Origin: Sulfurovum sp.
GTDB taxonomy: Bacteria; Campylobacterota; Campylobacteria; Campylobacterales; Sulfurovaceae
Reading direction: 5' to 3'
NCBI GenBank assembly: GCA_027063305.1
Contig: JAMORY010000027.1
Location: 1-64,000 of the forward strand
DNA: 64,000 nt
The notes under the pieces were generated by a model, which worked only from the letters and a program-made list of their open reading frames with translations, searched no databases and was not told the origin of the DNA. Made by a program: the position numbers and the translations under genes. Positions 1 to 64,000 of this stretch are shown here, in pieces. Each line of letters starts with the position of its first letter. Position 1 is the first letter of the stretch.

Positions 1-122
1 CCTACTACGGCTATGAATTCGTCTCGGCAGTCCAAAACGGCAATGTCTACGGCATCCAGCCGCACCCTGAGAAGAGCCATGAGAACGGTTTGAAGATCAT
101 AAAGAATTTTATTAATTTATAG
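1..122 (+). CDS. hisH: HisH, glutamine amidotransferase subunit of imidazole glycerol phosphate synthase (3' end only)
   Basis: Reading from base 3, the last 39 residues of an ORF end at TAG 120-122. The tail contains YGIQPHPEKSHENGL, the class I amidotransferase segment holding the catalytic His and Glu of HisH (H-P-E-K-S), followed by a short C-terminal helix. HisH releases ammonia from glutamine for HisF in histidine synthesis. The next gene on the same strand is hisA, which supports the assignment. The 5' part, including the catalytic Cys, lies outside the window. Confidence 0.9.
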   Translation, partial: YYGYEFVSAVQNGNVYGIQPHPEKSHENGLKIIKNFINL

Positions 123-152
123 GAACTACTAAAAATGCAAAAAAAAATAAAA

Positions 153-232
153 GTATTGCCAAGCAATGCATACCGACACTATTCACTACTCACTATTCAC
201 TATTCACTCCATGATGCAAGGAGTGCATCATG
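153..232 (+). repeat. Composite hairpin-heptamer element, copy A, ending on the hisA start codon
   Basis: Hairpin 1 is GTATTGC (153-159), loop CAA, GCAATGC (163-169), followed by ATACC (170-174). Then come four 7-bp units at 181-208: ATTCACT, ACTCACT, ATTCACT, ATTCACT. Hairpin 2 has 9-bp arms CATGATGCA (210-218) and TGCATCATG (224-232) around the loop AGGAG. The loop is the Shine-Dalgarno sequence of hisA and the last three bases of the 3' arm are its ATG. The same layout recurs at rnr, holA and hisG. Confidence 0.85.
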
Positions 233-943
233 ATCATATTACCAGCGATCGACCTTAAAGACGGAAAAGCCGTCAGACTGACCAAAGGGCTGATGGATAC
301 GGCCAAGATCTACTCCGACGAGCCGTGGCAGGTTGCCAAACGCTTCGAAGAGCTTGGCAGCGAATGGGTACACCTTGTTGACCTTAACGGTGCTTTTGCA
401 GGACAACCCGAAAACCTTGAGCAGATCAAGAAGATCAGGGAGAACACTTCGCTTAAACTCGAACTAGGAGGCGGTATCCGTGATGAGGAGACCATCCAAA
501 TGTATCTTGAGCTTGGTATCGACAGACTCATTCTCGGCTCCATCGCGGTCAAAGACCCCGAATTCGTCAAAGCTATGGCAGCAAGATACCCTATCGTTGT
601 CGGTATCGATGCGATCGATGGTATGGTAGCGGTCGAAGGATGGGCGGAGACTTCCAATATGCAAGCGACCGATCTTGCCAAGGCCTTTGCCGACTGCGGT
701 GTGCAGGCGATCATCTGTACCGATGTCGGACGTGACGGAATGATGACAGGCGTGAACATTGACTTCACACTTGCGATCAAAGAGGCTTCAGGGCTTGAGA
801 CCATCGCCAGCGGCGGATTGAAAGATATGCATGATATTCATGCACTGATCGATGCGGGTATCGACGGCACCATCGTTGGAAAAGCCTTCTATGAAGGTAC
901 GCTTGATCTTGCTGCCGCATTTGAGGTCGCCAATGCAAAATAA
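230..943 (+). CDS. hisA: HisA, phosphoribosylformimino-5-aminoimidazole carboxamide ribotide isomerase
   Basis: A 237-residue TIM barrel starting [17 protein letters not shown]. It catalyses the Amadori-type isomerisation of ProFAR to PRFAR in histidine biosynthesis in the cytoplasm. Asp8 and Asp127 occupy the positions of the catalytic acid/base pair known from HisA, and [11 protein letters not shown] (164-174) plus IASGG form the two phosphate-binding loops of the half-barrel repeat. Length is normal. The start follows an AGGAG ribosome-binding site that lies in the loop of a perfect hairpin whose 3' arm includes the ATG, so initiation could depend on RNA structure. The gene follows hisH and overlaps prmA by 11 bp. 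Confidence 0.97.
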
Positions 944-1760
944 CTACTACGAACTGACCGTTACGCTTGACGATGCCTATGTAGACCTTATTGCCGACTA
1001 CATCATGAACCTTCATGATGAGGGGATCGAGTTTGGCAAAGGCAAACTGATCCTGCGCAGCGAGAACGATTTAACTTTCATTAAAGATGCCCTGCTAGAG
1101 TTGCAGTCCAATCTTGATGAAAAAATTCCTATGGATTTTTCACTCGAAGAGAAAGAGAATGTTGACTGGATCAAAAGCTACCAAGAGTCCATTCAGCCTA
1201 TCGAGGCAGGCAAGTTCCATATCTTTCCCAGCTGGCATGAGCCCAAAGAGGATCTTATCAACATCAAGATCGATCCGGCACTTGCATTTGGTTCGGGGCA
1301 CCATGCCACTACGTTCTCATGCTTAAGCGCTATAAGCAAGTATGTCAAAGAGGGTGACAGCGTTATCGACGTTGGATGCGGTTCGGGTATCTTGGGACTG
1401 GCAGCCAAAAAGCTTGGAGCAACCGTGGCACTCTGCGACACCGACCCTATCTCGGTAGAGAGTTGTGAAGCAAACTTCAAACTCAATGAAGAGACATTCG
1501 ACGCACTATGGGAAGGATCGGTCGATAAAGCACAAGGGCAATATGATGTCGTCATTGCCAATATCATCGCCGATGTGTTAAGATTTCTCTCAAAAGACCT
1601 TAAAACAGCGGTCAAAGAGAACGGATACTTGATCCTCTCAGGTATTTTGGATAAAAAAGAGGAACTTGTCAAAGCCTCGTTTGAGGATTTGAAACTCGAA
1701 GAACGGATACTTAAAGATGAGTGGATAACACTTGTCTATAAAAAGGAAAGTAATGGCTAA
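933..1760 (+). CDS. prmA: PrmA, ribosomal protein L11 methyltransferase
   Basis: A 275-residue class I SAM-dependent methyltransferase that trimethylates lysines and the N-terminus of ribosomal protein L11. SAM motif I is [15 protein letters not shown] (about 144-158), preceded by the PrmA signature FGSGHHATT (119-127), with ANIIA near 210 as the catalytic-loop region. The reading frame is open upstream to 852, but the ATG at 933 begins the conserved N-terminal substrate-binding domain ([14 protein letters not shown]) and overlaps the end of hisA by 11 bp, a usual coupling. Its 3' end overlaps ftsH by 8 bp, so hisA-prmA-ftsH is probably one transcript. Confidence 0.93.
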
Positions 1761-3753
1761 TAACCAGAATAATAACAATCAAGACAATAACAATAAGAAC
1801 TTTTTCAATGACAACCCTCTGTTGGCATTTGCACTCTTCTCTATTGTTATTATCCTAATATTCAAATCATTTGTCGGTGAGACCGGCGGTGGACTGGGTA
1901 ACATGATGAATACCCAGCATGTCGCACTGACCAAACAGGTCAAGTACTCTGATATCAAAGCAAAGATCAAAGAAGGAAATGTCAAAGATGTCAAACTGAC
2001 ACCTACTAGCATCGAAGCGATAGCGGATGAGGGTGGCAGAAAGATACGCTATGTTGCATCCAATGTCCCTACCTATGACCGAGAGCTGATCCCGTTACTT
2101 GAAAAACAGCATATTCCTTACGAAGGTGTTATGGGTAACGGTTTTGTCTCCGAGCTTATCAGTATGCTTCTACCTATTCTTATCTTCTTCGCTATCTGGA
2201 TTTTCTTGGCAAAAAAGATGTCTAAAGGCATGGGAGGCGGTATTTTAGGAGCGGGGAAAGCAGACAAGCTCATTAACTCCGAAAAGCCCGATACCAAATT
2301 CGATGACGTACAAGGTGTCGAAGAGGCAAAAGACGAGGTCAAAGAGATTGTCGACTTCCTCAAATTCCCAGAACGCTACATTGAACTAGGTGCGAAGATC
2401 CCCAAAGGGGTACTGCTTGTAGGACCTCCGGGTACAGGTAAAACACTCCTTGCCAAAGCAGTTGCCGGAGAGGCGAACGTTCCGTTCTTCTCCGTAAGCG
2501 GTTCAGGCTTCATCGAGATGTTCGTCGGTGTCGGTGCCAGCCGTGTACGTGACCTTTTTGCTCAAGCGAAGAAAGAGGCACCTTCCATTATCTTTATCGA
2601 TGAGATCGATGCGATCGGTAAATCCAGAGCGTCCGGCGGTCAGATGGGTGGGAACGATGAGCGTGAACAGACACTCAACCAGCTTCTTGCAGAGATGGAT
2701 GGTTTCGGTACCGATACGCCTGTTATCGTCCTTGCCGCGACCAACCGTCCGGAAACACTCGATGCCGCACTGCTTCGTGCCGGACGTTTCGACAGACAGG
2801 TATTGGTAGATAAACCGGACTTCGAAGGTCGTCTAGCTATCTTAAAAGTTCACTCCAAGGGTGTCAAGCTCGCTCCGGACGTCGACCTTGAAGTGGTTGC
2901 AAAACAGACGGCCGGACTTGCAGGTGCGGATCTTGCGAACATCATTAACGAAGCAGCCCTTCTCGCAGGACGTCAGAACAAAAAGCAGATAGAACAAGAG
3001 GATCTGCTTGAAGCGATCGAACGCTCATTTGTCGGACTTGAGAAGAAGAACCGCAAGATCAACGAAACGGAGAAGAAGATCGTAGCATACCATGAGAGCG
3101 GTCATGCACTCATGGCTGAGCTTACAGAGGGTGCGACCCGTGTTACCAAAGTCTCTATTATTCCACGTGGACTTGGTGCACTTGGCTATACCCTTCACCT
3201 CCCTGAAGATGAAGAGCGTTTCCTCAAACAAAAACATGAACTCATCGCAGAGATCGACGTATTGCTTGGAGGGCGTGCCGCCGAAGAGGTATTCATCGGT
3301 GAGATCAGTACGGGGGCAGGAAACGACCTTGACCGTGCTACTGCTATTCTCAAAGATATGATCTCGGTTTACGGTATGACCGATGTGGCAGGGCTTATGG
3401 TTCTCTCACGTAGTCAGAACTCTTTCCTAGGTGGCGGTATGGTCAGTACCGACTACAGCGAGAAGATGGCTGAAGAGATGGATACCTATATCAAACGTAC
3501 ACTCAATGAACGCTATGCATTTGTGAAAGAAACCTTGGAAACCTACCGTGGTGCTATCGAGGGCATGACCCAAGAGCTCCTTGATGCTGAAGTGATCGAA
3601 GGGAAGACCGTTCGTAAGATTATTGCCGAATTTGAAGAAGCGAACAATATGAAGAGCCGTCTAGCTCACAAAGATAAGGTCGATACACCTAAAGAGTCAC
3701 AAGAAGAGAGATCGAACGAAACTGCAACTTCCCAAAAAGAGGATAAGGCGTAA
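1753..3753 (+). CDS. ftsH: FtsH, ATP-dependent membrane zinc metalloprotease
   Basis: A 666-residue AAA protease of the inner membrane that degrades membrane and short-lived cytoplasmic proteins. After an Asn-rich N-terminus come TM1 (about 23-40), a periplasmic domain and TM2 (about 134-153). The AAA module has Walker A GPPGTGKT (224-231), Walker [10 protein letters not shown] (280-288) and the second region of homology around 333-348. The zinc site is HESGH (447-451), with the third ligand probably in GNDLDRAT. The ATG at 1753 has AAGGAAAG just upstream and was preferred to an in-frame codon at 1732 that lacks a site. The gene ends in an acidic tail and an 11-bp stem hairpin spans its stop codon. 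Confidence 0.97.
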
Positions 3754-3766
3754 GACCTTATCCTCT
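3738..3766 (+). terminator. Hairpin spanning the ftsH stop codon, probable terminator
   Basis: Perfect 11-bp arms AGAGGATAAGG (3738-3748) and CCTTATCCTCT (3756-3766) enclose a 7-nt loop that includes the TAA stop at 3751-3753. The run after the stem (CCCATATTTTCC) is only weakly U-rich, so this may be a weak terminator or a 3' stabilising stem. A strong promoter for leuA follows within 35 bp. Confidence 0.6.
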
Positions 3767-3796
3767 CCCATATTTTCCAAACAATAATTTTTCTCC

Positions 3797-3825
3797 TTGA
3801 CTTCATTTCCTCTTTTTGTTATAAT
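3797..3825 (+). promoter_or_regulatory. Sigma70-type promoter of the leuA leader
   Basis: TTGACT (3797-3802), a 17-bp spacer ending in TGT, and TATAAT (3820-3825). This is a near-consensus housekeeping promoter, unusually good for this lineage where the -35 is often weak. Transcription would start near 3832, just ahead of the leader ORF ribosome-binding site GGAG (3838-3841). Confidence 0.8.
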
Positions 3826-3848
3826 CTGTCAAAAACAGGAGTAGCCAC

Positions 3849-3920
3849 ATGAAAACAACCATTCACGCCCATACTATTTTCAAGCAAGACAGTTCTCTCC
3901 TGCTGCTCCTTTCTCTCTAA
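3849..3920 (+). CDS. leuL: Leucine-rich leader peptide of leuA (candidate attenuator peptide)
   Basis: A 23-codon ORF, ATG 3849, stop TAA 3918-3920, with a good ribosome-binding site (CAGGAG, 7-8 nt upstream). Six of its last seven sense codons are Leu: five in a row (CTC CTG CTG CTC CTT, 3897-3911), one Ser, then CTC. It lies between a near-consensus promoter and leuA, the first committed enzyme of leucine synthesis. This is the layout of ribosome-stalling leader peptides such as leuL of enterobacteria. The symbol is by analogy. Function is inferred from codon content and position; the peptide itself needs no activity. Confidence 0.82.
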   Translation: MKTTIHAHTIFKQDSSLLLLLSL

Positions 3921-4060
3921 TCGTCTAACGATCCACTTTTTCAAACACAAAACCACGCGATTCTAATACCCCTAACCAAGTTTTAGGTAAAATTAGACAA
4001 CCATTACGCAATGCCACAGAGTAAAGGCTGCGCTAACGCTGTGTTCTCTCTGCTGGAGAG
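3921..4060 (+). promoter_or_regulatory. Candidate attenuation region with competing stems upstream of leuA
   Basis: Directly after the leader stop codon, GTCTAA (3923-3928) can pair with TTAGAC (3993-3998). That same 3' segment can instead close a hairpin made of TCTAAT (3962-3967)/ATTAGA (3992-3997) and CCTAA (3971-3975)/TTAGG (3983-3987). A ribosome stalled on the Leu codons would cover the first segment and favour the second hairpin. Further down, CACAG (4015-4019)/CTGTG (4039-4043) and CTCTC (4046-4050)/GAGAG (4056-4060) form other stems. No classic U-run follows any of them, so the switch may act on translation or on Rho access rather than intrinsic termination. Confidence 0.5.
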
Positions 4061-4111
4061 TGCATAAGATTTATTTCGCTAAAGCGTTTTGATACAATTG
4101 AAGGTAATACT

Positions 4112-5662
4112 ATGAGTACAGAAACCATTAAAATATTCGACACGACATTAAGAGACGGTGAGCAGAGCCCGGGCGCTTCCATGAACACCGAAGAGAAGAT
4201 CCAGATCGCCGCACAGTTGGAGCGTTTGGGAGTAGATATCATCGAGGCTGGATTTGCTGCTGCAAGCCCGGGAGATTTCGATGCCATCGACAAGATCGCT
4301 CAAAGAGTACAGAACTCGACTGTCTGTTCCCTTGCCCGTGCCATCGACTCTGACGTCAAAGCCGCAGGAGAAGCCATTGCCAAAGCGAACATGAAGCGTA
4401 TCCATACCTTCATTGCCACCAGTCCCATCCATATGGAGTACAAGCTTAAGATGAAACCTGACGAGGTCATCAAGCGTGCGGTACGTGCAGTCGAGTATGC
4501 ACGCACGTTCGTTGATGATGTCGAATTCAGCTGTGAAGATGCAGGGCGCTCGGACATCGGCTTTATGAAAGAGATCTCTGATGCTGTCATTGACGCAGGT
4601 GCGACCACCATCAACCTGCCCGATACCGTAGGGTTCAGACTTCCTTTCGAGATCGGTGCGATGGTTAAAGAGATGAGCGAGTATGTCAAAGGCAGAGCCA
4701 TCATCTCCGTGCATAACCATAATGACTTGGGATTAGGGGTTGCCAACTCACTCGAAGCCATCATCAACGGTGCAAGACAGGTAGAGTGTACCATCAACGG
4801 TTTGGGTGAACGTGCAGGAAATGCCGCCTTAGAAGAGATCGTTATGGCACTTAAGACCAGAAGCGACGTCTTTAAGGATTTTAAAACCAACATCAACACC
4901 AAAGAGATCTATCCGGCAAGCCGTTTGATCGCCACCATCACAGGCATCGAACCGCAACCGAACAAAGCGATTGTCGGGAAAAATGCCTTTGCACATGAGA
5001 GCGGTATCCACCAAGACGGTATGTTGAAGAACAAAGAAACCTACGAGATCATCCGTCCTGAAGATATCGGGTTGGATATGACAGATACCTTGGTCTTGGG
5101 AAAACACTCGGGGCGTGCCGCGTTCAAAGACAAGTTGGCAAAACTCGGCTTTACGTTGGATGATGATGCCTTGAACGCTTCATTTGAGCGCTTCAAGATC
5201 TTAGCTGACCGTAAGAAAGAGATCTACGATGATGACTTAAGAGCCTTGGTTACTAATGAAATGACCAAAGCAACACAAGTCTATGAGATCGTCTCATTAC
5301 AATTGATGGACTGCTCCAACGGTGTTCCAAGTGCTGCTGTGCGCATTAAAAAAGAGGATGGCGAGGTGATGGATGCAAGTATCGGTGAGGGTACCATCGA
5401 TGCAGTATTCAAGACCATTGACCGTATTACAGGCTATCAGGGACAGTTGGAAGATTATAAGGTCAAGTCCGTCTCCGAAGGAAAAGATGCTTTAGCGAAC
5501 GTTACAGTCAAAGTCTCCTTCAACGGTGAACCTGCCGTTATCGGACATGGACTCAATATCGATACTATGCTTGCAAGTGCCAGAGCCTATCTTGGCGCAT
5601 TGAACAGTTATTTGAGTATGGAGGGGAAATTGAAAGAGAGACCTAAGAAGGTAAGCTTATAA
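4112..5662 (+). CDS. leuA: LeuA, 2-isopropylmalate synthase
   Basis: A 516-residue enzyme condensing acetyl-CoA with 2-oxoisovalerate, the committed step of leucine biosynthesis. The N-terminal HMGL-like TIM barrel carries [16 protein letters not shown] (9-24) and the metal-binding HNHNDLGLG (201-209). A linker (about 330-380) leads to the C-terminal LeuA dimerisation/regulatory domain, which binds leucine in feedback-inhibited family members. Length matches the family. The start follows AAGG at 4101-4104. Expression is probably controlled twice: by the leucine leader upstream and by feedback on the enzyme. No other leu gene follows; the next gene is on the opposite strand. Confidence 0.96.
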
Positions 5663-5672
5663 AATAGTGCCC

Positions 5673-5820
5673 GTAGGGGCAACCCTTATGGTTGCTCTTG
5701 CATCAAAAGAATCTTGCACTTTTAAAGGGTAACCACAGGGGTTAAGCCTTCGGTGGTCTCTCACTCTGTTCGATACATCACCTTCGGTTCCAACCCTACG
5801 AATGTGAAACTATTCACATT
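5673..5820. repeat. Intergenic palindromic region between leuA and serS
   Basis: The convergent leuA/serS gap holds a GTAGGG (5673-5678) ... CCCTAC (5794-5799) inverted pair that encloses smaller stems, such as GCAACC (5679-5684)/GGTTGC (5690-5695). It is followed by a perfect 8-bp hairpin AATGTGAA (5801-5808), loop ACTA, TTCACATT (5813-5820). The latter is the best candidate for a bidirectional transcription end, though it lacks a strong T-run. The GTAGG...CCTAC ends resemble the repeat at 59011-59090. No ORF is seen. Confidence 0.5.
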
Positions 5821-5833
5821 TGCTTAACAGGTT

Positions 5834-7078
5834 TCACATATATTTCTTCAACACTTCAGGAATTTCAATACTCCCGTCTTCATTCTGATAATTCTCCATA
5901 ATGGCTATCAGCGTACGCCCAACCGCCAATGCAGAACCGTTGAGTGTATGTACCAGCCTGTTCTTCTTTCCGTCTTTAAAACGGATCTTGGCACGACGTG
6001 CTTGGAAATCTCTGGTATTGGAGATAGAAGAGATCTCACGGTATTTGTTCTGCCCCGGAAGCCACACTTCAAGGTCAATGGTCTTTGCCGCCGAGAAACC
6101 AAGGTCTCCACCACAAAGCTCTACCACTCTATGTGGCAACCCAAGCGCAGTCAAGATATCTGAAGCATTCTGTACCATCATCTCAAACACTTCGTCACTT
6201 CTTTCAGGATGGGCGATGGCAACCATCTCCACCTTGTCAAACTGATGCTGTCTGATCATCCCGCGTGTATCACGGCCGGCACTTCCCGCCTCTTTTCTGA
6301 AACATGGCGTATAACCGGTCATGAGTACCGGAAGTACGCTCTCTTTGAGGATCTCATCATTGTAGAGGTTGGTCAACGGCACTTCCGCAGTCGGAATGAG
6401 GTAAAGGTCTTCATCTTCAATTTTAAATAGATCATCCTCAAACTTTGGAAGCTGTCCCGTTCCCTGAAGCATCTGTGCATTGTTCATAAACGGCACACAA
6501 AGCTCCTCAAAGCCCTTCTCTCTGTTAGTATCAAGAAAGAAGTTAATAAGCGCTCTCTCAAGCCTTGCAGCTTCACCGCGGAGTACGGAGAAACGACTCT
6601 TGGCAAGTTTTACCCCACGCTCGAAATCGATCCATCCGTTCTTCTCCGCCAATGCCCAGTGTTCAAGTGGTTCAAAATCAAATGCTCTTGGCTCCAAGAC
6701 TTTACGAAGCTCGACGTTATCATCTTCATCCTCACCTTCAGGTACAGAGTCATCAGGAAAGTTAGGGATCGCCAATGCCACTTCATAAAGTGCCGCTTCT
6801 GCCTCTCTAGCCTTCTCCTGCAAAGGAACCATCGCCTCTTTATTGGCATCGACCTTTGCTTTAAGCTCGGCAATATCCTTCCCCTCACGCTTATACTGCC
6901 CAAAGAGCTTCGACATACTGTTCTGCTCCGCTTTCGCCGCTTCAAGCGCCGCATTGGCCTCTTTAAGTTCGGCAAAAAGTGTTTTGAGTTTTTCCAGTGT
7001 CTGTGCATCGACACCTTTTTTCTGAAGCTTGGCACTCGCCTCTTCAAAATTGTTCTGTAAATATTTAAGATCGATCAT
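5834..7078 (-). CDS. serS: SerS, seryl-tRNA synthetase
   Basis: A 414-residue class II aminoacyl-tRNA synthetase charging tRNA-Ser. The N-terminal 100 residues form the Lys/Glu/Ala-rich antiparallel coiled coil that reaches the long variable arm of tRNA-Ser. The catalytic domain has TAEVPLTN (230-237), motif 2 from [18 protein letters not shown] (256-273) to HQFDKVE, and motif 3 [19 protein letters not shown] near the C-terminus. Length is typical. Convergent with leuA. No strong ribosome-binding site precedes the ATG; AGG lies rather far upstream. Confidence 0.96.
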
Positions 7079-7115
7079 AATGAATGTACCTAGAAGTAAA
7101 ATGTTTGTTTATGGA

Positions 7116-7121
7116 ATTATA
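7116..7121 (-). promoter_or_regulatory. Probable -10 element of serS
   Basis: On the minus strand TATAAT lies 38 bp before the serS ATG, in an AT-rich context without an obvious -35, as is common in Campylobacterota promoters. Confidence 0.45.
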
Positions 7122-7176
7122 GTGGAAAGATAATTAGGTTTGGCAGTGGAGAAAGAATTCTCCATGCCATAAAGTA

Positions 7177-10026
7177 TTAATATGAAGAAACACCAGAGAA
7201 CTCTGGGCTTACCAAAATTCTATCTACTGCAATTGAACATTGATCTGCTGCAGTATCATTTGTAACATTCAGGTCAACATACCCTACTATATTATCACAA
7301 TCTCTTGCATCATGCAAGTTACTCCAATCAATAATACCATTAACAGTACATGTACCTACCGGAGTAAATGAGAAATGTCCATTCTGATACCATTCTGGAG
7401 CTTTTTCATGTTCTATATGGAAACGAACAATTGCATTTGACGCAACCATGTACGAATCAGCAGATAAAAGTCCATTACCTCTTAGTGTATGCTTAATTGC
7501 CTCACCTATACGTCCAGTATGATTATTATCTGCTTGGAATCCAGTTAAATTTACCCAGACCATAATATCTTTTCCAGTTAAATGGTAATCATATTCAAAC
7601 TCAATGAAAGCATGACCAGTCTCATCCAACTGATACTGATTTGCTTTCATGTTACCGACATATTCTCTTCCATCATTACTACATAGGTCTTGTCTATTAT
7701 TGTGCCCAACAGCAAAATAGAGATCTCTTCTATCATCACCATAGTAGTCGTCAACCAAAGAGAGCGTATCACTACCGTTCGATGACTCAATATCCCATTT
7801 TCCTAAAGCTTCATATACATATCCTGCTCCGAACAATACAAGTTTATCATTCGAAAGGTCAATATATTGAAAGATATCTGTATCATCAGATGTAAACTGT
7901 GCTTTATTGTCATCGATCGACTCAAGTGTACCTAAACTATCATTTGCACCATGCCAAAGGCGAGGAGAGGTCTCTGTTCTTTCACTATCTGTACTACTTC
8001 CGTCTACAGCATACTCGACCATACTTCCTGTTGAAATATATGGTCGTGTATTGACTGCGTTATTATAAGCATCTGTGACCGTAACAACGAATTTCTCTAT
8101 ATATTTTGCAGTATCACTGTTTTGTTCTACCCCTGCATAAGAGATACTGAGTGCTGTTGGAGGTCCAGAAAAGACGACAATATTGATTACTTTCGTTAAA
8201 GTTTGCACTTCTCCGTTTCCATCCGTGAACTCGATAGTGATCTCGATTGGTAAAAGACCAGAAAGTGTCGTTGTCTGCACAAGGAATGATTTACTATTGG
8301 TTGCATTCTCATCATCAAATGTAATACTATCGGCCAATGCACCATTATTCTTAGTATCGATCAACTGACCAATAGAACTATTTTTGGTTGTGATCGTAAT
8401 CTTACTGATATCCTCGCTATCAACCAATTCATCTTGATCATCCTTAAGGTAGATCGCAAATGTTTTAAACATATTCAATCCCATTGTCTGATCACCATCC
8501 GTACTTGATACACTCAAGAGATAGTTTGCAGGAACATAATCAGATGTAAGATCGTAAATTACAGTAATACTCTCTTGTTGCGTAGGGTTACTTTCATGAT
8601 AGAACATAAAGGTTGTATTCAGGTCATCTGTATCGACCAGTGCTTGAAGATCCTGTGGCCCAGTATAGTTAAAGACCGCTTTACCATCACTTCCAACTGG
8701 AACCGTATACTCTGCAAAACTTCCGATATCTACACCGTCTAAAACTTTATCTGGCAAAGAGACTCTAACATTCCCACTCGTATATGGGTTATTGGTTCCT
8801 TCTTCAAATACTTCAACCTCCATGATCACATTCTGATTATTCTGCGTAAGGTTGATCTCTCTATATGCATTCATAACAACAACAATTGGTTTCGGTGCAG
8901 TTACATCAATCTTTTTAAATTGAATCGTGATATCTTTGACGATCCTTGTACCACTTTCATTGATCATTGAAACCTCTACTGTTGTTTCATTCCCATCAAC
9001 TGCTGCAATATTTTCCGGTGCTCTATATGTAAAAAGTGCATGCCCACTTTGATCTGTTGTTACACGTGACGCACTGATAATAGAACCGTATTCCACACCT
9101 GAGACTGCAGAAATCGCTACCTCTACACCCTCTACACCGATACCATAACTATCGACCACATCTGCAGATATCGTTTTCAATTCACTGTCATAACTTACTA
9201 CTAGCGGTGATGTTAGGTTCGTTAGTTCATAGTCATCCGTTGCTGTAATATTATCTGCATTAAACTCTAGAACAACATTTTGCGTGTAAATCGTTCCGTT
9301 TCGCTCCATGGTAAACGTGATCGGTGTCGATGTTCCCTGTGCAGGAAGAATGGAAGGGGAAAGATAATCAAAGACAGCATAACCATCATCACCTGTTACC
9401 TGGATTGGCTTTGAAATGTACCCGTATTTACTATCGAAAACCTGTAATGCAACCTCCTGACCACTGACAGCATAACCGTCTGAGACCACTTGTAGTTTAA
9501 TATCATAATGTGTATCGGGTCTGGTCACGGAAAGTGGTGTTGTTACATTATAGAATCCATTACTAGGAGCTGGCTCTGTCGTACCATCATCTGTTGTTTG
9601 ATCAGATACTGCTGTAAACATTCTTTCATCGATCTGACCATCTTTCTCTGTAGTCTGCAATGCGCTGAATGTATATACCTCGTTTGTACAGTTTGCATCA
9701 CGTTCTCCCGTAATTACAAGCTGTACATAGGTTCCTTTCTCTCCATCAAGTACAATACTATCCGGGGTATATAGCACATTACTCAATGTACACCCTGCTA
9801 CAGTTAGGTTAAAATGATCAAGGGTCACTTTATAGGAACTATCCACCTCTTTTGTAAAGGTTAGACTTACACTAAAGTTATCCCCTGAAACTTGCATCTC
9901 AGAAAGTTTTATGTCTGTAATAAGGCTTCCGGTATCACTTGTGTCGTCAACCTTACTGTTACTTCCACACCCTGAAATCACCAATGCCATCATCAGTGAC
10001 AGCATTGCTAAAAGATATCGCTTCAT
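7177..10026 (-). CDS. Large surface lipoprotein with tandem Ig-like (bacterial Ig / invasin-type) domains
   Basis: A 949-residue protein with signal sequence MKRYLLAMLSLMMALVISGC and a lipobox ending at Cys20. After an N-terminal beta-rich domain (about 35-145, with a Cys pair), repeated 100-115-residue modules share the pattern V(S/T)D.YG..V.G..V.....G.I.....T...G.A.F.Y..P, as in Big-1/invasin-like Ig folds. At least three are clear between about 160 and 480, with related modules to about 650. A distinct C-terminal domain (about 700-949) has five Cys and is Asp/Gly/Asn-rich. It is probably outer-membrane-anchored and exposed, perhaps in adhesion or matrix contact. Base composition looks more AT-rich than neighbours. 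It lies 28 bp downstream of the OMP gene on the same strand. The exact role is unknown. Confidence 0.8.
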   Translation of the reverse strand: MKRYLLAMLSLMMALVISGCGSNSKVDDTSDTGSLITDIKLSEMQVSGDNFSVSLTFTKEVDSSYKVTLDHFNLTVAGCTLSNVLYTPDSIVLDGEKGTYVQLVITGERDANCTNEVYTFSALQTTEKDGQIDERMFTAVSDQTTDDGTTEPAPSNGFYNVTTPLSVTRPDTHYDIKLQVVSDGYAVSGQEVALQVFDSKYGYISKPIQVTGDDGYAVFDYLSPSILPAQGTSTPITFTMERNGTIYTQNVVLEFNADNITATDDYELTNLTSPLVVSYDSELKTISADVVDSYGIGVEGVEVAISAVSGVEYGSIISASRVTTDQSGHALFTYRAPENIAAVDGNETTVEVSMINESGTRIVKDITIQFKKIDVTAPKPIVVVMNAYREINLTQNNQNVIMEVEVFEEGTNNPYTSGNVRVSLPDKVLDGVDIGSFAEYTVPVGSDGKAVFNYTGPQDLQALVDTDDLNTTFMFYHESNPTQQESITVIYDLTSDYVPANYLLSVSSTDGDQTMGLNMFKTFAIYLKDDQDELVDSEDISKITITTKNSSIGQLIDTKNNGALADSITFDDENATNSKSFLVQTTTLSGLLPIEITIEFTDGNGEVQTLTKVINIVVFSGPPTALSISYAGVEQNSDTAKYIEKFVVTVTDAYNNAVNTRPYISTGSMVEYAVDGSSTDSERTETSPRLWHGANDSLGTLESIDDNKAQFTSDDTDIFQYIDLSNDKLVLFGAGYVYEALGKWDIESSNGSDTLSLVDDYYGDDRRDLYFAVGHNNRQDLCSNDGREYVGNMKANQYQLDETGHAFIEFEYDYHLTGKDIMVWVNLTGFQADNNHTGRIGEAIKHTLRGNGLLSADSYMVASNAIVRFHIEHEKAPEWYQNGHFSFTPVGTCTVNGIIDWSNLHDARDCDNIVGYVDLNVTNDTAADQCSIAVDRILVSPEFSGVSSY

Positions 10027-10054
10027 TCTTCTCTTCCTTTTTTATTGCAATAGA

Positions 10055-10597
10055 TTAATAGATATAGTTCACACCGAATACAACACTCTGAATATGATCG
10101 GTTCTATCCGCTTCGGTCAAAGAGTAGCGGTAAGAAAGGTCAAGTCCTACATTTCCCGTCAAACGGTATGCAAATCCTACTTGCCCACCATAAAGAACAC
10201 CATTTTCATCGATATCTGTCGATTCATAATTCATATAACCGACATTCAAACCGATATAGGGTTGAAACGGCTGTATTTTTCCTTGATCTGCAAGGAACAT
10301 ATAATCTAGTGTAATCATTCCTTTTTCATAATTCTGGTCATCATCCGAGCTATCAAAATAGTTAAGTACGAGCATTGTTCTCCACTCGTTCATCTGTGCC
10401 CCGATACGGATACCATATTCAACATCAGATCCGTCATGGTTCGCTTCACCAAAGATACCATCACCGTTCGTGTCGGCTTGGATCTGTGCAGCATTGATCT
10501 CAACTCCTAAAATTCTTTCACTGATAGCCATATCTCCCGCATAAGCGGATGCCCCAAGGATCATTGCAATACATGGAATAGTAATACTTTTTTTCAT
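10055..10597 (-). CDS. Small outer-membrane beta-barrel protein
   Basis: A 180-residue protein with a cleavable signal peptide (MKKSITIPCIAMILGASAYA, cleavage after Ala). The mature part has alternating hydrophobic strands such as YGIRIGAQMNEWRTMLVLNYF, YIGLNVGYMNY and GLDLSYRYSLT, and ends in an aromatic residue (VNYIY), typical of eight-stranded OmpA/OmpW-like barrels. Residues around 42-51 (DTNGDGIFGE) match a Ca-binding loop (D-x-N-x-D-G...E), which is unusual for such a barrel. It is the first gene of a likely two-gene unit with the Ig-like lipoprotein, so the two may work together at the surface. Confidence 0.8.
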   Translation of the reverse strand: MKKSITIPCIAMILGASAYAGDMAISERILGVEINAAQIQADTNGDGIFGEANHDGSDVEYGIRIGAQMNEWRTMLVLNYFDSSDDDQNYEKGMITLDYMFLADQGKIQPFQPYIGLNVGYMNYESTDIDENGVLYGGQVGFAYRLTGNVGLDLSYRYSLTEADRTDHIQSVVFGVNYIY

Positions 10598-10759
10598 TTG
10601 TTAAACTCCCTTGTTTTTTAAAATTCTATCTGCATAGTAAAATGCATCTTTTGTAGGATACCATAATTTTTTTGTTTTTTTAATGAAATATTTAAAAATA
10701 TTAGGAAGTAGTGATTACATAGAAGTAATAAAAATAAAGGAAATATACTCTGAATGAAG

Positions 10760-10836
10760 TGGTGTCAAGAGAGGGACTTGAACCCTCGACCTCCGGCTTA
10801 TGAGACCAGCGCTCTAACCAGCTGAGCTACCTTGAC
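10760..10836 (-). tRNA. tRNA-Met (CAT), probably elongator
   Basis: The minus strand folds as a 77-nt cloverleaf including an encoded CCA (plus-strand TGG at 10760-10762). Acceptor GTCAAGG pairs with TCTTGAC, the D arm contains GCTC/GAGC, the anticodon loop is CTCATAA (anticodon CAT), and the T arm has GGTTCAAGT between GAG and CTC. The first pair is G-C, so it is not initiator tRNA-fMet of the usual mismatched type. A CAT anticodon can also be tRNA-Ile modified to lysidine; the sequence alone does not exclude that. Confidence 0.9.
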
Positions 10837-10894
10837 TTGTTTGGAGGTCGAGATTATAATAGAGTTTTTCTTAAAGTAAGATTAAACTTTATCT

Positions 10895-11131
10895 TTAAAG
10901 TGCTTTTTCTATCGATTTTTGATCAAATCCACAGATCCATCGACTTCCTACAAGAACGACCGGTACCCCTCTGCATCCATGACGCTGACAATCTTCTGCA
11001 GCCTTTCTATCTTTACTGATATCGATCGTTTTAAATCTATAGCCGTTCTTTTTGAAATACTCTTTAGCTACTGTACACCATTTACATCCGGGAGAGGTAA
11101 AAAGTACGATCTTTTTCTGTTTTTTTTCCAT
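10895..11131 (-). CDS. Glutaredoxin-like thioredoxin-fold protein
   Basis: A 78-residue single-domain protein. CKWC (16-19) is the redox motif of the form C-x-x-C, after a beta strand KIVLFTSPG. GVPVV (about 55-59) supplies the cis-Pro loop of the thioredoxin fold, and GF near 69 matches the glutathione- or substrate-contact end. Size and motifs fit the NrdH/glutaredoxin group of small disulfide reductants. Its electron donor and target cannot be read from sequence. It is monocistronic, divergent from groES, and just downstream of tRNA-Met. Confidence 0.8.
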   Translation of the reverse strand: MEKKQKKIVLFTSPGCKWCTVAKEYFKKNGYRFKTIDISKDRKAAEDCQRHGCRGVPVVLVGSRWICGFDQKSIEKAL

Positions 11132-11218
11132 GAACAGTACCTCCAGAAAAATTTTTAGTGGAATTATATCATATTAATAAGCAAAATGATTAAATCTATA
11201 TCGTATTTCGAAGAATGT

Positions 11219-11237
11219 TTTAGTCTTATTGACTAAA
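11219..11237. promoter_or_regulatory. 19-bp dyad at the groES promoter, candidate heat-shock operator
   Basis: TTTAGTC (11219-11225), spacer TTATT, GACTAAA (11231-11237): perfect 7-bp arms ending 5 bp before the -35. A second, smaller dyad AATGT/ACATT (11236-11250) overlaps the -35. Neither matches CIRCE (HrcA) or HAIR (HspR), the usual groESL operators in this phylum. The binding protein is unknown. Confidence 0.5.
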
Positions 11238-11242
11238 TGTTA

Positions 11243-11271
11243 TTGACATTAATCAAAAAATGTTGTACAAT
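11243..11271 (+). promoter_or_regulatory. Sigma70 promoter of groES-groEL
   Basis: TTGACA (11243-11248), 17-bp spacer, TACAAT (11266-11271). The predicted start is about 35 nt before the groES ATG. A near-consensus housekeeping promoter with an adjacent dyad suggests repressor control rather than an alternative heat-shock sigma factor. Confidence 0.8.
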
Positions 11272-11313
11272 CCCGATACAATTTTAAGAAATCACAATTA
11301 CGGAGGACAAAAG

Positions 11314-11574
11314 ATGAACTTTAAACCACTTGGTGACAGACTTCTTGTAGAGAGAGTTGAAGAGGTGAACACTACAGCTAGTGGTATCATCATTCCCGAC
11401 AATGCGAAAGAGAAACCATCTCAAGGAAAAGTATTGGCCATCGGAAGTGACGTTGAAGAGGTTAAAGTAGATGATGTCGTTGTATTCGGAAAATACTCTG
11501 GAACGGAACTGACACTTGACGATAAAGAGTATTTGGTACTTGAAGTCTCCGATATACTTGGTGTTATCGGCTAA
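11314..11574 (+). CDS. groES: GroES, co-chaperonin 10 kDa
   Basis: An 86-residue subunit of the heptameric lid of the GroEL folding chamber. [16 protein letters not shown] is the conserved N-terminus, [21 protein letters not shown] covers the mobile loop that contacts GroEL, and the protein ends in [13 protein letters not shown]. The frame is open to 11260, but the ATG at 11314 with GGAGG 9 bp upstream gives the family length. groEL follows after 59 bp. Confidence 0.97.
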
Positions 11575-11630
11575 TTACTGAATGGTCATAAAAAAGAATT
11601 GAAGAAACGATAATATAATAAAGGAGTTGA

Positions 11631-13269
<1,639 letters not shown>

Positions 13270-13271
<2 letters not shown>

Positions 13272-13411
13272 GAACCGTAAAGTAAACGTGAACTACTTCA
13301 CGTTTATAGGTTCGAAACCAGAACGGTCGGAATGAACAACGTGAATGTAGCCGTGAAGGCTGCGAGAACCGTAAAGTAAACGTGAACTGCTTCACGTTTA
13401 TAGGTTCGAAA
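13270..13411 (+). repeat. Two 48-bp direct repeats, each with a 9-bp-stem hairpin, after groEL
   Basis: Copies at 13270-13317 and 13364-13411 differ at one base. Each contains AAACGTGAA/TTCACGTTT arms around a 4-nt loop (CTAC or CTGC). The single difference lies in the loop, leaving the stem intact. The 46-bp spacer holds a degraded related sequence (GAACAACGTGAA) and a small AGCC/GGCT stem. It begins at the groEL stop codon. This looks like a tandemly duplicated 3' UTR hairpin, possibly for mRNA stabilisation. Confidence 0.8.
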
Positions 13412-13442
13412 AAGGAGGGAAGAGATATCTTTCCCCTCCTTT
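13411..13442. terminator. Bidirectional terminator between groEL and the EAL gene
   Basis: AAAGGAGG (13411-13418) and CCTCCTTT (13435-13442) form an 8-bp stem with further partial pairing inside, flanked by A-rich sequence on the left and TTTC on the right. It can end groEL transcription on + and the EAL gene on -. Confidence 0.7.
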
Positions 13443-13466
13443 CATTTTCTACTAAAAAATCTATAT

Positions 13467-15182
13467 CTATCTACGTATCATCTCTTGGAACTCGAATGCC
13501 GGAAGCGGTCTGGAGAAATAGTACCCCTGCATATAATCACATCCGTATGCGATCAAACGATCTGCCATTTCAAGACTCTCTATCCCTTCGACCACGATCT
13601 TCATACCAAGATTATGTCCCAGTTCGATCATCGCACGTATAATTCTTTGGTCTTCTTGTTGATCTAAAATATGATCGACCATGGATTTGTCGATCTTGAG
13701 GATATTGGCAGGAAATTTCTTTAGATATGCAAAAGAGGTATACCCAGTTCCAAAATCATCCAAAGCAATCGAAACACCTAACTTCTTTAAAGCATGAAGC
13801 TGAGCATCCGCTTTAGACTCATTTTGCATTGCTGCCCCTTCAGTGATCTCAAACTTGATCAGTTCCGGTGCAACTTGATGCTCTGCAAGTTGTTGCGCAA
13901 CATTTTCGACAAAACCTTCCGTTTCAAGCTCCAACAGTGACATATTGATAGAAACTTCGATCGGTTTGAACTTAAAGAGCTCCCAACGTTTTTGTTGCTT
14001 GAGAACTTCTGAAAGAACATATCGTCCAAGATCGATAATAAATCCCGACTTCTCTAGCATAGGGACAAAAACATCAGGTGGAATGTACCCATGTATTTTA
14101 TGCTTCCATCGTATCAATGCTTCTGCACCGACCACTTCAACATCTTTAGCTCTTACAATAGGTTGATAGTAGACCTCAAATTCACCATTATCTATAGCAT
14201 GATGCACCTCGTTAAAGAGTGTGAGTTCATCATATTTTGACTCCAACTCTGTCTTTTTGTAGACATAAATATGACCAAAACCACTCTTTTGCGCTTCCGA
14301 AAGTGCTTTAAAACCATTATCCATCAGAGTTAGCGTAGAACCACTGTCAGGATAGATACTGATCCCTATGGAAGCTGTCAAGTGAAAATGAATATTACTG
14401 ATCTTGTAGAAAGAACGCAACTCTCTCTGTATTTGACGCGCAAGATAGTGGACTTCATCCAAACTTTCTACCTTTGGCATACAGATCATAAAAATATTAC
14501 TGAAAGTATGATATACATAACTCTTTGATTCTTTGGTCAACTGCTTCAAATATTCTGCAAAGTGGATCAATATCTGTTCGCTACGCTCACCCCCTACCAA
14601 AGAACGTATCTCCGAAAAGTTATCGATATCAATAAAAAGAAGTGCCAGTTTTTTATTATGCAAGTGTATCTGTGCAAAGAATCGGTTAAGGTCTTCTTGT
14701 GCCTGTAGCTGGTTTGGAAGTTTGGTCAATTTATGACGATAGAGCATCTCTCGACACTCTTTTTGCTGTGTAAGATCTTGCATAAAGACCATTGCCACAC
14801 CATCCTTATCATCTTCAGAGGCTGTACGGTCAATATAGAGATCGATCGGGATATTACCTCTATCCCGTCTCTTAGACTCAAGTTCGGCATGTCTAACGGT
14901 AAATATTTGATCACTTTTCTTCGATGCAGCTTCATCGATAAGTGCATCCAGTTTCTTCCACTCTTTCTGGATCTTGATCTTTGGCATATACTCCAGCTTC
15001 TTTCCGGTATACTTCTCCGGTAATGAGAAAAAATCTCTCATCTTTTTATTGGCATAGAGTACTTCTGCTTCATCCGAAACGACCAATACTGCATCATTCG
15101 ATAGCTCAAATGCTTTTTTCAACAGCTCAATATCAACACGTTGTTGTACTTTATGCTTTTTCTCTTTTCGATTAAAAAACAA
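13467..15182 (-). CDS. PAS-GGDEF(degenerate)-EAL protein, probable c-di-GMP phosphodiesterase
   Basis: A 571-residue cytoplasmic signalling protein. A PAS domain (about 20-140) precedes a GGDEF domain (about 150-310) in which the signature is lost: the loop equivalent to RxGGDEF reads YHTFSNIF (224-231). It is therefore unlikely to be a cyclase and may bind GTP or simply dimerise. The EAL domain keeps EALIRW (354-359), DDFGTGYTS, KIDKSMV, VVEGIES and MQGYYFSRPL, that is, the metal and catalytic residues of active phosphodiesterases. No membrane segment. It faces groEL across a shared terminator. The PAS ligand is unknown. Confidence 0.9.
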   Translation of the reverse strand: MFFNRKEKKHKVQQRVDIELLKKAFELSNDAVLVVSDEAEVLYANKKMRDFFSLPEKYTGKKLEYMPKIKIQKEWKKLDALIDEAASKKSDQIFTVRHAELESKRRDRGNIPIDLYIDRTASEDDKDGVAMVFMQDLTQQKECREMLYRHKLTKLPNQLQAQEDLNRFFAQIHLHNKKLALLFIDIDNFSEIRSLVGGERSEQILIHFAEYLKQLTKESKSYVYHTFSNIFMICMPKVESLDEVHYLARQIQRELRSFYKISNIHFHLTASIGISIYPDSGSTLTLMDNGFKALSEAQKSGFGHIYVYKKTELESKYDELTLFNEVHHAIDNGEFEVYYQPIVRAKDVEVVGAEALIRWKHKIHGYIPPDVFVPMLEKSGFIIDLGRYVLSEVLKQQKRWELFKFKPIEVSINMSLLELETEGFVENVAQQLAEHQVAPELIKFEITEGAAMQNESKADAQLHALKKLGVSIALDDFGTGYTSFAYLKKFPANILKIDKSMVDHILDQQEDQRIIRAMIELGHNLGMKIVVEGIESLEMADRLIAYGCDYMQGYYFSRPLPAFEFQEMIRR

Positions 15183-15223
15183 AACGTCCCCCTAACTTCC
15201 CTACATACGATTTTCTGACAATA

Positions 15224-16468
15224 TCATATCTCTTTTTTACTTAAGCATACAGCCTCTACTCTTACATCGGCATCCTCTATGGTAAATCTCTCATTTTCAT
15301 GCAACTTACGTAAGGCAATCTTATGTCCGTCCTTTGAGAGCTTACCCCACCCCTCTTTACATTGAAGTTTGGGATCACTCTGCTTTATACGTGTTTCAAG
15401 AAGTTGTAGTTGGTCACGCTTACGTTCAAGCTGCATACTTATCGCATGATCGAACTCTCTTCTTAAATGAGGAAGTTGTGTTTCTTGTTTTTGTATCTGA
15501 TAACGTATCAGGCGTTGATACTCTCCCTCCAAAGAGGTAAAAAGCTGCGAGAGGGTCATAAGTTTACGTAGAGGAGACTGCTGTTTTAAAAGAGCTTCTA
15601 AATATTGCATACGCTCTACTTTTTCCAATACCCTTTGACGTATGAACATTCTAAATCGCTCTTGCATCTCATCTAGTGTCAAAAGCACTTCATATCTATC
15701 GGGCAATATCATCTCTATAGCGGCACTAGGAGTTGGGGCACGAAGGTCCGCTACATGATCGCTAATAAGTACATCGACCTCATGACCGACCGCACTAACC
15801 ACCGGCGTTCGCATAGCAAAGATCGCATCGGCGACTGCCTCTTCGTTAAATGCCCAAAGATCTTCTACCGATCCACCACCCCGCCCTACAATGACAACAT
15901 CCGCATTCAATGTGTCGGCAAAACGCAGACTCCGTGCGATCTGCATCACAGCACTCTCACCCTGTACCAAGGTATCGACGATCACCACTTCAACCAGCGG
16001 CCATCGCTTCTCGATGATCTTGAGCATATCATGCAGTGCCGCGCTCTCTTTGGCAGTAACCAAAACGATCTTGCGTATCACTTTTGGTATGCTCTTTTTT
16101 CGCTGTGCATCAAAGTAGCCTTTGGCTTTGAGCTTCTCTTTGAGCTGTTCATACGCCAATGCCAACGCACCCTGCCCGTAAGGCTCTATCTTCACGGTCT
16201 GGAACTGATACTCTCCTCTGGGGGTATAGACACTGACCGACCCCTCTACGACAATATGCATCCCCTTTTCGATCCGGAACTTCATCTTCGCGACAGATGA
16301 GCGCCACATGATACATTTGATGGAGCTTTTATCATCTTTAATAGAGAAGTATAGGTGTCCTGAAGTATGATAAGTAACAGATGCGACCTCACCTTCGACC
16401 ATGGTATGCATAAAGGTTGCTTCAAGGAGAGATTTTATTTTAGTATTGAGTGAAGAAACGGTGAGCAT
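15224..16468 (-). CDS. xseA: XseA, exodeoxyribonuclease VII large subunit
   Basis: About 414 residues. An N-terminal OB fold (MLTVSSLNTKIKSLLE... to about 100) binds single-stranded DNA. The central exonuclease domain has the family signature VIVGRGGGSVEDLWAFN, then AVGHEVDVLISDHVADLRAPTPSAA. A long coiled coil (about 270-370) precedes a C-terminal segment ending SKKEI. With XseB it degrades ssDNA to acid-soluble oligonucleotides. The ATG at 16468 is preferred to the in-frame TTG two codons upstream. The start codon is in the arm of a 13-bp inverted repeat, and the SD-like AAGGAT lies in the opposite arm, poorly spaced. No xseB is visible here. Confidence 0.93.
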   Translation of the reverse strand: MLTVSSLNTKIKSLLEATFMHTMVEGEVASVTYHTSGHLYFSIKDDKSSIKCIMWRSSVAKMKFRIEKGMHIVVEGSVSVYTPRGEYQFQTVKIEPYGQGALALAYEQLKEKLKAKGYFDAQRKKSIPKVIRKIVLVTAKESAALHDMLKIIEKRWPLVEVVIVDTLVQGESAVMQIARSLRFADTLNADVVIVGRGGGSVEDLWAFNEEAVADAIFAMRTPVVSAVGHEVDVLISDHVADLRAPTPSAAIEMILPDRYEVLLTLDEMQERFRMFIRQRVLEKVERMQYLEALLKQQSPLRKLMTLSQLFTSLEGEYQRLIRYQIQKQETQLPHLRREFDHAISMQLERKRDQLQLLETRIKQSDPKLQCKEGWGKLSKDGHKIALRKLHENERFTIEDADVRVEAVCLSKKEI

Positions 16469-16551
16469 ATTCAAGGATAGATCCTTGAATATGTAGTGAA
16501 TGGTGAATAGTAAATAGTGAATAGTTGTTGTATGTAAAGCTGTCGATTTAC
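16466..16551 (-). repeat. Composite hairpin-heptamer element, copy J, ending on the xseA start
   Basis: On the minus strand an imperfect hairpin 1 (GTAAATC/GCTTTAC, 16551 to 16534) is followed by ATACA (16533-16529). Then come four 7-bp units and a fraction (ACTATTC-type; plus-strand units AGTGAAT, GGTGAAT, AGTAAAT, AGTGAAT at 16495-16522). Hairpin 2 has perfect 13-bp arms CATATTCAAGGAT (16466-16478) and ATCCTTGAATATG (16481-16493) that include the xseA ATG. Same layout as copies A, D, E and K but with a more decayed first stem. Confidence 0.7.
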
Positions 16552-16570
16552 TACTTTTTTATCTATAAAA

Positions 16571-16626
16571 GCTTTTCGAAGAAAAGCATACCGACACTCC
16601 TCACTTCTCACTCCTCACTCCTCACT
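16571..16626 (+). repeat. Composite hairpin-heptamer element, copy B, running into the ubiE stop codon
   Basis: Hairpin 1 GCTTTTC (16571-16577), loop GAA, GAAAAGC (16581-16587), then ATACC, a 6-nt linker GACACT and four units CCTCACT, TCTCACT, CCTCACT, CCTCACT (16599-16626). The last two bases of the array are the first two plus-strand bases of the ubiE stop codon (minus-strand TAG at 16625-16627). Confidence 0.85.
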
Positions 16627-17362
16627 AGCGCTTCTGTGCCACCAACAGTGTACTGATCCCCAGAGAGAAGGACTTGGTATACTTCATCTCAAATCCCGCC
16701 TCTTCTAGCTCTTTGCTGAGCATCTCCGTAGTGAGGAACTCTTCAATGGAGTCCGGAAGATATTTGTACGCTTCGTAGTTTTTGGAGATAAACCCACCGA
16801 CACGCGGTAGAACGCTCTTCATACCGAAGTCGACTATCTTATCGAGCAGTCCGCTTCTGTCTTGTTTGGTGAACTCCAGTATCACGACCAGTCCGCCCGG
16901 CTTCAATGCACGGTTGAACTCATGCAGCGCTTCGACACGATCCACCACATTACGGATACCGTAACTAATAGAGATCACATCACTGCTCTCGTCAGCTACA
17001 GGAAGCTCTTGTGCCTTGCCTACAATGAACTCTGCAAAGTCCACCTTCTCTTTGGCCACTTCAAGCATCCCGACGGAAGGGTCGATACCGACATACTTCT
17101 CTATCTCAACCCCGTTCTTTTTTGCCTGTTCTCTCCAATATATCAACAGATCACCCGTACCCGTTGCAACATCGGTGATCTGTCCAAGCTTTTTCTTTCC
17201 AAGGATCTCAAACGCTTTGTCACACCCTTTTTTACGCCACTGGATATCGATACCCATGCTCAGTACTCTATTCGCCGTATCGTAGGTCGATGCGATATCA
17301 TCGAACATCTCTACGATCTTCTCTTGTTTTACCTCTTTGTCCGTCAGTTTTTCAATGCCCAC
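16625..17362 (-). CDS. ubiE: UbiE/MenG, demethylmenaquinone methyltransferase
   Basis: A 245-residue SAM-dependent C-methyltransferase for the last step of menaquinone synthesis. Known Campylobacterota use menaquinones, so the demethylmenaquinone activity is the likely one. MFDDIASTYDTANRVLSMGID is the family N-terminus, DVATGTGDLL (about 63-72) is SAM motif I, and SISYGIRNV is the UbiE signature. Length is normal. The start overlaps the 3' end of ribD by 11 bp. The stop codon abuts a heptamer array. Confidence 0.93.
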   Translation of the reverse strand: MGIEKLTDKEVKQEKIVEMFDDIASTYDTANRVLSMGIDIQWRKKGCDKAFEILGKKKLGQITDVATGTGDLLIYWREQAKKNGVEIEKYVGIDPSVGMLEVAKEKVDFAEFIVGKAQELPVADESSDVISISYGIRNVVDRVEALHEFNRALKPGGLVVILEFTKQDRSGLLDKIVDFGMKSVLPRVGGFISKNYEAYKYLPDSIEEFLTTEMLSKELEEAGFEMKYTKSFSLGISTLLVAQKR

Positions 17363-18344
17363 GTTGTCTGCTCCATATCATCATATCCACACCCTTTTTT
17401 GCTGTATGTAGAAATTCTAAATTCATGCCGATATTATAGGATAATTGGTTGGTAGAGAGCTTAGGTGTCTGGTAGAAAAGCAGCCAATCGATACGATCTT
17501 GTAACGCTTTGAGCATCCCCTCTCCCCCTTCGACCAGCACAAACGACGGCTCATCCAAAAAAGAGAGATCATCCGTTATATTCACATCACGCATCTGTAC
17601 ATCGAAAAGAGGAATGGTTCTATCAAACTCATCCGATCGTGAGTAGATAGCTACATCCGGTGCTTTGGTTTGGGTAAAACGGCAATCGAGCGTAGGTCTG
17701 TCCGCTCTGACCGTATTGCCACCAATGAGCAGTCTGCTGCATACCCCACGAAGCTGATGCACATGGAAAAGTGAATCTTGAGAACTCAGGTAGCCTCCTC
17801 CGATCCGTCCGTTGGTCGTCTGTGCCAGCTTAAAGAGTACAAATGCACGTTTTTGCCATACCATGAAAGGCTCAAGCAGCGCTTTACAGGCTTCTTCCAT
17901 CACTCCCATCGTTACCCCGGCTAAACGTGCCGCACCACCGCCATGTCCTTCTATGGGGTCCGTAAGCCCTATAACCACCCTTTGCAGCTTCAATTGAGAT
18001 AGCAGTGATGCGCATGAGGGGGTTTTGCCCTCATGGGAACAAGGCTCAAGCGTCACATAGATCGTACACTCTGAAAAGGTATTTTTTGGTAAAGAGAGAA
18101 GAAAATCGTGTGCTTTGTGTGCATCAAAACGATCAATATCGATAGTCGTTTGAGAAAGTGCCTCATAGGCAGAAAGAAGCGCAAGCACTTCCGCATGGGA
18201 AGTGCCCGCTTTTTCGTGCGCTTCAACAGAAAGTATCTTTCCATCCAATGTAACCACGGCTCCTACCGCTGGATTCGGGTAGGTCAGAAGCTGGTATTTC
18301 CAGGCAACGTCCAGGGCAAGCTGCATATAGAATGTGTCATTCAT
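17352..18344 (-). CDS. ribD: RibD, bifunctional riboflavin deaminase/reductase
   Basis: A 330-residue enzyme that deaminates and then reduces the pyrimidine intermediate of riboflavin synthesis. The N-terminal deaminase has the zinc site H50-A-E52 (general base Glu52) and P-C102...C111 within PCSHEGKTPSC. The C-terminal reductase (about 145-330) keeps KLAQTTNGRIGG and LLIGGNTVRADRP for NADPH and substrate, but its end is short and diverged (typical RibD about 360). SD AAGGGCAGG precedes the ATG. It lies in a unit with rimP upstream and ubiE downstream. No FMN riboswitch fits in the 15-bp gap to rimP. Confidence 0.92.
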   Translation of the reverse strand: MNDTFYMQLALDVAWKYQLLTYPNPAVGAVVTLDGKILSVEAHEKAGTSHAEVLALLSAYEALSQTTIDIDRFDAHKAHDFLLSLPKNTFSECTIYVTLEPCSHEGKTPSCASLLSQLKLQRVVIGLTDPIEGHGGGAARLAGVTMGVMEEACKALLEPFMVWQKRAFVLFKLAQTTNGRIGGGYLSSQDSLFHVHQLRGVCSRLLIGGNTVRADRPTLDCRFTQTKAPDVAIYSRSDEFDRTIPLFDVQMRDVNITDDLSFLDEPSFVLVEGGEGMLKALQDRIDWLLFYQTPKLSTNQLSYNIGMNLEFLHTAKKGVDMMIWSRQRGH

Positions 18345-18359
18345 ACCTGCCCTTTTAAA

Positions 18360-18788
18360 TTAAAACTCAAAGTAAGTTTTGACTGTTCCCAGTTCACCAT
18401 ACTTATAGGATTTCTCACCCTCTTTGGTTTCGATGACCACACCCTCATCATCGGCACTTTTGAGCATGCCTTTGAGTTTGTCCCCGCCAAGTACTTTTGC
18501 CTTAACCTTCGAACCAACAGATTGCTGGAAGTGCTTAGGCTTGGTAAGTTTTCGCTCGATACCCGGAGAGCTTACTTCCAGTCTGTACTGTCCGTGCATA
18601 GGCGGGTTGACATCAAGGAACGGTGAGAGTTCATTGGAGATCTCGGCACACTTATCGAGTGAAACACCTTCAGGTGCAGTGATGTAGATACGGTAGATCG
18701 TCTCATCGAACTCTGTTGCTGTCTCGATATCATAAAGTTTGGCACCGTTGGCTTCAACGATCTTCGCGATCTGCTCTTCAAGATTCAT
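18360..18788 (-). CDS. rimP: RimP, 30S ribosome maturation factor
   Basis: A 142-residue cytoplasmic factor for assembly of the 30S subunit. It has MNLEEQIAKIVEANGAKLYDIE at the N-terminus, the conserved central LDVNPPMHGQYRLEVSSPGIERKL segment, and a C-terminal Sm-like barrel ending in YGELGTVKTYFEF. The open frame extends to 18905, but AGGA lies 8 nt before the ATG at 18788, and this start gives family length and an 11-bp overlap with rbfA. The rimP-rbfA-infB grouping is the classic translation operon, here in the order infB, rbfA, rimP. Confidence 0.93.
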   Translation of the reverse strand: MNLEEQIAKIVEANGAKLYDIETATEFDETIYRIYITAPEGVSLDKCAEISNELSPFLDVNPPMHGQYRLEVSSPGIERKLTKPKHFQQSVGSKVKAKVLGGDKLKGMLKSADDEGVVIETKEGEKSYKYGELGTVKTYFEF

Positions 18789-19152
18789 CTTCATCTTCCT
18801 TTTTTCTCTGTGAGATCTGTTTGAAAAGCTCTTCCATACGGCTCTGCTTCTCAAGCTGTTCATCAAACTCAAAAGTAAAACGCGGCGCTTTGAACCACCC
18901 TTCACTCTGCTTACAGTGGTTTTGGATATACCCTGCTACCTTACGAAGCTGTCTGAGCGCTTCATTCTGCTCCGCTTCCGTTAAAAATGATTTATCCAAA
19001 TAGACCTTGGCATCACTTCTACCCTTAGAGCAGACTACATCCGTTACTAAAAGTGAATTGATACGGCTGTCATCCAGTGTCGCCAGTGCTTCAGGGATGA
19101 TCTCTTTGAGCACCGACTCGACACGGTGACGTTTGATCTCTTCTTGTGTCAT
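18778..19152 (-). CDS. rbfA: RbfA, ribosome-binding factor A
   Basis: A 124-residue KH-type factor needed for late 30S assembly and 16S rRNA 5' end processing. It has the family pattern IKRHRVESVLKEIIPEAL, DDSRINSLLVTDVVCSKGRSDAKVYL and RKVAGYIQ. The A-x-G-type KH loop is represented by KVAGYIQ. The tail is highly acidic (KKEDEDES) and overlaps the rimP start. A 248-bp gap with a long inverted repeat separates it from infB upstream. Confidence 0.92.
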   Translation of the reverse strand: MTQEEIKRHRVESVLKEIIPEALATLDDSRINSLLVTDVVCSKGRSDAKVYLDKSFLTEAEQNEALRQLRKVAGYIQNHCKQSEGWFKAPRFTFEFDEQLEKQSRMEELFKQISQRKKEDEDES

Positions 19153-19204
19153 AAGGAACCCTTACATCTTTCTTTTTTATAATCTAGTAGAATAATTATG
19201 TTTT

Positions 19205-19222
19205 GGTGCAATTTATTGCACC
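19205..19222. repeat. Hairpin upstream of rbfA
   Basis: GGTGCAA (19205-19211), loop TTTA, TTGCACC (19216-19222): a perfect 7-bp stem between infB and rbfA, with no U-run on the minus strand side. Possibly an RNA processing or stability site within the operon transcript. Confidence 0.4.
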
Positions 19223-19293
19223 CTACAGATATTAAATATATCATATTATATTTAATTGAAAGGCAATTAAACCCAATATATATTAATGAGATA

Positions 19294-19382
19294 GTATTCG
19301 ATAGTAAATGCGACAAAGGAGCGCCCCAACCCGAAGGGCGGCTTTGCCGTTCGCGACTGCCAGAGTATTTACTATCGAATAC
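19294..19382. repeat. 89-bp element with perfect 16-bp terminal inverted repeats between infB and rbfA
   Basis: Arms at 19294-19309 (starting GTATTCGATAG) and 19367-19382 (ending CTATCGAATAC) are exact reverse complements over 16 bp. The 57-bp interior has its own stem (CGCCC/GGGCG) and no ORF. It sits 18 bp downstream of the infB stop codon. The form suggests a MITE-like non-autonomous element or a structured RNA. Target-site duplication is not evident by eye. Confidence 0.7.
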
Positions 19383-19400
19383 GGTTGCGTATGCGAAGTC

Positions 19401-22106
19401 CTATAGTGTCACTTGCTCTTCAACATCTTTGAAGGTCTCGATCACATCACCCTCTTTAATATCATTGAAGTTCTCAAGCATGATACCACATTCATATCCA
19501 TTCTTAACCTCTTTAGCATCTTCATTGAAACGTTTGAGTGAAGAGATGGAGCTTTCATAGATCACCACACCGTCACGGATCAATCTCGCTTTGGAGTTAC
19601 GTGTGATCGAACCTTCCGTTACTTTACATCCGGCGATCGTTCCGACCTTACCGACAACAAAGGTTTCACGTACTTCCGCCTGTCCTGTCACCTCTTCTTT
19701 GATCACTGGGCTCATAAGTCCGCCAAGAAGTGCTTTAACATCATCAATAAGATCATAGATCACGTTATATGTTCGGATATCTACACCCAACTCTTTTGCT
19801 TTTTTCTTCACTGAGCCGGTAGGTCTGACGTTAAATCCAAGGATCACGGCATGTTCACTCGCATCGGCGAGGGTGACATCGCTCTCTGTCACACCACCCA
19901 CGCCTTCATGGATGATATTGACCTTGACCTCTTCATTTCTCAACTTCGCCAAACTTCCCTTGATCGCTTCAAGAGAACCTTGAACATCTGCTTTAATGAT
20001 GACAGGAAGCGATTTTAGCTGACCTTCTGCAATAAGTGCGGAGAGGTCTTCAAGAGAAGCCTTGGTACTCTTGGAGAGTTGTTTCGCTCTCTCATACTCA
20101 GCACGTTTTTCTGCAAGTTCCCTTGCTTCTCTTTCATTCTCCATCGCAACAAGGATTTCCCCTGCTCCCGGTACCTCATTGAGTCCGATAACCGCTGCCG
20201 GTGTACTTGGGCCGATCTCTTTGACACTGCTTCCGTCATCAAGCTTGATCGCTCTGATACGTCCGTATGTCTGACCAACGATCACCGTATCACCTACATG
20301 CAATGTACCGTTCTTGATAATAACGTTGGCAACAGGACCGAAACCTTTTTCGAGTGAACTCTCAACAACAACCGCTTTGGCTTCTCTGGTAGGATCAGCT
20401 TGAAGCTCCATCACTTCTGCTTGAAGCAAAATGGTCTCAAGAAGATCATCGATACCTTGACCTGTATGTGCAGAGACCTCTACGAACTCATACTCACCAC
20501 CCCAGTCTGCTGCCATAACACCGATCTCAGCAAGCTGAGCTTTGACGTTATCAGGGTTTGCAGCGGGCTTATCGATCTTATTGATCGCAACGATCATCGG
20601 TACGCCTGCTGCTTTCGTATGCGAGATCGCCTCTTTGGTCTGCGGCATTACACCGTCATCCGCTGCTACAACGATAATAACGATATCTGTCGCCTGTGCT
20701 CCACGTGAACGCATCTCTGTAAATGCTTCGTGACCCGGAGTATCGACGAATGTGATCTTCTTACCGTTCTTCTCAACCTGATAAGCTCCAACATGCTGGG
20801 TGATACCACCCGCTTCTTTGTCTGCGACCTTAGCGGAACGGATCTTATCAAGAAGTGAGGTCTTACCGTGGTCAACGTGACCCATAATGGTAATAACCGG
20901 CGGTCTCTCTTCAAGATGCTCATTCGGTTTGGTATCATAGGCAGCCACATAATCAAGCTCGTCAAGCGGGTTCATGGTCGTTACTTCCACTTCGAACTCT
21001 TCGGCAAGGATCTCGATCTCATCTTTACTTAGGAAGTCATTCTTCGTTACCATCATACCTAGTGCAAAGAGCACCTTGATGACATCTCCGGCCGTTTTAC
21101 CGATCTTCTCAGCAAACTCATAGACCCTTACATTCTCAGGGATCTCTACGGAAGTGATCTTCTCGGTATTCTCTTCTTTGGTATACTTCTTACGTTTTCC
21201 ACCACGTTTAAGAGAACGCTTCTGCTGAGGACGGAACGGCTGTCTTCCTTTACCGGCACCGCCGTTTGCCAACTCTCTCTTCTTCGCTTCCTCTTTACGT
21301 TTTTGCTCCTGACGCATCATCTCTTCATAGATGTTCTTGTCGGAGAAGTCCAAGAGTACTACCTCTTCCTCACCGAACCCGCTGTCAATATCACCGCTCA
21401 TACTGTCATGGTTGAAGATATCGATCTTCTTTCCTGACTCTTTTGCCTGGGCTGGACCTTTTTTCACTTTCTTTTTAGAAGGTGCCGGTGCAGATGCGTT
21501 CCCCATAGAGATCTTGGTCGCTGCACGTGCCGGTGCAGGTTTTGCTTTACGGACGATCTTGATCCCCGTTCGTGAGAGGGTACGGCGCTTTGGCTTCGCC
21601 TCATCGGCCTTTTCGATCTTAGGCTCTTCGGTTTTCTTACTGACAACAGAGATACCTTTACGTTTCTTCACCGGCGGTTTCTTCTCTTCAGGAGCACTCT
21701 CTTTTGGTGCTTCTTCACTCTTTGGTGCCTCTGCCTCTTCTTTAGGTGCGGGAGCTTCCTCTTTTACTTCAGGAGTTGCATCCGCAGCCTCTTTCTCTTC
21801 GGACGGAGACACCTGTAGTTCAGGCGTACTTGTCTCTTCCTTAGGTGCGGTAGCGGCAGCATCCTCTTGAGGGGCTGCTTCTTTTTTCTTCACGACTGTG
21901 ATCTTCTTGGGTTTACTTCCCGGCTTATTGAACCCTTTAGGTAGGTTACCGCTGATTGCGTACTCTACAAGGATTCCGGCATCATCGAAACTAATGGCAC
22001 TGTTTGCCGCTTTTACATCAAAGCCAAGCTCTTTTGCCTTCTCAATAAGTTCGCCGTTGGATAGTCCAGCTTCTGCTGCGACTTCTTGGATTCTAACTTT
22101 ATCCAT
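19401..22106 (-). CDS. infB: InfB, translation initiation factor IF-2
   Basis: A 901-residue GTPase that places fMet-tRNA on the 30S subunit. An N-terminal IF2_N domain (1-55) is followed by a long Ala/Pro/Glu/Lys-rich linker (about 60-310) and a second IF2_N-like domain (about 325-375). The G domain has GHVDHGKT (409-416), DTPGHE (455-460) and NKID (509-512). Domains II, III and C2 complete the protein, ending DVEEQVTL. Length is at the long end for the family because of the linker. The ATG overlaps the ylxR stop by one base (TAATG) and has GAAGGAG upstream. Confidence 0.97.
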
Positions 22107-22390
22107 TATATATTAACTCCTTCGTTTAAATGCGGTACTCCGCATGAGCTGACTGGTGGTGTCATCTCCATCAATAGCTTAACAAAACGCTCCTGATCAA
22201 GTCTAAAACGTTTCACTAAGCCTTTGACCTTTTTTTCATTTTTACTGCATTTTTCACAGACATAAAAGCTTCTGCCAGTCCCGTTATAGGCTATAACGTC
22301 ATTACCTTCCTGCTTGAGTCTAATCAAAGTGTGTTGAGGGTGTCTGCTTCGGCAAGCGATGCACATTCGTATAGGCTGTGATTTTTGCAT
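22106..22390 (-). CDS. ylxR: YlxR family RNA-binding protein
   Basis: A 94-residue DUF448/YlxR protein. RMCIACRSRHPQHTLIRL has the family C-x-x-C-R motif, with GRSFYVCEKC as the second Cys pair, followed by a basic segment. YlxR homologues are nucleoid- or RNA-associated regulators encoded next to infB; the exact role here is unknown. The extra C-terminal 15 residues are not conserved in the family and overlie a small hairpin (ATGCGG/CCGCAT). It overlaps infB by one base. Confidence 0.88.
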   Translation of the reverse strand: MQKSQPIRMCIACRSRHPQHTLIRLKQEGNDVIAYNGTGRSFYVCEKCSKNEKKVKGLVKRFRLDQERFVKLLMEMTPPVSSCGVPHLNEGVNI

Positions 22391-22422
22391 GCGTATTATA
22401 CCTAAAAAGAGATTAAGAGCTG

Positions 22423-23304
22423 TCAGGCTCTTGTCATCACTCCGTGATTATCCAGATTCAATGTAAAGACACGGAACTGCGGGAAGCGACTTTGAAGTAC
22501 GTTGTGGATGCGTTGCGCATCTTTTTCGTACACGAGATTGAAGAATGTCGAACCCGATCCGGAGAGGGTGCTCATGATCGCTCCATGCTTAAGTGCGGTC
22601 TTCTGCACTTCAAAGAGTTCGGGCATCATCTTCATACGTCTGACCTGATGCAGCTTATCTTTTGAAGCGATACGCAACAGATCCCATGACTCACTCATAA
22701 AAAGTGCCGTCATATAGGCCGCACGGGAAAGAGAGTAAACCGTCTCCTCTTTCTTATAGACCTTCGGCAGTACCGTTCGTGACCTTGCTGTCGAGATGGT
22801 ACGGTTCGGTACGACCACTACGGCTTTAAGGTAGTCGGGCAAACGACGTTTTTTGCTATAGACCTTGTCTCCCTCGACACATGCGACGTTAAATCCACCC
22901 ATGACCGCAGGTGTGATGTTGTCCGGATGCGGTTCATACTTCAATGCCTGATTTAGGATCTCACGCTTATTGTAACGTACACCTGCGGCTGTATATGCCG
23001 CGCTGAGCGCCGCAACGATCACCGCAGAAGAGCTCCCCAACCCTCTTGAGATCGGAATACGGTTATAGAATTCGAACCTAAAATCATCATGGCGTTTTGC
23101 CAAACGTTGATAGTTCTCGTTAAAGATATTCAAAAAGAGCGTATTCTTTTTGATCTTAGGATTATCCGCTCCCTCTCCATGGGTCGATATGCTTAAGAAC
23201 TTCGATGGCTTGATAATGATCTCATTTCTCAGGTCAACCGCCAAGCCAAGGGTATCGAACCCGGGACCGAGGTTTGCCGATGTGGCAGGTACGCTTACAA
23301 ACAT
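22423..23304 (-). CDS. thrB: ThrB, homoserine kinase
   Basis: A 293-residue GHMP-family kinase that phosphorylates homoserine on the way to threonine. [20 protein letters not shown] is the GHMP N-terminal motif, [12 protein letters not shown] (about 90-101) is the ATP-binding loop, and [17 protein letters not shown] is the third motif. Length is normal. The order thrB-ylxR-infB-rbfA is typical of Campylobacterota. The gene follows the tsaB-like ORF by 15 bp. Confidence 0.95.
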
Positions 23305-23319
23305 GGTTATCTTCTTCCG

Positions 23320-23787
23320 TTAAACAGCCGGCAACATATAATCTGGGGTCGATTCTTCATCTATCACAAGATCTTGAATACTTAAAGGCAGCACAAAGGC
23401 CGCTTCTACCGGCGGTTCTAATTTTTTTGTAATTATAGTCTCTTTTTCCTTGATAAAATAGAGGTTACCAACCGCTTTGATCGGTTTACCTCCATTGAGC
23501 GAAAAACCACTGCACCCTTGACATGGAATACCGCGCACGATCTCCAAGGTCTTGAGCGTCACATAGGTAAGCTTGATCGCCATATAGGAACCCGGTCCAC
23601 GTACATAGATCATCTTCGATACATCATAGCGCTCGATCAGTGACATCAGAAGCGGAAGCAGGATCTCCGATGTTTTCTCTTCTTTCATGATCGATCCGAT
23701 AAGGATATCGTCTTCATAGATACCCACCTGTAAAGGTGAGGCGACGCTGTTGATAAGCAGGGTGATCTTAGGCGAAGCTTTTTGCAA
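23320..23787 (-). CDS. tsaB: TsaB-like protein (tRNA t6A modification), shortened
   Basis: A 155-residue protein with the TsaB N-terminal half: ITLLINSVASPLQVGIY, a LLPLLMSLIERYDVSKM helix and YVRGPGSYMAIKLTYV, matching the family V-G-P-G-S-F-T-G-L-R-I segment. TsaB bridges TsaD and TsaE in making threonylcarbamoyl-adenosine in tRNA. Most TsaB proteins are about 220-230 residues; this one lacks most of the C-terminal lobe, so it is a reduced form. It overlaps lpxC by 20 bp. The assignment rests on one motif and size, so moderate confidence. Confidence 0.7.
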   Translation of the reverse strand: MQKASPKITLLINSVASPLQVGIYEDDILIGSIMKEEKTSEILLPLLMSLIERYDVSKMIYVRGPGSYMAIKLTYVTLKTLEIVRGIPCQGCSGFSLNGGKPIKAVGNLYFIKEKETIITKKLEPPVEAAFVLPLSIQDLVIDEESTPDYMLPAV

Positions 23788-24652
23788 AGGCTCTACTTTG
23801 TAGGGTGTCTACCGCGACAAGCTCGTAATTTTTGCTGTCAGAAAGGAGTTTGCTTGTCAACTGGTAGTTCAAGTTATGACTTCCTGCAAAAGAGTCGTAG
23901 CTGGCCAGGATATTGTGTCCGGAGACCATCATATCCCCCAATGCATCAAGGATCTTATGGCGGGCGAACTCATTATCGAAACGAAGCCCCTCAGGATTAA
24001 GCACCTTATGGTCATCCAGACCGATGGCATTTTGCAAGCTTGCACCCAGTGCCAAGTTCTGACTCTGTAGATACTGAATATCTTTGGCAAAACCGAATGT
24101 TCTTGCACGTGCAATCTCTTCAACGAATGCACGGGTACTTAGCTCAAAACGGTGGGACTGCTCTCCGATCACAGGGTGGTCGAAACGAATCGTAAAGTCG
24201 AACGATGCTTTTTGAGAAGGGGTCAGGCGTACGAACTTGTCTCCATCCCTTACCTCTACAGGGCGTATCACACGAATAACCTTCTTAGGCGCATCCTGCT
24301 CTCTGATACCCGCTTCATCAAGAAGAAGACAAAAAGAGATCGCCGAACCATCCATAATAGGCATCTCATTACCATCAACCACAACTCTAAGATTATCGAT
24401 CCCATAAGCATAGACAGCCGAAAGAAAATGCTCGATAGTGGAGATGAAGCCTTTTTCATTTCCGATGACCGTTGCCATCCGCGTATCAATGACCGACTTG
24501 GGAGAGAGTGGAATAGAGAGCGCTAGATCCTTTCTGTAGAAAACGATCCCCGCATCCGTATCAAGCGGTTCCAAACGTAACTTGATCGGCTCTCCTTTGT
24601 GCAGTCCGATCCCTACGACCTCAACGGCTTTTGCGATGGTTCTTTGCTGCAT
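23768..24652 (-). CDS. lpxC: LpxC, UDP-3-O-acyl-N-acetylglucosamine deacetylase
   Basis: A 294-residue zinc amidase catalysing the committed step of lipid A synthesis. Zinc ligands are in TIEHFLSAVYAYGIDN (His near 78) and HKILDALGD (His and Asp near 233-237), and the catalytic His is in GHNI. EMPIMDGSA is also conserved. Length is close to the family 300. AGGAG precedes the ATG. Presence of LpxC shows a Gram-negative envelope with LPS or LOS. Confidence 0.96.
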   Translation of the reverse strand: MQQRTIAKAVEVVGIGLHKGEPIKLRLEPLDTDAGIVFYRKDLALSIPLSPKSVIDTRMATVIGNEKGFISTIEHFLSAVYAYGIDNLRVVVDGNEMPIMDGSAISFCLLLDEAGIREQDAPKKVIRVIRPVEVRDGDKFVRLTPSQKASFDFTIRFDHPVIGEQSHRFELSTRAFVEEIARARTFGFAKDIQYLQSQNLALGASLQNAIGLDDHKVLNPEGLRFDNEFARHKILDALGDMMVSGHNILASYDSFAGSHNLNYQLTSKLLSDSKNYELVAVDTLQSRAFAKSFA

Positions 24653-24753
24653 GCGCTCTCCTTTATTCTCATTAACATTTAATTATACTATAAAATATAA
24701 ATATTTGCAATCATAACTTTTCAACGTGAATTGATTGTGAAAAGCCTATTTTT

Positions 24754-26139
24754 TTAATGTTTCGGATCGATGATCCTATCGGCCTCTTTAAAAACATTAT
24801 CGATGAACTTCGTGATCCACTTCTGGTCGAACCACTCGATCGGACGAACTTCGATCCCCTGCACCAACATACCGAAATGGAGATGATCTCCCAACGCCAA
24901 TCCGGTCATACCTGTTTTTGCTATCACTTCACCCGCACGCACATGATCCCCTTCTTTGACAAAGAGTTGTGAACAGTGCCCATAAAGCGTATAAAGTCCC
25001 AGACCATGATCGATCAGAGGCATATTCCCATAGATCCCATTCTCATCGGCAAAGACAACTTCTCCTGCATTGGAGGAGACGATATCGGCCATTTTCGTGC
25101 TGGCAAGGTCATATCCGACATGGTAGGATTCCGATATAACATTGCTCTTATCACCATAATAATAGTATCGGTGATCTCCGAAGCTTGCCACACGTTTACC
25201 GTTCTTAAGCGGATAGAAACGTTTGACCTTCCAATGATCGAGCATCTCATCAGAGACATGCTTGCTTAGTTTATGGATCAACGCTTCATTTTTCTGACGC
25301 ATCGTCTCGTTGATCGCTTTCAACCTTTCCAGTCTGTCATCGATATCGGCATATTCAGGGTCGCTCGATGCAAGATCGGTGATCTTACCGTCAATGAACT
25401 TATCCGAAGCACGTATCTTCGAGACTTTATATCTGGGGTTACCGTGATAGAACGGGATATGCATCTCACGTTTGTTCCCGGCAAGGTCCGTTGCGATGAT
25501 CTTCGCTTCAAAGCTCTCATCGACAAAAGGCCATGCGACCAATACCGCATAATACCCCTCTTTTTTATAAGGCTGGGGTTTAAAGATATTGTGATTGGCA
25601 CGGACATAAAGCTTATCCATGTTCTCATCTTCCGCTTGAAATACCACAAGTGCACTTCCCCCTTGATTGATCATACGGGAGTTCGAGATGATATTGACAT
25701 TAGGGCGTTTATGGTCGATACGGATATCGATCTTCTTTACCGCACTGTTCCCCTCAAAGAAGTTCCATAGACTCTTATCGGTCACTTTGACCGTAAGGAT
25801 CAAATGTTTGGCTTTTGGATCCAATACTTTACTTTTAGGGTACTTGACAAGCAGTACCTCGCGCTTACCCTTCAAAGGGCCCTGACCGATGATCACGGAG
25901 TGTTTACCATCACTCAATACCAGTTCGAACGACTTAAGCGCCTCATTATCGCTCAGTGTCACACGAATGGGGTCTTTCTTGTTCCAATAGAGCTTATCGA
26001 CACTTTCGATCTTCGGTTTCTCTCTTTCGAACTCAGGAGCCGTATAGATATATCCTGCACCTGCTATTGCAACGACCAATAACAGTATGAATACGATCAA
26101 TCCACCGCTTTTTCTTCTTCCTCTACTTCTTCTTGCCAT
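24754..26139 (-). CDS. Membrane-anchored M23 peptidoglycan endopeptidase
   Basis: A 461-residue protein. A basic start (MARRSRGRRKSGG) leads to one transmembrane helix (about 14-31), so the rest is periplasmic. A middle beta-rich region (about 45-260) resembles an Ig-like spacer. The C-terminal LytM domain holds HVGYDLAS (first His and Asp ligands), LYGHCSQ and GDHLHFG (H-x-H), the full M23 zinc site, so it should cleave peptide cross-links. Homologous M23 enzymes in Helicobacter and Campylobacter shape the cell; which one this equals cannot be told. The start overlaps the DHH gene by 17 bp. Confidence 0.88.
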   Translation of the reverse strand: MARRSRGRRKSGGLIVFILLLVVAIAGAGYIYTAPEFEREKPKIESVDKLYWNKKDPIRVTLSDNEALKSFELVLSDGKHSVIIGQGPLKGKREVLLVKYPKSKVLDPKAKHLILTVKVTDKSLWNFFEGNSAVKKIDIRIDHKRPNVNIISNSRMINQGGSALVVFQAEDENMDKLYVRANHNIFKPQPYKKEGYYAVLVAWPFVDESFEAKIIATDLAGNKREMHIPFYHGNPRYKVSKIRASDKFIDGKITDLASSDPEYADIDDRLERLKAINETMRQKNEALIHKLSKHVSDEMLDHWKVKRFYPLKNGKRVASFGDHRYYYYGDKSNVISESYHVGYDLASTKMADIVSSNAGEVVFADENGIYGNMPLIDHGLGLYTLYGHCSQLFVKEGDHVRAGEVIAKTGMTGLALGDHLHFGMLVQGIEVRPIEWFDQKWITKFIDNVFKEADRIIDPKH

Positions 26140-27130
26140 CTGTCAATCCTAATGTGGTAATTTCCTGTAAAATTGTATCGATTAATTCTTGCATTGGGAT
26201 TTGCCTTACGGTAAAACCTGCTGCAACCGTATGTCCGCCTCCTCCAAAACGGGAAGCCACCTTTGCCACATCTTCCCCTTTGCTTCGCAAAGAGACCCTG
26301 ATCTCTCCATCTGGCTGTACAATACAAAGTACCGCTACCTCTACCACTGCCAAAGAGAGTGCGTAATCGACAAGTCCATCCATATCAGGCATACGGGCAC
26401 CTGTTGCCTTGATATCCTCCGGAGTGACGGATAACACACCCACTTTCCCTTCCAGATAGAGCGTAAGGGAGTGCAAGGTCCTTTCAAGGATACGCAGCGA
26501 AGCCAAAGAACGACGCATACGCAGTTGTGCCGCGATCTCCGCAGGTTGCGCTCCCGCATCGATCAACAATGCTGCAACTTTGAACACCTCATCGTTCACA
26601 CTACTCGTTGTAAAGTAGCGGGTATCCGAAAGAAGTGCCGTGTAGAAGCATGTGGCACACGCTTGTGTGATCGGCCAGATCCGTTCAAAAACACGTAATG
26701 CCACCTGTGAAGCTGATGCATAGTATGGCATAACAATATTAACGCTACCATACCTGGTATTACTCTGGTGATGATCGATATTGATCACCGTACGATCCTC
26801 CAGCTCCACTCCAAAACGATCGATACTGCCGCCATCACAAGCGATGACCAATCCCTTCTCGAAATCCATACGATGTTTGATACGACAGAAGGCAGGTAGA
26901 AAATCAAGATAGTGCGGCAGCTCTTTGGAGGTATTGACAATCTCAACAGGGATATGCAGATGCTTCTTCAAAAGTACAAAGATACCCAATCCCGTACCCA
27001 ATGTATCGGCATCTGGATTGATATGGGTCAAAATGGTAATGGTCTGCGCTTCGTTCAAAAGCGCTTTGACCCTCTCGATCAGTGCAGGTTCAAACACCAC
27101 TAGAGTACTTTCATAGAGAGGTCGATCCAT
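26123..27130 (-). CDS. DHH/DHHA1 phosphoesterase, NrnA-like
   Basis: A 335-residue cytoplasmic phosphodiesterase. Motifs in order are ILTHINPDADTLG (D-x-D), IACDGGSIDRFG, NIDHHQSN (DHH), SDTRYFTTSS and the C-terminal DHHA1 motif GGGGHTVAAGF. NrnA-type enzymes degrade nano-RNA, pAp or cyclic dinucleotide products; the substrate here is not determinable. Length and domain order match NrnA rather than full RecJ. It overlaps nadC by 31 bp and the M23 gene by 17 bp, an unusually long coupling on both sides. Confidence 0.88.
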   Translation of the reverse strand: MDRPLYESTLVVFEPALIERVKALLNEAQTITILTHINPDADTLGTGLGIFVLLKKHLHIPVEIVNTSKELPHYLDFLPAFCRIKHRMDFEKGLVIACDGGSIDRFGVELEDRTVINIDHHQSNTRYGSVNIVMPYYASASQVALRVFERIWPITQACATCFYTALLSDTRYFTTSSVNDEVFKVAALLIDAGAQPAEIAAQLRMRRSLASLRILERTLHSLTLYLEGKVGVLSVTPEDIKATGARMPDMDGLVDYALSLAVVEVAVLCIVQPDGEIRVSLRSKGEDVAKVASRFGGGGHTVAAGFTVRQIPMQELIDTILQEITTLGLTDGKKK

Positions 27131-27918
27131 GTCGCCTGATGTATGATCGCCCCCGAACTGATTGCATCGACACCGCTTTGCGCGATCTCTGAAATCGTTT
27201 CAAGGGTCACATTACCGCTTGCTTCCAAAAGAATATGGGGATAGTGTGCATCCCTGAACACAACGACCTCTTTCATCTGTGCCACACTCATATTGTCACA
27301 CATCACAATATCCGCACCCGCCTTCATAGCACGTTCGACCATTGCCATATCCTCACACTCTATCTCCACTTTGGAGGTGAATGGGATCTTACGACGTACC
27401 TCCTGCATAAACGCATCGAGATCGTCAATGGTCTTAAGGTGGGTATCTTTGAGCATCAGACAGTCATCCAGTCCCATACGGTGGTTGATCCCCCCACCAC
27501 AGCGTACGGCATACTTCTCGAACGCTCTGAGCATCGGGCGTGTCTTACGGGTATCGAGCAATTTCACACCGCTCCCTTCCAACGCCTTGACATAGCGGTT
27601 GGTCATCGTAGCGATACCACTGGCATGGAGTGCGATATCGAGGATGGATCGCTCTAAAGAGAGAAGCTGTTTGGACTCACCCGCAATAAAGAGCAGTTTC
27701 TTTCCTTTCTTAAACGCTTCACCATCTTTTACTTCCCATGTCAATGCAAGGCCATACATCTTCGCCAATACGTCAATGTACTCTCTTCCGCCGAACACAC
27801 CGTCACTTTTGGCAATGATGTAGGCGCGTACCTCTTTACTTTCACTGATCCTTGTAAAGAGGTCACCTCTGCCGATATCTTCGGCTACCATTGCTTTGAT
27901 AAAATCTTCTTTTAACAT
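27100..27918 (-). CDS. nadC: NadC, quinolinate phosphoribosyltransferase
   Basis: A 272-residue enzyme converting quinolinate and PRPP to nicotinate mononucleotide in NAD synthesis. Key segments are EDIGRGDLFT, HASGIATMTNRYV, LDTRKTRPMLRAFEKYAVRCGGGINHRMGLDD (substrate and PRPP site), EIECEDM, and VMCDNMS and LLEASGNVT for phosphate. Length is normal. It follows nadA after 118 bp on the same strand, so de novo NAD synthesis genes are grouped; nadB is not in the window. Confidence 0.95.
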   Translation of the reverse strand: MLKEDFIKAMVAEDIGRGDLFTRISESKEVRAYIIAKSDGVFGGREYIDVLAKMYGLALTWEVKDGEAFKKGKKLLFIAGESKQLLSLERSILDIALHASGIATMTNRYVKALEGSGVKLLDTRKTRPMLRAFEKYAVRCGGGINHRMGLDDCLMLKDTHLKTIDDLDAFMQEVRRKIPFTSKVEIECEDMAMVERAMKAGADIVMCDNMSVAQMKEVVVFRDAHYPHILLEASGNVTLETISEIAQSGVDAISSGAIIHQATWIDLSMKVL

Positions 27919-27982
27919 ATTTGTCTCTTTTTAATTGTTTATCGTAGGTCTGCCACCATAGATCAATAGCAGAATGGGGTAT

Positions 27983-28007
27983 GAAGGTAGGAAGAAGCCT
28001 ACCCTTC
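27983..28007. repeat. Hairpin between nadA and nadC
   Basis: GAAGGTAGG (27983-27991) pairs with CCTACCCTTC (27998-28007) with one bulged base. It sits in the 118-bp gap, where GTAGGTC is also present nearby at the nadC side. No U-run; likely a processing or partial termination stem. Confidence 0.4.
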
Positions 28008-28036
28008 CGTTATTGCGATACATAATCATATCACCG

Positions 28037-29032
28037 CTACTTGATCGCCAACATTCTCTCCAGTGCGAGATTGGCATATTTGACCGTATGCGGGTCGACA
28101 ATGATCTCGTTGATCGGTTCCCCATCTTCGATCGACTTCAATGTCAAATAGAGATCCTCCAAAGTAGTCTCGTTCATTGTCGGACACTCAGGTTTTGTCG
28201 AAGAGAGTACATAGGTGTTTCTCTCACGCATACGGTTGACCAGGTTGTACTCCGTTCCGATCGCTACTTTCTGCTCGGGATCAAGATCGTTGACATACTT
28301 GATAAGCTGAGAGGTCGATCCTGAGAAGTCCGCCGCTTCCACGATCTTGGGATCACACTCCGGATGTACCGCGATCTTGATGTCGGGATAACGCTCACGG
28401 TAGAACGCTATATCATCGAGGGTAAAGAGCTGATGGACCGAACAGAAGCCGTTGAAGCAGATTATGTCCGCCTCTTTAGGATCACACTCCCCCTCTCCGA
28501 TCACACAGGACTTCAAGCCCATACTGTTCGCAAAGTTCTGCCCCAAACAGCGGTCCGGGACAAAAAGTATCTTCTTCCCGCTCTCCAACCCCTTCTCGAT
28601 GATCTTGAAAGCATTCGAGGAGGTACAGACCAATCCACCCATCTCTCCCACTTTCGCTTTGACGGATGCATCGGAATTGATGTACGTGATAGGAAGAATG
28701 TTCTCTTTTGCGATCCCACGCTCGACCATATAGTCAACCGAATCGTCAAAGTAGCTTGCATCGATCATACGTGCCATTGCACAGTCGGCTACTTTGGGCA
28801 TCAATACCCGCTTGTGCGGTGCAATGACCTTAACACTCTGCCCCATGAAACCTACACCGCAGAATACGACCCACGGGTTACTGTCTGCTTGACACTTTCG
28901 GGCAAGTTCGAGCGAATCACCCGTAATATCCGCCATTTCAAAGACCTCATCCCGCTGGTAGAAGTGTGCGACGACGGTGACATCCAGTTCTTTTTTGAGT
29001 CTTTCGATCTCAGCTTTATAGTCTATACTCAT
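28037..29032 (-). CDS. nadA: NadA, quinolinate synthase
   Basis: A 331-residue 4Fe-4S enzyme making quinolinate from iminoaspartate and dihydroxyacetone phosphate. AHFYQRDEVFEMADITGDSLELA is the family N-terminus. The three cluster Cys candidates are in VFCGVGFMGQSVK, FNGFCSVHQ and KPECPTMNETT, and HPECDPKIVEAADFSGSTS is also conserved. The ATG at 29032 has AAGGA 6 nt upstream and is better than the ATG two codons earlier, which overlaps that site. It is divergent from plsY. Confidence 0.94.
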   Translation of the reverse strand: MSIDYKAEIERLKKELDVTVVAHFYQRDEVFEMADITGDSLELARKCQADSNPWVVFCGVGFMGQSVKVIAPHKRVLMPKVADCAMARMIDASYFDDSVDYMVERGIAKENILPITYINSDASVKAKVGEMGGLVCTSSNAFKIIEKGLESGKKILFVPDRCLGQNFANSMGLKSCVIGEGECDPKEADIICFNGFCSVHQLFTLDDIAFYRERYPDIKIAVHPECDPKIVEAADFSGSTSQLIKYVNDLDPEQKVAIGTEYNLVNRMRERNTYVLSSTKPECPTMNETTLEDLYLTLKSIEDGEPINEIIVDPHTVKYANLALERMLAIK

Positions 29033-29112
29033 AAGCATCCTTCTTTGTAATGGTAGCTATTTTAACAAAATTCGGTTAAAATTGTATATTAAATTCACAT
29101 CATGGAACTATT

Positions 29113-29736
29113 ATGGACTTTTTCAATCAGAATATATTACTTTACTTAGCGGCATATCTCATTTCGGGTATTCCTTTTGGGTACCTATTGGCAAAACAGT
29201 TCGCTGGTGTTGACATTAAACAAGCCGGAAGCGGGAATATCGGTGCGACCAACGTACTGCGCGTCGTGAAAGAGCAAGACCCGTCCCTTGCAAAGAAACT
29301 GGGTGCGGCTACGCTCTTTCTCGATGCGATCAAAGGGATGGTCGTCATCTTCATCGCCATGCTTCTTGGTGCACCTGAGAGTACACTGTGGACCATTGCC
29401 GTACTTGCCGTTGTCGGACACTGCTTCTCGGCATTTTTGGGCTTTGAAGGGGGTAAAGGGGTAGCGACAGGGTTTGGCGTACTTGCAGTGATGATGCCTA
29501 TTCCTTCACTGATCGCGGTCGTCGTCTGGTTCATAGCAGGAAAAACGCTGAAGATATCTTCTCTCTCCTCCCTTATCGGACTTGCCGCATTGATCGCTGC
29601 CTCTTATATACTATACCCTGAAGTACCGGGTATCAGATCACATGCACCCATCTGGATCATTGCGTTCATTATCTTCTACAAACATATCCCCAATATCGTC
29701 AGACTGATCAATAAAGAGGAGAGTAAGGTCGTATGA
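29113..29736 (+). CDS. plsY: PlsY, acyl-phosphate:glycerol-3-phosphate acyltransferase
   Basis: A 207-residue inner-membrane enzyme that makes lysophosphatidic acid, the first step of phospholipid synthesis. About five transmembrane helices. Family motifs are GSGNIGATNVLR (about 37-48), FEGGKGVATGFG (about 113-124) and a short HAPI segment near 179. Length is standard. Start of a tightly packed unit plsY-folB-ruvX with ATGA overlaps. Confidence 0.95.
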   Translation: MDFFNQNILLYLAAYLISGIPFGYLLAKQFAGVDIKQAGSGNIGATNVLRVVKEQDPSLAKKLGAATLFLDAIKGMVVIFIAMLLGAPESTLWTIAVLAVVGHCFSAFLGFEGGKGVATGFGVLAVMMPIPSLIAVVVWFIAGKTLKISSLSSLIGLAALIAASYILYPEVPGIRSHAPIWIIAFIIFYKHIPNIVRLINKEESKVV

Positions 29737-30068
29737 TGCGTATTCACATCGAAGCCCTCTCCTTCGATACCATTATCGGGCTTCTCCCTTTTGAGAGAGA
29801 AGAGCCACAGCGTGTCATCATCGATATTGAAGCCGACTACCGTTATGCACAAGGCATTTTCATCGATTATGCAGAAATGGCATCGATGGTTACGGAGCAG
29901 ATACAGCAAAAGAAGTTCGAACTCCTTGAGGATGCGCTCTTGCACCTGGCAGATCAACTGTATCAACACTACCCACAAATATCACGCCTATATATCAAGA
30001 TCGGCAAACCCGATATTCTTGAAACCTGCCAAGTGGCATTAAGTCGTGTTTGGGAGTTCAAATCATGA
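29733..30068 (+). CDS. folB: FolB-like dihydroneopterin aldolase
   Basis: A 111-residue protein of the FolB tunnelling fold. IHIEALSFDTIIGLLPFEREEPQRVIIDIE is the family N-terminal strand pair (normally G-x-x-x-x-E-R-x-x-x-Q), FIDYAEMASMVTEQI matches the D-Y-x-x-V segment, and the C-terminal VALSRVWEF closes the fold. It cleaves dihydroneopterin in folate synthesis. The conserved catalytic Lys region reads IKIGKPD. It overlaps plsY and ruvX by 4 bp each (ATGA). Confidence 0.85.
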   Translation: MMRIHIEALSFDTIIGLLPFEREEPQRVIIDIEADYRYAQGIFIDYAEMASMVTEQIQQKKFELLEDALLHLADQLYQHYPQISRLYIKIGKPDILETCQVALSRVWEFKS

Positions 30069-30463
30069 AGTATGCGAGTATCGATGTAGGGCTCAAACGG
30101 ATCGGTACTGCGATCGCACTTGATGGGAAGATCGTTATGCCACAGAACGCCATCATCCGAAAGAACCGTAATCAGGCCGCCCGTGATGTCAATGCATTCT
30201 TACAAGAGTGGGAGATCGAACATTTAATTGTCGGGCTTCCTAAGGGTGGTTCGAGTGAAGCGGAGATGGAACGGCGTATCAAACACTTTGTCTCTCTGCT
30301 CGAACTCTCCATCCCCATAAGCTACCAAGATGAACAAGGCAGCAGTTTTGAAGCAAAAGAGATGACCATGGGACAATTCCGTCATAAGCGTGACGGGAAG
30401 ATAGACTCTATTGCCGCACAGATCATTTTGGAGCGTTTTTTGGCACGACAGACAAAAGACTAA
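30065..30463 (+). CDS. ruvX: RuvX (YqgF), RNase H-fold putative pre-16S rRNA nuclease
   Basis: A 132-residue protein. MKYASIDVGLKRIGTAIA carries the first catalytic Asp, LIVGLPKGG the second strand, and DEQGSSFEA the D-E motif; DSIAAQIILERFL closes with the last Asp. YqgF proteins are linked to 16S rRNA 5' maturation. The frame is open to 30050, but the ATG at 30065 makes an ATGA overlap with folB. The 3' end overlaps the convergent thioredoxin gene by 4 bp. Confidence 0.92.
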   Translation: MKYASIDVGLKRIGTAIALDGKIVMPQNAIIRKNRNQAARDVNAFLQEWEIEHLIVGLPKGGSSEAEMERRIKHFVSLLELSIPISYQDEQGSSFEAKEMTMGQFRHKRDGKIDSIAAQIILERFLARQTKD

Positions 30464-30891
30464 TCGCTATAAAGCGTCTTCTGCAACTGCTTTGCCTCAT
30501 GCAAGTCGTTCAGAAGCGTCTTCGCATCGATATATCCTATATTCTCATAAACACTCTTCTGTGTCTTTGCATCGATAAAGAACATCGAAGGGAAGAAGTT
30601 CTCACGGAACACCTTAGGATAATCGGCATCTTTATCGATGATCAAGGTAACGAACTCCTCATCCAACGTACGTTTAACATCACGATCGTGCAACGTCCTA
30701 TCGATCAGTTTATTACACCAGCGACAATGCTTTTTTACGATGATCATCACCAGCATCCTCTTTTGTGTCTGTGCTTTTTTCAATGCAACGGAATATTGGC
30801 TCTCTACACCTAGCTTTTGTGCGGCGACCACCGCATCCGTTGCCCAAAGCAACCCGCTAAGCAGAAATATACTTATGATCCATTTTCTCAT
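30460..30891 (-). CDS. Periplasmic thioredoxin-fold protein (SoxW/thioredoxin_7-like)
   Basis: A 143-residue protein with a signal peptide (MRKWIISIFLLSGLLWATDA). The mature part is a thioredoxin fold with HCRWCNKLIDRTL (C-x-x-C), VTLIIDKDADYP and the cis-Pro in FFPSMFFIDA. This pattern belongs to the family of periplasmic thioredoxins that include SoxW and DUF255-type proteins. Likely role: keeping a periplasmic Cys reduced or repairing disulfides. Partner unknown. Convergent with ruvX; the GH3 gene lies upstream on the same strand, 11 bp away. Confidence 0.8.
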   Translation of the reverse strand: MRKWIISIFLLSGLLWATDAVVAAQKLGVESQYSVALKKAQTQKRMLVMIIVKKHCRWCNKLIDRTLHDRDVKRTLDEEFVTLIIDKDADYPKVFRENFFPSMFFIDAKTQKSVYENIGYIDAKTLLNDLHEAKQLQKTLYSD

Positions 30892-30902
30892 ATCACTCTC
30901 TC

Positions 30903-31988
30903 TTACAGTCTGTTTTTTAAACGCTGGATACGTTTATAGGAGGATTCTATCTGCTTTTTGTTAATACGTTTTTGAGCGATCAGACTTTTGATCGTCTCTA
31001 CCAATGTGTGTGTAGAAACGACCTTTCTAGGATCAAGCTGGTTTCCAAAAAGCAAGATGTCATCTCCCGCATTGATCGCCAAGGCAAGCACATCCGCCAA
31101 CCTGTACTTATGACTGATCGCTCCCATTTGCAGATCATCGGTGATAACCACGCCATTAAACCCCAGTTTTGCCCTCAGTAACCCGTCAACGCTCTTTTTA
31201 GAGAGTGTAGCGGGGTATTTCGCATCTATTTTTCGGTTAAATACATGTGCGACCATCACCGTATCGGCACGATCCTTCAACATACGGTAAGGCTCCAGCT
31301 CTACAGGCTTCCATAAATGGGTCACATCAACGAACCCTTTGTGGGTATCTCCTACCGAAGAGCCGTGCCCAGGAAAATGCTTGAGTGAAGTGAGCACTCC
31401 ATACTCATGCATCGCATCGATAAAGATAGAAGCATACTTTGTGACAGTTTGAGGATCCTTTCCAAAAGAGCGTCCCAGTCCATGGATCACATGGTTCTTA
31501 GGATTGATATCCAGATCGACCACGGGAGCGAGATCGTAGTTGATACCGACACTCTTAAGCTCTTTTGCCATCGCCTCATAGGTTCGCTTCATTTCAGAAG
31601 CACCCGATCTTACAACATCTGAAGCTTTAGGGAACTTGCCATAGAATCCATATTTGCTTTTAAGACGCTGAACACGCCCTCCTTCCTGATCGACAGCAAT
31701 AAGCAATTTACCGTCACGGCTACATGCCTGAAGCTCTTTGGTCAAGCGTGCTACTTGTGCCTTGTTCACAATATTTTTAGGCTTGCTTTTATCTACAGGA
31801 TTGTAATCAAAGAGAATGACCGCACCAAGATTGTACTTTTTGATATCTTGACAGATACGAGAGTCCGGCTTGGCACTAGTACCATGAAAGCCCACCATCA
31901 ACATCTGCCCTATTTTCTGCTCCAACGGTACCTCTGCCAAAAGTACCGTACTGCATATACCTAAACCGACTATTATTTTTTTAAACAT
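30903..31988 (-). CDS. Exported GH3 beta-N-acetylhexosaminidase (NagZ-like)
   Basis: A 361-residue glycoside hydrolase family 3 protein. The ATG at 31988 gives a signal peptide (MFKKIIVGLGICSTVLLA), so unlike cytoplasmic NagZ it is probably periplasmic. AVDQEGGRVQRLK, KHFPGHGSSVGDTHKG (the Asp-His dyad loop of NagZ) and VITDDLQMGAI (nucleophile Asp) are present. It should remove N-acetylglucosamine from muropeptides. The in-frame codon at 32018 would spoil the signal peptide. Confidence 0.88.
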   Translation of the reverse strand: MFKKIIVGLGICSTVLLAEVPLEQKIGQMLMVGFHGTSAKPDSRICQDIKKYNLGAVILFDYNPVDKSKPKNIVNKAQVARLTKELQACSRDGKLLIAVDQEGGRVQRLKSKYGFYGKFPKASDVVRSGASEMKRTYEAMAKELKSVGINYDLAPVVDLDINPKNHVIHGLGRSFGKDPQTVTKYASIFIDAMHEYGVLTSLKHFPGHGSSVGDTHKGFVDVTHLWKPVELEPYRMLKDRADTVMVAHVFNRKIDAKYPATLSKKSVDGLLRAKLGFNGVVITDDLQMGAISHKYRLADVLALAINAGDDILLFGNQLDPRKVVSTHTLVETIKSLIAQKRINKKQIESSYKRIQRLKNRL

Positions 31989-32109
31989 TCTTTTTCTCTC
32001 ATTTTTTATTCTGAGCATTGTACACGATTTGGGCTTTCACCGTCACACATAACCGTATGATAAGGTATTTTTATGGTAAGTACTACATCTTACACATCAG
32101 ACCCCTCGG

Positions 32110-32165
32110 TTACTCATTACTCATTACTCATTACTCATTACTCATTACTCATTACTCATTACTCA
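32110..32165 (+). repeat. Eight perfect tandem copies of a 7-bp unit (TTACTCA)
   Basis: 56 bp of exact TTACTCA repeats, with a partial unit after. It is the only perfect and longest heptamer array in the window and has no GC-ATACC hairpin beside it, only a weak GTAAG/CTTAC stem about 20 bp upstream. The unit is related to the ATTCACT/ACTCATT units of the composite elements. It lies between the GH3 gene and the small ORF at 32218-32271. Copy number should vary easily by slippage. Confidence 0.95.
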
Positions 32166-32217
32166 TTATTTTACCCACCCGTTATTAGTATTCGGTTAAA
32201 CTTGATCCTTTATACTT

Positions 32218-32271
32218 TCACCATAAGAGCATCAGAAGGGACCAACAGACACCCCTCCCTAGTTTTTTCAT
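32218..32271 (-). CDS. 17-residue hydrophobic small ORF in a structured transcript, candidate type I toxin or leader
   Basis: MKKLGRGVCWSLLMLLW, preceded by a strong ribosome-binding site (AAAAGGAG, 5 nt spacing). Two Lys and one Arg precede a hydrophobic stretch. In the minus-strand RNA, GGAGACCAA at the ribosome-binding site can pair with TTGGTCCC inside the ORF, and a 12-nt segment upstream (32330 to 32319) is the exact complement of the ORF 3' end (32235 to 32224). A 5'-3' long-range stem and a hidden ribosome-binding site are features of AapA-type toxin mRNAs of Helicobacter and Campylobacter. A plus-strand TATACT (32211-32216) could start an antisense RNA near 32223. Speculative: no homology is claimed. 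Confidence 0.35.
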   Translation of the reverse strand: MKKLGRGVCWSLLMLLW

Positions 32272-32330
32272 TTGGTCTCCTTTTCGTAGATTTTTTCCTC
32301 CTCCTTTTTTAACTCTTCCTGATGCTCTTA
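32224..32330. repeat. 107-bp inverted-repeat region with 12-bp arms
   Basis: TAAGAGCATCAG (32224-32235) and CTGATGCTCTTA (32319-32330) are exact reverse complements. A second inner pair GACCAA (32240-32245) and TTGGTC (32272-32277) lies within. Between the arms the minus strand is very purine-rich, with several GGAG motifs. It fits a folded RNA (either strand) or a small non-autonomous element. The region 32019-32436 otherwise holds only the heptamer array and an AT-rich promoter region for the next gene. Confidence 0.7.
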
Positions 32331-32436
32331 GATACCACTCCCTTTTAAACCCTATCTATTTTTTAGAAAAAATACACGATTCTTACATCTTTGTTAATGT
32401 ATAATGCTTATAATAATAATTAAAAAAGGTATACAC

Positions 32437-32958
32437 ATGAAAAAATTACTCTTATCACTACTGCTTCTCTTCTCGTTCCTCTATGCAGCAGGAGCACAAA
32501 GCGAAAAGAAGTCAAGCATTGAACTGACAGATATCAATGGTAAGCACTATACCGTTATCGGTACACCAAAGGGATTGAAGATATCCGGTATGGAAGGTAA
32601 AGTGGTCTTTCTTGAATTCTTTGGCCATAAATGCCCACCTTGTCTTAAGTCTATCCCTCACCTTATCGACCTTCAGAAGAAACACCCTAACGACCTTGCG
32701 ATCATCTCTATCGAGGTACAGGGACTTGACAATGCACAACTTCAAGCTTTTGCCAAACAGAAGGGGATGAACTATACCGTGATCTCCGGAGAACAGGAGA
32801 GATTGTTCGTTAGCTACATTTCCCAGCGTGCTCAGTGGCAAGGAAGCATTCCATTCCTTTTGGTTCTTGACAAACAGGGTGATGTACAGTTCATTCAAGC
32901 GGGGATGCTACCTGAATCTGCACTTGAGAACGTCTTTGAACAGTTGAATAAAAAATAA
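32437..32958 (+). CDS. TlpA-like periplasmic thiol-disulfide protein
   Basis: A 173-residue protein from the ATG at 32437, with a signal peptide (MKKLLLSLLLLFSFLYAAGA). The thioredoxin fold of the TlpA/ResA type has FFGHKCPPCLKSIPHL (C-P-P-C), LAIISIEVQG, and the cis-Pro in GSIPFLLVLD. TlpA-like proteins reduce periplasmic thiols, for example in cytochrome c or oxidase assembly. The partner is unknown. An AT-rich promoter with TATAAT near 32400 lies upstream. Confidence 0.85.
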   Translation: MKKLLLSLLLLFSFLYAAGAQSEKKSSIELTDINGKHYTVIGTPKGLKISGMEGKVVFLEFFGHKCPPCLKSIPHLIDLQKKHPNDLAIISIEVQGLDNAQLQAFAKQKGMNYTVISGEQERLFVSYISQRAQWQGSIPFLLVLDKQGDVQFIQAGMLPESALENVFEQLNKK

Positions 32959-32961
32959 TAT

Positions 32962-33741
32962 CTACACCAATCGTACGATACCGTTGTGTATCGTTACGAT
33001 ACCCTCAAGCTCCGCTTCATATACACGATCACCAAACCGTGCTATCGCTTCATCTAATGTAGGATAGGATTGGCAGAAATAGAAAAAATCATCTTTTTCA
33101 ATACTGCTTTGCATGACCGCTTTACCAAACTGGGATGCAAACGCTTCAATATCATAGATCACTTCCGCTTCTCCCTCTTGCACAAGACGGTTCGTTCCCT
33201 CACTCTCACCCAATCTATGAGGGATCACGTAGATACGTTTTCCCATCTCTTTGGCAAATGCAACGGAGCGAAGAGAACCACTTCCCATATCCGCTTCCGT
33301 TACGATCAATACATCGCCTAATGCCACGACCAGTTCATTGCGTACGACAAAACTCCACTTCGTTGCACGAAAACCGTCATTAAAAGGACTTAGAAGCAGA
33401 CCTTTTTGTTCAATTCCCTCTATTAGCCCTCTGTTGATCGAAGGATAACGAATATCCAATCCGCACCCAAGTACGGCAACTGTATTCTCCTCTCCTGCGG
33501 CATGATGCGCACAGGCATCCACCCCCATCGCCGCACCACTGACGATACATATCCCTCTATAGGCAAGTGCCTTTGCGATCTGCTCGGTAATCTGTTGAGT
33601 ATAAAGTGAAGGGGTACGCGTCCCTACGATCGAGACCATCGGACGCTTAAGCAGGGAGAGATCTCCTCGAAAAAAGAGCTCTGCAGGATATTTTTTCATA
33701 CTTTCGAATGCTCTAATATGTGTTGTGACAACCGGACTCAT
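32962..33741 (-). CDS. dprA: DprA, DNA-processing protein A (Smf)
   Basis: A 259-residue protein loading RecA on incoming single-stranded DNA in natural transformation. The Rossmann-like core has VSIVGTRTPSLY, ICIVSGAAMGVDACAHHAA, AVLGCGLDIRYP, and GSGSLRSVAFAKEMGKRIYVIPHRLGES. A short C-terminal winged-helix-like segment follows (about 200-259). The ATG at 33741 has AAGGAG upstream; the longer frame to 33777 has no site. It lies convergent with the TlpA-like gene. Presence suggests competence in this lineage. Confidence 0.9.
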   Translation of the reverse strand: MSPVVTTHIRAFESMKKYPAELFFRGDLSLLKRPMVSIVGTRTPSLYTQQITEQIAKALAYRGICIVSGAAMGVDACAHHAAGEENTVAVLGCGLDIRYPSINRGLIEGIEQKGLLLSPFNDGFRATKWSFVVRNELVVALGDVLIVTEADMGSGSLRSVAFAKEMGKRIYVIPHRLGESEGTNRLVQEGEAEVIYDIEAFASQFGKAVMQSSIEKDDFFYFCQSYPTLDEAIARFGDRVYEAELEGIVTIHNGIVRLV

Positions 33742-33877
33742 AGTTGCTCTCCTTAAGATGGTAGAAAATCTTAACACAGCTGATACAGAACATATAAAAA
33801 TCTGTCATATTGTCATATATTTCATCTTTCTCTCCCAAAGAGTGCTATAATGCCACAATCTTTTACCGGAGGCTCAT

Positions 33878-34261
33878 ATGGCAGATCATCTAGGAAAACT
33901 ACTTTTACGTCTCAGTATCGGGGGGATGTTACTTCTGCACGGTATTTACAAAATGCAACATGGTATTGGTACGATCAAGGGGATGCTCCATGTGCACCAC
34001 CTGCCTGATATTCTTGCATACGGGGTCTATTTTGGTGAGGTTCTGGCACCTTTGATGTTAATACTTGGTATCTATAGCCGTATCTGGGCGGGTGTGATCC
34101 TGCTCAATATGACCATGGCCCTTTGGCTTACAAACTTTAAAGGGGGTACGACACTGGGAGCATATGGTGCGTGGGGTGCACAAAGTTTGATGTTCTTTTT
34201 ACTGGGTGCATTCTGCGTGATCTTTCTTGGATCCGGTAAATACGCTATCCGTGTGGACTAA
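33878..34261 (+). CDS. DoxX family membrane protein
   Basis: A 127-residue inner-membrane protein with four predicted helices. LLLRLSIGGMLLLHGIYKM (about 7-25) with the conserved R and H-G is the DoxX signature, and GVYFGEVLAPLMLILGIYSR continues the family pattern. DoxX members are linked to quinone- or thiosulfate-dependent redox complexes in some organisms; the function here is unknown. TATAAT at 33846-33851 and GGAGG near the ATG give it its own promoter. Confidence 0.85.
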   Translation: MADHLGKLLLRLSIGGMLLLHGIYKMQHGIGTIKGMLHVHHLPDILAYGVYFGEVLAPLMLILGIYSRIWAGVILLNMTMALWLTNFKGGTTLGAYGAWGAQSLMFFLLGAFCVIFLGSGKYAIRVD

Positions 34262-34269
34262 GGGAAGGG

Positions 34270-34704
34270 CTACTCCCCTCCACCATCTCCGCCGGACCCT
34301 TCACAACCTCCGTCACTACCAAAAGCTGTTCCGACAACCATTCCCACAGGATAATGCACTTTCCGTCTTATCCCCCCTATGATCAATACCGTACCGATAA
34401 AAAGTGTCATTGCAAAGAGACCCAGTGACATATAGTAACGTATGGTATCCGTCTCCTGTGTCAATATACCTACTGACCCTAAAGCAAGAAGCAGTGCCAT
34501 CAGATAAGAGTTACTTCTTCCCAGCAACCAAGTTGCGAACACTATCTCTGCTAGCACCGTATAGTTTAGTGTAGGCTGAAGTATTACATGGATAAAAAGA
34601 AAAGCTGATGAAAGAAAAACCCCGATACTGCGTCTACTTTTTTGATGCAAATAGGACATATCTTCCATTGGTCTGATATAGCGGGTAACTGGACGTACTT
34701 TCAT
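34270..34704 (-). CDS. Small membrane protein with Gly/Cys-rich tail, function unknown
   Basis: A 144-residue protein with a basic N-terminus and about four hydrophobic segments between residues 27 and 110 (IGVFLSSAFLFIHVIL, VLAEIVFATWLL, YLMALLLALGSVGIL, LGLFAMTLFIGTVLIIGG). It ends in a low-complexity tail GSDGGCEGSGGDGGGE with one Cys. Not recognised. The stop codon of the DASS transporter and the start of this gene are adjacent (34704/34705), so the two are probably translated together and could be functionally linked. Confidence 0.65.
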   Translation of the reverse strand: MKVRPVTRYIRPMEDMSYLHQKSRRSIGVFLSSAFLFIHVILQPTLNYTVLAEIVFATWLLGRSNSYLMALLLALGSVGILTQETDTIRYYMSLGLFAMTLFIGTVLIIGGIRRKVHYPVGMVVGTAFGSDGGCEGSGGDGGGE

Positions 34705-36042
34705 CTATCTGGCGACCCATCCCCAAAATGTATAGGCGACCACGCTAAGCACCGCTACACCGATCAGGTTCAGTTTAAGACCTATGATCGCCATCTCTTT
34801 AATACGTATTACTCTCGAACTCATCACTATGGCGTTAGGCGGGGTGGCAATAGGCAACATAAAGGCGTAAGATGCTGCTACGGTCGCGGTCATCAGAATG
34901 ATCGCACTTTGATCTTCAGGCATATATTTGGAGAACTCATAGAAGATCGGGATCGCAATGGATGTCAGTGCCGTATTGCTTGTCACCTCCGTAGAGAAGG
35001 TTACAAAAAGTGCAACGACCACAAGCATCCAAAACAACGGCAAGGATGAGATCGCATGAAGCTTTCCTGCTATATCTTCTGCAAGGCCCGTACTGATGAA
35101 CGCCGCAGCGATACTGAAGCCCGCACCAAAAAGAAAGATGATCTCATACGGAAGATTACGTGTATCATCCCATGTCAAAAAACCAATACGCGGCATGAAC
35201 ATCAACATACCAAAGCCCAGCAAGACCAGTTTCTCGTTCATCGCCATGCCAAAAAGCTGTTTCATAAAGGTATTGGCAATCAACACGAATGCAAGGATAC
35301 CGATGATCATATAAAGCCTTTTTTGTTCTCTATCAAGAGTGACCACATCATGTTTGACATCCTCAACAGACTCTCCACTTACCCCTAATGAGAGCAGATA
35401 GGGCATGATCAGAAGCATTGCTCCGACAACCGGTAGCATCAGAAGCATCCAACCGCCAAAGGTCATCGTCGGAAGTTGATGCTCTTCTAAAAATCCCAAC
35501 AAGATCAAGTTCGGTGCCGTTCCGATAGGTGTCAGTATCCCTCCAATACTTGCCCCATAGGCTGTAGCAAGCAGGAAACGAACCTTTAAACGCACATTCT
35601 CACTCAAAAAAAGGGCAATAGGCATCAACATTAATGTAATGGTCGTATTGGAGAGGATCGCACTCAAAAGTGCCGAAGTGATCGCCAAAGCATAGATGAT
35701 CCCACGGGCTGTACGAGGGAAAAAGCTTAAGAGTTTTGCCGAAAAGTACTTATGCAACTCCGTCTTTTCAATAGCGATCGCCAGCATAAATCCACCCAAA
35801 AAAAGGAAAATGATCGATTTCGAGTAGTTTGCCGTAACGGCATTCGTATCTAAGATACCAAAAACCGGAAAAAGGATGATCGGCAACATAGAAACAACTC
35901 CCAACGGTAATGCTTCATTGGTCCATAGTGTCACCAGAAGTGCCACAAGTCCGATAAGCACCGCATGTTCGAACGGGAACCAAACACCGCTAACAACTCC
36001 CGTGACCACTCCAATAGCTATTGCAATAGCGATTCCTCGCAT
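34705..36042 (-). CDS. DASS (SLC13) family anion/sodium symporter
   Basis: A 445-residue inner-membrane transporter with about 11-12 helices. WTNEALPLGVVSMLPIILFPVFGI is the SLC13 signature near the start. The two sodium/substrate repeats show as SNTTITLMLMPIAL and SNTALTSIAIPIFYEF, each with the S-N-T motif, and GTAPNLILLG and ATPPNAIVMSS form the second half of each site. Family members carry dicarboxylates, citrate, phosphate or sulfate; the substrate cannot be fixed. It follows the deacetylase gene by 3 bp. Confidence 0.9.
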   Translation of the reverse strand: MRGIAIAIAIGVVTGVVSGVWFPFEHAVLIGLVALLVTLWTNEALPLGVVSMLPIILFPVFGILDTNAVTANYSKSIIFLFLGGFMLAIAIEKTELHKYFSAKLLSFFPRTARGIIYALAITSALLSAILSNTTITLMLMPIALFLSENVRLKVRFLLATAYGASIGGILTPIGTAPNLILLGFLEEHQLPTMTFGGWMLLMLPVVGAMLLIMPYLLSLGVSGESVEDVKHDVVTLDREQKRLYMIIGILAFVLIANTFMKQLFGMAMNEKLVLLGFGMLMFMPRIGFLTWDDTRNLPYEIIFLFGAGFSIAAAFISTGLAEDIAGKLHAISSLPLFWMLVVVALFVTFSTEVTSNTALTSIAIPIFYEFSKYMPEDQSAIILMTATVAASYAFMLPIATPPNAIVMSSRVIRIKEMAIIGLKLNLIGVAVLSVVAYTFWGWVAR

Positions 36043-36045
36043 CTT

Positions 36046-37179
36046 CTACCTCCTAAATAGTGCATCGATATAGACCACTTCCACCTCATTTTGTAGCCAT
36101 GTGGCACGACGAAGTGCCTCGAACGTTACAGAATGAGGATGGCCTATGGCAATGGCGAACCCATGTTCTCTTGCCAATGCCACTGCTTTTTTCAACTGGG
36201 TATGAATGTACCCTATCTCTTTTTTATTGTCAAGGAAAATATCACGTGACACATACGCATCACCATATCGGTGTGCGATCTTTCTCACACAGCTTCGTCC
36301 TGTTGTCAAACTGTCAATAAAGATAAAACCATCTTCTCGCATTGCATTATACAGTATCGCCATAGCATGACAATCCTGTGTGAATTTCGAACCGGTATGA
36401 TTATTGATATAGTAAGCACGAGGAAAAAGTCTTCTTAACTCATCGATCCTTTGGCGCATCTGAGAAGCGGTAAAGCTTCGCATCAATGTCTTACTCTGTC
36501 TATCATACTTCCATTTCCCAGACTCCATTGGCAAATGTACCATATAATGCACCACTTCCGTTGCCAAACGTGGCGTCTTTGATGATTGTGCATACGGAGG
36601 AAAGATCGAAGGTGTTACGGGAAAAGGCAGTGACTTGATCGTATCGAGTTGGGCTTTGGTATGGATATCATCAATAATGATCGCCAATCGTCCCTTTCGA
36701 TTTCGATATGCTAACTCTACCGGCGAGGTGTGCGTATCTGTTACACTCACCGATCGCTCTTCTCGTTTGCTCTTCTCCTTATGCGTATCTTGCGTAGATA
36801 CTTGTTTTGCTACCGTTTTTGTACGCTCTTTCTTTTGTAGTGGCTGATACTCAACATCATGCTTACGTGACAATGGGCTCTTCTGTTGTTTCTCATACTC
36901 TGTAGCATGCTCTTTTATGCGCTTCTGTATCGTTACTTCAGCAGCTTTTTGCCGATCAAGCTTCTTACCCACCATATATGCAGCAGCAACAAGCACGACC
37001 ATTAAAATAGTAAAGAGTATGATTTTAACGATCCTTCCGATGGTTCCGTTTGTTCGCTTCTTATGCCTTTGGCGCGTAGTACGTCGCTTTTTTCCAGTGC
37101 GATCAGTACGACTGTTTTTTCGTTTTCGTGTCGAACTCTTTTTGGTGGGTGGTACTGTTTTTTTTGAAGATCTAGCCAT
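36046..37179 (-). CDS. Divergent polysaccharide deacetylase (YibQ-type) with membrane anchor
   Basis: A 377-residue protein. A strongly basic first 45 residues, one transmembrane helix (about 50-68) and a charged linker precede the catalytic domain (about 155-377). RLAIIIDDIHTKAQLDTIKSLPFPVTPSIFPP, HYMVHLPMESG, YINNHTGSKFT and FIDSLTTGRS match the divergent polysaccharide deacetylase family, which has the NodB-like fold. The substrate is unknown. TATAAT (minus strand, 37191-37186) lies only 6 bp before the ATG and no ribosome-binding site is present, so the mRNA is probably leaderless. Confidence 0.85.
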   Translation of the reverse strand: MARSSKKTVPPTKKSSTRKRKNSRTDRTGKKRRTTRQRHKKRTNGTIGRIVKIILFTILMVVLVAAAYMVGKKLDRQKAAEVTIQKRIKEHATEYEKQQKSPLSRKHDVEYQPLQKKERTKTVAKQVSTQDTHKEKSKREERSVSVTDTHTSPVELAYRNRKGRLAIIIDDIHTKAQLDTIKSLPFPVTPSIFPPYAQSSKTPRLATEVVHYMVHLPMESGKWKYDRQSKTLMRSFTASQMRQRIDELRRLFPRAYYINNHTGSKFTQDCHAMAILYNAMREDGFIFIDSLTTGRSCVRKIAHRYGDAYVSRDIFLDNKKEIGYIHTQLKKAVALAREHGFAIAIGHPHSVTFEALRRATWLQNEVEVVYIDALFRR

Positions 37180-37185
37180 AATGCC

Positions 37186-37191
37186 ATTATA
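37186..37191 (-). promoter_or_regulatory. -10 element implying a leaderless transcript of the deacetylase
   Basis: TATAAT on the minus strand, with 6 bp between it and the ATG at 37179. A transcript starting 6-7 nt downstream of the -10 would begin at or next to the A of the start codon. Confidence 0.5.
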
Positions 37192-37235
37192 GCCAAAGCT
37201 GTTTCATTTCTCTTCAAGAACAGAGCAAAGAATAA

Positions 37236-37499
37236 CTAGTCGTGAGGTTTTAGTTCATAAATGGAGATATTGTGTTGCTTTTGCGGTTTATTCTCTTCCT
37301 GTTCTTCCGCCTCAACTTCCGCCTTATGGCTGCTATCGTGCACAAAAACCTCTTCAATTTCTACTTTACCGCTGTCTACAGGGGTTTTCATCCTTACCTC
37401 AAATGCCCGCTGTTCCGCATCAAGCTTATCTTCGTAAAAACCGAAATCTGCAACCCTCTCACTGAACTGACTATAATACACCACTTGGTAGATGATCAT
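37236..37499 (-). CDS. Small acidic protein, function unknown
   Basis: An 87-residue protein from ATG 37499, with CCGGAG 8 nt upstream. It is a short soluble protein with an aromatic-rich first half (MIIYQVVYYSQFSERVADFGFYEDKLDAEQRAFEV) and a Glu/Lys-rich second half ending SIYELKPHD. No known domain recognised. It lies alone between the deacetylase and ilvC, on the same strand. The reading frame and ribosome-binding site support it as real. Confidence 0.6.
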   Translation of the reverse strand: MIIYQVVYYSQFSERVADFGFYEDKLDAEQRAFEVRMKTPVDSGKVEIEEVFVHDSSHKAEVEAEEQEENKPQKQHNISIYELKPHD

Positions 37500-37630
37500 C
37501 ACAAACACTCCGGATTTTTATTCATCATAGCATAGGAACATCTTAAATTCATAACAATTATAAGAAGGAAAGGGGGAAAAGAGGGAAAGTGTGGGGTGCC
37601 GATACAGTACCGAAATACTGTAGGCAAAAA

Positions 37631-38656
<1,026 letters not shown>

Positions 38657-38689
38657 TCAATATCCTTCTGTTAAGTGAAAATTTCCGCG

Positions 38690-38732
38690 ATTATATCAAA
38701 AAATTGCTTTAACCTGTCGCGTAAGTGCGACA
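38690..38732 (-). promoter_or_regulatory. ilvC promoter -10 and an upstream stem-loop
   Basis: TATAAT on the minus strand at 38695-38690, 34 bp before the ilvC ATG. Just upstream, TGTCGC (38715-38720)/GCGACA (38727-38732) forms a 6-bp stem that may end transcription of the OmpA-type lipoprotein gene. No leader ORF rich in Ile, Val or Leu codons is seen here, unlike at leuA. Confidence 0.5.
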
Positions 38733-38739
38733 AGCTCCT

Positions 38740-40203
38740 CTATCGTCTGATCTGATTGATCGGTGTGATCTTACCGGTAGCACCGTCATAACGGAACACA
38801 TACCACTTGAGTCCGCTTCCTTGTGACGGAATATGGAACTCCTTGATCAAACCTGTACTTCCATAGACCTGTACGCGTGCTTGAGAGACCTTAATATCCG
38901 GTCGCTTACTGTAGTTATGGACAAAATAGGTATATGTACCCGGCTCAGAGCGATAAATGGTGATCGTCTCAGGACCGTAACTGCTTGTATCATCTACATC
39001 CAGATCCACATATGGTGCAGCACGCTTATTCCCCCGTTTTTGATAGTATATATGATAACTTCTTCCGTGAATACGTGGTGTTGTCAAGTGCGCATCAAGA
39101 TCGTAAGGCCGTTTACCCCAACTCAATACGATACGTATCTGTCCTTTGTTGATCGCCGGAGAGATACTGCCGTTTTGCATTTTCATGACATGTCCTCCTA
39201 CAGCGACCACATTTAGATACAATGGTGCGTACCCTGTTCTTTTGGCTTCGATCGTATAGTAGCCTGCAGGGAGTTTCAATATAAACTCTCCGGACGCATC
39301 TGTTCTACTGCGTACGACAACCGCACTGTCATGAGCATTCCATCCGCGACGGACAAGTAGTGTCAGACCTTTCACCCCTTTGCCGTCAAAGGCATTTTTA
39401 ATCACTCCGCTAACCGTACCTTTCCCCGTATAAACCAAAGCGATCTGCTTAAGCTGCATCATGATCGTATTCTCATTCTCCGTCACGTCTACAGCCATAT
39501 CGGCTAAAATATAGTCACTTCGTGAGAATTTCAGTTTGTAGTGACCGGCATTGAGCTTTAAACGGTAGCGTCCTATTGCATCCGTAGTTGCAAAACGTAA
39601 AAGTTTATCACCTTGATAAACTTTTATCGAGACCCCGCCAATAGGCTTTTGTGTCAAAGCATCAACCACAACCCCTTCGATGATACCAGGATGCAACAAC
39701 GGCACATCTGCTGCACGATGGGTAATGACCGCTTCTACACGTCTATTTTGAAAACGTCCCTCTTCAGTCTGGTTATCCGCGATAGGGTGACTCTCTCCAT
39801 ACCCCTTAGCCGTGATACGGCTTGCATCTACGCCAAAGGCAACCAATTGCGCCTTTACCTCTTCCGCTCTTTTTTGTGAAAGTTGCAGGTTCGTCTCTGC
39901 ATCACCTTGGCTATCGGTATGTCCTTGCACTTCTACCGTCATCTCAGGGTGCGCGTTCAAGTATTGTGCGAACTCTTTGATCTGATCCATATATTTTGGT
40001 TCTATAAGCGCCGAGCCTGAAACAAAATTGATCTGAAAACGATATACCTCTTTGGAGATATCATTGGCACCAATAACCTCTCCTCTTACCCCCGCACCTG
40101 CTCCTGCTGTAGTGGATGTTTGTACTTTGGGTGAAACATTATTTCCGCCACATCCAACAAGCATCCATGTCGCCACTAATGCTATTACGATCGATCTGAT
40201 CAT
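38740..40203 (-). CDS. OmpA-domain lipoprotein with carboxypeptidase-regulatory-like repeats and DUF2135-like end
   Basis: A 487-residue lipoprotein from ATG 40203 (AAGGAGAG upstream). The signal sequence ends in WMLVGC. Next is an OmpA/MotB-like peptidoglycan-binding domain: YRFQINFVSGSALIEPKYMDQIKEFA, VQGHTDSQGDAETNLQLSQKRAEEVK, SRITAKGYGESHPIADN, R-RVEAVI. Two or three transthyretin-like carrier modules follow (IEGVVVDALTQKPIGGVSIKVYQ, VSGVIKNAFDGKGVKGLTL). The C-terminus (DLDAHLTTP..., PGTYTYFVHNYS) resembles DUF2135/YfaP. It probably links outer membrane and peptidoglycan. It follows the M15 peptidase gene, with 117 bp between. Confidence 0.85.
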   Translation of the reverse strand: MIRSIVIALVATWMLVGCGGNNVSPKVQTSTTAGAGAGVRGEVIGANDISKEVYRFQINFVSGSALIEPKYMDQIKEFAQYLNAHPEMTVEVQGHTDSQGDAETNLQLSQKRAEEVKAQLVAFGVDASRITAKGYGESHPIADNQTEEGRFQNRRVEAVITHRAADVPLLHPGIIEGVVVDALTQKPIGGVSIKVYQGDKLLRFATTDAIGRYRLKLNAGHYKLKFSRSDYILADMAVDVTENENTIMMQLKQIALVYTGKGTVSGVIKNAFDGKGVKGLTLLVRRGWNAHDSAVVVRSRTDASGEFILKLPAGYYTIEAKRTGYAPLYLNVVAVGGHVMKMQNGSISPAINKGQIRIVLSWGKRPYDLDAHLTTPRIHGRSYHIYYQKRGNKRAAPYVDLDVDDTSSYGPETITIYRSEPGTYTYFVHNYSKRPDIKVSQARVQVYGSTGLIKEFHIPSQGSGLKWYVFRYDGATGKITPINQIRR

Positions 40204-40320
40204 TCTCTCTCCTTGTAATTGATGTATTTTTAACAGATCATAGATCAAAAAATATCTGTTCTTCCTTATCCTATACGAAAAACCCTCTGGATCCTCCCCT
40301 AAACGATAAAAAATATACAC

Positions 40321-40959
40321 CTATTTTGAAAAATGTTGATAATCCTTCACACTGTGCCAATCACCACCCCACTTCCAACCGTACATTTTAAACAGATGTA
40401 CAATTCGATCATGCGGAAGTATCACTGCTTGTTTCTGAGGGCTCGATCTTCTTTGATCTTTCCGTTTGCGGTACGGCTGTGATGCCTTATGCGAGATGTG
40501 TCCTCTATGGGAGATATAGGGGTTTTCGATCGGATTGATATCGATCGCTTTACCGTAAGCGTGTTTTGACCACTTCTTGCTTCCGGTTGCTTTACGGCAA
40601 TTAAAGGCAGATGTATTATCTGCTTCAATACTCTGCCAGTCACTCCCTCCAAAGTCACTGATCAGGCGCATTTGTCGAATGGGATACCCCTGTACATAGA
40701 GCTGATCGAAGATTTTGACCACCTCATCGGCCACATCTTGATGTACGATCATCTCTCCATGATGTGTTCGTGAATCAAACCCTAGATAGCGTATACGAAG
40801 ATAGCGCAGTTCATGCAATGGAACGGGGCAGCCTTTATGCCACGATCTTCCTACGATGCGCTGTGTTATCTCAGGTGTTATAACAGAGATGCTCGTATGG
40901 AGATCCGCATATAAAAAGCATAGAAGTTGCGGAAGCAAAAGGAGTGTTTTTTTCATCAT
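40321..40959 (-). CDS. Exported M15-family D,D-/L,D-peptidase
   Basis: A 212-residue protein with a signal peptide ([18 protein letters not shown]). The zinc-peptidase core has [18 protein letters not shown] (H-x(6)-D, the M15 ligands) and the C-terminal [13 protein letters not shown] with the catalytic and third-ligand His. Members cut peptidoglycan peptides (VanY or endolysin-like). A segment of basic residues ([14 protein letters not shown]) sits between the motifs. Upstream of, and on the same strand as, the OmpA-type lipoprotein, so both may act on the cell wall. Confidence 0.85.
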
Positions 40960-41064
40960 TATCCTACTTTAGTTGCATTCTTGGTTAGGGTTATTATGGT
41001 ATTCTACACTAAAATAGAACAGTTCAATCATTTTTATTATGAAATAAGATACAAAGGAAACGAA

Positions 41065-41898
41065 ATGGAACAATTCAAAACCTATGCCCTGATGATAGGG
41101 CTAGTGGTACTCTTTGTCTGGTTCGGTGGGATGATCGGCGGACAAAGCGGTATGGTCATCGCATTTTTGATCGCAGCGGGAATGAACTTCTACGCATACT
41201 ACTACAGCGATCAGGCGGTACTGAGCCACTATCATGCCATCCCTGTCGATCCGGCACATGCAAGCGGACTCTATGAGATCGTCGAACGCCTGACACAGCG
41301 TGCAGGACTACCCATGCCCGCACTCTACATCATCCCTGAACAGCAACCCAATGCATTTGCAACGGGCCGTGACTACGAACATGCCGCCGTTGCCGTTACA
41401 GAGGGACTGCTACAGCTACTTGACGAAGAAGAGGTCGAGGCGGTCATCGCCCATGAGCTTAGCCACATCAAGCACTACGATATGCTCATCGGTACCGTTG
41501 CTGCGACTATTGCAGGAGCCATCGCTATGCTTGCGAACTTCGGTATGTTCTTTGGAGGAGGGGATCGTGACAGACCCAACCCCATCGTCATGATCGCCCT
41601 GATGATCATCATGCCGCTGGTAGCTACCATCATCCAGATGACCGTCAGCCGTAACCGTGAGTTCATGGCGGACGAAGGAGCCGCACGCATGACAGGACAC
41701 CCCGAATGGCTACAAAGCGCACTTCTCAAACTTGACAACTATGCACGCCAGATGACCATGCCCGAAGCCGATCCGCAAACGGCACATATGTTCATCATCA
41801 ATCCGTTCACAGGCAAGGACTTCTCGATGCAGGAGCTTTTCAGCACACACCCAAGCACCGAAGCAAGAGTACAAAGACTAGAGGAGTTAAAACATTGA
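41065..41898 (+). CDS. htpX: HtpX, membrane zinc metalloprotease (M48B)
   Basis: A 277-residue inner-membrane protease for quality control of membrane proteins. Two N-terminal helices (about 7-22 and 27-45), then a cytoplasmic catalytic domain with [14 protein letters not shown] (HExxH), two more hydrophobic segments, and [17 protein letters not shown] with the third ligand Glu. [15 protein letters not shown] is the standard C-terminus. The ATG at 41065 has AAAGGAAA upstream; the longer open frame to 40927 is unlikely. Confidence 0.95.
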
Positions 41899-41934
41899 TA
41901 AGTTATAATACTTCCATGCATAAATCAAACAGAA

Positions 41935-42012
41935 GCATCGCTCTGCGATGCATACCTCAACCATTCATTATTCATCATTTATCATTCATGTCTGAAGCCA
42001 AAGGCTTCAGAC
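41935..42012 (+). repeat. Composite hairpin-heptamer element, copy D, upstream of rnr
   Basis: Hairpin 1 GCATCGC (41935-41941), loop TCT, GCGATGC (41945-41951), then ATACC. Array 41963-41989: ATTCATT, ATTCATC, ATTTATC, ATTCAT. Hairpin 2 has perfect 10-bp arms GTCTGAAGCC (41990-41999) and GGCTTCAGAC (42003-42012) around AAA. AAAGG in loop and arm is the only ribosome-binding site for the rnr ATG, which starts one base after the stem. Confidence 0.88.
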
Positions 42013-42013
42013 T

Positions 42014-43987
42014 ATGAGTGCATTCGCAAGACAGCTCATCAAAGGGTGTCTGCCTTCAGACATCGAGCAAGAGGACAAGAACGCATTTGAAGAGCTCCGA
42101 CGCATCGGTGCACTCGAAGAGGTAAACGGACTATGGAAGCTCAACTCTCTTTACCGTGCAGGACGACTCTACATCGGTAACGACGGGCGTGGTTTCGTCG
42201 AAGCGGAGTTCAAAGAGCAAAAAGACCTGCTTATCGAACCTGATCACCTAGGAGATGCCAAGAACGGTGATGTGGTCGTTGCCAAACGCATCATTGCCCG
42301 TCGCGGACGTGCGGCGGGAAAAGTGGTCGCTGTCATCCAAAAGGCGCACCTCTTTACCATCGCCTACACACACCGTGACGAACAGGGCAACTTCAGCATC
42401 CTTGACATCCATACAGGAGAGCCCACACATGCAGTGATGCCGGGCATGGACCTCAAGGCTTTCAAGATCGGTACCGTCCTCAAGGTCGATGTCGATACCG
42501 ATGAAGTGCTGGAGGTCTTCGGACACCTGGCAGACCCAAAAGTCGATGAAAAGATATCACTGGCACTCTACAACCGCCACGACACATTCCCGCCCGAATG
42601 TGTGGATGAAGCGCTTGAGATAGAGTCGGAAGTGACCAAAAGCGAGCATAAAGGGCGTATCGACCTGACAGCGCTTGACTTTTGCACCATCGATCCGGTC
42701 ACGGCAAAAGACTTTGACGATGCCATCTACTTTGACCTTGAAAAGTATGTGCTCTATGTCGCCATTGCCGACGTGAGCCACTATGTGCCCTACTTCACCG
42801 AAATAGACAAAGAGGCGAAGAAGCGAGGCTTTACCACCTACTTCCCACACAAGTCCTTCCCGATGCTGCCTCGTGAACTGAGTGAAAATATCTGTTCACT
42901 CAAACCGAAGGTCGATCGTCTGGCATTTGTGGCAAAAATTACACTCGACAAAGGCTCGCTCAAACCGCTGAAAGAGGAGTTCTTCGAGGCGATCATCCAC
43001 TCCAAGCACCGCTTCAACTACGAAGCGGTCGACGGGATCATCGCTAATGGCTACAGCGGCAGCAACCAGACCATTGAACGCATCTTACACTGGCTCATGC
43101 CGTTGCAGCAGATCACCCAGAGACTGCGCAAAGAGCGTCTTAAACACGGGTTTGACTTTAGAAGTGAAGAGATCAAGCTTACCATCAACGACGAGCATGA
43201 ACTGATCTCTACGCAAATAGAAACCGGAACCCCCTCACACTCGCTCATCGAGGAGTGTATGCTTTTGGCAAACCAGGCAGCTGCCAAACGCTTTAACGGG
43301 GATGGTGACAGCATCTTCCGTATCCATGAGCCGCCGCAACTGAGCAAGATGGAAGCACTTCTTACCGAGCTGGCTGCCATCGGGCTCTATGTGGAGGAGT
43401 ATGAAGACTCTCCCGACCTGATCCGCGCCATTCAAAAAGAGGCGCAGAAGATGGGACTTGCCGCAGAGGTCGATGCGATGATCATCAAGTCGCTCCGTCA
43501 GGCAAGCTACTCTGCGTACAATGTGGGGCACTTCGGACTGGGCTTTAGCCACTACAGCCACTTCACGTCACCCATCCGCCGGTATGCCGATTTGATTTTG
43601 CACCGTCTTATCAAGACACAGCTGCGAAACGATGAAGAGGAGGCGGAGTACCTTCTGCGAAACATCGACCCGCTCTGTGTCAGAGTCAGTGAGTTGGAAC
43701 GTGAAGCGACCAAATCCGAATGGGACTTCAGAGACCGTAAATTCGCCAGATGGGCGCAAAAGAACAAAGGTCTCTTCTTTGAAGCGGAGGTTATCGAAGC
43801 AGGCGAAAGCGCCAAAGCCGTTCTCAAAGATGACAACGCCCCTCAGGGACTCACCGTGCATCTTAAAGGTGATAACATCATGCTCTTCGATAAAATACGT
43901 ATCATGATCACCGAAGTCCACATCGCACAGGCGATCGTGATGGCTGAACTGGTGAATAAACTGAGTAAAGAGGAGATGGAACTATGA
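42014..43987 (+). CDS. rnr: RNase R, 3'-5' exoribonuclease (RNB family)
   Basis: A 657-residue enzyme degrading structured RNA. N-terminal cold-shock-like domains (about 40-190) lead to the RNB catalytic domain with FCTIDPVTAKDFDDAIYF (Asp metal ligands), FPHKSFPMLPRELSENICSL, AAKRF and GFSHYSHFTSPIRRYADLILHRL. The S1 region at the end is short (ends near residue 657), as is usual for this phylum. The start is embedded next to a hairpin that carries its SD. It ends with an ATGA overlap to a 53-codon ORF leading to holA. Confidence 0.95.
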   Translation: MSAFARQLIKGCLPSDIEQEDKNAFEELRRIGALEEVNGLWKLNSLYRAGRLYIGNDGRGFVEAEFKEQKDLLIEPDHLGDAKNGDVVVAKRIIARRGRAAGKVVAVIQKAHLFTIAYTHRDEQGNFSILDIHTGEPTHAVMPGMDLKAFKIGTVLKVDVDTDEVLEVFGHLADPKVDEKISLALYNRHDTFPPECVDEALEIESEVTKSEHKGRIDLTALDFCTIDPVTAKDFDDAIYFDLEKYVLYVAIADVSHYVPYFTEIDKEAKKRGFTTYFPHKSFPMLPRELSENICSLKPKVDRLAFVAKITLDKGSLKPLKEEFFEAIIHSKHRFNYEAVDGIIANGYSGSNQTIERILHWLMPLQQITQRLRKERLKHGFDFRSEEIKLTINDEHELISTQIETGTPSHSLIEECMLLANQAAAKRFNGDGDSIFRIHEPPQLSKMEALLTELAAIGLYVEEYEDSPDLIRAIQKEAQKMGLAAEVDAMIIKSLRQASYSAYNVGHFGLGFSHYSHFTSPIRRYADLILHRLIKTQLRNDEEEAEYLLRNIDPLCVRVSELEREATKSEWDFRDRKFARWAQKNKGLFFEAEVIEAGESAKAVLKDDNAPQGLTVHLKGDNIMLFDKIRIMITEVHIAQAIVMAELVNKLSKEEMEL

Positions 43988-44145
43988 GTGAAAGCGTTCA
44001 GCGTTCAGCACCCCAAGGGCATTTGTCACTTCGTTCGGGCACGTTCAGTGTTCAGAATAAAAGCGTTGCACAGCAACGCATACCAACACTCCTCACTCCT
44101 CACTCCTCACTCCTCACTTTAAAAATCTCCCAAGGAGATTTTTAA
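43984..44145 (+). other. 53-codon ORF bridging rnr and holA through the repeat element
   Basis: It begins at an ATGA overlap with the rnr stop and stays open through the intergenic region, the heptamer array (Leu/Thr/Pro/Ser-rich segment) and hairpin 2, stopping at TAA 44143-44145, one base before the holA ATG. The product (MSESVQRSAPQGHLSLRSG...) is not recognised. More likely a device for translational coupling, or an accident, than a functional protein. GTTCAG repeats near its start (43993-44058) are also notable. Confidence 0.35.
44063..44143 (+). repeat. Composite hairpin-heptamer element, copy E, upstream of holA
   Basis: Hairpin 1 GCGTTGC (44063-44069), loop ACA, GCAACGC (44073-44079), then ATACC, linker AACACT and four perfect CCTCACT units (44091-44118). 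Hairpin 2 has 10-bp arms AAAAATCTCC (44121-44130) and GGAGATTTTT (44134-44143) around CAA. The SD (AAGGAG) pairs with its own CTCC. holA starts 4 nt after the stem. Confidence 0.9.
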
Positions 44146-44146
44146 G

Positions 44147-45124
44147 ATGTATCAGCGTGAATTCGACCAACGGCTCAACCAAGCCCTCCCTAAAGCCGTT
44201 CTCTTCTTTGGAGACAATGAGTATATGATCGATCACTACATCGATCTATATAAGAAAAAACTCGATGCAGGGGAAGAGACGCTGGTACTCTATTTTGACG
44301 AATGGAATTTCGATCAGGCAAAGAGCTATCTCTCTCAAACCTCACTCTTTGGCGGAACCAATCTGCTCATTGTCAAGCATGACAAGAAGATCCCCAAAAA
44401 AGAGCTTGATATGCTCATTGAACTGGCGAACAAGAACAGTGACAACTACTTTCTCTACGGCTATACAGGCAGTGCGAAAGATGCAAAAAGTATGCAGAGC
44501 AGTTTTAGTGAGAAAAAAGGAGGTATCTGGGTACGTTTCTTTGAGCCCAATATGCGTGATGGCATGCCTTTGCTACAGCAAAAAGCGGCTCAACTGGGCA
44601 TCGATATTGACCATTATGCTCTTCAGCATTTGATGCTACTGCTGAACAACAACCTTGCACTCTGTACCAAAGAGCTCGAAAAACTCTCTATTTTGGAAAG
44701 TAAAATAACCAGCAAAGATATTGACAGACTGGTCTATTCGACCGCACCGCTTGCAACCGAACAGCTACTTATAGACCTTTTTAACAAAAAACCGGTCACT
44801 GACACCATTACCAAACTGCTTGACCTTGGTGAAGATGAGACATCGCTACTGCGTTCTACACAATATTTTGTCGATCAGATATTTCTCTTTCACGCTTACA
44901 TCAAACTGCATGGGCAGGTCAACTCCGCAGAGATACTCGGATACAAACTCCCCAAACAGATAGAGGAGCAAAAGGCACAACTTGCACTACGGGTAAAATC
45001 TGCGGCTTTACTAAAGATATTCGAACACCTGCTTGAGAGTGAGATCGCAATGAAACAGGCACCTGCTACACAGCGGGAAGTACTGCTTTACAGTATACTG
45101 ATCAAGATACAACAATACCTTTAG
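44147..45124 (+). CDS. holA: HolA, DNA polymerase III delta subunit
   Basis: A 325-residue clamp-loader subunit that opens the beta clamp. It has the delta-family layout: an N-terminal Rossmann-like domain (AVLFFGDNEYMIDHYIDLYKKKL, LFGGTNLLIVKHDKK), a lid region with LDIDHYALQHLMLLLNNNLALCTKELEKLSI, and a helical C-terminal domain (EQLLIDLFNKKPVTDTITKLLDLGEDE). No Walker motifs, as expected for delta. The rnr-holA-rpsF-ssb-rpsR order is shared across Campylobacterota. Its SD lies within a perfect hairpin of a repeat element. Confidence 0.9.
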   Translation: MYQREFDQRLNQALPKAVLFFGDNEYMIDHYIDLYKKKLDAGEETLVLYFDEWNFDQAKSYLSQTSLFGGTNLLIVKHDKKIPKKELDMLIELANKNSDNYFLYGYTGSAKDAKSMQSSFSEKKGGIWVRFFEPNMRDGMPLLQQKAAQLGIDIDHYALQHLMLLLNNNLALCTKELEKLSILESKITSKDIDRLVYSTAPLATEQLLIDLFNKKPVTDTITKLLDLGEDETSLLRSTQYFVDQIFLFHAYIKLHGQVNSAEILGYKLPKQIEEQKAQLALRVKSAALLKIFEHLLESEIAMKQAPATQREVLLYSILIKIQQYL

Positions 45125-45305
45125 GAATTAGGAGATTTTTGCATACCTAACCTTCACTGTTTCTTACTTCCTCCTATCTGTTCCCTAGATTTAATGCCTA
45201 TATAAGATAATTTACGCTAATATATCGTTTCCAAAAATTCCTGCTCGTATGTTTTGGACGACTGATGTCGCATTTGCAACGGGCTACTAAACCAAAAGGA
45301 AACAC

Positions 45306-45674
45306 ATGACTTGTTATGAAACACTGTTCGTAGTTAAACCTACATTGACAGAAGAAGAGACAGCGGCACAGATCGCTAAGATCAAAGATGTTCTTGCAAA
45401 AGTAGACGCAGAACTTCTTGCAACTGATGACATGGGTATGAGAAGACTCGCTTATCCTGTAGATAAGAACGAAAGAGGATACTACACTGTCCTTTACTAC
45501 AAAGCAAACGGTGAAGCGATCGCAGAGATCGAAAGAAACCTCAAGATCAACGAAGATGTGATCAAATTCCTGACAGTAAAATATGTTAAAGGAAAAGAGG
45601 TCGCACAATTTGACAAACTTGTTGCATCTGCGAATACTGAGAAAAAAGAAGAGAGCGCAAGCGAAGAAGCATAA
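45306..45674 (+). CDS. rpsF: Ribosomal protein S6
   Basis: A 122-residue 30S protein. Start MTCYETLFVVKPTLTEEE, then RRLAYPVDKNERGYYTVLYYKANGEAIAEIERNLKINEDVIKFLTVKY, the RNP-like fold that pairs with S18, and an acidic Ala/Glu tail. AAAAGGA precedes the ATG. First gene of the conserved rpsF-ssb-rpsR operon. The 181 bp before it include an AT-rich TATATAAGATAAT region likely to hold the promoter, and a GCATACC sequence that may be a decayed repeat copy. Confidence 0.97.
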   Translation: MTCYETLFVVKPTLTEEETAAQIAKIKDVLAKVDAELLATDDMGMRRLAYPVDKNERGYYTVLYYKANGEAIAEIERNLKINEDVIKFLTVKYVKGKEVAQFDKLVASANTEKKEESASEEA

Positions 45675-45701
45675 GTCCAATGTGACTAACAGGAGCACCC
45701 T

Positions 45702-46223
45702 ATGTATAATAAAGTGATTTTAGCAGGAAACCTTACACGTGACGTGGAAGTAAGGTATACACCAAGCGGAACAGCGATCGGAAGTACCGGATTGGCTGTG
45801 AACCGCAAGTTTAAATCTGCAACTGGTGAGCAAAAAGATGAAACGATGTTCATCGATATTACCTTTTTCGGTCGTACTGCTGAGATCGCGAACCAATACT
45901 TACGTAAGGGAAGCAAAGTTCTAGTAGACGGAAGACTCAAGCTCGATCAGTGGACTGCACAAGACGGAAGCAAAAGAAGCAAACATACCATTACGGTAGA
46001 GAACCTTCAGATGCTAGGAAGTCGTGACGAGAATGCATCGATGGGAACAAGCAACTATGGTTCTTCTCAGCCGCAACAGCAGCAACAGGCTACACCTAAT
46101 AACTACGGTGCACCTGTACAGGAGAGCTATAGTCAACCTGCACCATCTGCACCTCAGTCGACACCACAACCGAGTCAGAGTATTCCAGAAATTGACATCA
46201 ATGAAGATGAAATACCGTTTTAG
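45702..46223 (+). CDS. ssb: SSB, single-stranded DNA-binding protein
   Basis: A 173-residue protein. N-terminal OB fold ([37 protein letters not shown]... to about 105), then a Gln/Pro/Ser-rich disordered linker and the acidic tip [11 protein letters not shown], the docking peptide for replication and repair partners. Lies between rpsF and rpsR with an SD (AGGAG) upstream, the standard arrangement. Confidence 0.98.
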
Positions 46224-46234
46224 GAGAAACACCC

Positions 46235-46498
46235 ATGGCTGAAAGAAGAAAATTCAAAAAAAGATACTGCAAATACTGTGAACAAAAAGTTGATTTTATC
46301 GACTATAAAGATCTTAATGCACTCAAATTCAGTTTGAGCGAAAGATTCAAGATCATGCCAAGAAGATTGACTGGTAACTGTAAACGTCACCAAGAGATGG
46401 TAACGATCGCGATCAAAAGAGCAAGACAAACTGCACTTATTCCATACATCGTTGACAGAAAGAACGTTGTAGAGAATCCTTTCGAGATCATCAAGTAA
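46235..46498 (+). CDS. rpsR: Ribosomal protein S18
   Basis: An 87-residue basic 30S protein: [71 protein letters not shown] is the family core that binds S6. It has a C-x-x-C pair (KYCEQ region, Cys17 and later Cys) typical of the C+ zinc-ribbon-like S18 type. Last gene of the operon, followed by a hairpin over its stop codon. Confidence 0.97.
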
Positions 46499-46516
46499 GA
46501 AGCTTTTGCTTCTTAC
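46495..46516 (+). terminator. Hairpin spanning the rpsR stop codon
   Basis: GTAAGAAGC (46495-46503), loop TTTT, GCTTCTTAC (46508-46516): a perfect 9-bp stem including the TAA stop. T-rich sequence (TTGAATTTTTTAT) follows 14 nt later. Probably terminator or 3' stabilising stem. The rest of 46517-46750 shows no ORF, only AT-rich sequence. Confidence 0.6.
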
Positions 46517-46750
46517 GTACCTCTTCTTGAATTTTTTATAGAGAATAGATTCATACGTATTCTATACCCTCTTAACAACAATCTTCCTATAGAGATCAAG
46601 CAAAAAAAACCACTCACTTCAAATACCTACTTTTTACAGATCATAACATATTTACAACAATGATCCCTCTTTATATCTCCTGCCCATAGATATTAAAGGA
46701 GAAATTTGATATCGTTTATTACATAAGACTTAATGATTGGAGAATCTATT

Positions 46751-48472
46751 ATGATATTAAAACAGACCAAATACTATTTATCTTCTGCCGTATTGAGCAC
46801 GATCCTGCTTACCGGATGTGGGGGTGGTTCTTCCAGCACCTCACCCACTGATGATACGGAAGAGAATATAACAACACCGATCATAGAGGAGAGCCTTAGC
46901 ATTACTGAGGAGTATCAGGTCACACCCCTTGCATTAGAGGGGGAAGAGAGCGTCAATCTTCATATTAAAGTAGAAACAGATACACCAAAAGACCTCTACC
47001 TTGTTTTTAGTAACACTGCAACAGATAGTAGTGCCTCCGTTAATATTGAACAGAGTAGCAAATATGCTATCTCTTCTGCACAAAAATCCTCGGTATCTGC
47101 GTCTACTCCAAAGATCACCCCTACTCCAGAAAAGATACGATCCTTTAACGCTAAACTATTAAAACCTGATAGCAATACGCTTTCAAGTAACCCAAAAGTG
47201 ATCCTTGTCAAAAATGAGCGGAGCGAAGGAGATACAAAGACCTTCTATCTTGATCTCGATGACAGCGGAGCTTCTACAAATGCTACGCTAAAAAAGATCA
47301 TTGCGAATATAGAGACGGAGTTTGGTAGCAGAACTTTGAATATTTGGGTCTCTGACGATAGTTTCGATAGTGGTTCTGGCTGTGAGAAAGAGCGTTGTGT
47401 AACGCAAGAGATGGTCGATGCACTTGCATCAACTTTCCTTCAAACCGACCCAAGCAACGATATCTATGACTGGGTTACCAATGTCTTTGGTAAAGAGTGG
47501 GGAAGTGACGCACAGGAGAAATACAGTAACCTGATAGGAGAGAGTGGCGAGATCAATATTCTCTTGACCGATATCGATAATGACAATGCGACTAATGGTG
47601 GAGTGATTGGTTATTTCTACTCAAAAGACAACTATTCTACCGATAGCTTGAGCGGTTCGAACGAAATGATCATGTTCTATATCGACAGTGTACTATTTGC
47701 CAACGGTGATGATGAGTGGGACATGGAGGACTACTGGCCAAAAGAGACAGTTTCAACACTTGCACATGAGTTTCAGCATATGATCCACTTCTATCAAAAG
47801 ACCATATTACGTACAAATGGAGAACAAACCGATACCTGGCTTAACGAAATGCTTTCAGAAACTATTGAAGAGGTAATTTCGACAAAAATACATCATATTG
47901 GACCAAGGGGTGTAGACTACACTGACGGAAGTGCCGGTGAATCAGGTAATATTTATGGACGATATCCTCTTTTTAATGAATATAATATGCTTTCTTTGAC
48001 ATCCTGGAACAACTACTATGCCGATTATTCCAAAGTAAATGCATTCGGCGCTTATTTGACACGAAACTATGGTGTCGGGGTTCTTCATGACATTATGCAA
48101 AGTAGTTATGTACATGAAGATGCGGTCGAATACGCGATAAACAATACTGCTAATGGAGAAGGCAAGAACTTTGACGACCTATTACAGGAGTGGGGTATTG
48201 CCGTGATACTCTCCGATCATGACGATCTCGATGCAGATACACCTACGTACAATACAGGAGACTTCATTGAAAGCAGCTTTGGAGATACGACATATGATCT
48301 AGGTTCGATCAACTTCTTCAACTATGATCCTCAACCTACGATCTATACGACAGGCGGAACCATTCAGCCACAAGGGAACTACTACTATAAGATCGGAGAG
48401 AATATCTCAGGTACACTCGATGTCAATATTACCCTTAATGGTACAACGAACGTAACACTTATCGCAAAATAA
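46751..48472 (+). CDS. Lipoprotein zinc metalloprotease, M30-like
   Basis: A 573-residue protein from ATG 46751 (TTGGAG upstream). The signal sequence ends at lipobox LLTGC, followed by a Gly/Ser/Thr linker. A beta-rich domain (about 55-170) precedes a gluzincin-type catalytic domain with TLAHEFQHMIHFYQK (H-E-x-x-H) and WLNEMLSETIEEV, whose Glu would be the third zinc ligand, as in the M30 (hyicolysin) family. A C-terminal beta domain ends NVTLIAK. It is likely anchored at the outer membrane, degrading extracellular protein. AT-richer than neighbours. A small lipoprotein gene follows 9 bp later. Confidence 0.8.
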   Translation: MILKQTKYYLSSAVLSTILLTGCGGGSSSTSPTDDTEENITTPIIEESLSITEEYQVTPLALEGEESVNLHIKVETDTPKDLYLVFSNTATDSSASVNIEQSSKYAISSAQKSSVSASTPKITPTPEKIRSFNAKLLKPDSNTLSSNPKVILVKNERSEGDTKTFYLDLDDSGASTNATLKKIIANIETEFGSRTLNIWVSDDSFDSGSGCEKERCVTQEMVDALASTFLQTDPSNDIYDWVTNVFGKEWGSDAQEKYSNLIGESGEINILLTDIDNDNATNGGVIGYFYSKDNYSTDSLSGSNEMIMFYIDSVLFANGDDEWDMEDYWPKETVSTLAHEFQHMIHFYQKTILRTNGEQTDTWLNEMLSETIEEVISTKIHHIGPRGVDYTDGSAGESGNIYGRYPLFNEYNMLSLTSWNNYYADYSKVNAFGAYLTRNYGVGVLHDIMQSSYVHEDAVEYAINNTANGEGKNFDDLLQEWGIAVILSDHDDLDADTPTYNTGDFIESSFGDTTYDLGSINFFNYDPQPTIYTTGGTIQPQGNYYYKIGENISGTLDVNITLNGTTNVTLIAK

Positions 48473-48481
48473 GGAGCCTTT

Positions 48482-48787
48482 ATGTCCTATCTTAAACATC
48501 TACTCTGGAGTACTTTAGCACTCATAGGCATAAGTGCCTGCGCCCAAAATGAACTACCTAGTAACCATGTGAACCTGCAAGGGATCGTCTATGTCAAAGG
48601 TAGTGCACCACACACCTATGTGGTCATTGAAGAGCAACAAAGTCATAAGAACTATAAGGTACGGAACCCTGAACGTTTTCACTTGATGGATCAACAGAAA
48701 AAAAGCCTTAATGTAGAGGCGATCATCATGAAAGAAGCGATCGGACCGGGATTCCCTGCAGAGATCGAGATCATCTCGATCAACTAG
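48482..48787 (+). CDS. Small putative lipoprotein, function unknown
   Basis: A 101-residue protein. Signal sequence MSYLKHLLWSTLALIGISAC with a lipobox-like end at Cys20, then a soluble domain with VNLQGIVYVKGSAPHTYVVIEEQQSHKNYKV, reminiscent of small OB- or carrier-like folds. No family recognised. It has AAGGAG upstream and follows the metalloprotease by 9 bp, so both are likely one unit. It could be an inhibitor, chaperone or partner of the protease, but nothing in sequence proves this. Confidence 0.7.
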   Translation: MSYLKHLLWSTLALIGISACAQNELPSNHVNLQGIVYVKGSAPHTYVVIEEQQSHKNYKVRNPERFHLMDQQKKSLNVEAIIMKEAIGPGFPAEIEIISIN

Positions 48788-48794
48788 AAGAAGG

Positions 48795-49502
48795 CTAATG
48801 TGCCTTCTGTAACAAGATCAACATCTTGTCCGCTTCATCCATACCGTAAAGGTAGATCTCCTCGGAAAATACGAACCCTAGTGAAGTAGAAGAAAGAATA
48901 TCCTCCAATGTATGGTAGTGCTGTGTGATCTTCTCTTGCATCTTTCTATAGCACGACCCCTCTTCTTCAAAAAGTGTAAAGTGCGCCTCATATACTCCAG
49001 ACGCATAATCACTGTCGATCGCCAAAAAACGCTTCTTATCCTCAACAACATACGCACCTACGGCAACATTCTCAAACCCATATGCCGTGTTCAGATCAAA
49101 AAGGAAATACCCCCCTGCGTTCAAGTGGTCACTGATACAAGAGAAGAACCGCTCCAATGCATCTTTTGACAAGTAGTTGACCATATCAAATACAGCTGTG
49201 ATCACATCATAGTGTTCTTTCTCATCACACAGATCGACCGCTTCCGCCTCTATACCTCTTTGCTTTGTACGAGAGACCATCTGGGGACTAAGGTCGATCC
49301 CCTTTACTCTGACAGAGGGAAAGTGGCTCTGTAGCGCTTCAAGATATGCACCGCTTCCGCAACCGACATCCAGTAATGTACGAAATGAGAGTGTGGAGAG
49401 CGTATTGTAGTAATAGCCGTAAAGTGTCTCTACCGCTTCTTCATTCTCGAGCATATCCTCGATCCTTGCATAAAGATCGAGCGATCGGGTTGTGTTAGCC
49501 AT
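48795..49502 (-). CDS. Class I SAM-dependent methyltransferase
   Basis: A 235-residue cytoplasmic methyltransferase. Motif I LLDVGCGSGAYLEAL (about 39-53), motif II GIDLSPQMV, then YDVITAVFDMVNYLS and FLFDLNTAYGFE give a standard Rossmann methyltransferase fold of the methyltransf_25 kind. The substrate is unknown. It overlaps hisG by 8 bp and is convergent with the small lipoprotein gene. Confidence 0.85.
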   Translation of the reverse strand: MANTTRSLDLYARIEDMLENEEAVETLYGYYYNTLSTLSFRTLLDVGCGSGAYLEALQSHFPSVRVKGIDLSPQMVSRTKQRGIEAEAVDLCDEKEHYDVITAVFDMVNYLSKDALERFFSCISDHLNAGGYFLFDLNTAYGFENVAVGAYVVEDKKRFLAIDSDYASGVYEAHFTLFEEEGSCYRKMQEKITQHYHTLEDILSSTSLGFVFSEEIYLYGMDEADKMLILLQKAH

Positions 49503-50115
49503 TTTTCTCTACTACTGCTTTGATCTCTTCATAGAGTGACAGAATTTCCCTCTTCTTGGCATAAAAGCTGTTCTTGTTTGCGATCAGATGTGCGGAAGAG
49601 GCCATGATATCTTCAGCTACTTTCAGCCCGTTCTCACGCATGGTATTGCCTGTTTCGACAATATCGACGATACAATCGGCCAATCCGACCAAGGGTGCCA
49701 GTTCAATGGAACCGTATAACTTTACCACCTCGACACCTACGGCCTTTTTTGCAAAGTAGTTCTTGGTAATATTGACCATCTTGGTTGCTACTTTAATGTT
49801 CGGACGGCTCCAGTCAAGGGCATCATCGTTCTTGATGCCAATGGCTACCTTACACTTTCCAAGCTGCATATCGAGAAGCTGAATGATATCAAGCTCTTTT
49901 TCGGTAATGACATCAAGCCCTACCACACCAATATCTGCTGCGCCATGTTCTACATATGTAGGCACATCCTGATTACGCACATTGAGGAAACGAAACCCCT
50001 CTTTCTCCATAATAAGTTCACGCCCTTCGAACTTGAACTCTCCACCGAATATTTCACTGAATATTTCCAAAGTCTGCTCAGCGATCCTACCTTTTGGAAG
50101 TGCGACGGTTAGCAT
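49495..50115 (-). CDS. hisG: HisG, ATP phosphoribosyltransferase, short form
   Basis: A 206-residue enzyme for the first step of histidine biosynthesis. MLTVALPKGRI, GAADIGVVGLDVITE, KVATKMVNITKNYF and LADCIVDIVETGNTMRENGL (PRPP-binding) are present. It lacks the C-terminal regulatory ACT-like domain, so it is the HisG-S form that needs HisZ for activity and feedback; hisZ is not in the window. Its SD (AAAGGAG) lies in the loop and 3' arm of a perfect 9-bp hairpin next to the ATG. Confidence 0.95.
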   Translation of the reverse strand: MLTVALPKGRIAEQTLEIFSEIFGGEFKFEGRELIMEKEGFRFLNVRNQDVPTYVEHGAADIGVVGLDVITEKELDIIQLLDMQLGKCKVAIGIKNDDALDWSRPNIKVATKMVNITKNYFAKKAVGVEVVKLYGSIELAPLVGLADCIVDIVETGNTMRENGLKVAEDIMASSAHLIANKNSFYAKKREILSLYEEIKAVVEKNG

Positions 50116-50116
50116 A

Positions 50117-50171
50117 GTTCACTCCTTTGGAGTGAACATACACAATTTTGGCATACATTGCTACACAATGC
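50117..50171 (-). repeat. Composite hairpin-heptamer element, copy K, upstream of hisG
   Basis: On the minus strand, hairpin 1 is GCATTGT/GCAATGT (50171 to 50155) with loop GTA, then ATGCC. The array is nearly lost (AAAATTGTGTAT). Hairpin 2 is perfect: plus-strand GTTCACTCC (50117-50125), TTT, GGAGTGAAC (50129-50137). The minus strand reads AAAGGAG in loop and 3' arm, one base before the hisG ATG. Confidence 0.75.
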
Positions 50172-50215
50172 TTTTATTTTTTGATTCATATCATATATCC
50201 TTCGTACAAATAGAA

Positions 50216-50273
50216 GTATCGCCAAGCGATACATACCATCATTCTTAATTCTTAATTCTTAATTCTTAATTCT
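50216..50273 (+). repeat. Composite hairpin-heptamer element, copy F, running into the coaX 3' end
   Basis: Hairpin 1 GTATCGC (50216-50222), loop CAA, GCGATAC (50226-50232), ATACC, linker ATC, then four perfect ATTCTTA units and a fraction (50241-50273). The coaX stop codon (plus TTA 50252-50254) is within the second unit, and units three and four encode the last residues of CoaX. Confidence 0.9.
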
Positions 50274-50896
50274 GTACTCGCCTGCAAGGCATATCCCATA
50301 CCTTTGAACACAAGTGTTTCATCATGGATCGCACCCCGAAAAAAACTGGAGACCAATGCTCCGTCCCCACCGGTGATGTAAAGTGGTCTCTTTGGTGTAT
50401 GCTTCTCTATGAGTGTTTTAATGGATGCGATTATACCATAGCTTATCTGCTCTTTGGTTGTAAGCGGTAAACGGGTCAGATCGACCGAAGCATCCAAGGG
50501 AACATCCAACACTTCAGAGATCGATGCATAGCTTTGCAGCATCGCTTTGATACCGGGGAAGATATAACCACCTTTGTAGATACCTCTCTCCATTACATCC
50601 ACCGTCATGGCAGAACCCGCATCAACGAACACTCCATTATCGTGGCTTAGGCACAATGCCTTTCTATCCACACCCATCGTCTCATACTCACCCGGAAGCG
50701 ATATGATTGAAGAGATATTCTCCCACCCTTCAATACACCCTATCTGACGCTCTATATGGCTATTGACAGAAATGTATTTAAGCGGTTTATTCCTATACTG
50801 TTCGATGGCATCACGGTAACGTAGGTGTACCACCTCTTCTCCGTCATAGATGTGAAAATGGGTATTGCCGATGTCAGCTAAAAGCATTTTTTGCAT
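50252..50896 (-). CDS. coaX: CoaX, type III pantothenate kinase
   Basis: A 214-residue acetate-and-sugar-kinase-fold enzyme that starts coenzyme A synthesis. MLLADIGNTHFHIYD contains the phosphate loop (D-x-G-N-T), GVDRKALCLSHDNGVFVDAGSAMTVDVM is the family core with catalytic Asp, and YIFPGIKAMLQSYA follows. Length is slightly below the family norm. The last residues ELRIKN and the stop are encoded by the heptamer array of element F. The ATG at 50896 is chosen over the TTG one codon upstream. Confidence 0.9.
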   Translation of the reverse strand: MQKMLLADIGNTHFHIYDGEEVVHLRYRDAIEQYRNKPLKYISVNSHIERQIGCIEGWENISSIISLPGEYETMGVDRKALCLSHDNGVFVDAGSAMTVDVMERGIYKGGYIFPGIKAMLQSYASISEVLDVPLDASVDLTRLPLTTKEQISYGIIASIKTLIEKHTPKRPLYITGGDGALVSSFFRGAIHDETLVFKGMGYALQASTELRIKN

Positions 50897-50942
50897 CAAA
50901 CCTTTCCTTCGGTAGGCCTAAATCTACCCTATATTAATAAAA

Positions 50943-50995
50943 GCATTGCACAGTAGTGCATACAATAACTATTCACTTTGCGATGAAATCGCAAA
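50943..50995 (+). repeat. Composite hairpin-heptamer element, copy G, at the 3' end of the 50969-51310 gene
   Basis: Hairpin 1 GCATTGC (50943-50949), loop ACA, GTAGTGC (50953-50959; two wobble pairs), ATACA, then a short array ATAACTATTCACT. Hairpin 2 TTTGCGAT (50977-50984), GAA, ATCGCAAA (50988-50995) lies inside the coding region. The stop codon (plus CTA 50969-50971) is in the array. Confidence 0.75.
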
Positions 50996-51310
50996 CACCC
51001 GCCATCCATTCTCTTCAAGCATTGCCTTGGCATGAGAACAGAGCGGCGCTTTGATAATGATATATTTTTTGTTGATCTTGCTGTCGATATAGCGCTCCAA
51101 TTTTTCATGCAGTGCCATCAACTCCTGCACCTCTTTACGCAACACCCTGCTCTTTTTTTCAAGCACCATCACCAGTGCATAGTAACCCTTCAGATCCACC
51201 CCTATATAGAGCCCTACTCTCTTACGTGAACCGATCTCTTTAGGTGTGATCTCTTTGAAGGATTTAAAAATGATCCTCTTTTGCTGTAAAAACTCTACGA
51301 TCTCTTTCAT
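50969..51310 (-). CDS. Small basic protein of unknown function
   Basis: A 113-residue protein with many Lys, Arg and Glu. The core strand pattern KRVGLYIGVDLKGYYALVMVLEKKSRVL, then a helix KEVQELMALHEKLERYIDSK and a strand KYIIIKAPLCSHAKAMLEENGWRVFAI, suggests a compact alpha/beta fold of the nuclease or RNA-binding type. Not recognised. It lies downstream of the xer recombinase gene by 19 bp. The last codons and the stop lie in repeat element G, so the C-terminus may vary between strains. Confidence 0.65.
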   Translation of the reverse strand: MKEIVEFLQQKRIIFKSFKEITPKEIGSRKRVGLYIGVDLKGYYALVMVLEKKSRVLRKEVQELMALHEKLERYIDSKINKKYIIIKAPLCSHAKAMLEENGWRVFAISSQSE

Positions 51311-51329
51311 ATCTCTATCTTAGCCTATC

Positions 51330-52145
51330 TTAGCTCAAAGGATGATAACTTCGCATCGTCTCTTGTAGGTTATGCTTCTGGATATGTGTGTATATTTGCG
51401 TTGTCTCCAGCGAACTGTGACCTAAGAGTTCCTGAACCACCCGTAGATCGGCACCGCCGATGATAAGAGAAGAGGCGAAGGAGTGTCGCAGAACATGTGG
51501 GGAAACACCAAGGTATTTTTTGACGATCTTATACGCACTGATGCGGCTAAGCGGCTCACCACGGTAATTAAGCCAGATATAACTGCTTGCCATCGTCTGC
51601 TTTTCAAGGTAAGCTTCAAGCGCTTCTACCGCCACGGGTGCAAGTGGGACGACACGCTCTTTCTCTCCTTTGGCAAAACGTATCTTCAGCCATCCTTCGA
51701 GTATGTCACTTCGCTGGGCATTAAGCGCTTCACTGACACGGCACCCACTGGCATAGAGAAAAAGAATAAGCGCATAGTCACGCAAGCCTTGAAGGGTGCT
51801 TCTGTCTATGAGCTCCAACCCGGCCATGATCTCTTCGGGACTTAGATATTTAGGCAGGTTCCTAGGTACTTTTGCCATAGGGATCTTGATCTTCTCATGG
51901 GTAAAGTTCTGACGGTGACAGAAAGCAAAAAAAGTATTGATAGAAGAGAGTTTTCTATTGAGAGTACGTTTGTTCTCAAACACAGAGAGGAAGGAGAGCA
52001 CATCGGCACTCTCCAGTTTTGTCAACGACTTTTTGACCCGCTCTTCAAGCTGTTTGAGATCTCCTAGATAGGAGGAGACCGTCAGTTCATCAAGTGCCTT
52101 TGTAACACTTAGATACTCCTCAAAGGCTAAGAGGATATCACTCAT
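51330..52145 (-). CDS. Xer-type tyrosine recombinase (XerH/XerD-like)
   Basis: About 271 residues from ATG 52145. An N-terminal SAM-like core-binding domain (about 1-95) and the catalytic domain with the R-K-H-R-H-Y set: Arg in SGCRVSEAL, Lys in FAKGEKERVVPL, HVLRHSFA, LGHSSLETTQIYTH (nucleophile Tyr). Xer proteins resolve chromosome dimers at dif. Campylobacterota use a single recombinase (XerH/difH); this is the housekeeping type by context, though it is shorter than XerH of Campylobacter (about 350). No dif site is seen nearby. A TTG start at 52166 overlapping the preceding gene is possible. Confidence 0.82.
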   Translation of the reverse strand: MSDILLAFEEYLSVTKALDELTVSSYLGDLKQLEERVKKSLTKLESADVLSFLSVFENKRTLNRKLSSINTFFAFCHRQNFTHEKIKIPMAKVPRNLPKYLSPEEIMAGLELIDRSTLQGLRDYALILFLYASGCRVSEALNAQRSDILEGWLKIRFAKGEKERVVPLAPVAVEALEAYLEKQTMASSYIWLNYRGEPLSRISAYKIVKKYLGVSPHVLRHSFASSLIIGGADLRVVQELLGHSSLETTQIYTHIQKHNLQETMRSYHPLS

Positions 52146-52155
52146 ACACTTAACT

Positions 52156-53166
52156 TTAGTATCCAAGCTGATCGAGCTGGATGATCACACCATCCTTATA
52201 GAGTTTCCCGTCGGCAATAAATACCGGAGACTCCACCTCACCCACGTCATATATCTTATAGTGTTTCAAGGAAGGATCGAGTACGATCAATGAACCTTGT
52301 TTATCGAGAGCATAGACCTTATTGTGATAGACCGTAGCAGCAGAGTATTGTGCGAACTTGAACTTCTGCTTCGCTTTTTCAGACAGCAGCGTATCAAACT
52401 TAACGATCTCACCCTCTTTACTGAAGAGATAAATATCTCCTTGAGAAACAGCGATCTCCGCGATATTCGCCCGTTTGGTGAACTCACCTTCCGTTCCAAG
52501 TGTCAACAGCTTCTTCGGCGTTGCCGCGACAAGTGTATCTCCACTACGAGTAAGATATACGATATTGTTAAAGACCTTATCACTGCTTAGATAGACCACT
52601 TTATAGAGCTCCGGCTCATTCACATCAAATATGATCAACTTTCCATCAAGTACGGGCATGACGACCAGTGTATCGATAAAAAGAGGACTTGCAGCCCGCG
52701 CATCGATCGCAAATGTACGCTCAGAACGGTTCTCTGTCACTTTTTTATTCTGTGCAAGACTATAGACACCAAAGGCATTACTGTTCAAGATATATGCGAT
52801 CAACCCGTTCTTGATACTTGCGGAAACGACCGGCATATCGAAGCTGATCTCTTTGATGACTTTTCCGCTTTTACGATCGATGACCTTAAGCATTCCCTGA
52901 TCGTTACCCGCTAGCACATAACGGCCGCTCTCACTGAGAAAGTAGTATCCCTCTTGCAGTTTGATCTTACTGATACCGTGTTTATCGATAAATCGCCCAT
53001 CTGCCAATGTCGCACCATCTCTACTGATATCAACGATCACACCGTCATAGTGCTGAAGTGCTTTCTCTGCACTAAAAGCCTGTTTGGGTTCAAAATACTT
53101 CTTGGAACTGCAACCTAAAAAGAGCATAGAGGCTGCGACAGCGGAGGTGAGGATAAATAATCTCAT
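52156..53166 (-). CDS. Beta-propeller lipoprotein, BamB-like
   Basis: A 336-residue lipoprotein with signal MRLFILTSAVAASMLFLGC. The rest is built of WD/PQQ-like blades, e.g. GRYVLAGNDQGMLKVIDRKSGKVIKEI, DTLVVMPVLDGKLIIFDVNEPELYKVV and NKVYALDKQGSLIVLDPSLKHYKI. Length is a little below E. coli BamB (about 390). It lies directly after a YfgM-like gene, the same pair as in gammaproteobacteria, which supports a role in outer-membrane protein assembly. Symbol withheld because the blades are diverged. Confidence 0.75.
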   Translation of the reverse strand: MRLFILTSAVAASMLFLGCSSKKYFEPKQAFSAEKALQHYDGVIVDISRDGATLADGRFIDKHGISKIKLQEGYYFLSESGRYVLAGNDQGMLKVIDRKSGKVIKEISFDMPVVSASIKNGLIAYILNSNAFGVYSLAQNKKVTENRSERTFAIDARAASPLFIDTLVVMPVLDGKLIIFDVNEPELYKVVYLSSDKVFNNIVYLTRSGDTLVAATPKKLLTLGTEGEFTKRANIAEIAVSQGDIYLFSKEGEIVKFDTLLSEKAKQKFKFAQYSAATVYHNKVYALDKQGSLIVLDPSLKHYKIYDVGEVESPVFIADGKLYKDGVIIQLDQLGY

Positions 53167-53744
53167 TATTTTGCCTTTAGTGTGGAGTGCTCCAACAGAC
53201 GTGCCAATGCAGCAATAGGTGAACGTTCATCGATCAACGTCAACTTCTCTTTTGCCTTGGCAACATCACCCTGTTTGATCGCTATATAAGCCTCTTCAAA
53301 GTAGGAAAGTTCCTTGTAAAGCTTGGAATCAACCGGCACCTTTACGATCGCACCTTTGGTATAGCGGCTCATATCTGCTAGAATATCGTTCTGCCCACTG
53401 CTTAAGTCCGTAAGTGTCTGCGTATCTTGCTTCTTTGCTGCCTGTGAAAAGCGGTAAAGCTCGAAAAGTTTAGGATTATTCTCCTCTAGTGCCTTCATCG
53501 CCGCCTGATCTTCAGGGTTCTTTTCAAGCTTTAAGAGCGCCTGATTGGCTGCTTCCAACTTTGAAGCATGTACTGCATCCATCACGCTTGTAGCGATCAC
53601 AAAGAGCAGCACTGCCCCCACGATCCCCAAGATCACGACTTTATATTTTTTATAGAACGTCTCCAGTTTAAACGCGCTTTCAAGCACCTTTTCATCACTG
53701 CTTAGTTCTTTTTTTACATACTCTACATCATCTTTAATGCTCAC
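53166..53744 (-). CDS. YfgM-like single-pass membrane protein with TPR-like periplasmic domain
   Basis: A 192-residue protein. A short cytoplasmic part (about 1-35), one transmembrane helix (VVILGIVGAVLLFVIATSV, about 35-53) and a helical, Ala/Glu/Lys-rich periplasmic domain with TPR-like pattern (EAANQALLKLEKNPEDQAAMKALEENNPKLFELYRFSQAA; SYFEEAYIAIKQGDVAKAKEKLTLI). YfgM homologues bind the Sec translocon and periplasmic chaperones. It overlaps the BamB-like gene by one base (53166). Confidence 0.75.
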   Translation of the reverse strand: MSIKDDVEYVKKELSSDEKVLESAFKLETFYKKYKVVILGIVGAVLLFVIATSVMDAVHASKLEAANQALLKLEKNPEDQAAMKALEENNPKLFELYRFSQAAKKQDTQTLTDLSSGQNDILADMSRYTKGAIVKVPVDSKLYKELSYFEEAYIAIKQGDVAKAKEKLTLIDERSPIAALARLLEHSTLKAK

Positions 53745-53807
53745 GGTCGCACTCCCTTACGTTAATTAATATAGTTATTATTATACCTTTTGGAGTTAAA
53801 AAGCGGG

Positions 53808-56027
53808 TTATAACTCAACAACCGTAATACCAAGGTTCCCCGGCATACGGTAGAACTTCTGTATTTTAGGATGTTGCTTGAGATAGTCTGTCACCAGTTT
53901 CGCCAGCACACCCCCGCCTGTTCCATGAATGATCTGTACTTCACTTAAACCGTTAACAAGGGCATCAGAGAGGAATTTATCTACCGTATCGATCGCTTCA
54001 TCACCATACATTCCTAAAAGTTTGACCGAAACGGTCGCACCGCTCTTTTCAACATGATGGGTCGATTTTTTTGGCTTTTTAGGTGCTTTGACCTTTGGGG
54101 TATCCTGCCGTTTTTTCAAAGCTTTAAGCGGCACACGCATCTTCATTCCATCTACAAGGATCGTTGCATCCTTGCCACGAATGGAGAGCAGTTCCCCTTT
54201 ATGCGAACGGTACTTGATCTTGTCACCCTCTTTGAGCGGTTCAGGCTCTTTAAGTGCTGCTTCTTTGACTTCTACCTGCTTACGCTTATGTGCTTCATTA
54301 AGAAGGCGTCTGCCCTCGGTCGACTCTTTGGCTTTGAGCGCTTCACGCGCCTTTTTGGTCGCTGCATTATAGCGGTTCTCCAGTGTCGCCAAAGCTTTTC
54401 TATGCTGCTCTTTGAGATTCTCCTCGGTATCAATGAGCTTTTGCTTCTGCCTCTCTACCGACTTTAGCTCTTCATCGATCTGTGCGATCTTCTGTCGCAT
54501 CTGCCGTTCCAGTGTCGTGGACTTCTCAATAAGTTCATTAAGGTTCTCCTTATCCTCTCCGTACACCTCTTTGGCACGGTTGACGATAGCAGGAGGCACA
54601 CCGTAACGCTGTGCTGTCTCAAAGGCATAGCTTTTTCCTATACTTCCTTGCAAGAAAGTATAGGTCGGCACCCTTCTCTCCTCATCATAGAGCGCTGCAA
54701 TAAGCTCCACATCATCATCACTTGCCATCAGTGACGCCAGACGCTTATGGTGCGTGGTGACCACAAAGCTGATCCCTTTTCTTTTCAGCTCCTCCAGCAT
54801 GACACGGAAAAGCGATGCTGCCTCATCAGAATCGGTTCCCAACTCGATCTCATCCACACCGACAATAGCATTCTCTTTACTAAAAAGCTTGGCGAACTCC
54901 TGCATCCGTCCGGCAAACGTGGAGATATCGTTCTTGACAGACTGAGGATCATCGATAACCGCTTCAATATGCTTATAGTGCCCTACCCGTGTACGGGTAA
55001 CATCACATTTGAACGGAAGGAGGTACTTACTCATGTAAACTGCCGAAAGTATCGACTTAAGCAGCATCGTTTTCCCTCCGGCGTTCACTCCTGTAACCAG
55101 TAGGATAGGACGATCCATAGAGATGCTTACCGGTACGGGGTTCTCTATGGCAGGGTGTGCGAAATCATGGAGAATGACCCCTTTTTGTTTGGAAGGGAGA
55201 ACGAACTCATACTCTTTCGCCCGAGCAAAGCTCACACGTGCTTGATAGTGGTCGAAACGATCATACGCTTTGTCCAAAAAGCTCAGAAATCTCTCCCACT
55301 CGAAAAAAGTAGCTGATATCTCTTTACAGTAGCGGTATATCACTTCCGAGCGATCACTCAAGAGTGCCGCTTCTTTCTCCTTAAGATGCGTAACGGTCTG
55401 AGGGATGATATAGAAAAACCCTCCCGCACTTCGCCCAACAACCGTCGCTTTAATAGCATGGTTGAACCCGCCTCTAACCAACAAGGTCTCTTCTCCGCCG
55501 TGAAAATGCACCTGCGTATCGACAAGGTAATCTTGCAATTTGGCAGCATGGGTCAAACGATATAGCGTCTCTTTGATCTCTTTACGGTTATACTTCAAGG
55601 CTTGTTCCAGCTGCATCAAGGTCTCGTCTTTCTCAGGATTGATCTCTCCCTCTTCCGTAAAGTAACCGATTATCTCCATGATCGATTCAGGGATCTCTAT
55701 CTCACCTATCCAGCTTGCAAGCGGTTCAGGAAGTGTTAACGCCTTCAACTTATTGAAATAGGAGATGATCTTGACGAAAGAGAATATCTCTTCCAGTGCC
55801 AACACCCCTTGTTTGCGAATGACATTGAGCTCTCTCTCAAGTACCGGCACTTTATCGGGCTGAGGGAACTGTACGTTCGATAGTGCGGTAATATAGCGAT
55901 AATGCTGGTTGATATCGCCTGGGATCGCTACAGGCTTCTTTCGAGAAAAGAAATCCTCGAACTGTAAAATATAACCGTCAAGATCGAGTTTTTGTACGAT
56001 CGATCTCTCCTTACTCTTGTGTGGCAC
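53808..56027 (-). CDS. mutS2: MutS2, Smr-domain endonuclease/ribosome-rescue ATPase
   Basis: A 739-residue MutS-family protein lacking the mismatch-recognition domain. Lever and clamp helices precede the ATPase with Walker A GVNAGGKTMLLKS, the family IVGVDEIELGTDSDEAAS (Walker B and signature) and VTTHHKRLA. A long charged coiled coil (about 490-610), a KOW-like segment and the C-terminal Smr nuclease domain (QIIHGTGGGVLAKLV, H-G-x-G) follow. MutS2 suppresses recombination and in some bacteria splits collided ribosomes. GTG start with AAGGAAAGAG upstream. It is divergent from an AraC regulator. Confidence 0.93.
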   Translation of the reverse strand: MPHKSKERSIVQKLDLDGYILQFEDFFSRKKPVAIPGDINQHYRYITALSNVQFPQPDKVPVLERELNVIRKQGVLALEEIFSFVKIISYFNKLKALTLPEPLASWIGEIEIPESIMEIIGYFTEEGEINPEKDETLMQLEQALKYNRKEIKETLYRLTHAAKLQDYLVDTQVHFHGGEETLLVRGGFNHAIKATVVGRSAGGFFYIIPQTVTHLKEKEAALLSDRSEVIYRYCKEISATFFEWERFLSFLDKAYDRFDHYQARVSFARAKEYEFVLPSKQKGVILHDFAHPAIENPVPVSISMDRPILLVTGVNAGGKTMLLKSILSAVYMSKYLLPFKCDVTRTRVGHYKHIEAVIDDPQSVKNDISTFAGRMQEFAKLFSKENAIVGVDEIELGTDSDEAASLFRVMLEELKRKGISFVVTTHHKRLASLMASDDDVELIAALYDEERRVPTYTFLQGSIGKSYAFETAQRYGVPPAIVNRAKEVYGEDKENLNELIEKSTTLERQMRQKIAQIDEELKSVERQKQKLIDTEENLKEQHRKALATLENRYNAATKKAREALKAKESTEGRRLLNEAHKRKQVEVKEAALKEPEPLKEGDKIKYRSHKGELLSIRGKDATILVDGMKMRVPLKALKKRQDTPKVKAPKKPKKSTHHVEKSGATVSVKLLGMYGDEAIDTVDKFLSDALVNGLSEVQIIHGTGGGVLAKLVTDYLKQHPKIQKFYRMPGNLGITVVEL

Positions 56028-56096
56028 GTCTCTTTCCTTGGAAAATTAATTGTGCATTATACTATAAAACGTGCGTGAAACATCAGCTTTTTTGAC

Positions 56097-56102
56097 TATA
56101 AT
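56097..56102 (+). promoter_or_regulatory. -10 element implying a leaderless transcript of the AraC gene
   Basis: TATAAT, with 7 bp between it and the ATG at 56110. A GTG start at 56071 in the same frame exists upstream, but has no clear SD. Confidence 0.45.
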
Positions 56103-56109
56103 ACCCCTT

Positions 56110-57054
56110 ATGGAAGCGAAAAAACCCGTATATATTCATCAATCTTTCAGAGACAGTGATCTCATGACAAAAAGTACACTTAACTGGCAGTACGATACTG
56201 TTTACAAGTTAATGCCTAATGCGCTACAAGGAGAGAATACCGCACTTGTTTTCCCCTCTTTACAACTCTCCTATGCACATAGAAGCGGAGGCATACTCTA
56301 TACGGTAACTTCACCCAAAGGCATGCTCTCTGTAGGGATCATCGAACGTTGTGACGATAAAGCATGCTTTGGTGAGACCAAACTGCAAAAAGGGGATATC
56401 GTCTTCTTTGATGACAAGAAACCCAACAATCTGATCACCAGCGGAACCTTTGTGACATCGATCATAGGGATACCCAAAAAGTATCATAGACAGCTTGCCC
56501 AAAGATTGGCATTGGAGTCAGGAAAGGTCATACGTGATACCAATAGCGAACTCTCTACTATGCTGCAAGAGATCCTCTCTCACTTTCGGCAAGACCCTTC
56601 TTTGTTCGACCTTCCTAGTACACAGGTTGAGACAGAAGAGAAGCTTATAGCAAAAATCGAGAAGCTCTTAGAGGATCAGACCCCCTATTCCCCAAAACTC
56701 ACAAAAGGGGAGAGGATCGCACTCCAGATACGAGACAGAATATATAAGCGTATTACCAAAAAGGTGACGATCACCTCTTTGGCAGAAGAGTTCGGTGTAA
56801 GTGAGCAGACACTACAGAATGCATTCAAGTCGCTCTTTGGGATGACACCCAATAAGTTTTTACGGAACCTCAAACTCAACCATGTGCGAAAAGTGCTGAT
56901 CAACGCTTCTCCCGAAGAAGAGACCATCGTACATGTAGCCAACCGTTGGGGATTCACCCATATGGGGCACTTTTCCCGCTACTACACCGACCTCTTCGGT
57001 GAGAACCCGTCCGTTACACTACAACGCCGATCCGGTAACATCCCTAGCACATAG
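56110..57054 (+). CDS. AraC-family transcriptional regulator
   Basis: A 314-residue protein from ATG 56110. An N-terminal cupin-like sensor domain (about 40-140) leads via a helical linker to two helix-turn-helix motifs (about 220-314): VTITSLAEEFGVSEQTLQNAFKSLFGMTPNKFLRNLKL and NRWGFTHMGHFSRYYTDLFGENPS. The C-terminus has the AraC family signature. TATAAT at 56097-56102 ends 7 bp before the ATG and no SD is seen, so the mRNA may be leaderless. The next gene, a GDSL esterase, starts at the base after this stop codon, so it may be a regulatory target. Confidence 0.85.
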   Translation: MEAKKPVYIHQSFRDSDLMTKSTLNWQYDTVYKLMPNALQGENTALVFPSLQLSYAHRSGGILYTVTSPKGMLSVGIIERCDDKACFGETKLQKGDIVFFDDKKPNNLITSGTFVTSIIGIPKKYHRQLAQRLALESGKVIRDTNSELSTMLQEILSHFRQDPSLFDLPSTQVETEEKLIAKIEKLLEDQTPYSPKLTKGERIALQIRDRIYKRITKKVTITSLAEEFGVSEQTLQNAFKSLFGMTPNKFLRNLKLNHVRKVLINASPEEETIVHVANRWGFTHMGHFSRYYTDLFGENPSVTLQRRSGNIPST

Positions 57055-57675
57055 ATGAGAATACTCTTTGCCCTCGGCGCTGTTGCCTTGCTCCTTTTTC
57101 TTATGAGACCACAGACAACACCTGTACCTTCACTACCCAAAGAGAGACCTGTTCTTGCCGCGGGAGATAGTCTTACCTACGGATACGGCGCATCTCACCA
57201 AACAGAGAGCTATCCTGCCTACTTAAGCAAATGGAGTGGATATTCCGTCATCAATACAGGCTTGAACGGGGAGACTTCTACAGAAGGTCTAGAAAGGCTT
57301 CCCTATCTTCTTAAAAAGCATAATCCCTCTCTTACGATCCTCTGTTACGGAGGCAATGATATTCTTCAGAACCTCTCTATGGGAACATTACGACAAAACC
57401 TAAAGCGTATGATCGCACAGTGTAGAGCATCGGGGAGTAAAGTCCTTCTTGTCTCTGTACCTAACTTCACACTTTTCGGGCTTGACCCCTTACCCCTTTA
57501 CGAAGAGGTTGCCAAAGAGACGGATACCCCGCTCATAGAAGGAATACTTGCAACCATACTCAATGCCCCGACACTCAAGAGCGATCAGATCCACCCCAAT
57601 GCAAAAGGGTATGAGAAGATGGCAGAGGCGATATATAGGAAATTAAAAGAGAAGGGGTGGATAAAGGCACCGTAA
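57055..57675 (+). CDS. SGNH/GDSL esterase, TesA-like
   Basis: A 206-residue hydrolase with an N-terminal hydrophobic segment (MRILFALGAVALLLFLM) that is a signal or anchor. Block I AAGDSLTYGYGA carries the nucleophile Ser, block II NTGLNGETS the oxyanion Gly, block III YGGNDIL the oxyanion Asn, and block V DQIHPNAKGYEKMAE the catalytic Asp/His. It resembles TesA, a periplasmic thioesterase/lysophospholipase. It starts right after the AraC stop codon. Confidence 0.9.
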   Translation: MRILFALGAVALLLFLMRPQTTPVPSLPKERPVLAAGDSLTYGYGASHQTESYPAYLSKWSGYSVINTGLNGETSTEGLERLPYLLKKHNPSLTILCYGGNDILQNLSMGTLRQNLKRMIAQCRASGSKVLLVSVPNFTLFGLDPLPLYEEVAKETDTPLIEGILATILNAPTLKSDQIHPNAKGYEKMAEAIYRKLKEKGWIKAP

Positions 57676-57676
57676 C

Positions 57677-58990
57677 TTACGCCTCTCCACGTATCTGGTA
57701 GGTAATATCTCCTGCACCAAAAGCGGTGACCAGTCCTTTATCATACTCACGAATGACCTTGCCGTCTTTAATGACCTTGACCACACTGTCCTCTTTGGTC
57801 ACAGCGTCCGCCATCAGCAGCTTGTAGCGGCTGAACGCCCCTTTGAGGTCGATATCCACTTCAAGCTCACCCGCAGACCAAATAGGAAGGATCACCAGTT
57901 CATCCACACCTTCAAAACACTCGACAAACCCTTGCAGATTATCGATGGTACGGCTGTATTTGTGTGGTTGCCAGATGACATTGAGCTGGTGGAAATCTCT
58001 CAGCTTTTTATAGTTCTGCAATGAGCCCATCGTAACACGTATCTCTGTCGGGTGATGTCCGTAGTCATCGATGACTACCATCTGCTCCTGGTTCTGCACA
58101 ATGTCAAAACGCTTCTTGATCCCCTTGTAGTTGAGCAGGTTCTTTCGCAGTGTCTCTACATCTTCACCAAGTTCCAGTCCTGCCAAGATCGCCAAGGCGG
58201 CATCGAGTGCGATATGCTCTCCAAAACCGAACACTTCGAAGCTGCCGAGATCTTTGAGTCTGAATCTCGTATGCGGTTCCCCCTCGACCAGTACGAACTC
58301 GATATCACTCAGATCTTTGGACGGGTAGAGTTTGATACTCTCCATATCCAAAGATGAGAGAAATTCATCTTCAGCGTTTATCACACGTACCTTTGCCAAG
58401 GAGAGGAAGTTACGATAGGCATTGTAAAAACGATCCTCGTCATACTCATAGTATTCCATATGCTCAGGTTCGACATTGGTCACAATGGCAAGATAGGGGT
58501 TGGAGTTGAGGAAACTCTCATCACTCTCATCGGCTTCAAATACCACTTTGTTGTTGGGAAAGTTACGTACATTGGAGCCGAACTCTTTGGAGATGGCACC
58601 GATAAGCGCATTGGTCCCCGGCAGTAAAGAAGCTAGCATCGCAGAGGTCGTGCTCTTGCCGTGTGCACCACCGACTGCATAGACCTCTTTCTCCCCCAGG
58701 ATGAACTTGAGTGCCTCTTTACGTGAAAGCAGCTCGATACCAAGCTCCTTGGCACGCTTATACTCAGGATTGTTGGGGCGTACCGCTGCGGAGTAGATGA
58801 CCCTGTCAACCCCTTCCACCGCATCGGGATGATGAGGGATGGTGATCTTCGCATCATAGTTGGTCGCCAGATCGTTGGTGATCTCTGTTTGCTTAATATC
58901 CGAACCGGAGATCTTGTGTCCGTCATTATGCAAGAATTTTGCCAATGCAGAAAGCCCGATACCACCAATACCTATAAAGTGTATTTTCAT
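57677..58990 (-). CDS. murC: MurC, UDP-N-acetylmuramate-L-alanine ligase
   Basis: A 437-residue ATP-dependent ligase adding the first amino acid of the peptidoglycan stem. HFIGIGGIGLSALAKFL begins the Rossmann domain, GAHGKSTTSAML (ATP loop) and EADESDESF the central domain, and DDYGHHPTEIRVTM the C-terminal domain. Length is close to the family. Convergent with the GDSL esterase, 1 bp apart, with no terminator between them. Confidence 0.96.
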   Translation of the reverse strand: MKIHFIGIGGIGLSALAKFLHNDGHKISGSDIKQTEITNDLATNYDAKITIPHHPDAVEGVDRVIYSAAVRPNNPEYKRAKELGIELLSRKEALKFILGEKEVYAVGGAHGKSTTSAMLASLLPGTNALIGAISKEFGSNVRNFPNNKVVFEADESDESFLNSNPYLAIVTNVEPEHMEYYEYDEDRFYNAYRNFLSLAKVRVINAEDEFLSSLDMESIKLYPSKDLSDIEFVLVEGEPHTRFRLKDLGSFEVFGFGEHIALDAALAILAGLELGEDVETLRKNLLNYKGIKKRFDIVQNQEQMVVIDDYGHHPTEIRVTMGSLQNYKKLRDFHQLNVIWQPHKYSRTIDNLQGFVECFEGVDELVILPIWSAGELEVDIDLKGAFSRYKLLMADAVTKEDSVVKVIKDGKVIREYDKGLVTAFGAGDITYQIRGEA

Positions 58991-59010
58991 ATTTGCACCT
59001 CTTTTTTTTG

Positions 59011-59090
59011 GTAGGCCGGGGTATTCCTACTCCGACATCACCTTTGATCATTCTATCCATCATTGTCGGGGTGAGGACACCCCGACCTAC
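59011..59090. repeat. 80-bp element with 12-bp imperfect terminal inverted repeats (GTAGG...CCTAC)
   Basis: GTAGGCCGGGGT (59011-59022) and ACCCCGACCTAC (59079-59090) pair with one mismatch. The right half forms an inner hairpin GTCGGGGT/ACCCCGAC (59065-59086). It fills the gap between murC and the following minus-strand gene. It resembles the GTAGG-bounded sequence at 5673-5799. Form suggests a small non-autonomous palindromic repeat. Confidence 0.7.
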
Positions 59091-59094
59091 ACAT

Positions 59095-59703
59095 TTAAGC
59101 GTTCTTTTCTTCTTCCAGAACTTTCAGTTCCTCTTTTCCCTGTGCGACATACTTTGCATACATCTGAAGCAAGATATCCGTCGGCTGTACGAATGTCTGA
59201 ATGAAAAATGCCAACGGATCATGCGGATCGATATTTTTGACATCGACAAGGTTCTCTATGAAATCATCAAAGCTCATCCCTGACATCACCGCAGCTGCAT
59301 GTACCATCATCGCATCTTTAAGCTCATCATAGTCGATAGTATGATAGAGTACCAAGAACATCTCCTTGGCACCTTTTTTATCATTCTCGCTGTAACGCTG
59401 AATAGCATGCTCATAGATGGCTCTGGCGATCGCACGCTCCTCTTCATTGGTCACGACATTGAAGCTCTTGTGTTCTGTCAGGTAGGTTGCCAATCTGTCA
59501 AATGCCGTATTGACGATAAAGGTGAAGATCTCGTTGATCTCCTCTTCGGGTGCTTCGATGATCAGCTTCGCATCAAGCAGCTGATATCCTTTGTGTACAC
59601 TCTCTTCAGCTTTACACTCTTTTTCGAGCCTCTCTATATTTGCCAGGAACTCAGGATCTTTCTTGAGCTCTTCTACGTGAATTTCAGGGACTTGCTGTTC
59701 CAT
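59095..59703 (-). CDS. Conserved-looking acidic helical protein, function unknown
   Basis: A 202-residue protein from ATG 59703 (AAAAGGAAAA upstream). Soluble, Glu/Asp-rich, mostly helical by pattern (e.g. EEINEIFTFIVNTAFDRLATYLTEH, EERAIARAIYEHAIQRYSEND, EMFLVLYHTIDYDELKDAMMVHAAAVMSGMSFDDFIENL). No catalytic motif or known domain recognised. It lies between murC and an aminotransferase, so a cell-wall or amino-acid link is possible but unproven. The array of element H starts 50 bp upstream of its start. Confidence 0.7.
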   Translation of the reverse strand: MEQQVPEIHVEELKKDPEFLANIERLEKECKAEESVHKGYQLLDAKLIIEAPEEEINEIFTFIVNTAFDRLATYLTEHKSFNVVTNEEERAIARAIYEHAIQRYSENDKKGAKEMFLVLYHTIDYDELKDAMMVHAAAVMSGMSFDDFIENLVDVKNIDPHDPLAFFIQTFVQPTDILLQMYAKYVAQGKEELKVLEEEKNA

Positions 59704-59727
59704 TGTTTTCCTTTTTAGTAAATAACA

Positions 59728-59787
59728 GCATTGCAAAGCAATGCAAACCTTCATTTTTAATTTTTAATTTTTAATTCTTCATTCAGT
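59728..59787 (+). repeat. Composite hairpin-heptamer element, copy H, running into the aminotransferase 3' end
   Basis: Hairpin 1 GCATTGC (59728-59734), loop AAA, GCAATGC (59738-59744), then AAACC, TTC, and units ATTTTTA x3, ATTCTTC, ATTCAGT (59753-59787). The stop codon (plus TTA 59757-59759) lies in the first unit and the next units encode the last residues (EELKIKN). Confidence 0.88.
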
Positions 59788-60896
59788 GCAGCAATACGCT
59801 CCAGCGCTTCTCTCGTCTTCTCCGCCTCATAGACCAGTGCCAGACGTACATAGCCTTTCCCCTCTCCTTCTCTGCCCAGGAAGGAGCCGGGGATGACTTT
59901 GAGGTTGTAGCGCTCATAGAGTTTAACGGTATAGGCTATCTCATCATCGACCTTCATCCAGATATAGAATGTCGCCTCAGGAGCATCCACCCCCAATACC
60001 TCTTTGGCAACTTCAAAGTTCTTTTTGTACTTCTCTCTAAAGACATCCACATATTCCTGATCCGCCCATGCGACCGCAGCTGCATGCTGCAACGGTAGCG
60101 GAGAGGCACACCCGACATAGGTACGGTAGACCATATATGCCTTCAAGATCGCCGCATCTCCGGCAATGAACCCGCTGCGAAGCCCCGGTGCGGAGGATCG
60201 TTTGGAGATGGAGTTTATGACCAATACGTTCTTGAACTCAGGGTTCCCTACCTCAATAGAGGCATTGAGCAGTGAAGGTACAGGTTCGTTCAAGTAGAGA
60301 TCGGCATAACACTCATCATTAAGAAGGACGAAATCATACTTCAATGCCATCTCGATCCACTGCTTCATTGTCTCCATCGACATTGTCGAGGATGTCGGAT
60401 TGTTCGGTGAGTTCAAGATAACAAGGTTCGCTTCCGCCAAGACCTTCTCATCGATGATCGGTTGAAAATCGTTCGACTCATTGAGGTTCAGATAGACCAC
60501 CTCCGCACGACTCGCTTTTGCCGCACCTTCATAGATCTGATAGAACGGATTGGGAAAGACCATCAACGGCGCTTCGACATCATGCAGCAGGAACTGAGGG
60601 AAATTGAAAAGCACCTCCCTTGTCCCAAACGTCGGAATGATCTGTCTATCCTCAAGCGTCAAAGAGAAACGGTTCTTCAAATAGGTGAGCATCGCCTCAC
60701 GAAGTATCGGTTCTCCTGATGTTTTGGGATATTTGTTGAGTAGTGACGCATGTTCATTCAACGCATCTAAAATAAACTGCGGGGTCTCAAACTGCGGCTC
60801 TCCGATCGTCAAAGAGAGCGGTGCATAGCTGCCACAGGGCTCTACCGGGTCGAGCAGACGGTTCAGTTTCTCAAAAGGGTAGGTTTCAAAGTTCAT
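59757..60896 (-). CDS. Class I/II aminotransferase, probable succinyldiaminopimelate transaminase (DapC-like)
   Basis: A 379-residue PLP enzyme. SLTIGEPQFETPQFILDAL, NKYPKTSGEPILREAM, NSPNNPTSSTM, LNDECYADLY and the PLP lysine in NSISKRSSAPGLRSGF match the fold I aminotransferases used in lysine/diaminopimelate synthesis in Campylobacterota. Neighbouring murC and a PBP4 gene fit a peptidoglycan precursor role. Substrate cannot be proven by motif alone. The C-terminal six residues and stop lie in repeat element H. Confidence 0.8.
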   Translation of the reverse strand: MNFETYPFEKLNRLLDPVEPCGSYAPLSLTIGEPQFETPQFILDALNEHASLLNKYPKTSGEPILREAMLTYLKNRFSLTLEDRQIIPTFGTREVLFNFPQFLLHDVEAPLMVFPNPFYQIYEGAAKASRAEVVYLNLNESNDFQPIIDEKVLAEANLVILNSPNNPTSSTMSMETMKQWIEMALKYDFVLLNDECYADLYLNEPVPSLLNASIEVGNPEFKNVLVINSISKRSSAPGLRSGFIAGDAAILKAYMVYRTYVGCASPLPLQHAAAVAWADQEYVDVFREKYKKNFEVAKEVLGVDAPEATFYIWMKVDDEIAYTVKLYERYNLKVIPGSFLGREGEGKGYVRLALVYEAEKTREALERIAALNEELKIKN

Positions 60897-60937
60897 ACAG
60901 TGCCCTCATTTTTTACGTGATTATAGCGAAGATGGGG

Positions 60938-62596
60938 TTAAGGCTCTTTGGTAAGGAAGGCACCTTTATTCAAATATTCACGTATGTTTCTTAGTGCCAT
61001 TCTTGCCTTCTCTTCACGCTTAAAAGGTCCGATAAGCACTTTATACTCTGTTTCATGACGGATCTCATAGGGCCACTTCTCATCTGCCAATCTCTTTAAG
61101 AACTTCTCTTTCGGAGGATGCAGAAAACTTCCTGCCTGAATATAGTAATAAAGATCATCCGTATGGTCTTTTTTTACGACCGGTACCATATGCTTTTGAG
61201 GACGATAGCCTACCAACCACTTTATAATATCGTTCTGAAGCTTTGCCGCACGCCAGCGTCCCTGCTTGGTATTGACCAGAATTACGACCGTATAGTAACG
61301 CCCTGATCTGCTCTTTACATACCCTGCAATATTCTTCACACGTTTAAGCGTCCCCGTCTTCATCCATGCACGACGCTGAACAACACTGCCCCTAAAACGC
61401 TTCTTTATTGTTCCATCCACACCGGCAATAGAGAGTGTTCGCATCCATACCTTCCCATAACGTATATACGCATGATCAAGCATCAATGCCAAACTCTTCG
61501 CACTCAACCTCGACGTACGGGAGAGTCCGCTTCCGTTATCGATCTTCGGATCATCACCGACAAGCGCTCCCGAAGAGCGTAAAATAGAAAGGATCGCACG
61601 TCGCCCTTTTTCCACTGTTGCAGGTGTTCCATAGACCTTTGCACCTAGTAATAGCAGCAGATGACGTGCATAGAGGTTATTTGATCTCTTCGCTGTTTTG
61701 GCAATGATCTTCTCCAATGGTTTTGAGTAGTGGGTAAAGAGTATTCTTGCATCGGAAGGGACCCGTGCTAAACGCATGTTCCCTTTAACCCTGATCCCCT
61801 CTTGGCGCATCACCTCTTTCAATCCATAGTAAAAAGAAAGATAGGGCTTGGTTACGACCCTGCATATATTACGACGTCCACACCGTTTGGAGATCTTTCC
61901 TTTCAAGAGTACCTCAGGTACCGCTTTAGACTCATCCACTTTGACATATGGCCAAGAGTATCTTCCCCTGCACGGTTTATTGACCTTTTTGAGTTGATCT
62001 TTGACCACATAACTTCCATCGGGATATTTTTTTGTAACACTCTGTTTATTGGGTGTCACACATATCGTACTGACACGTTCATTGAACATCATTGCATCTG
62101 GCATGGCATTATAGGGGCTATATGGGTTCTCATCAAAATGTGCACTGTTACGGTTACCCACTTTGAAGAATCGTCGATCGATGACAATATCTCCTTCAAT
62201 ACGGCGGATCCCTTTTGCTTTGATACGGGATACGATCTCTTGAAGGTCCTCATAACGAAGTGTCGGGTCACCGAACCCCTTTACGATCAGGTCGCCATAG
62301 AGCGTTCCTTGACGTAGTTTTCCACGTATATAGAACTGTGTCGGCCAACGATAGGAAGGACCTAGTTTCAAAAGTGCCGCATAGGTAGTAAGTACCTTGA
62401 TCACAGATGCTGGCTTACGGCTTTGTGTCGCATTGAGCGATACAAGAGGAAGAGAGGGCTCTCCAGCTTCTTTAATATAGAGGCTGATATCCTTACGCGG
62501 TATCTTCGAACTATCGATCAGATTCTCTAACGCTTGAGGCATCGCAAAAAGAGGAATATATCCTATCATCAACAGCAGTATCAAGTATCTTATCAT
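60938..62596 (-). CDS. dacB: PBP4-type D-alanyl-D-alanine carboxypeptidase with C-terminal SPOR-like domain
   Basis: A 552-residue periplasmic protein from ATG 62596 with signal MIRYLILLLMIGYIPLFA. S13 motifs: KPASVIKVL (S-x-x-K), RSNNLYARHLL (S-x-N) and WMKTGTLKRVKN (K-T-G). The inserted domain is typical of DacB/PBP4. The C-terminal about 75 residues (YYYIQAGSFLHPPKEKFLKRLADEKWPYEI..., VLIGPFKREEKARMALRNI) form a SPOR domain, which binds denuded septal peptidoglycan, an uncommon addition to PBP4. ATGA overlap with the upstream methyltransferase. Confidence 0.9.
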   Translation of the reverse strand: MIRYLILLLMIGYIPLFAMPQALENLIDSSKIPRKDISLYIKEAGEPSLPLVSLNATQSRKPASVIKVLTTYAALLKLGPSYRWPTQFYIRGKLRQGTLYGDLIVKGFGDPTLRYEDLQEIVSRIKAKGIRRIEGDIVIDRRFFKVGNRNSAHFDENPYSPYNAMPDAMMFNERVSTICVTPNKQSVTKKYPDGSYVVKDQLKKVNKPCRGRYSWPYVKVDESKAVPEVLLKGKISKRCGRRNICRVVTKPYLSFYYGLKEVMRQEGIRVKGNMRLARVPSDARILFTHYSKPLEKIIAKTAKRSNNLYARHLLLLLGAKVYGTPATVEKGRRAILSILRSSGALVGDDPKIDNGSGLSRTSRLSAKSLALMLDHAYIRYGKVWMRTLSIAGVDGTIKKRFRGSVVQRRAWMKTGTLKRVKNIAGYVKSRSGRYYTVVILVNTKQGRWRAAKLQNDIIKWLVGYRPQKHMVPVVKKDHTDDLYYYIQAGSFLHPPKEKFLKRLADEKWPYEIRHETEYKVLIGPFKREEKARMALRNIREYLNKGAFLTKEP

Positions 62597-63276
62597 GCCT
62601 CTTTTTCCCAAATCGTCATCTCCATTCTTGCATAATTGTAATTTCGAGATGCCGTCTGTTGCGTCATCTCTATCTCGCCACGGTAAATACATCTAAATGT
62701 TTCAGAAAAAATAGATCCGAGACGCTCCGGTGAGAGTGCACTCTGTGGTGTATACGCAGAGGTCACGACCACGGCACCCTTCTGCTTCAATCGCTCTTTA
62801 AGTCTGCTTTGAAGTACCCTGATATCTGGGTCGAAAAGAGAGATGAGGTCAAAATTGCCAAATGACTCCCGTAACGTAGAGAGATCTGCTTTCCAGAAGT
62901 TCACCTTCTTAGATGCAAAGTTCAGACCAAAGGTGTTCAACGAGATGTTCCGTACCTTCTCTTCCCATGGCAGTTGATATCTCAACATACCACTCTCCTT
63001 AAGACGCTGTGCTCCAAGAACCGCATATGCCGACCGCTCGATAGCCACGACCTCATCACAACTACGCGCGAACTCAAAACTACTTCTTCCCACACCACAT
63101 CCGACATCAAGTAAGCGTCCATGTAACAAAGAGGGAACCACTGCGTGTAGACGTGAGACCACTGTTGTAGGGAAATTCTTTTCTCCTAGAGGAAGGGCGT
63201 TATCCTCCCAGTCGAACAAACAGCGCAATGCAAAAGCATCCGATTCCTTTTTTCTTTGATCTGACACGTGTGTCAC
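62593..63276 (-). CDS. SAM-dependent methyltransferase
   Basis: A 227-residue class I methyltransferase. Motif I GRLLDVGCGVGRSSFEFA (about 54-71), EVVAIERSAYAVLGAQRL, KADLSTLRESFGNFDLISLFDPD and a late VVVTSAYTP strand. It belongs to no family I can name; the ATGA coupling to dacB suggests linked translation. C-terminal ARMEMTIWEKEA. The substrate is unknown. Confidence 0.82.
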   Translation of the reverse strand: MTHVSDQRKKESDAFALRCLFDWEDNALPLGEKNFPTTVVSRLHAVVPSLLHGRLLDVGCGVGRSSFEFARSCDEVVAIERSAYAVLGAQRLKESGMLRYQLPWEEKVRNISLNTFGLNFASKKVNFWKADLSTLRESFGNFDLISLFDPDIRVLQSRLKERLKQKGAVVVTSAYTPQSALSPERLGSIFSETFRCIYRGEIEMTQQTASRNYNYARMEMTIWEKEA

Positions 63277-63287
63277 CGGACAAAAGA

Positions 63288-63629
63288 TTAAAAGTCCACT
63301 TTCTCTTTCGCACTCTCGATCATAGAGATCACGATCGTATAGATATTTGCGACAACAGCACCGATCACAAGCCCTACTGCCAATGTATGGCTCTCAGGTG
63401 AGAACTTCATAACAAAGAAAGCCGGGATCAGATGAAGGTCAGCGACCAACGAACCCGCAAGTAGCTCCGCAGAGAGCAGATTACGTACCCCGATCTTCAA
63501 AATAGTCGAAATGACATTCACAGAACCCGCAACAAAGAGTGCCACAAGTGCTTCATCATATAAAAACGCCGCTGATGTGGTCAATGACATCAACGTAAAA
63601 AAGATATAAAAAACCTTACCCCACTGCAT
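63288..63629 (-). CDS. Small membrane protein, function unknown
   Basis: A 113-residue protein with three to four predicted helices (VFYIFFTLMSLTTSAAFLY, EALVALFVAGSVNVISTIL, SAELLAGSLVADLHLIPAFFVM, LAVGLVIGAVVANIYTIVISMI). AAAGGAGG precedes the ATG. No catalytic residues stand out. It lies 11 bp upstream of the methyltransferase, heading the unit with dacB. Confidence 0.7.
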   Translation of the reverse strand: MQWGKVFYIFFTLMSLTTSAAFLYDEALVALFVAGSVNVISTILKIGVRNLLSAELLAGSLVADLHLIPAFFVMKFSPESHTLAVGLVIGAVVANIYTIVISMIESAKEKVDF

Positions 63630-63655
63630 CCACTACCTCCTTTGAAGCAAAAGCG

Positions 63656-63694
63656 TTTTATTAAATAATTTAGAAAAACATTATTTTAATAAAA
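63656..63694. repeat. AT-rich inverted repeat upstream of the 63288-63629 gene
   Basis: TTTTATTAAATAAT (63656-63669) and ATTATTTTAATAAAA (63680-63694) pair with one bulge. It is just upstream of the gene start and just before element I. May be part of the promoter or an old terminator. Confidence 0.45.
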
Positions 63695-63695
63695 A

Positions 63696-63770
63696 ACTTT
63701 TTTTAGAAAAGCATACCACAATTCTTAATTCTTCACTCTTAATTCTTCATTTTTGTGGGCAATTGCCCAC
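63696..63770 (+). repeat. Composite hairpin-heptamer element, copy I
   Basis: Hairpin 1 ACTTTTT (63696-63702), TTA, GAAAAGC (63706-63712; partly decayed), ATACC, ACA, then ATTCTTA, ATTCTTC, ACTCTTA, ATTCTTC (63721-63748) and a partial unit. Hairpin 2 is the perfect palindrome GTGGGCAATTGCCCAC (63755-63770). The 63630-63928 gap has no gene apart from this and the duplicated gene end. Confidence 0.8.
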
Positions 63771-63775
63771 TCTAC

Positions 63776-63961
63776 AGCTTCGCCTCTGGCTCAGAGAGAA
63801 AATGCTTAGATCGTTCCATTTTCATACATGGCGCGCATCTTTTCATTTCTCTTTCTCCTTCTGTCCGAGCAAAGCCCGGTCAGAATTCCTCTCACTAAAG
63901 CTTCGCCTCTGGCTCAGAGAGAAAATGCTTAGATCGTTCCATTTTCATACATGGCGCGCAT
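63776..63961 (-). repeat. Tandem duplication (123-bp period) of a gene 3' end
   Basis: Bases 63776-63838 and 63899-63961 are identical over 63 bp. Similar T/C-rich sequence continues after each. On the minus strand the right copy is the last codons, stop and 3' flank of the gene at 63929-64000; the left copy is out of frame after its AAGGAGAAAGAG segment, so it is a non-coding remnant. This looks like a recent segmental duplication of the terminal 123 bp. Confidence 0.85.
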
Positions 63962-64000
63962 TTTCTCTTTCTCTTTCTCTCTTTTGCGTTTTTCGGCCTC
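63929..64000 (-). CDS. C-terminal end of an unknown gene (partial)
   Basis: Reading the minus strand from the window edge, 23 residues end at TAA (plus TTA 63929-63931). They are Lys/Glu/Arg-rich (EAEKRKREKEKEKMRAMYENGTI), as in a charged coiled-coil tail. No family can be named from this. The gene end is part of the 123-bp tandem duplication. Confidence 0.6.
   Translation of the reverse strand, partial: EAEKRKREKEKEKMRAMYENGTI

Follow-up and report, generated by a model that had tools for sequence, protein, structure and literature searches.

What does an uninterrupted open reading frame of 53 codons do between rnr and holA, where it runs through repetitive DNA from the stop codon of one gene to the start codon of the other? 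We address this question in a 64,000-nucleotide stretch of Sulfurovum sp. DNA (the window), in the genome that contains it, and at the corresponding junctions of relatives.

The rnr-holA junction

The first-pass annotation had described an open frame at 43984-44145 with an ATGA overlap at its opening, one base between its close and the holA ATG, and a hairpin holding the holA site. All of this is found in the sequence. The frame contains no internal stop. Its ATG (43984-43986) shares bases with the rnr stop TGA (43985-43987), and its own stop, TAA (44143-44145), is followed by a single G (44146) and the holA ATG at 44147. We call this frame the relay (Table 1). The hairpin comes from an inverted repeat whose 12-bp arms match perfectly around a 3-nt loop, with GGAG in the 3' arm, and RNAfold gives -13.7 kcal/mol for 44111-44160. 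The array before it has a period of 7 with 100% match, and its last 28 bp are CCTCACT x4; its 32 nt comprise 18 C and no G.

Table 1 Features at the two junctions that flank rnr in the window.
Feature	Position	Strand	Remark
Second relay ORF, 40 codons	41895..42017	+	TTGA on upstream stop to ATGA on rnr start
Stem-loop of second, weaker element	41929..41955	-	Pattern with 1 mismatch
CATTCAT array x4 of second element, 80% match	41962..41989	+	
rnr, RNase R	42014..43987	+	RNB domain and NCBIfam match; stop TGA overlaps relay start
Relay ORF, 53 codons, ATGA to TAA	43984..44145	+	Frame also kept at ten other rnr-holA junctions
Short heptamer array AGCGTTC x2.4	43993..44009	+	
Module ACCCCAAGGGCATTTGTCACTTCGTTCGGGCAC	44010..44042	+	By eye; L038 and L076 show a similar stretch
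Element stem-loop (GTATGC..GCTTTTAT)	44057..44083	-	Genome pattern matches
Heptamer array CACTCCT x4.6, 32 bp	44087..44118	+	Stop-free in every forward frame
Palindrome, 12-bp arms	44119..44145	+	GGAG (44134-44137) of holA hidden inside
holA, DNA polymerase III delta	44147..45124	+	NCBIfam match

The holA product matches NF006302 (DNA polymerase III delta) of NCBIfam above its cut-off. The best match of the rnr product, TIGR02063, is below its cut-off, and TIGR00358 is just above. The 53-residue relay product has no match in Pfam, a search of Rfam gave one match only, far below the gathering score, and the plasmid records yielded a single record, an rnr match in Sulfurovum mangrovi. For the window junction alone, such an ORF arises in 1.1% of dinucleotide shuffles, and in 18.5% of those that keep the array and the palindrome with random phase.

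A dispersed repeat with heptamer arrays

The interval between the two genes belongs to a dispersed repeat. The window's own genome (G000; 2.03 Mb, 34 contigs) holds 43 matches to it, and the stem-loop pattern occurs 48 times with at most one mismatch, against 6 for the reversed control pattern. Copies have in common the order stem-loop, ATACCAA-like linker and array. Most copies are nearly uniform in their heptamer, which varies from one copy to another (CACTCCT, CACTATT, CACTCTT, CATTATT, AATTCTT, TTACTCA, CTCAACG and others). Of 142 arrays sorted into approximate classes, 73 are turned towards a gene start and 56 towards a gene end; gene-start placement is therefore not exclusive.

Other features of the arrays were seen in passing. 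Copies with TTACTCA are often preceded by TCGG or CGG, and one at 32110-32168 of the window forms a long array of 8.4 units with no palindrome after it. Several genes terminate in ...SEE* (L085, L093, L054, L071 and L094), their last codons and stop being read from the reverse strand of the array. A REP/RAYT (REPIN) origin was rejected: the two RAYT-like Y1_Tnp transposase genes (L215 and L216) are flanked, by inspection, by palindromes of their own (GGCGGGACT..., GTAGGGG...) and not by the element stem-loop or heptamer.

A second, weaker element lies upstream of rnr, after a gene which we take from its sequence to be htpX. Nine co-directional gaps of 50-250 nt in the window were called array-free, and a relay spans one of them and none of the other eight; this one gap is the junction upstream of rnr, which does carry the weaker element with its CATTCAT array and stem-loop. 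Over the rnr starts listed, a relay is present in only 6 of 29 loci. In L098, L099, L101 and L106 a leader frame through the array, seen by eye, follows a TATAAT-like box and terminates on the rnr ATGA.

Filled and empty junctions in relatives

We found 55 holA loci and, after dropping two partial ones (L268 and L270), compared 53, recognising rnr by its C-terminal tail. The gap is -1 where rnr overlaps holA (20 of 53) or where another gene does so (nine), and L271 has 4 nt before holA. At least 10 nt separate holA from the upstream gene in 22 loci. Among the 31 'gap<10' loci the automatic parse had placed L248, whose upstream sequence was too short for it, and we moved this locus by hand to the filled set. 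In genomes of the same genus, 15 junctions show rnr overlapping holA and no element; these come partly from the same genomes as the 20. Since rnr and holA overlap stop to start in many Sulfurovum, they were probably coupled ancestrally.

At eleven rnr-holA junctions with a spacer of 46-228 nt, an ORF opens on the rnr stop, with ATGA in G000, G014, L225, L230, L234, L248, L249 (the same junction as G009), L250, L251 and L258, and with GTGA in L264. Its stop codon begins 2-5 nt upstream of the holA start. These relays have 15-76 codons, and they differ in sequence and heptamer. Counted over the 22 loci, array-bearing junctions comprise six with a relay and two without (L259 and L265). Where no array was detected, six have a relay, including L245, trivial given its gap of 21 nt, and eight do not; among these eight are L232, with rnr 74 nt away, and several loci whose upstream frame is weak or distant. 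Most filled rnr-holA junctions, but not all of them, thus keep the relay frame, and the array-bearing L259 and L265 and the 74-nt gap of L232 count against coupling. Relays of 31 and 37 codons also follow a non-rnr upstream gene in L231 (array) and L229 (no array), and in Nitratifractor (L267) a 257-nt spacer contains a relay of 84 codons that begins 6 nt past the first base of the stop.

The holA genes of L248, L249, L250, L251 and L258 diverge by 5.3-9.7%, and their spacers range from 69 to 228 nt; L248 and L258 are alike, and L249 has a different palindrome. Five junctions with one 3' palindrome in common (L225, L248, L250, L251 and L258) have spacers of 96, 72, 69, 228 and 72 nt, all multiples of 3, which is not separate evidence because an ORF defined by a fixed start and stop imposes it. 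At well-supported forks of the holA tree, the filled G014 pairs with the empty L228, and the filled L234 with the empty L240 and L246, so the element was inserted or lost several times.

The loci L248 and L251, with spacers of 72 and 228 nt that are both in frame, come from one metagenome bin and are probably two strains. The final stop of the G014 relay (TAATG) may be simply the old rnr stop.

Conservation of the frame

Over the eleven junctions (374 codons per frame) the relay frame contains no internal stop and the other two frames contain 27 and 10. This count is a plainer statement than the product of chance values, about 1e-9 with array and palindrome kept in random phase and about 1e-18 with full shuffles, both of which are too small because the junctions share ancestry.

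The best surviving alternative is that the frame is a by-product, open because the forward array is stop-free and the rest is short, with an end stop left from the old overlap and no selection. Common heptamers (CACTCCT, CACTATT and CACTCAT) indeed have no stop on the forward strand, and single-junction chance values with array and palindrome kept are 0.02-0.34. The stops in the other two frames argue against it, as does the 228-nt spacer that stays open for 76 codons.

Arrays at other genes bear on the same point from both sides. We classed 134 arrays with enough flank by their neighbouring genes, leaving out the holA site: 26 are '+,+' (both genes read in the direction of the array), 41 '-,-' (both read in the opposite direction), 34 divergent, 15 convergent, 10 within one ORF and 8 unclear. 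The gene sides were assigned from ORF lengths, and some are wrong, as for L214, which has a start although it was classed as a gene end. At co-directional junctions no bias of arrays to the stop-free strand was found (26 '+,+' vs 41 '-,-'); stop-rich reverse-strand arrays are equally common there, as the by-product reading would have it. These orientation counts also give no support to the otherwise attractive idea that translation shields the array from Rho, which we set aside. Against a by-product, 11 of 25 '+,+' junctions outside holA have a relay, defined as an ORF ending -6 to +4 of the next start, where 2.19 are expected with arrays and palindromes kept (P = 5e-8); one of the 26, without a start, was dropped, and the 25 include orthologues (L079 and L211), just as the holA junctions are not independent. 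Divergent sites give a mild signal, with a leader ORF through the array in 10 of 27 (4.4 expected, P = 0.004). On balance we regard a mere by-product as unlikely.

Palindromes fitted to neighbouring genes

A palindrome with a score of at least 8 directly follows the array (start -1 to +4) in 30 of 96 cases, against 15 of 3473 random positions at the same loci, in a sample that is mostly from G000 and includes near-duplicates. Eight other genomes give 20 of 64 against 6 of 2146 in the control. Such a palindrome is absent at about two thirds of the arrays. Its far arm is the neighbouring gene, often including coding bases; examples named by eye are the starts of tsaD, coaD, agmatine deiminase and hisH, and the interior of murD. 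Orthologous sites have different palindromes, each matched to its own gene, as at the rnr start in L097, L098 and L106, and murD has two types, ATCCAAACCG/CGGTTTGGAT and TGAAAGGC/GCCTTTCA. At coaD the arms of L196 pair perfectly and the sister L179 retains its arm against a changed codon; pairing is therefore not always maintained. At 177-231 of the window a CACTATT-type array precedes the palindrome CATGATGCAAGGAGTGCATCATG, and the start of the next gene (hisA-like by eye) lies in the far arm of this palindrome.

We infer that the palindrome arose by copying of the target end during insertion; at gene starts, a Shine-Dalgarno stem may in addition be selected for. A bolder reading, possible but doubtful, is that the element is a new kind of tiny mobile DNA. 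On insertion, snap-back copying of the target end would leave about 6-17 nt of the target gene, inverted, at one border of the element, beside a heptamer array that is made anew and has a fixed size. Each insertion would thus build its own Shine-Dalgarno hairpin or stem, and would persist in coupled operons only if a relay frame delivers ribosomes through it.

Could the palindrome alone regulate initiation of holA or stability of the mRNA, with translation of the ORF irrelevant? The predicted stem hides the Shine-Dalgarno sequence, and a palindrome with a score of at least 7 is near the holA start at 13 of 15 filled junctions and at none of 30 overlapping or 4-nt junctions (L248 moved by hand). 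This explanation, which we consider improbable, would leave the conservation of the frame unexplained, and it sits poorly with the mismatch at coaD in L179, where the sister L196 pairs, and with the spread of palindromes with a score of at least 8 over array sites, since by approximate classes they are present in 30 of 73 cases at gene starts, but also in 9 of 56 at gene ends and in 2 of 11 within genes.

Array length and phase variation

The first-pass annotation had further held that gain or loss of one CCTCACT unit shifts the frame and could switch holA output. The shift itself is correct, as 3 does not divide 7: the stop would lie at -27 with one unit fewer and at +79 with one more. The lengths of the arrays give the switch no support. 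Arrays containing ACT peak at 31-33 bp both in G000 (25 of 59, with 8 of 59 at 38 bp or more) and in eight other genomes (28 of 53), and those at the G000, G014 and G009 junctions measure 32, 32 and 31 bp. The product of holA is a replication subunit, an unlikely target for a switch. Rare slippage of the array may occur, but we give phase-variable control of holA very little credence.

Copies inside genes

Arrays are also read in frame within ORFs, among them murD, hypF and priA. For MurD, HypF, CbiB and HisH the NCBIfam match extends over the insert with a score above cut-off, and PriA is above cut-off in two stretches. Matches across the insert are below cut-off for the MnmC C-terminal model, the SdhA/FrdA type (L038 and L199), AnmK and a phosphoglucomutase, several of them cut by the end of the locus. 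In a CCA-adding type enzyme (L088) the model match spans one of two arrays. The MurD linker, from YDYF to the S of SGTNGK, has 14 codons in 9 of 30 loci and 20-54 in the other 21; it contains different repeats and is open in all 30 loci read. At least two frames run through the stem-loop, as KSVAQQRIPTL at holA and as EALQSNANQHSSL in MurD, and the open frame is therefore not one fixed peptide. That the relay ORF encodes a functional small protein, as its conserved openness might suggest, is hardly credible given its lack of a Pfam match, its range of 15-76 codons and a stem-loop read in two different frames at different sites.

The MurD linker of L125-L154 is an insertion hot spot for several repeat types, with a GTAGGGTGGGC palindrome pair in frame in L146 and other palindromic inserts in L135 and L136. 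The hisH copy in L033 reads in frame. A single genome has hisH on two contigs (L033 and L060), both times with a CTCAACG-type array in frame, through a duplication or a mixed assembly.

Discussion

We consider it probable that the relay frame delivers ribosomes from rnr through the inserted repeat to holA. Coupling by ribosomes passing through the ORF, as the first-pass annotation had proposed, is likely; conservation of the frame, the empty sites and the Shine-Dalgarno sequence in the palindrome stem all point to it, and this support is drawn from sequence comparison.

We propose that a mobile or formerly mobile repeat, made of stem-loop, linker, array and locus-specific palindrome, entered between rnr and holA. 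The insert would have been tolerated and later altered, mostly as forms in which the frame stays open between the rnr stop and the holA start. On finishing rnr, a ribosome would restart at the ATGA, probably using the Shine-Dalgarno sequence in the rnr tail that formerly served holA, and would read 53 codons into a peptide without function. On its way it would open the palindrome that hides the new Shine-Dalgarno sequence of holA. It would terminate at the TAA, a single base short of the holA ATG, and holA would be started by this ribosome or by one behind it.

Judged by description, the nearest working parallel is the MIRUs of mycobacteria, which in the cited passages appear mobile, insert at start codons and contain an inner ORF coupled to the following gene at -4 nt (PMC12548453). 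The Sulfurovum element belongs to another phylum and has no single conserved ORF, different frames of its stem-loop being read. The ORF through it leads to the next gene at the eleven rnr-holA junctions and 11 of 25 others, not at all sites. Its heptamer is not constant, a palindrome specific to the locus comes after it, and some copies are found within genes. The Rickettsia palindromic elements, as described in the cited part of PMC10969869, insert in frame within unrelated genes, as our element does in MurD, HypF, CbiB, HisH and PriA; they measure about 150 bp and encode one conserved peptide, whereas the stem-loop and array of our element measure about 63 bp, are read in more than one frame and include a variable tandem array.

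Arrays with a period of 7 and few units, mostly intergenic, are described in the cited passages for Xanthomonas, where four is the commonest number of GGGAATC units (PMC4692102), and for Beggiatoaceae, where many TAACTGA arrays lie near start codons (PMC4679880). The heptamers there are different, and those passages describe no stem-loop, target-matching palindrome or relay frame. Bicistronic leader-cistron couplers, in which a short ORF containing the next Shine-Dalgarno sequence delivers ribosomes and overcomes mRNA structure, are covered in the same account as the MIRUs (PMC12548453, cited passages); they are engineered or native leaders, whereas the Sulfurovum relay would have been rebuilt from repeat DNA between two genes. 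A survey of GTAG/CGTC palindromes names Sulfurovum, and the element was not found in the cited part of it (PMC3733652). In the open-access literature on Sulfurovum repeats and on coupling across repeats we found no report of the element.

The relay would be retained as a small ORF for the sake of its frame and end points and not of its peptide. It offers a natural setting for tests of translational coupling and calls for caution in small-protein annotation. Such a frame is a possible reason why repeats settle inside operons and essential genes, and the gene-fitted palindrome may be a clue to the origin of the widespread, unexplained heptamer arrays of bacteria.
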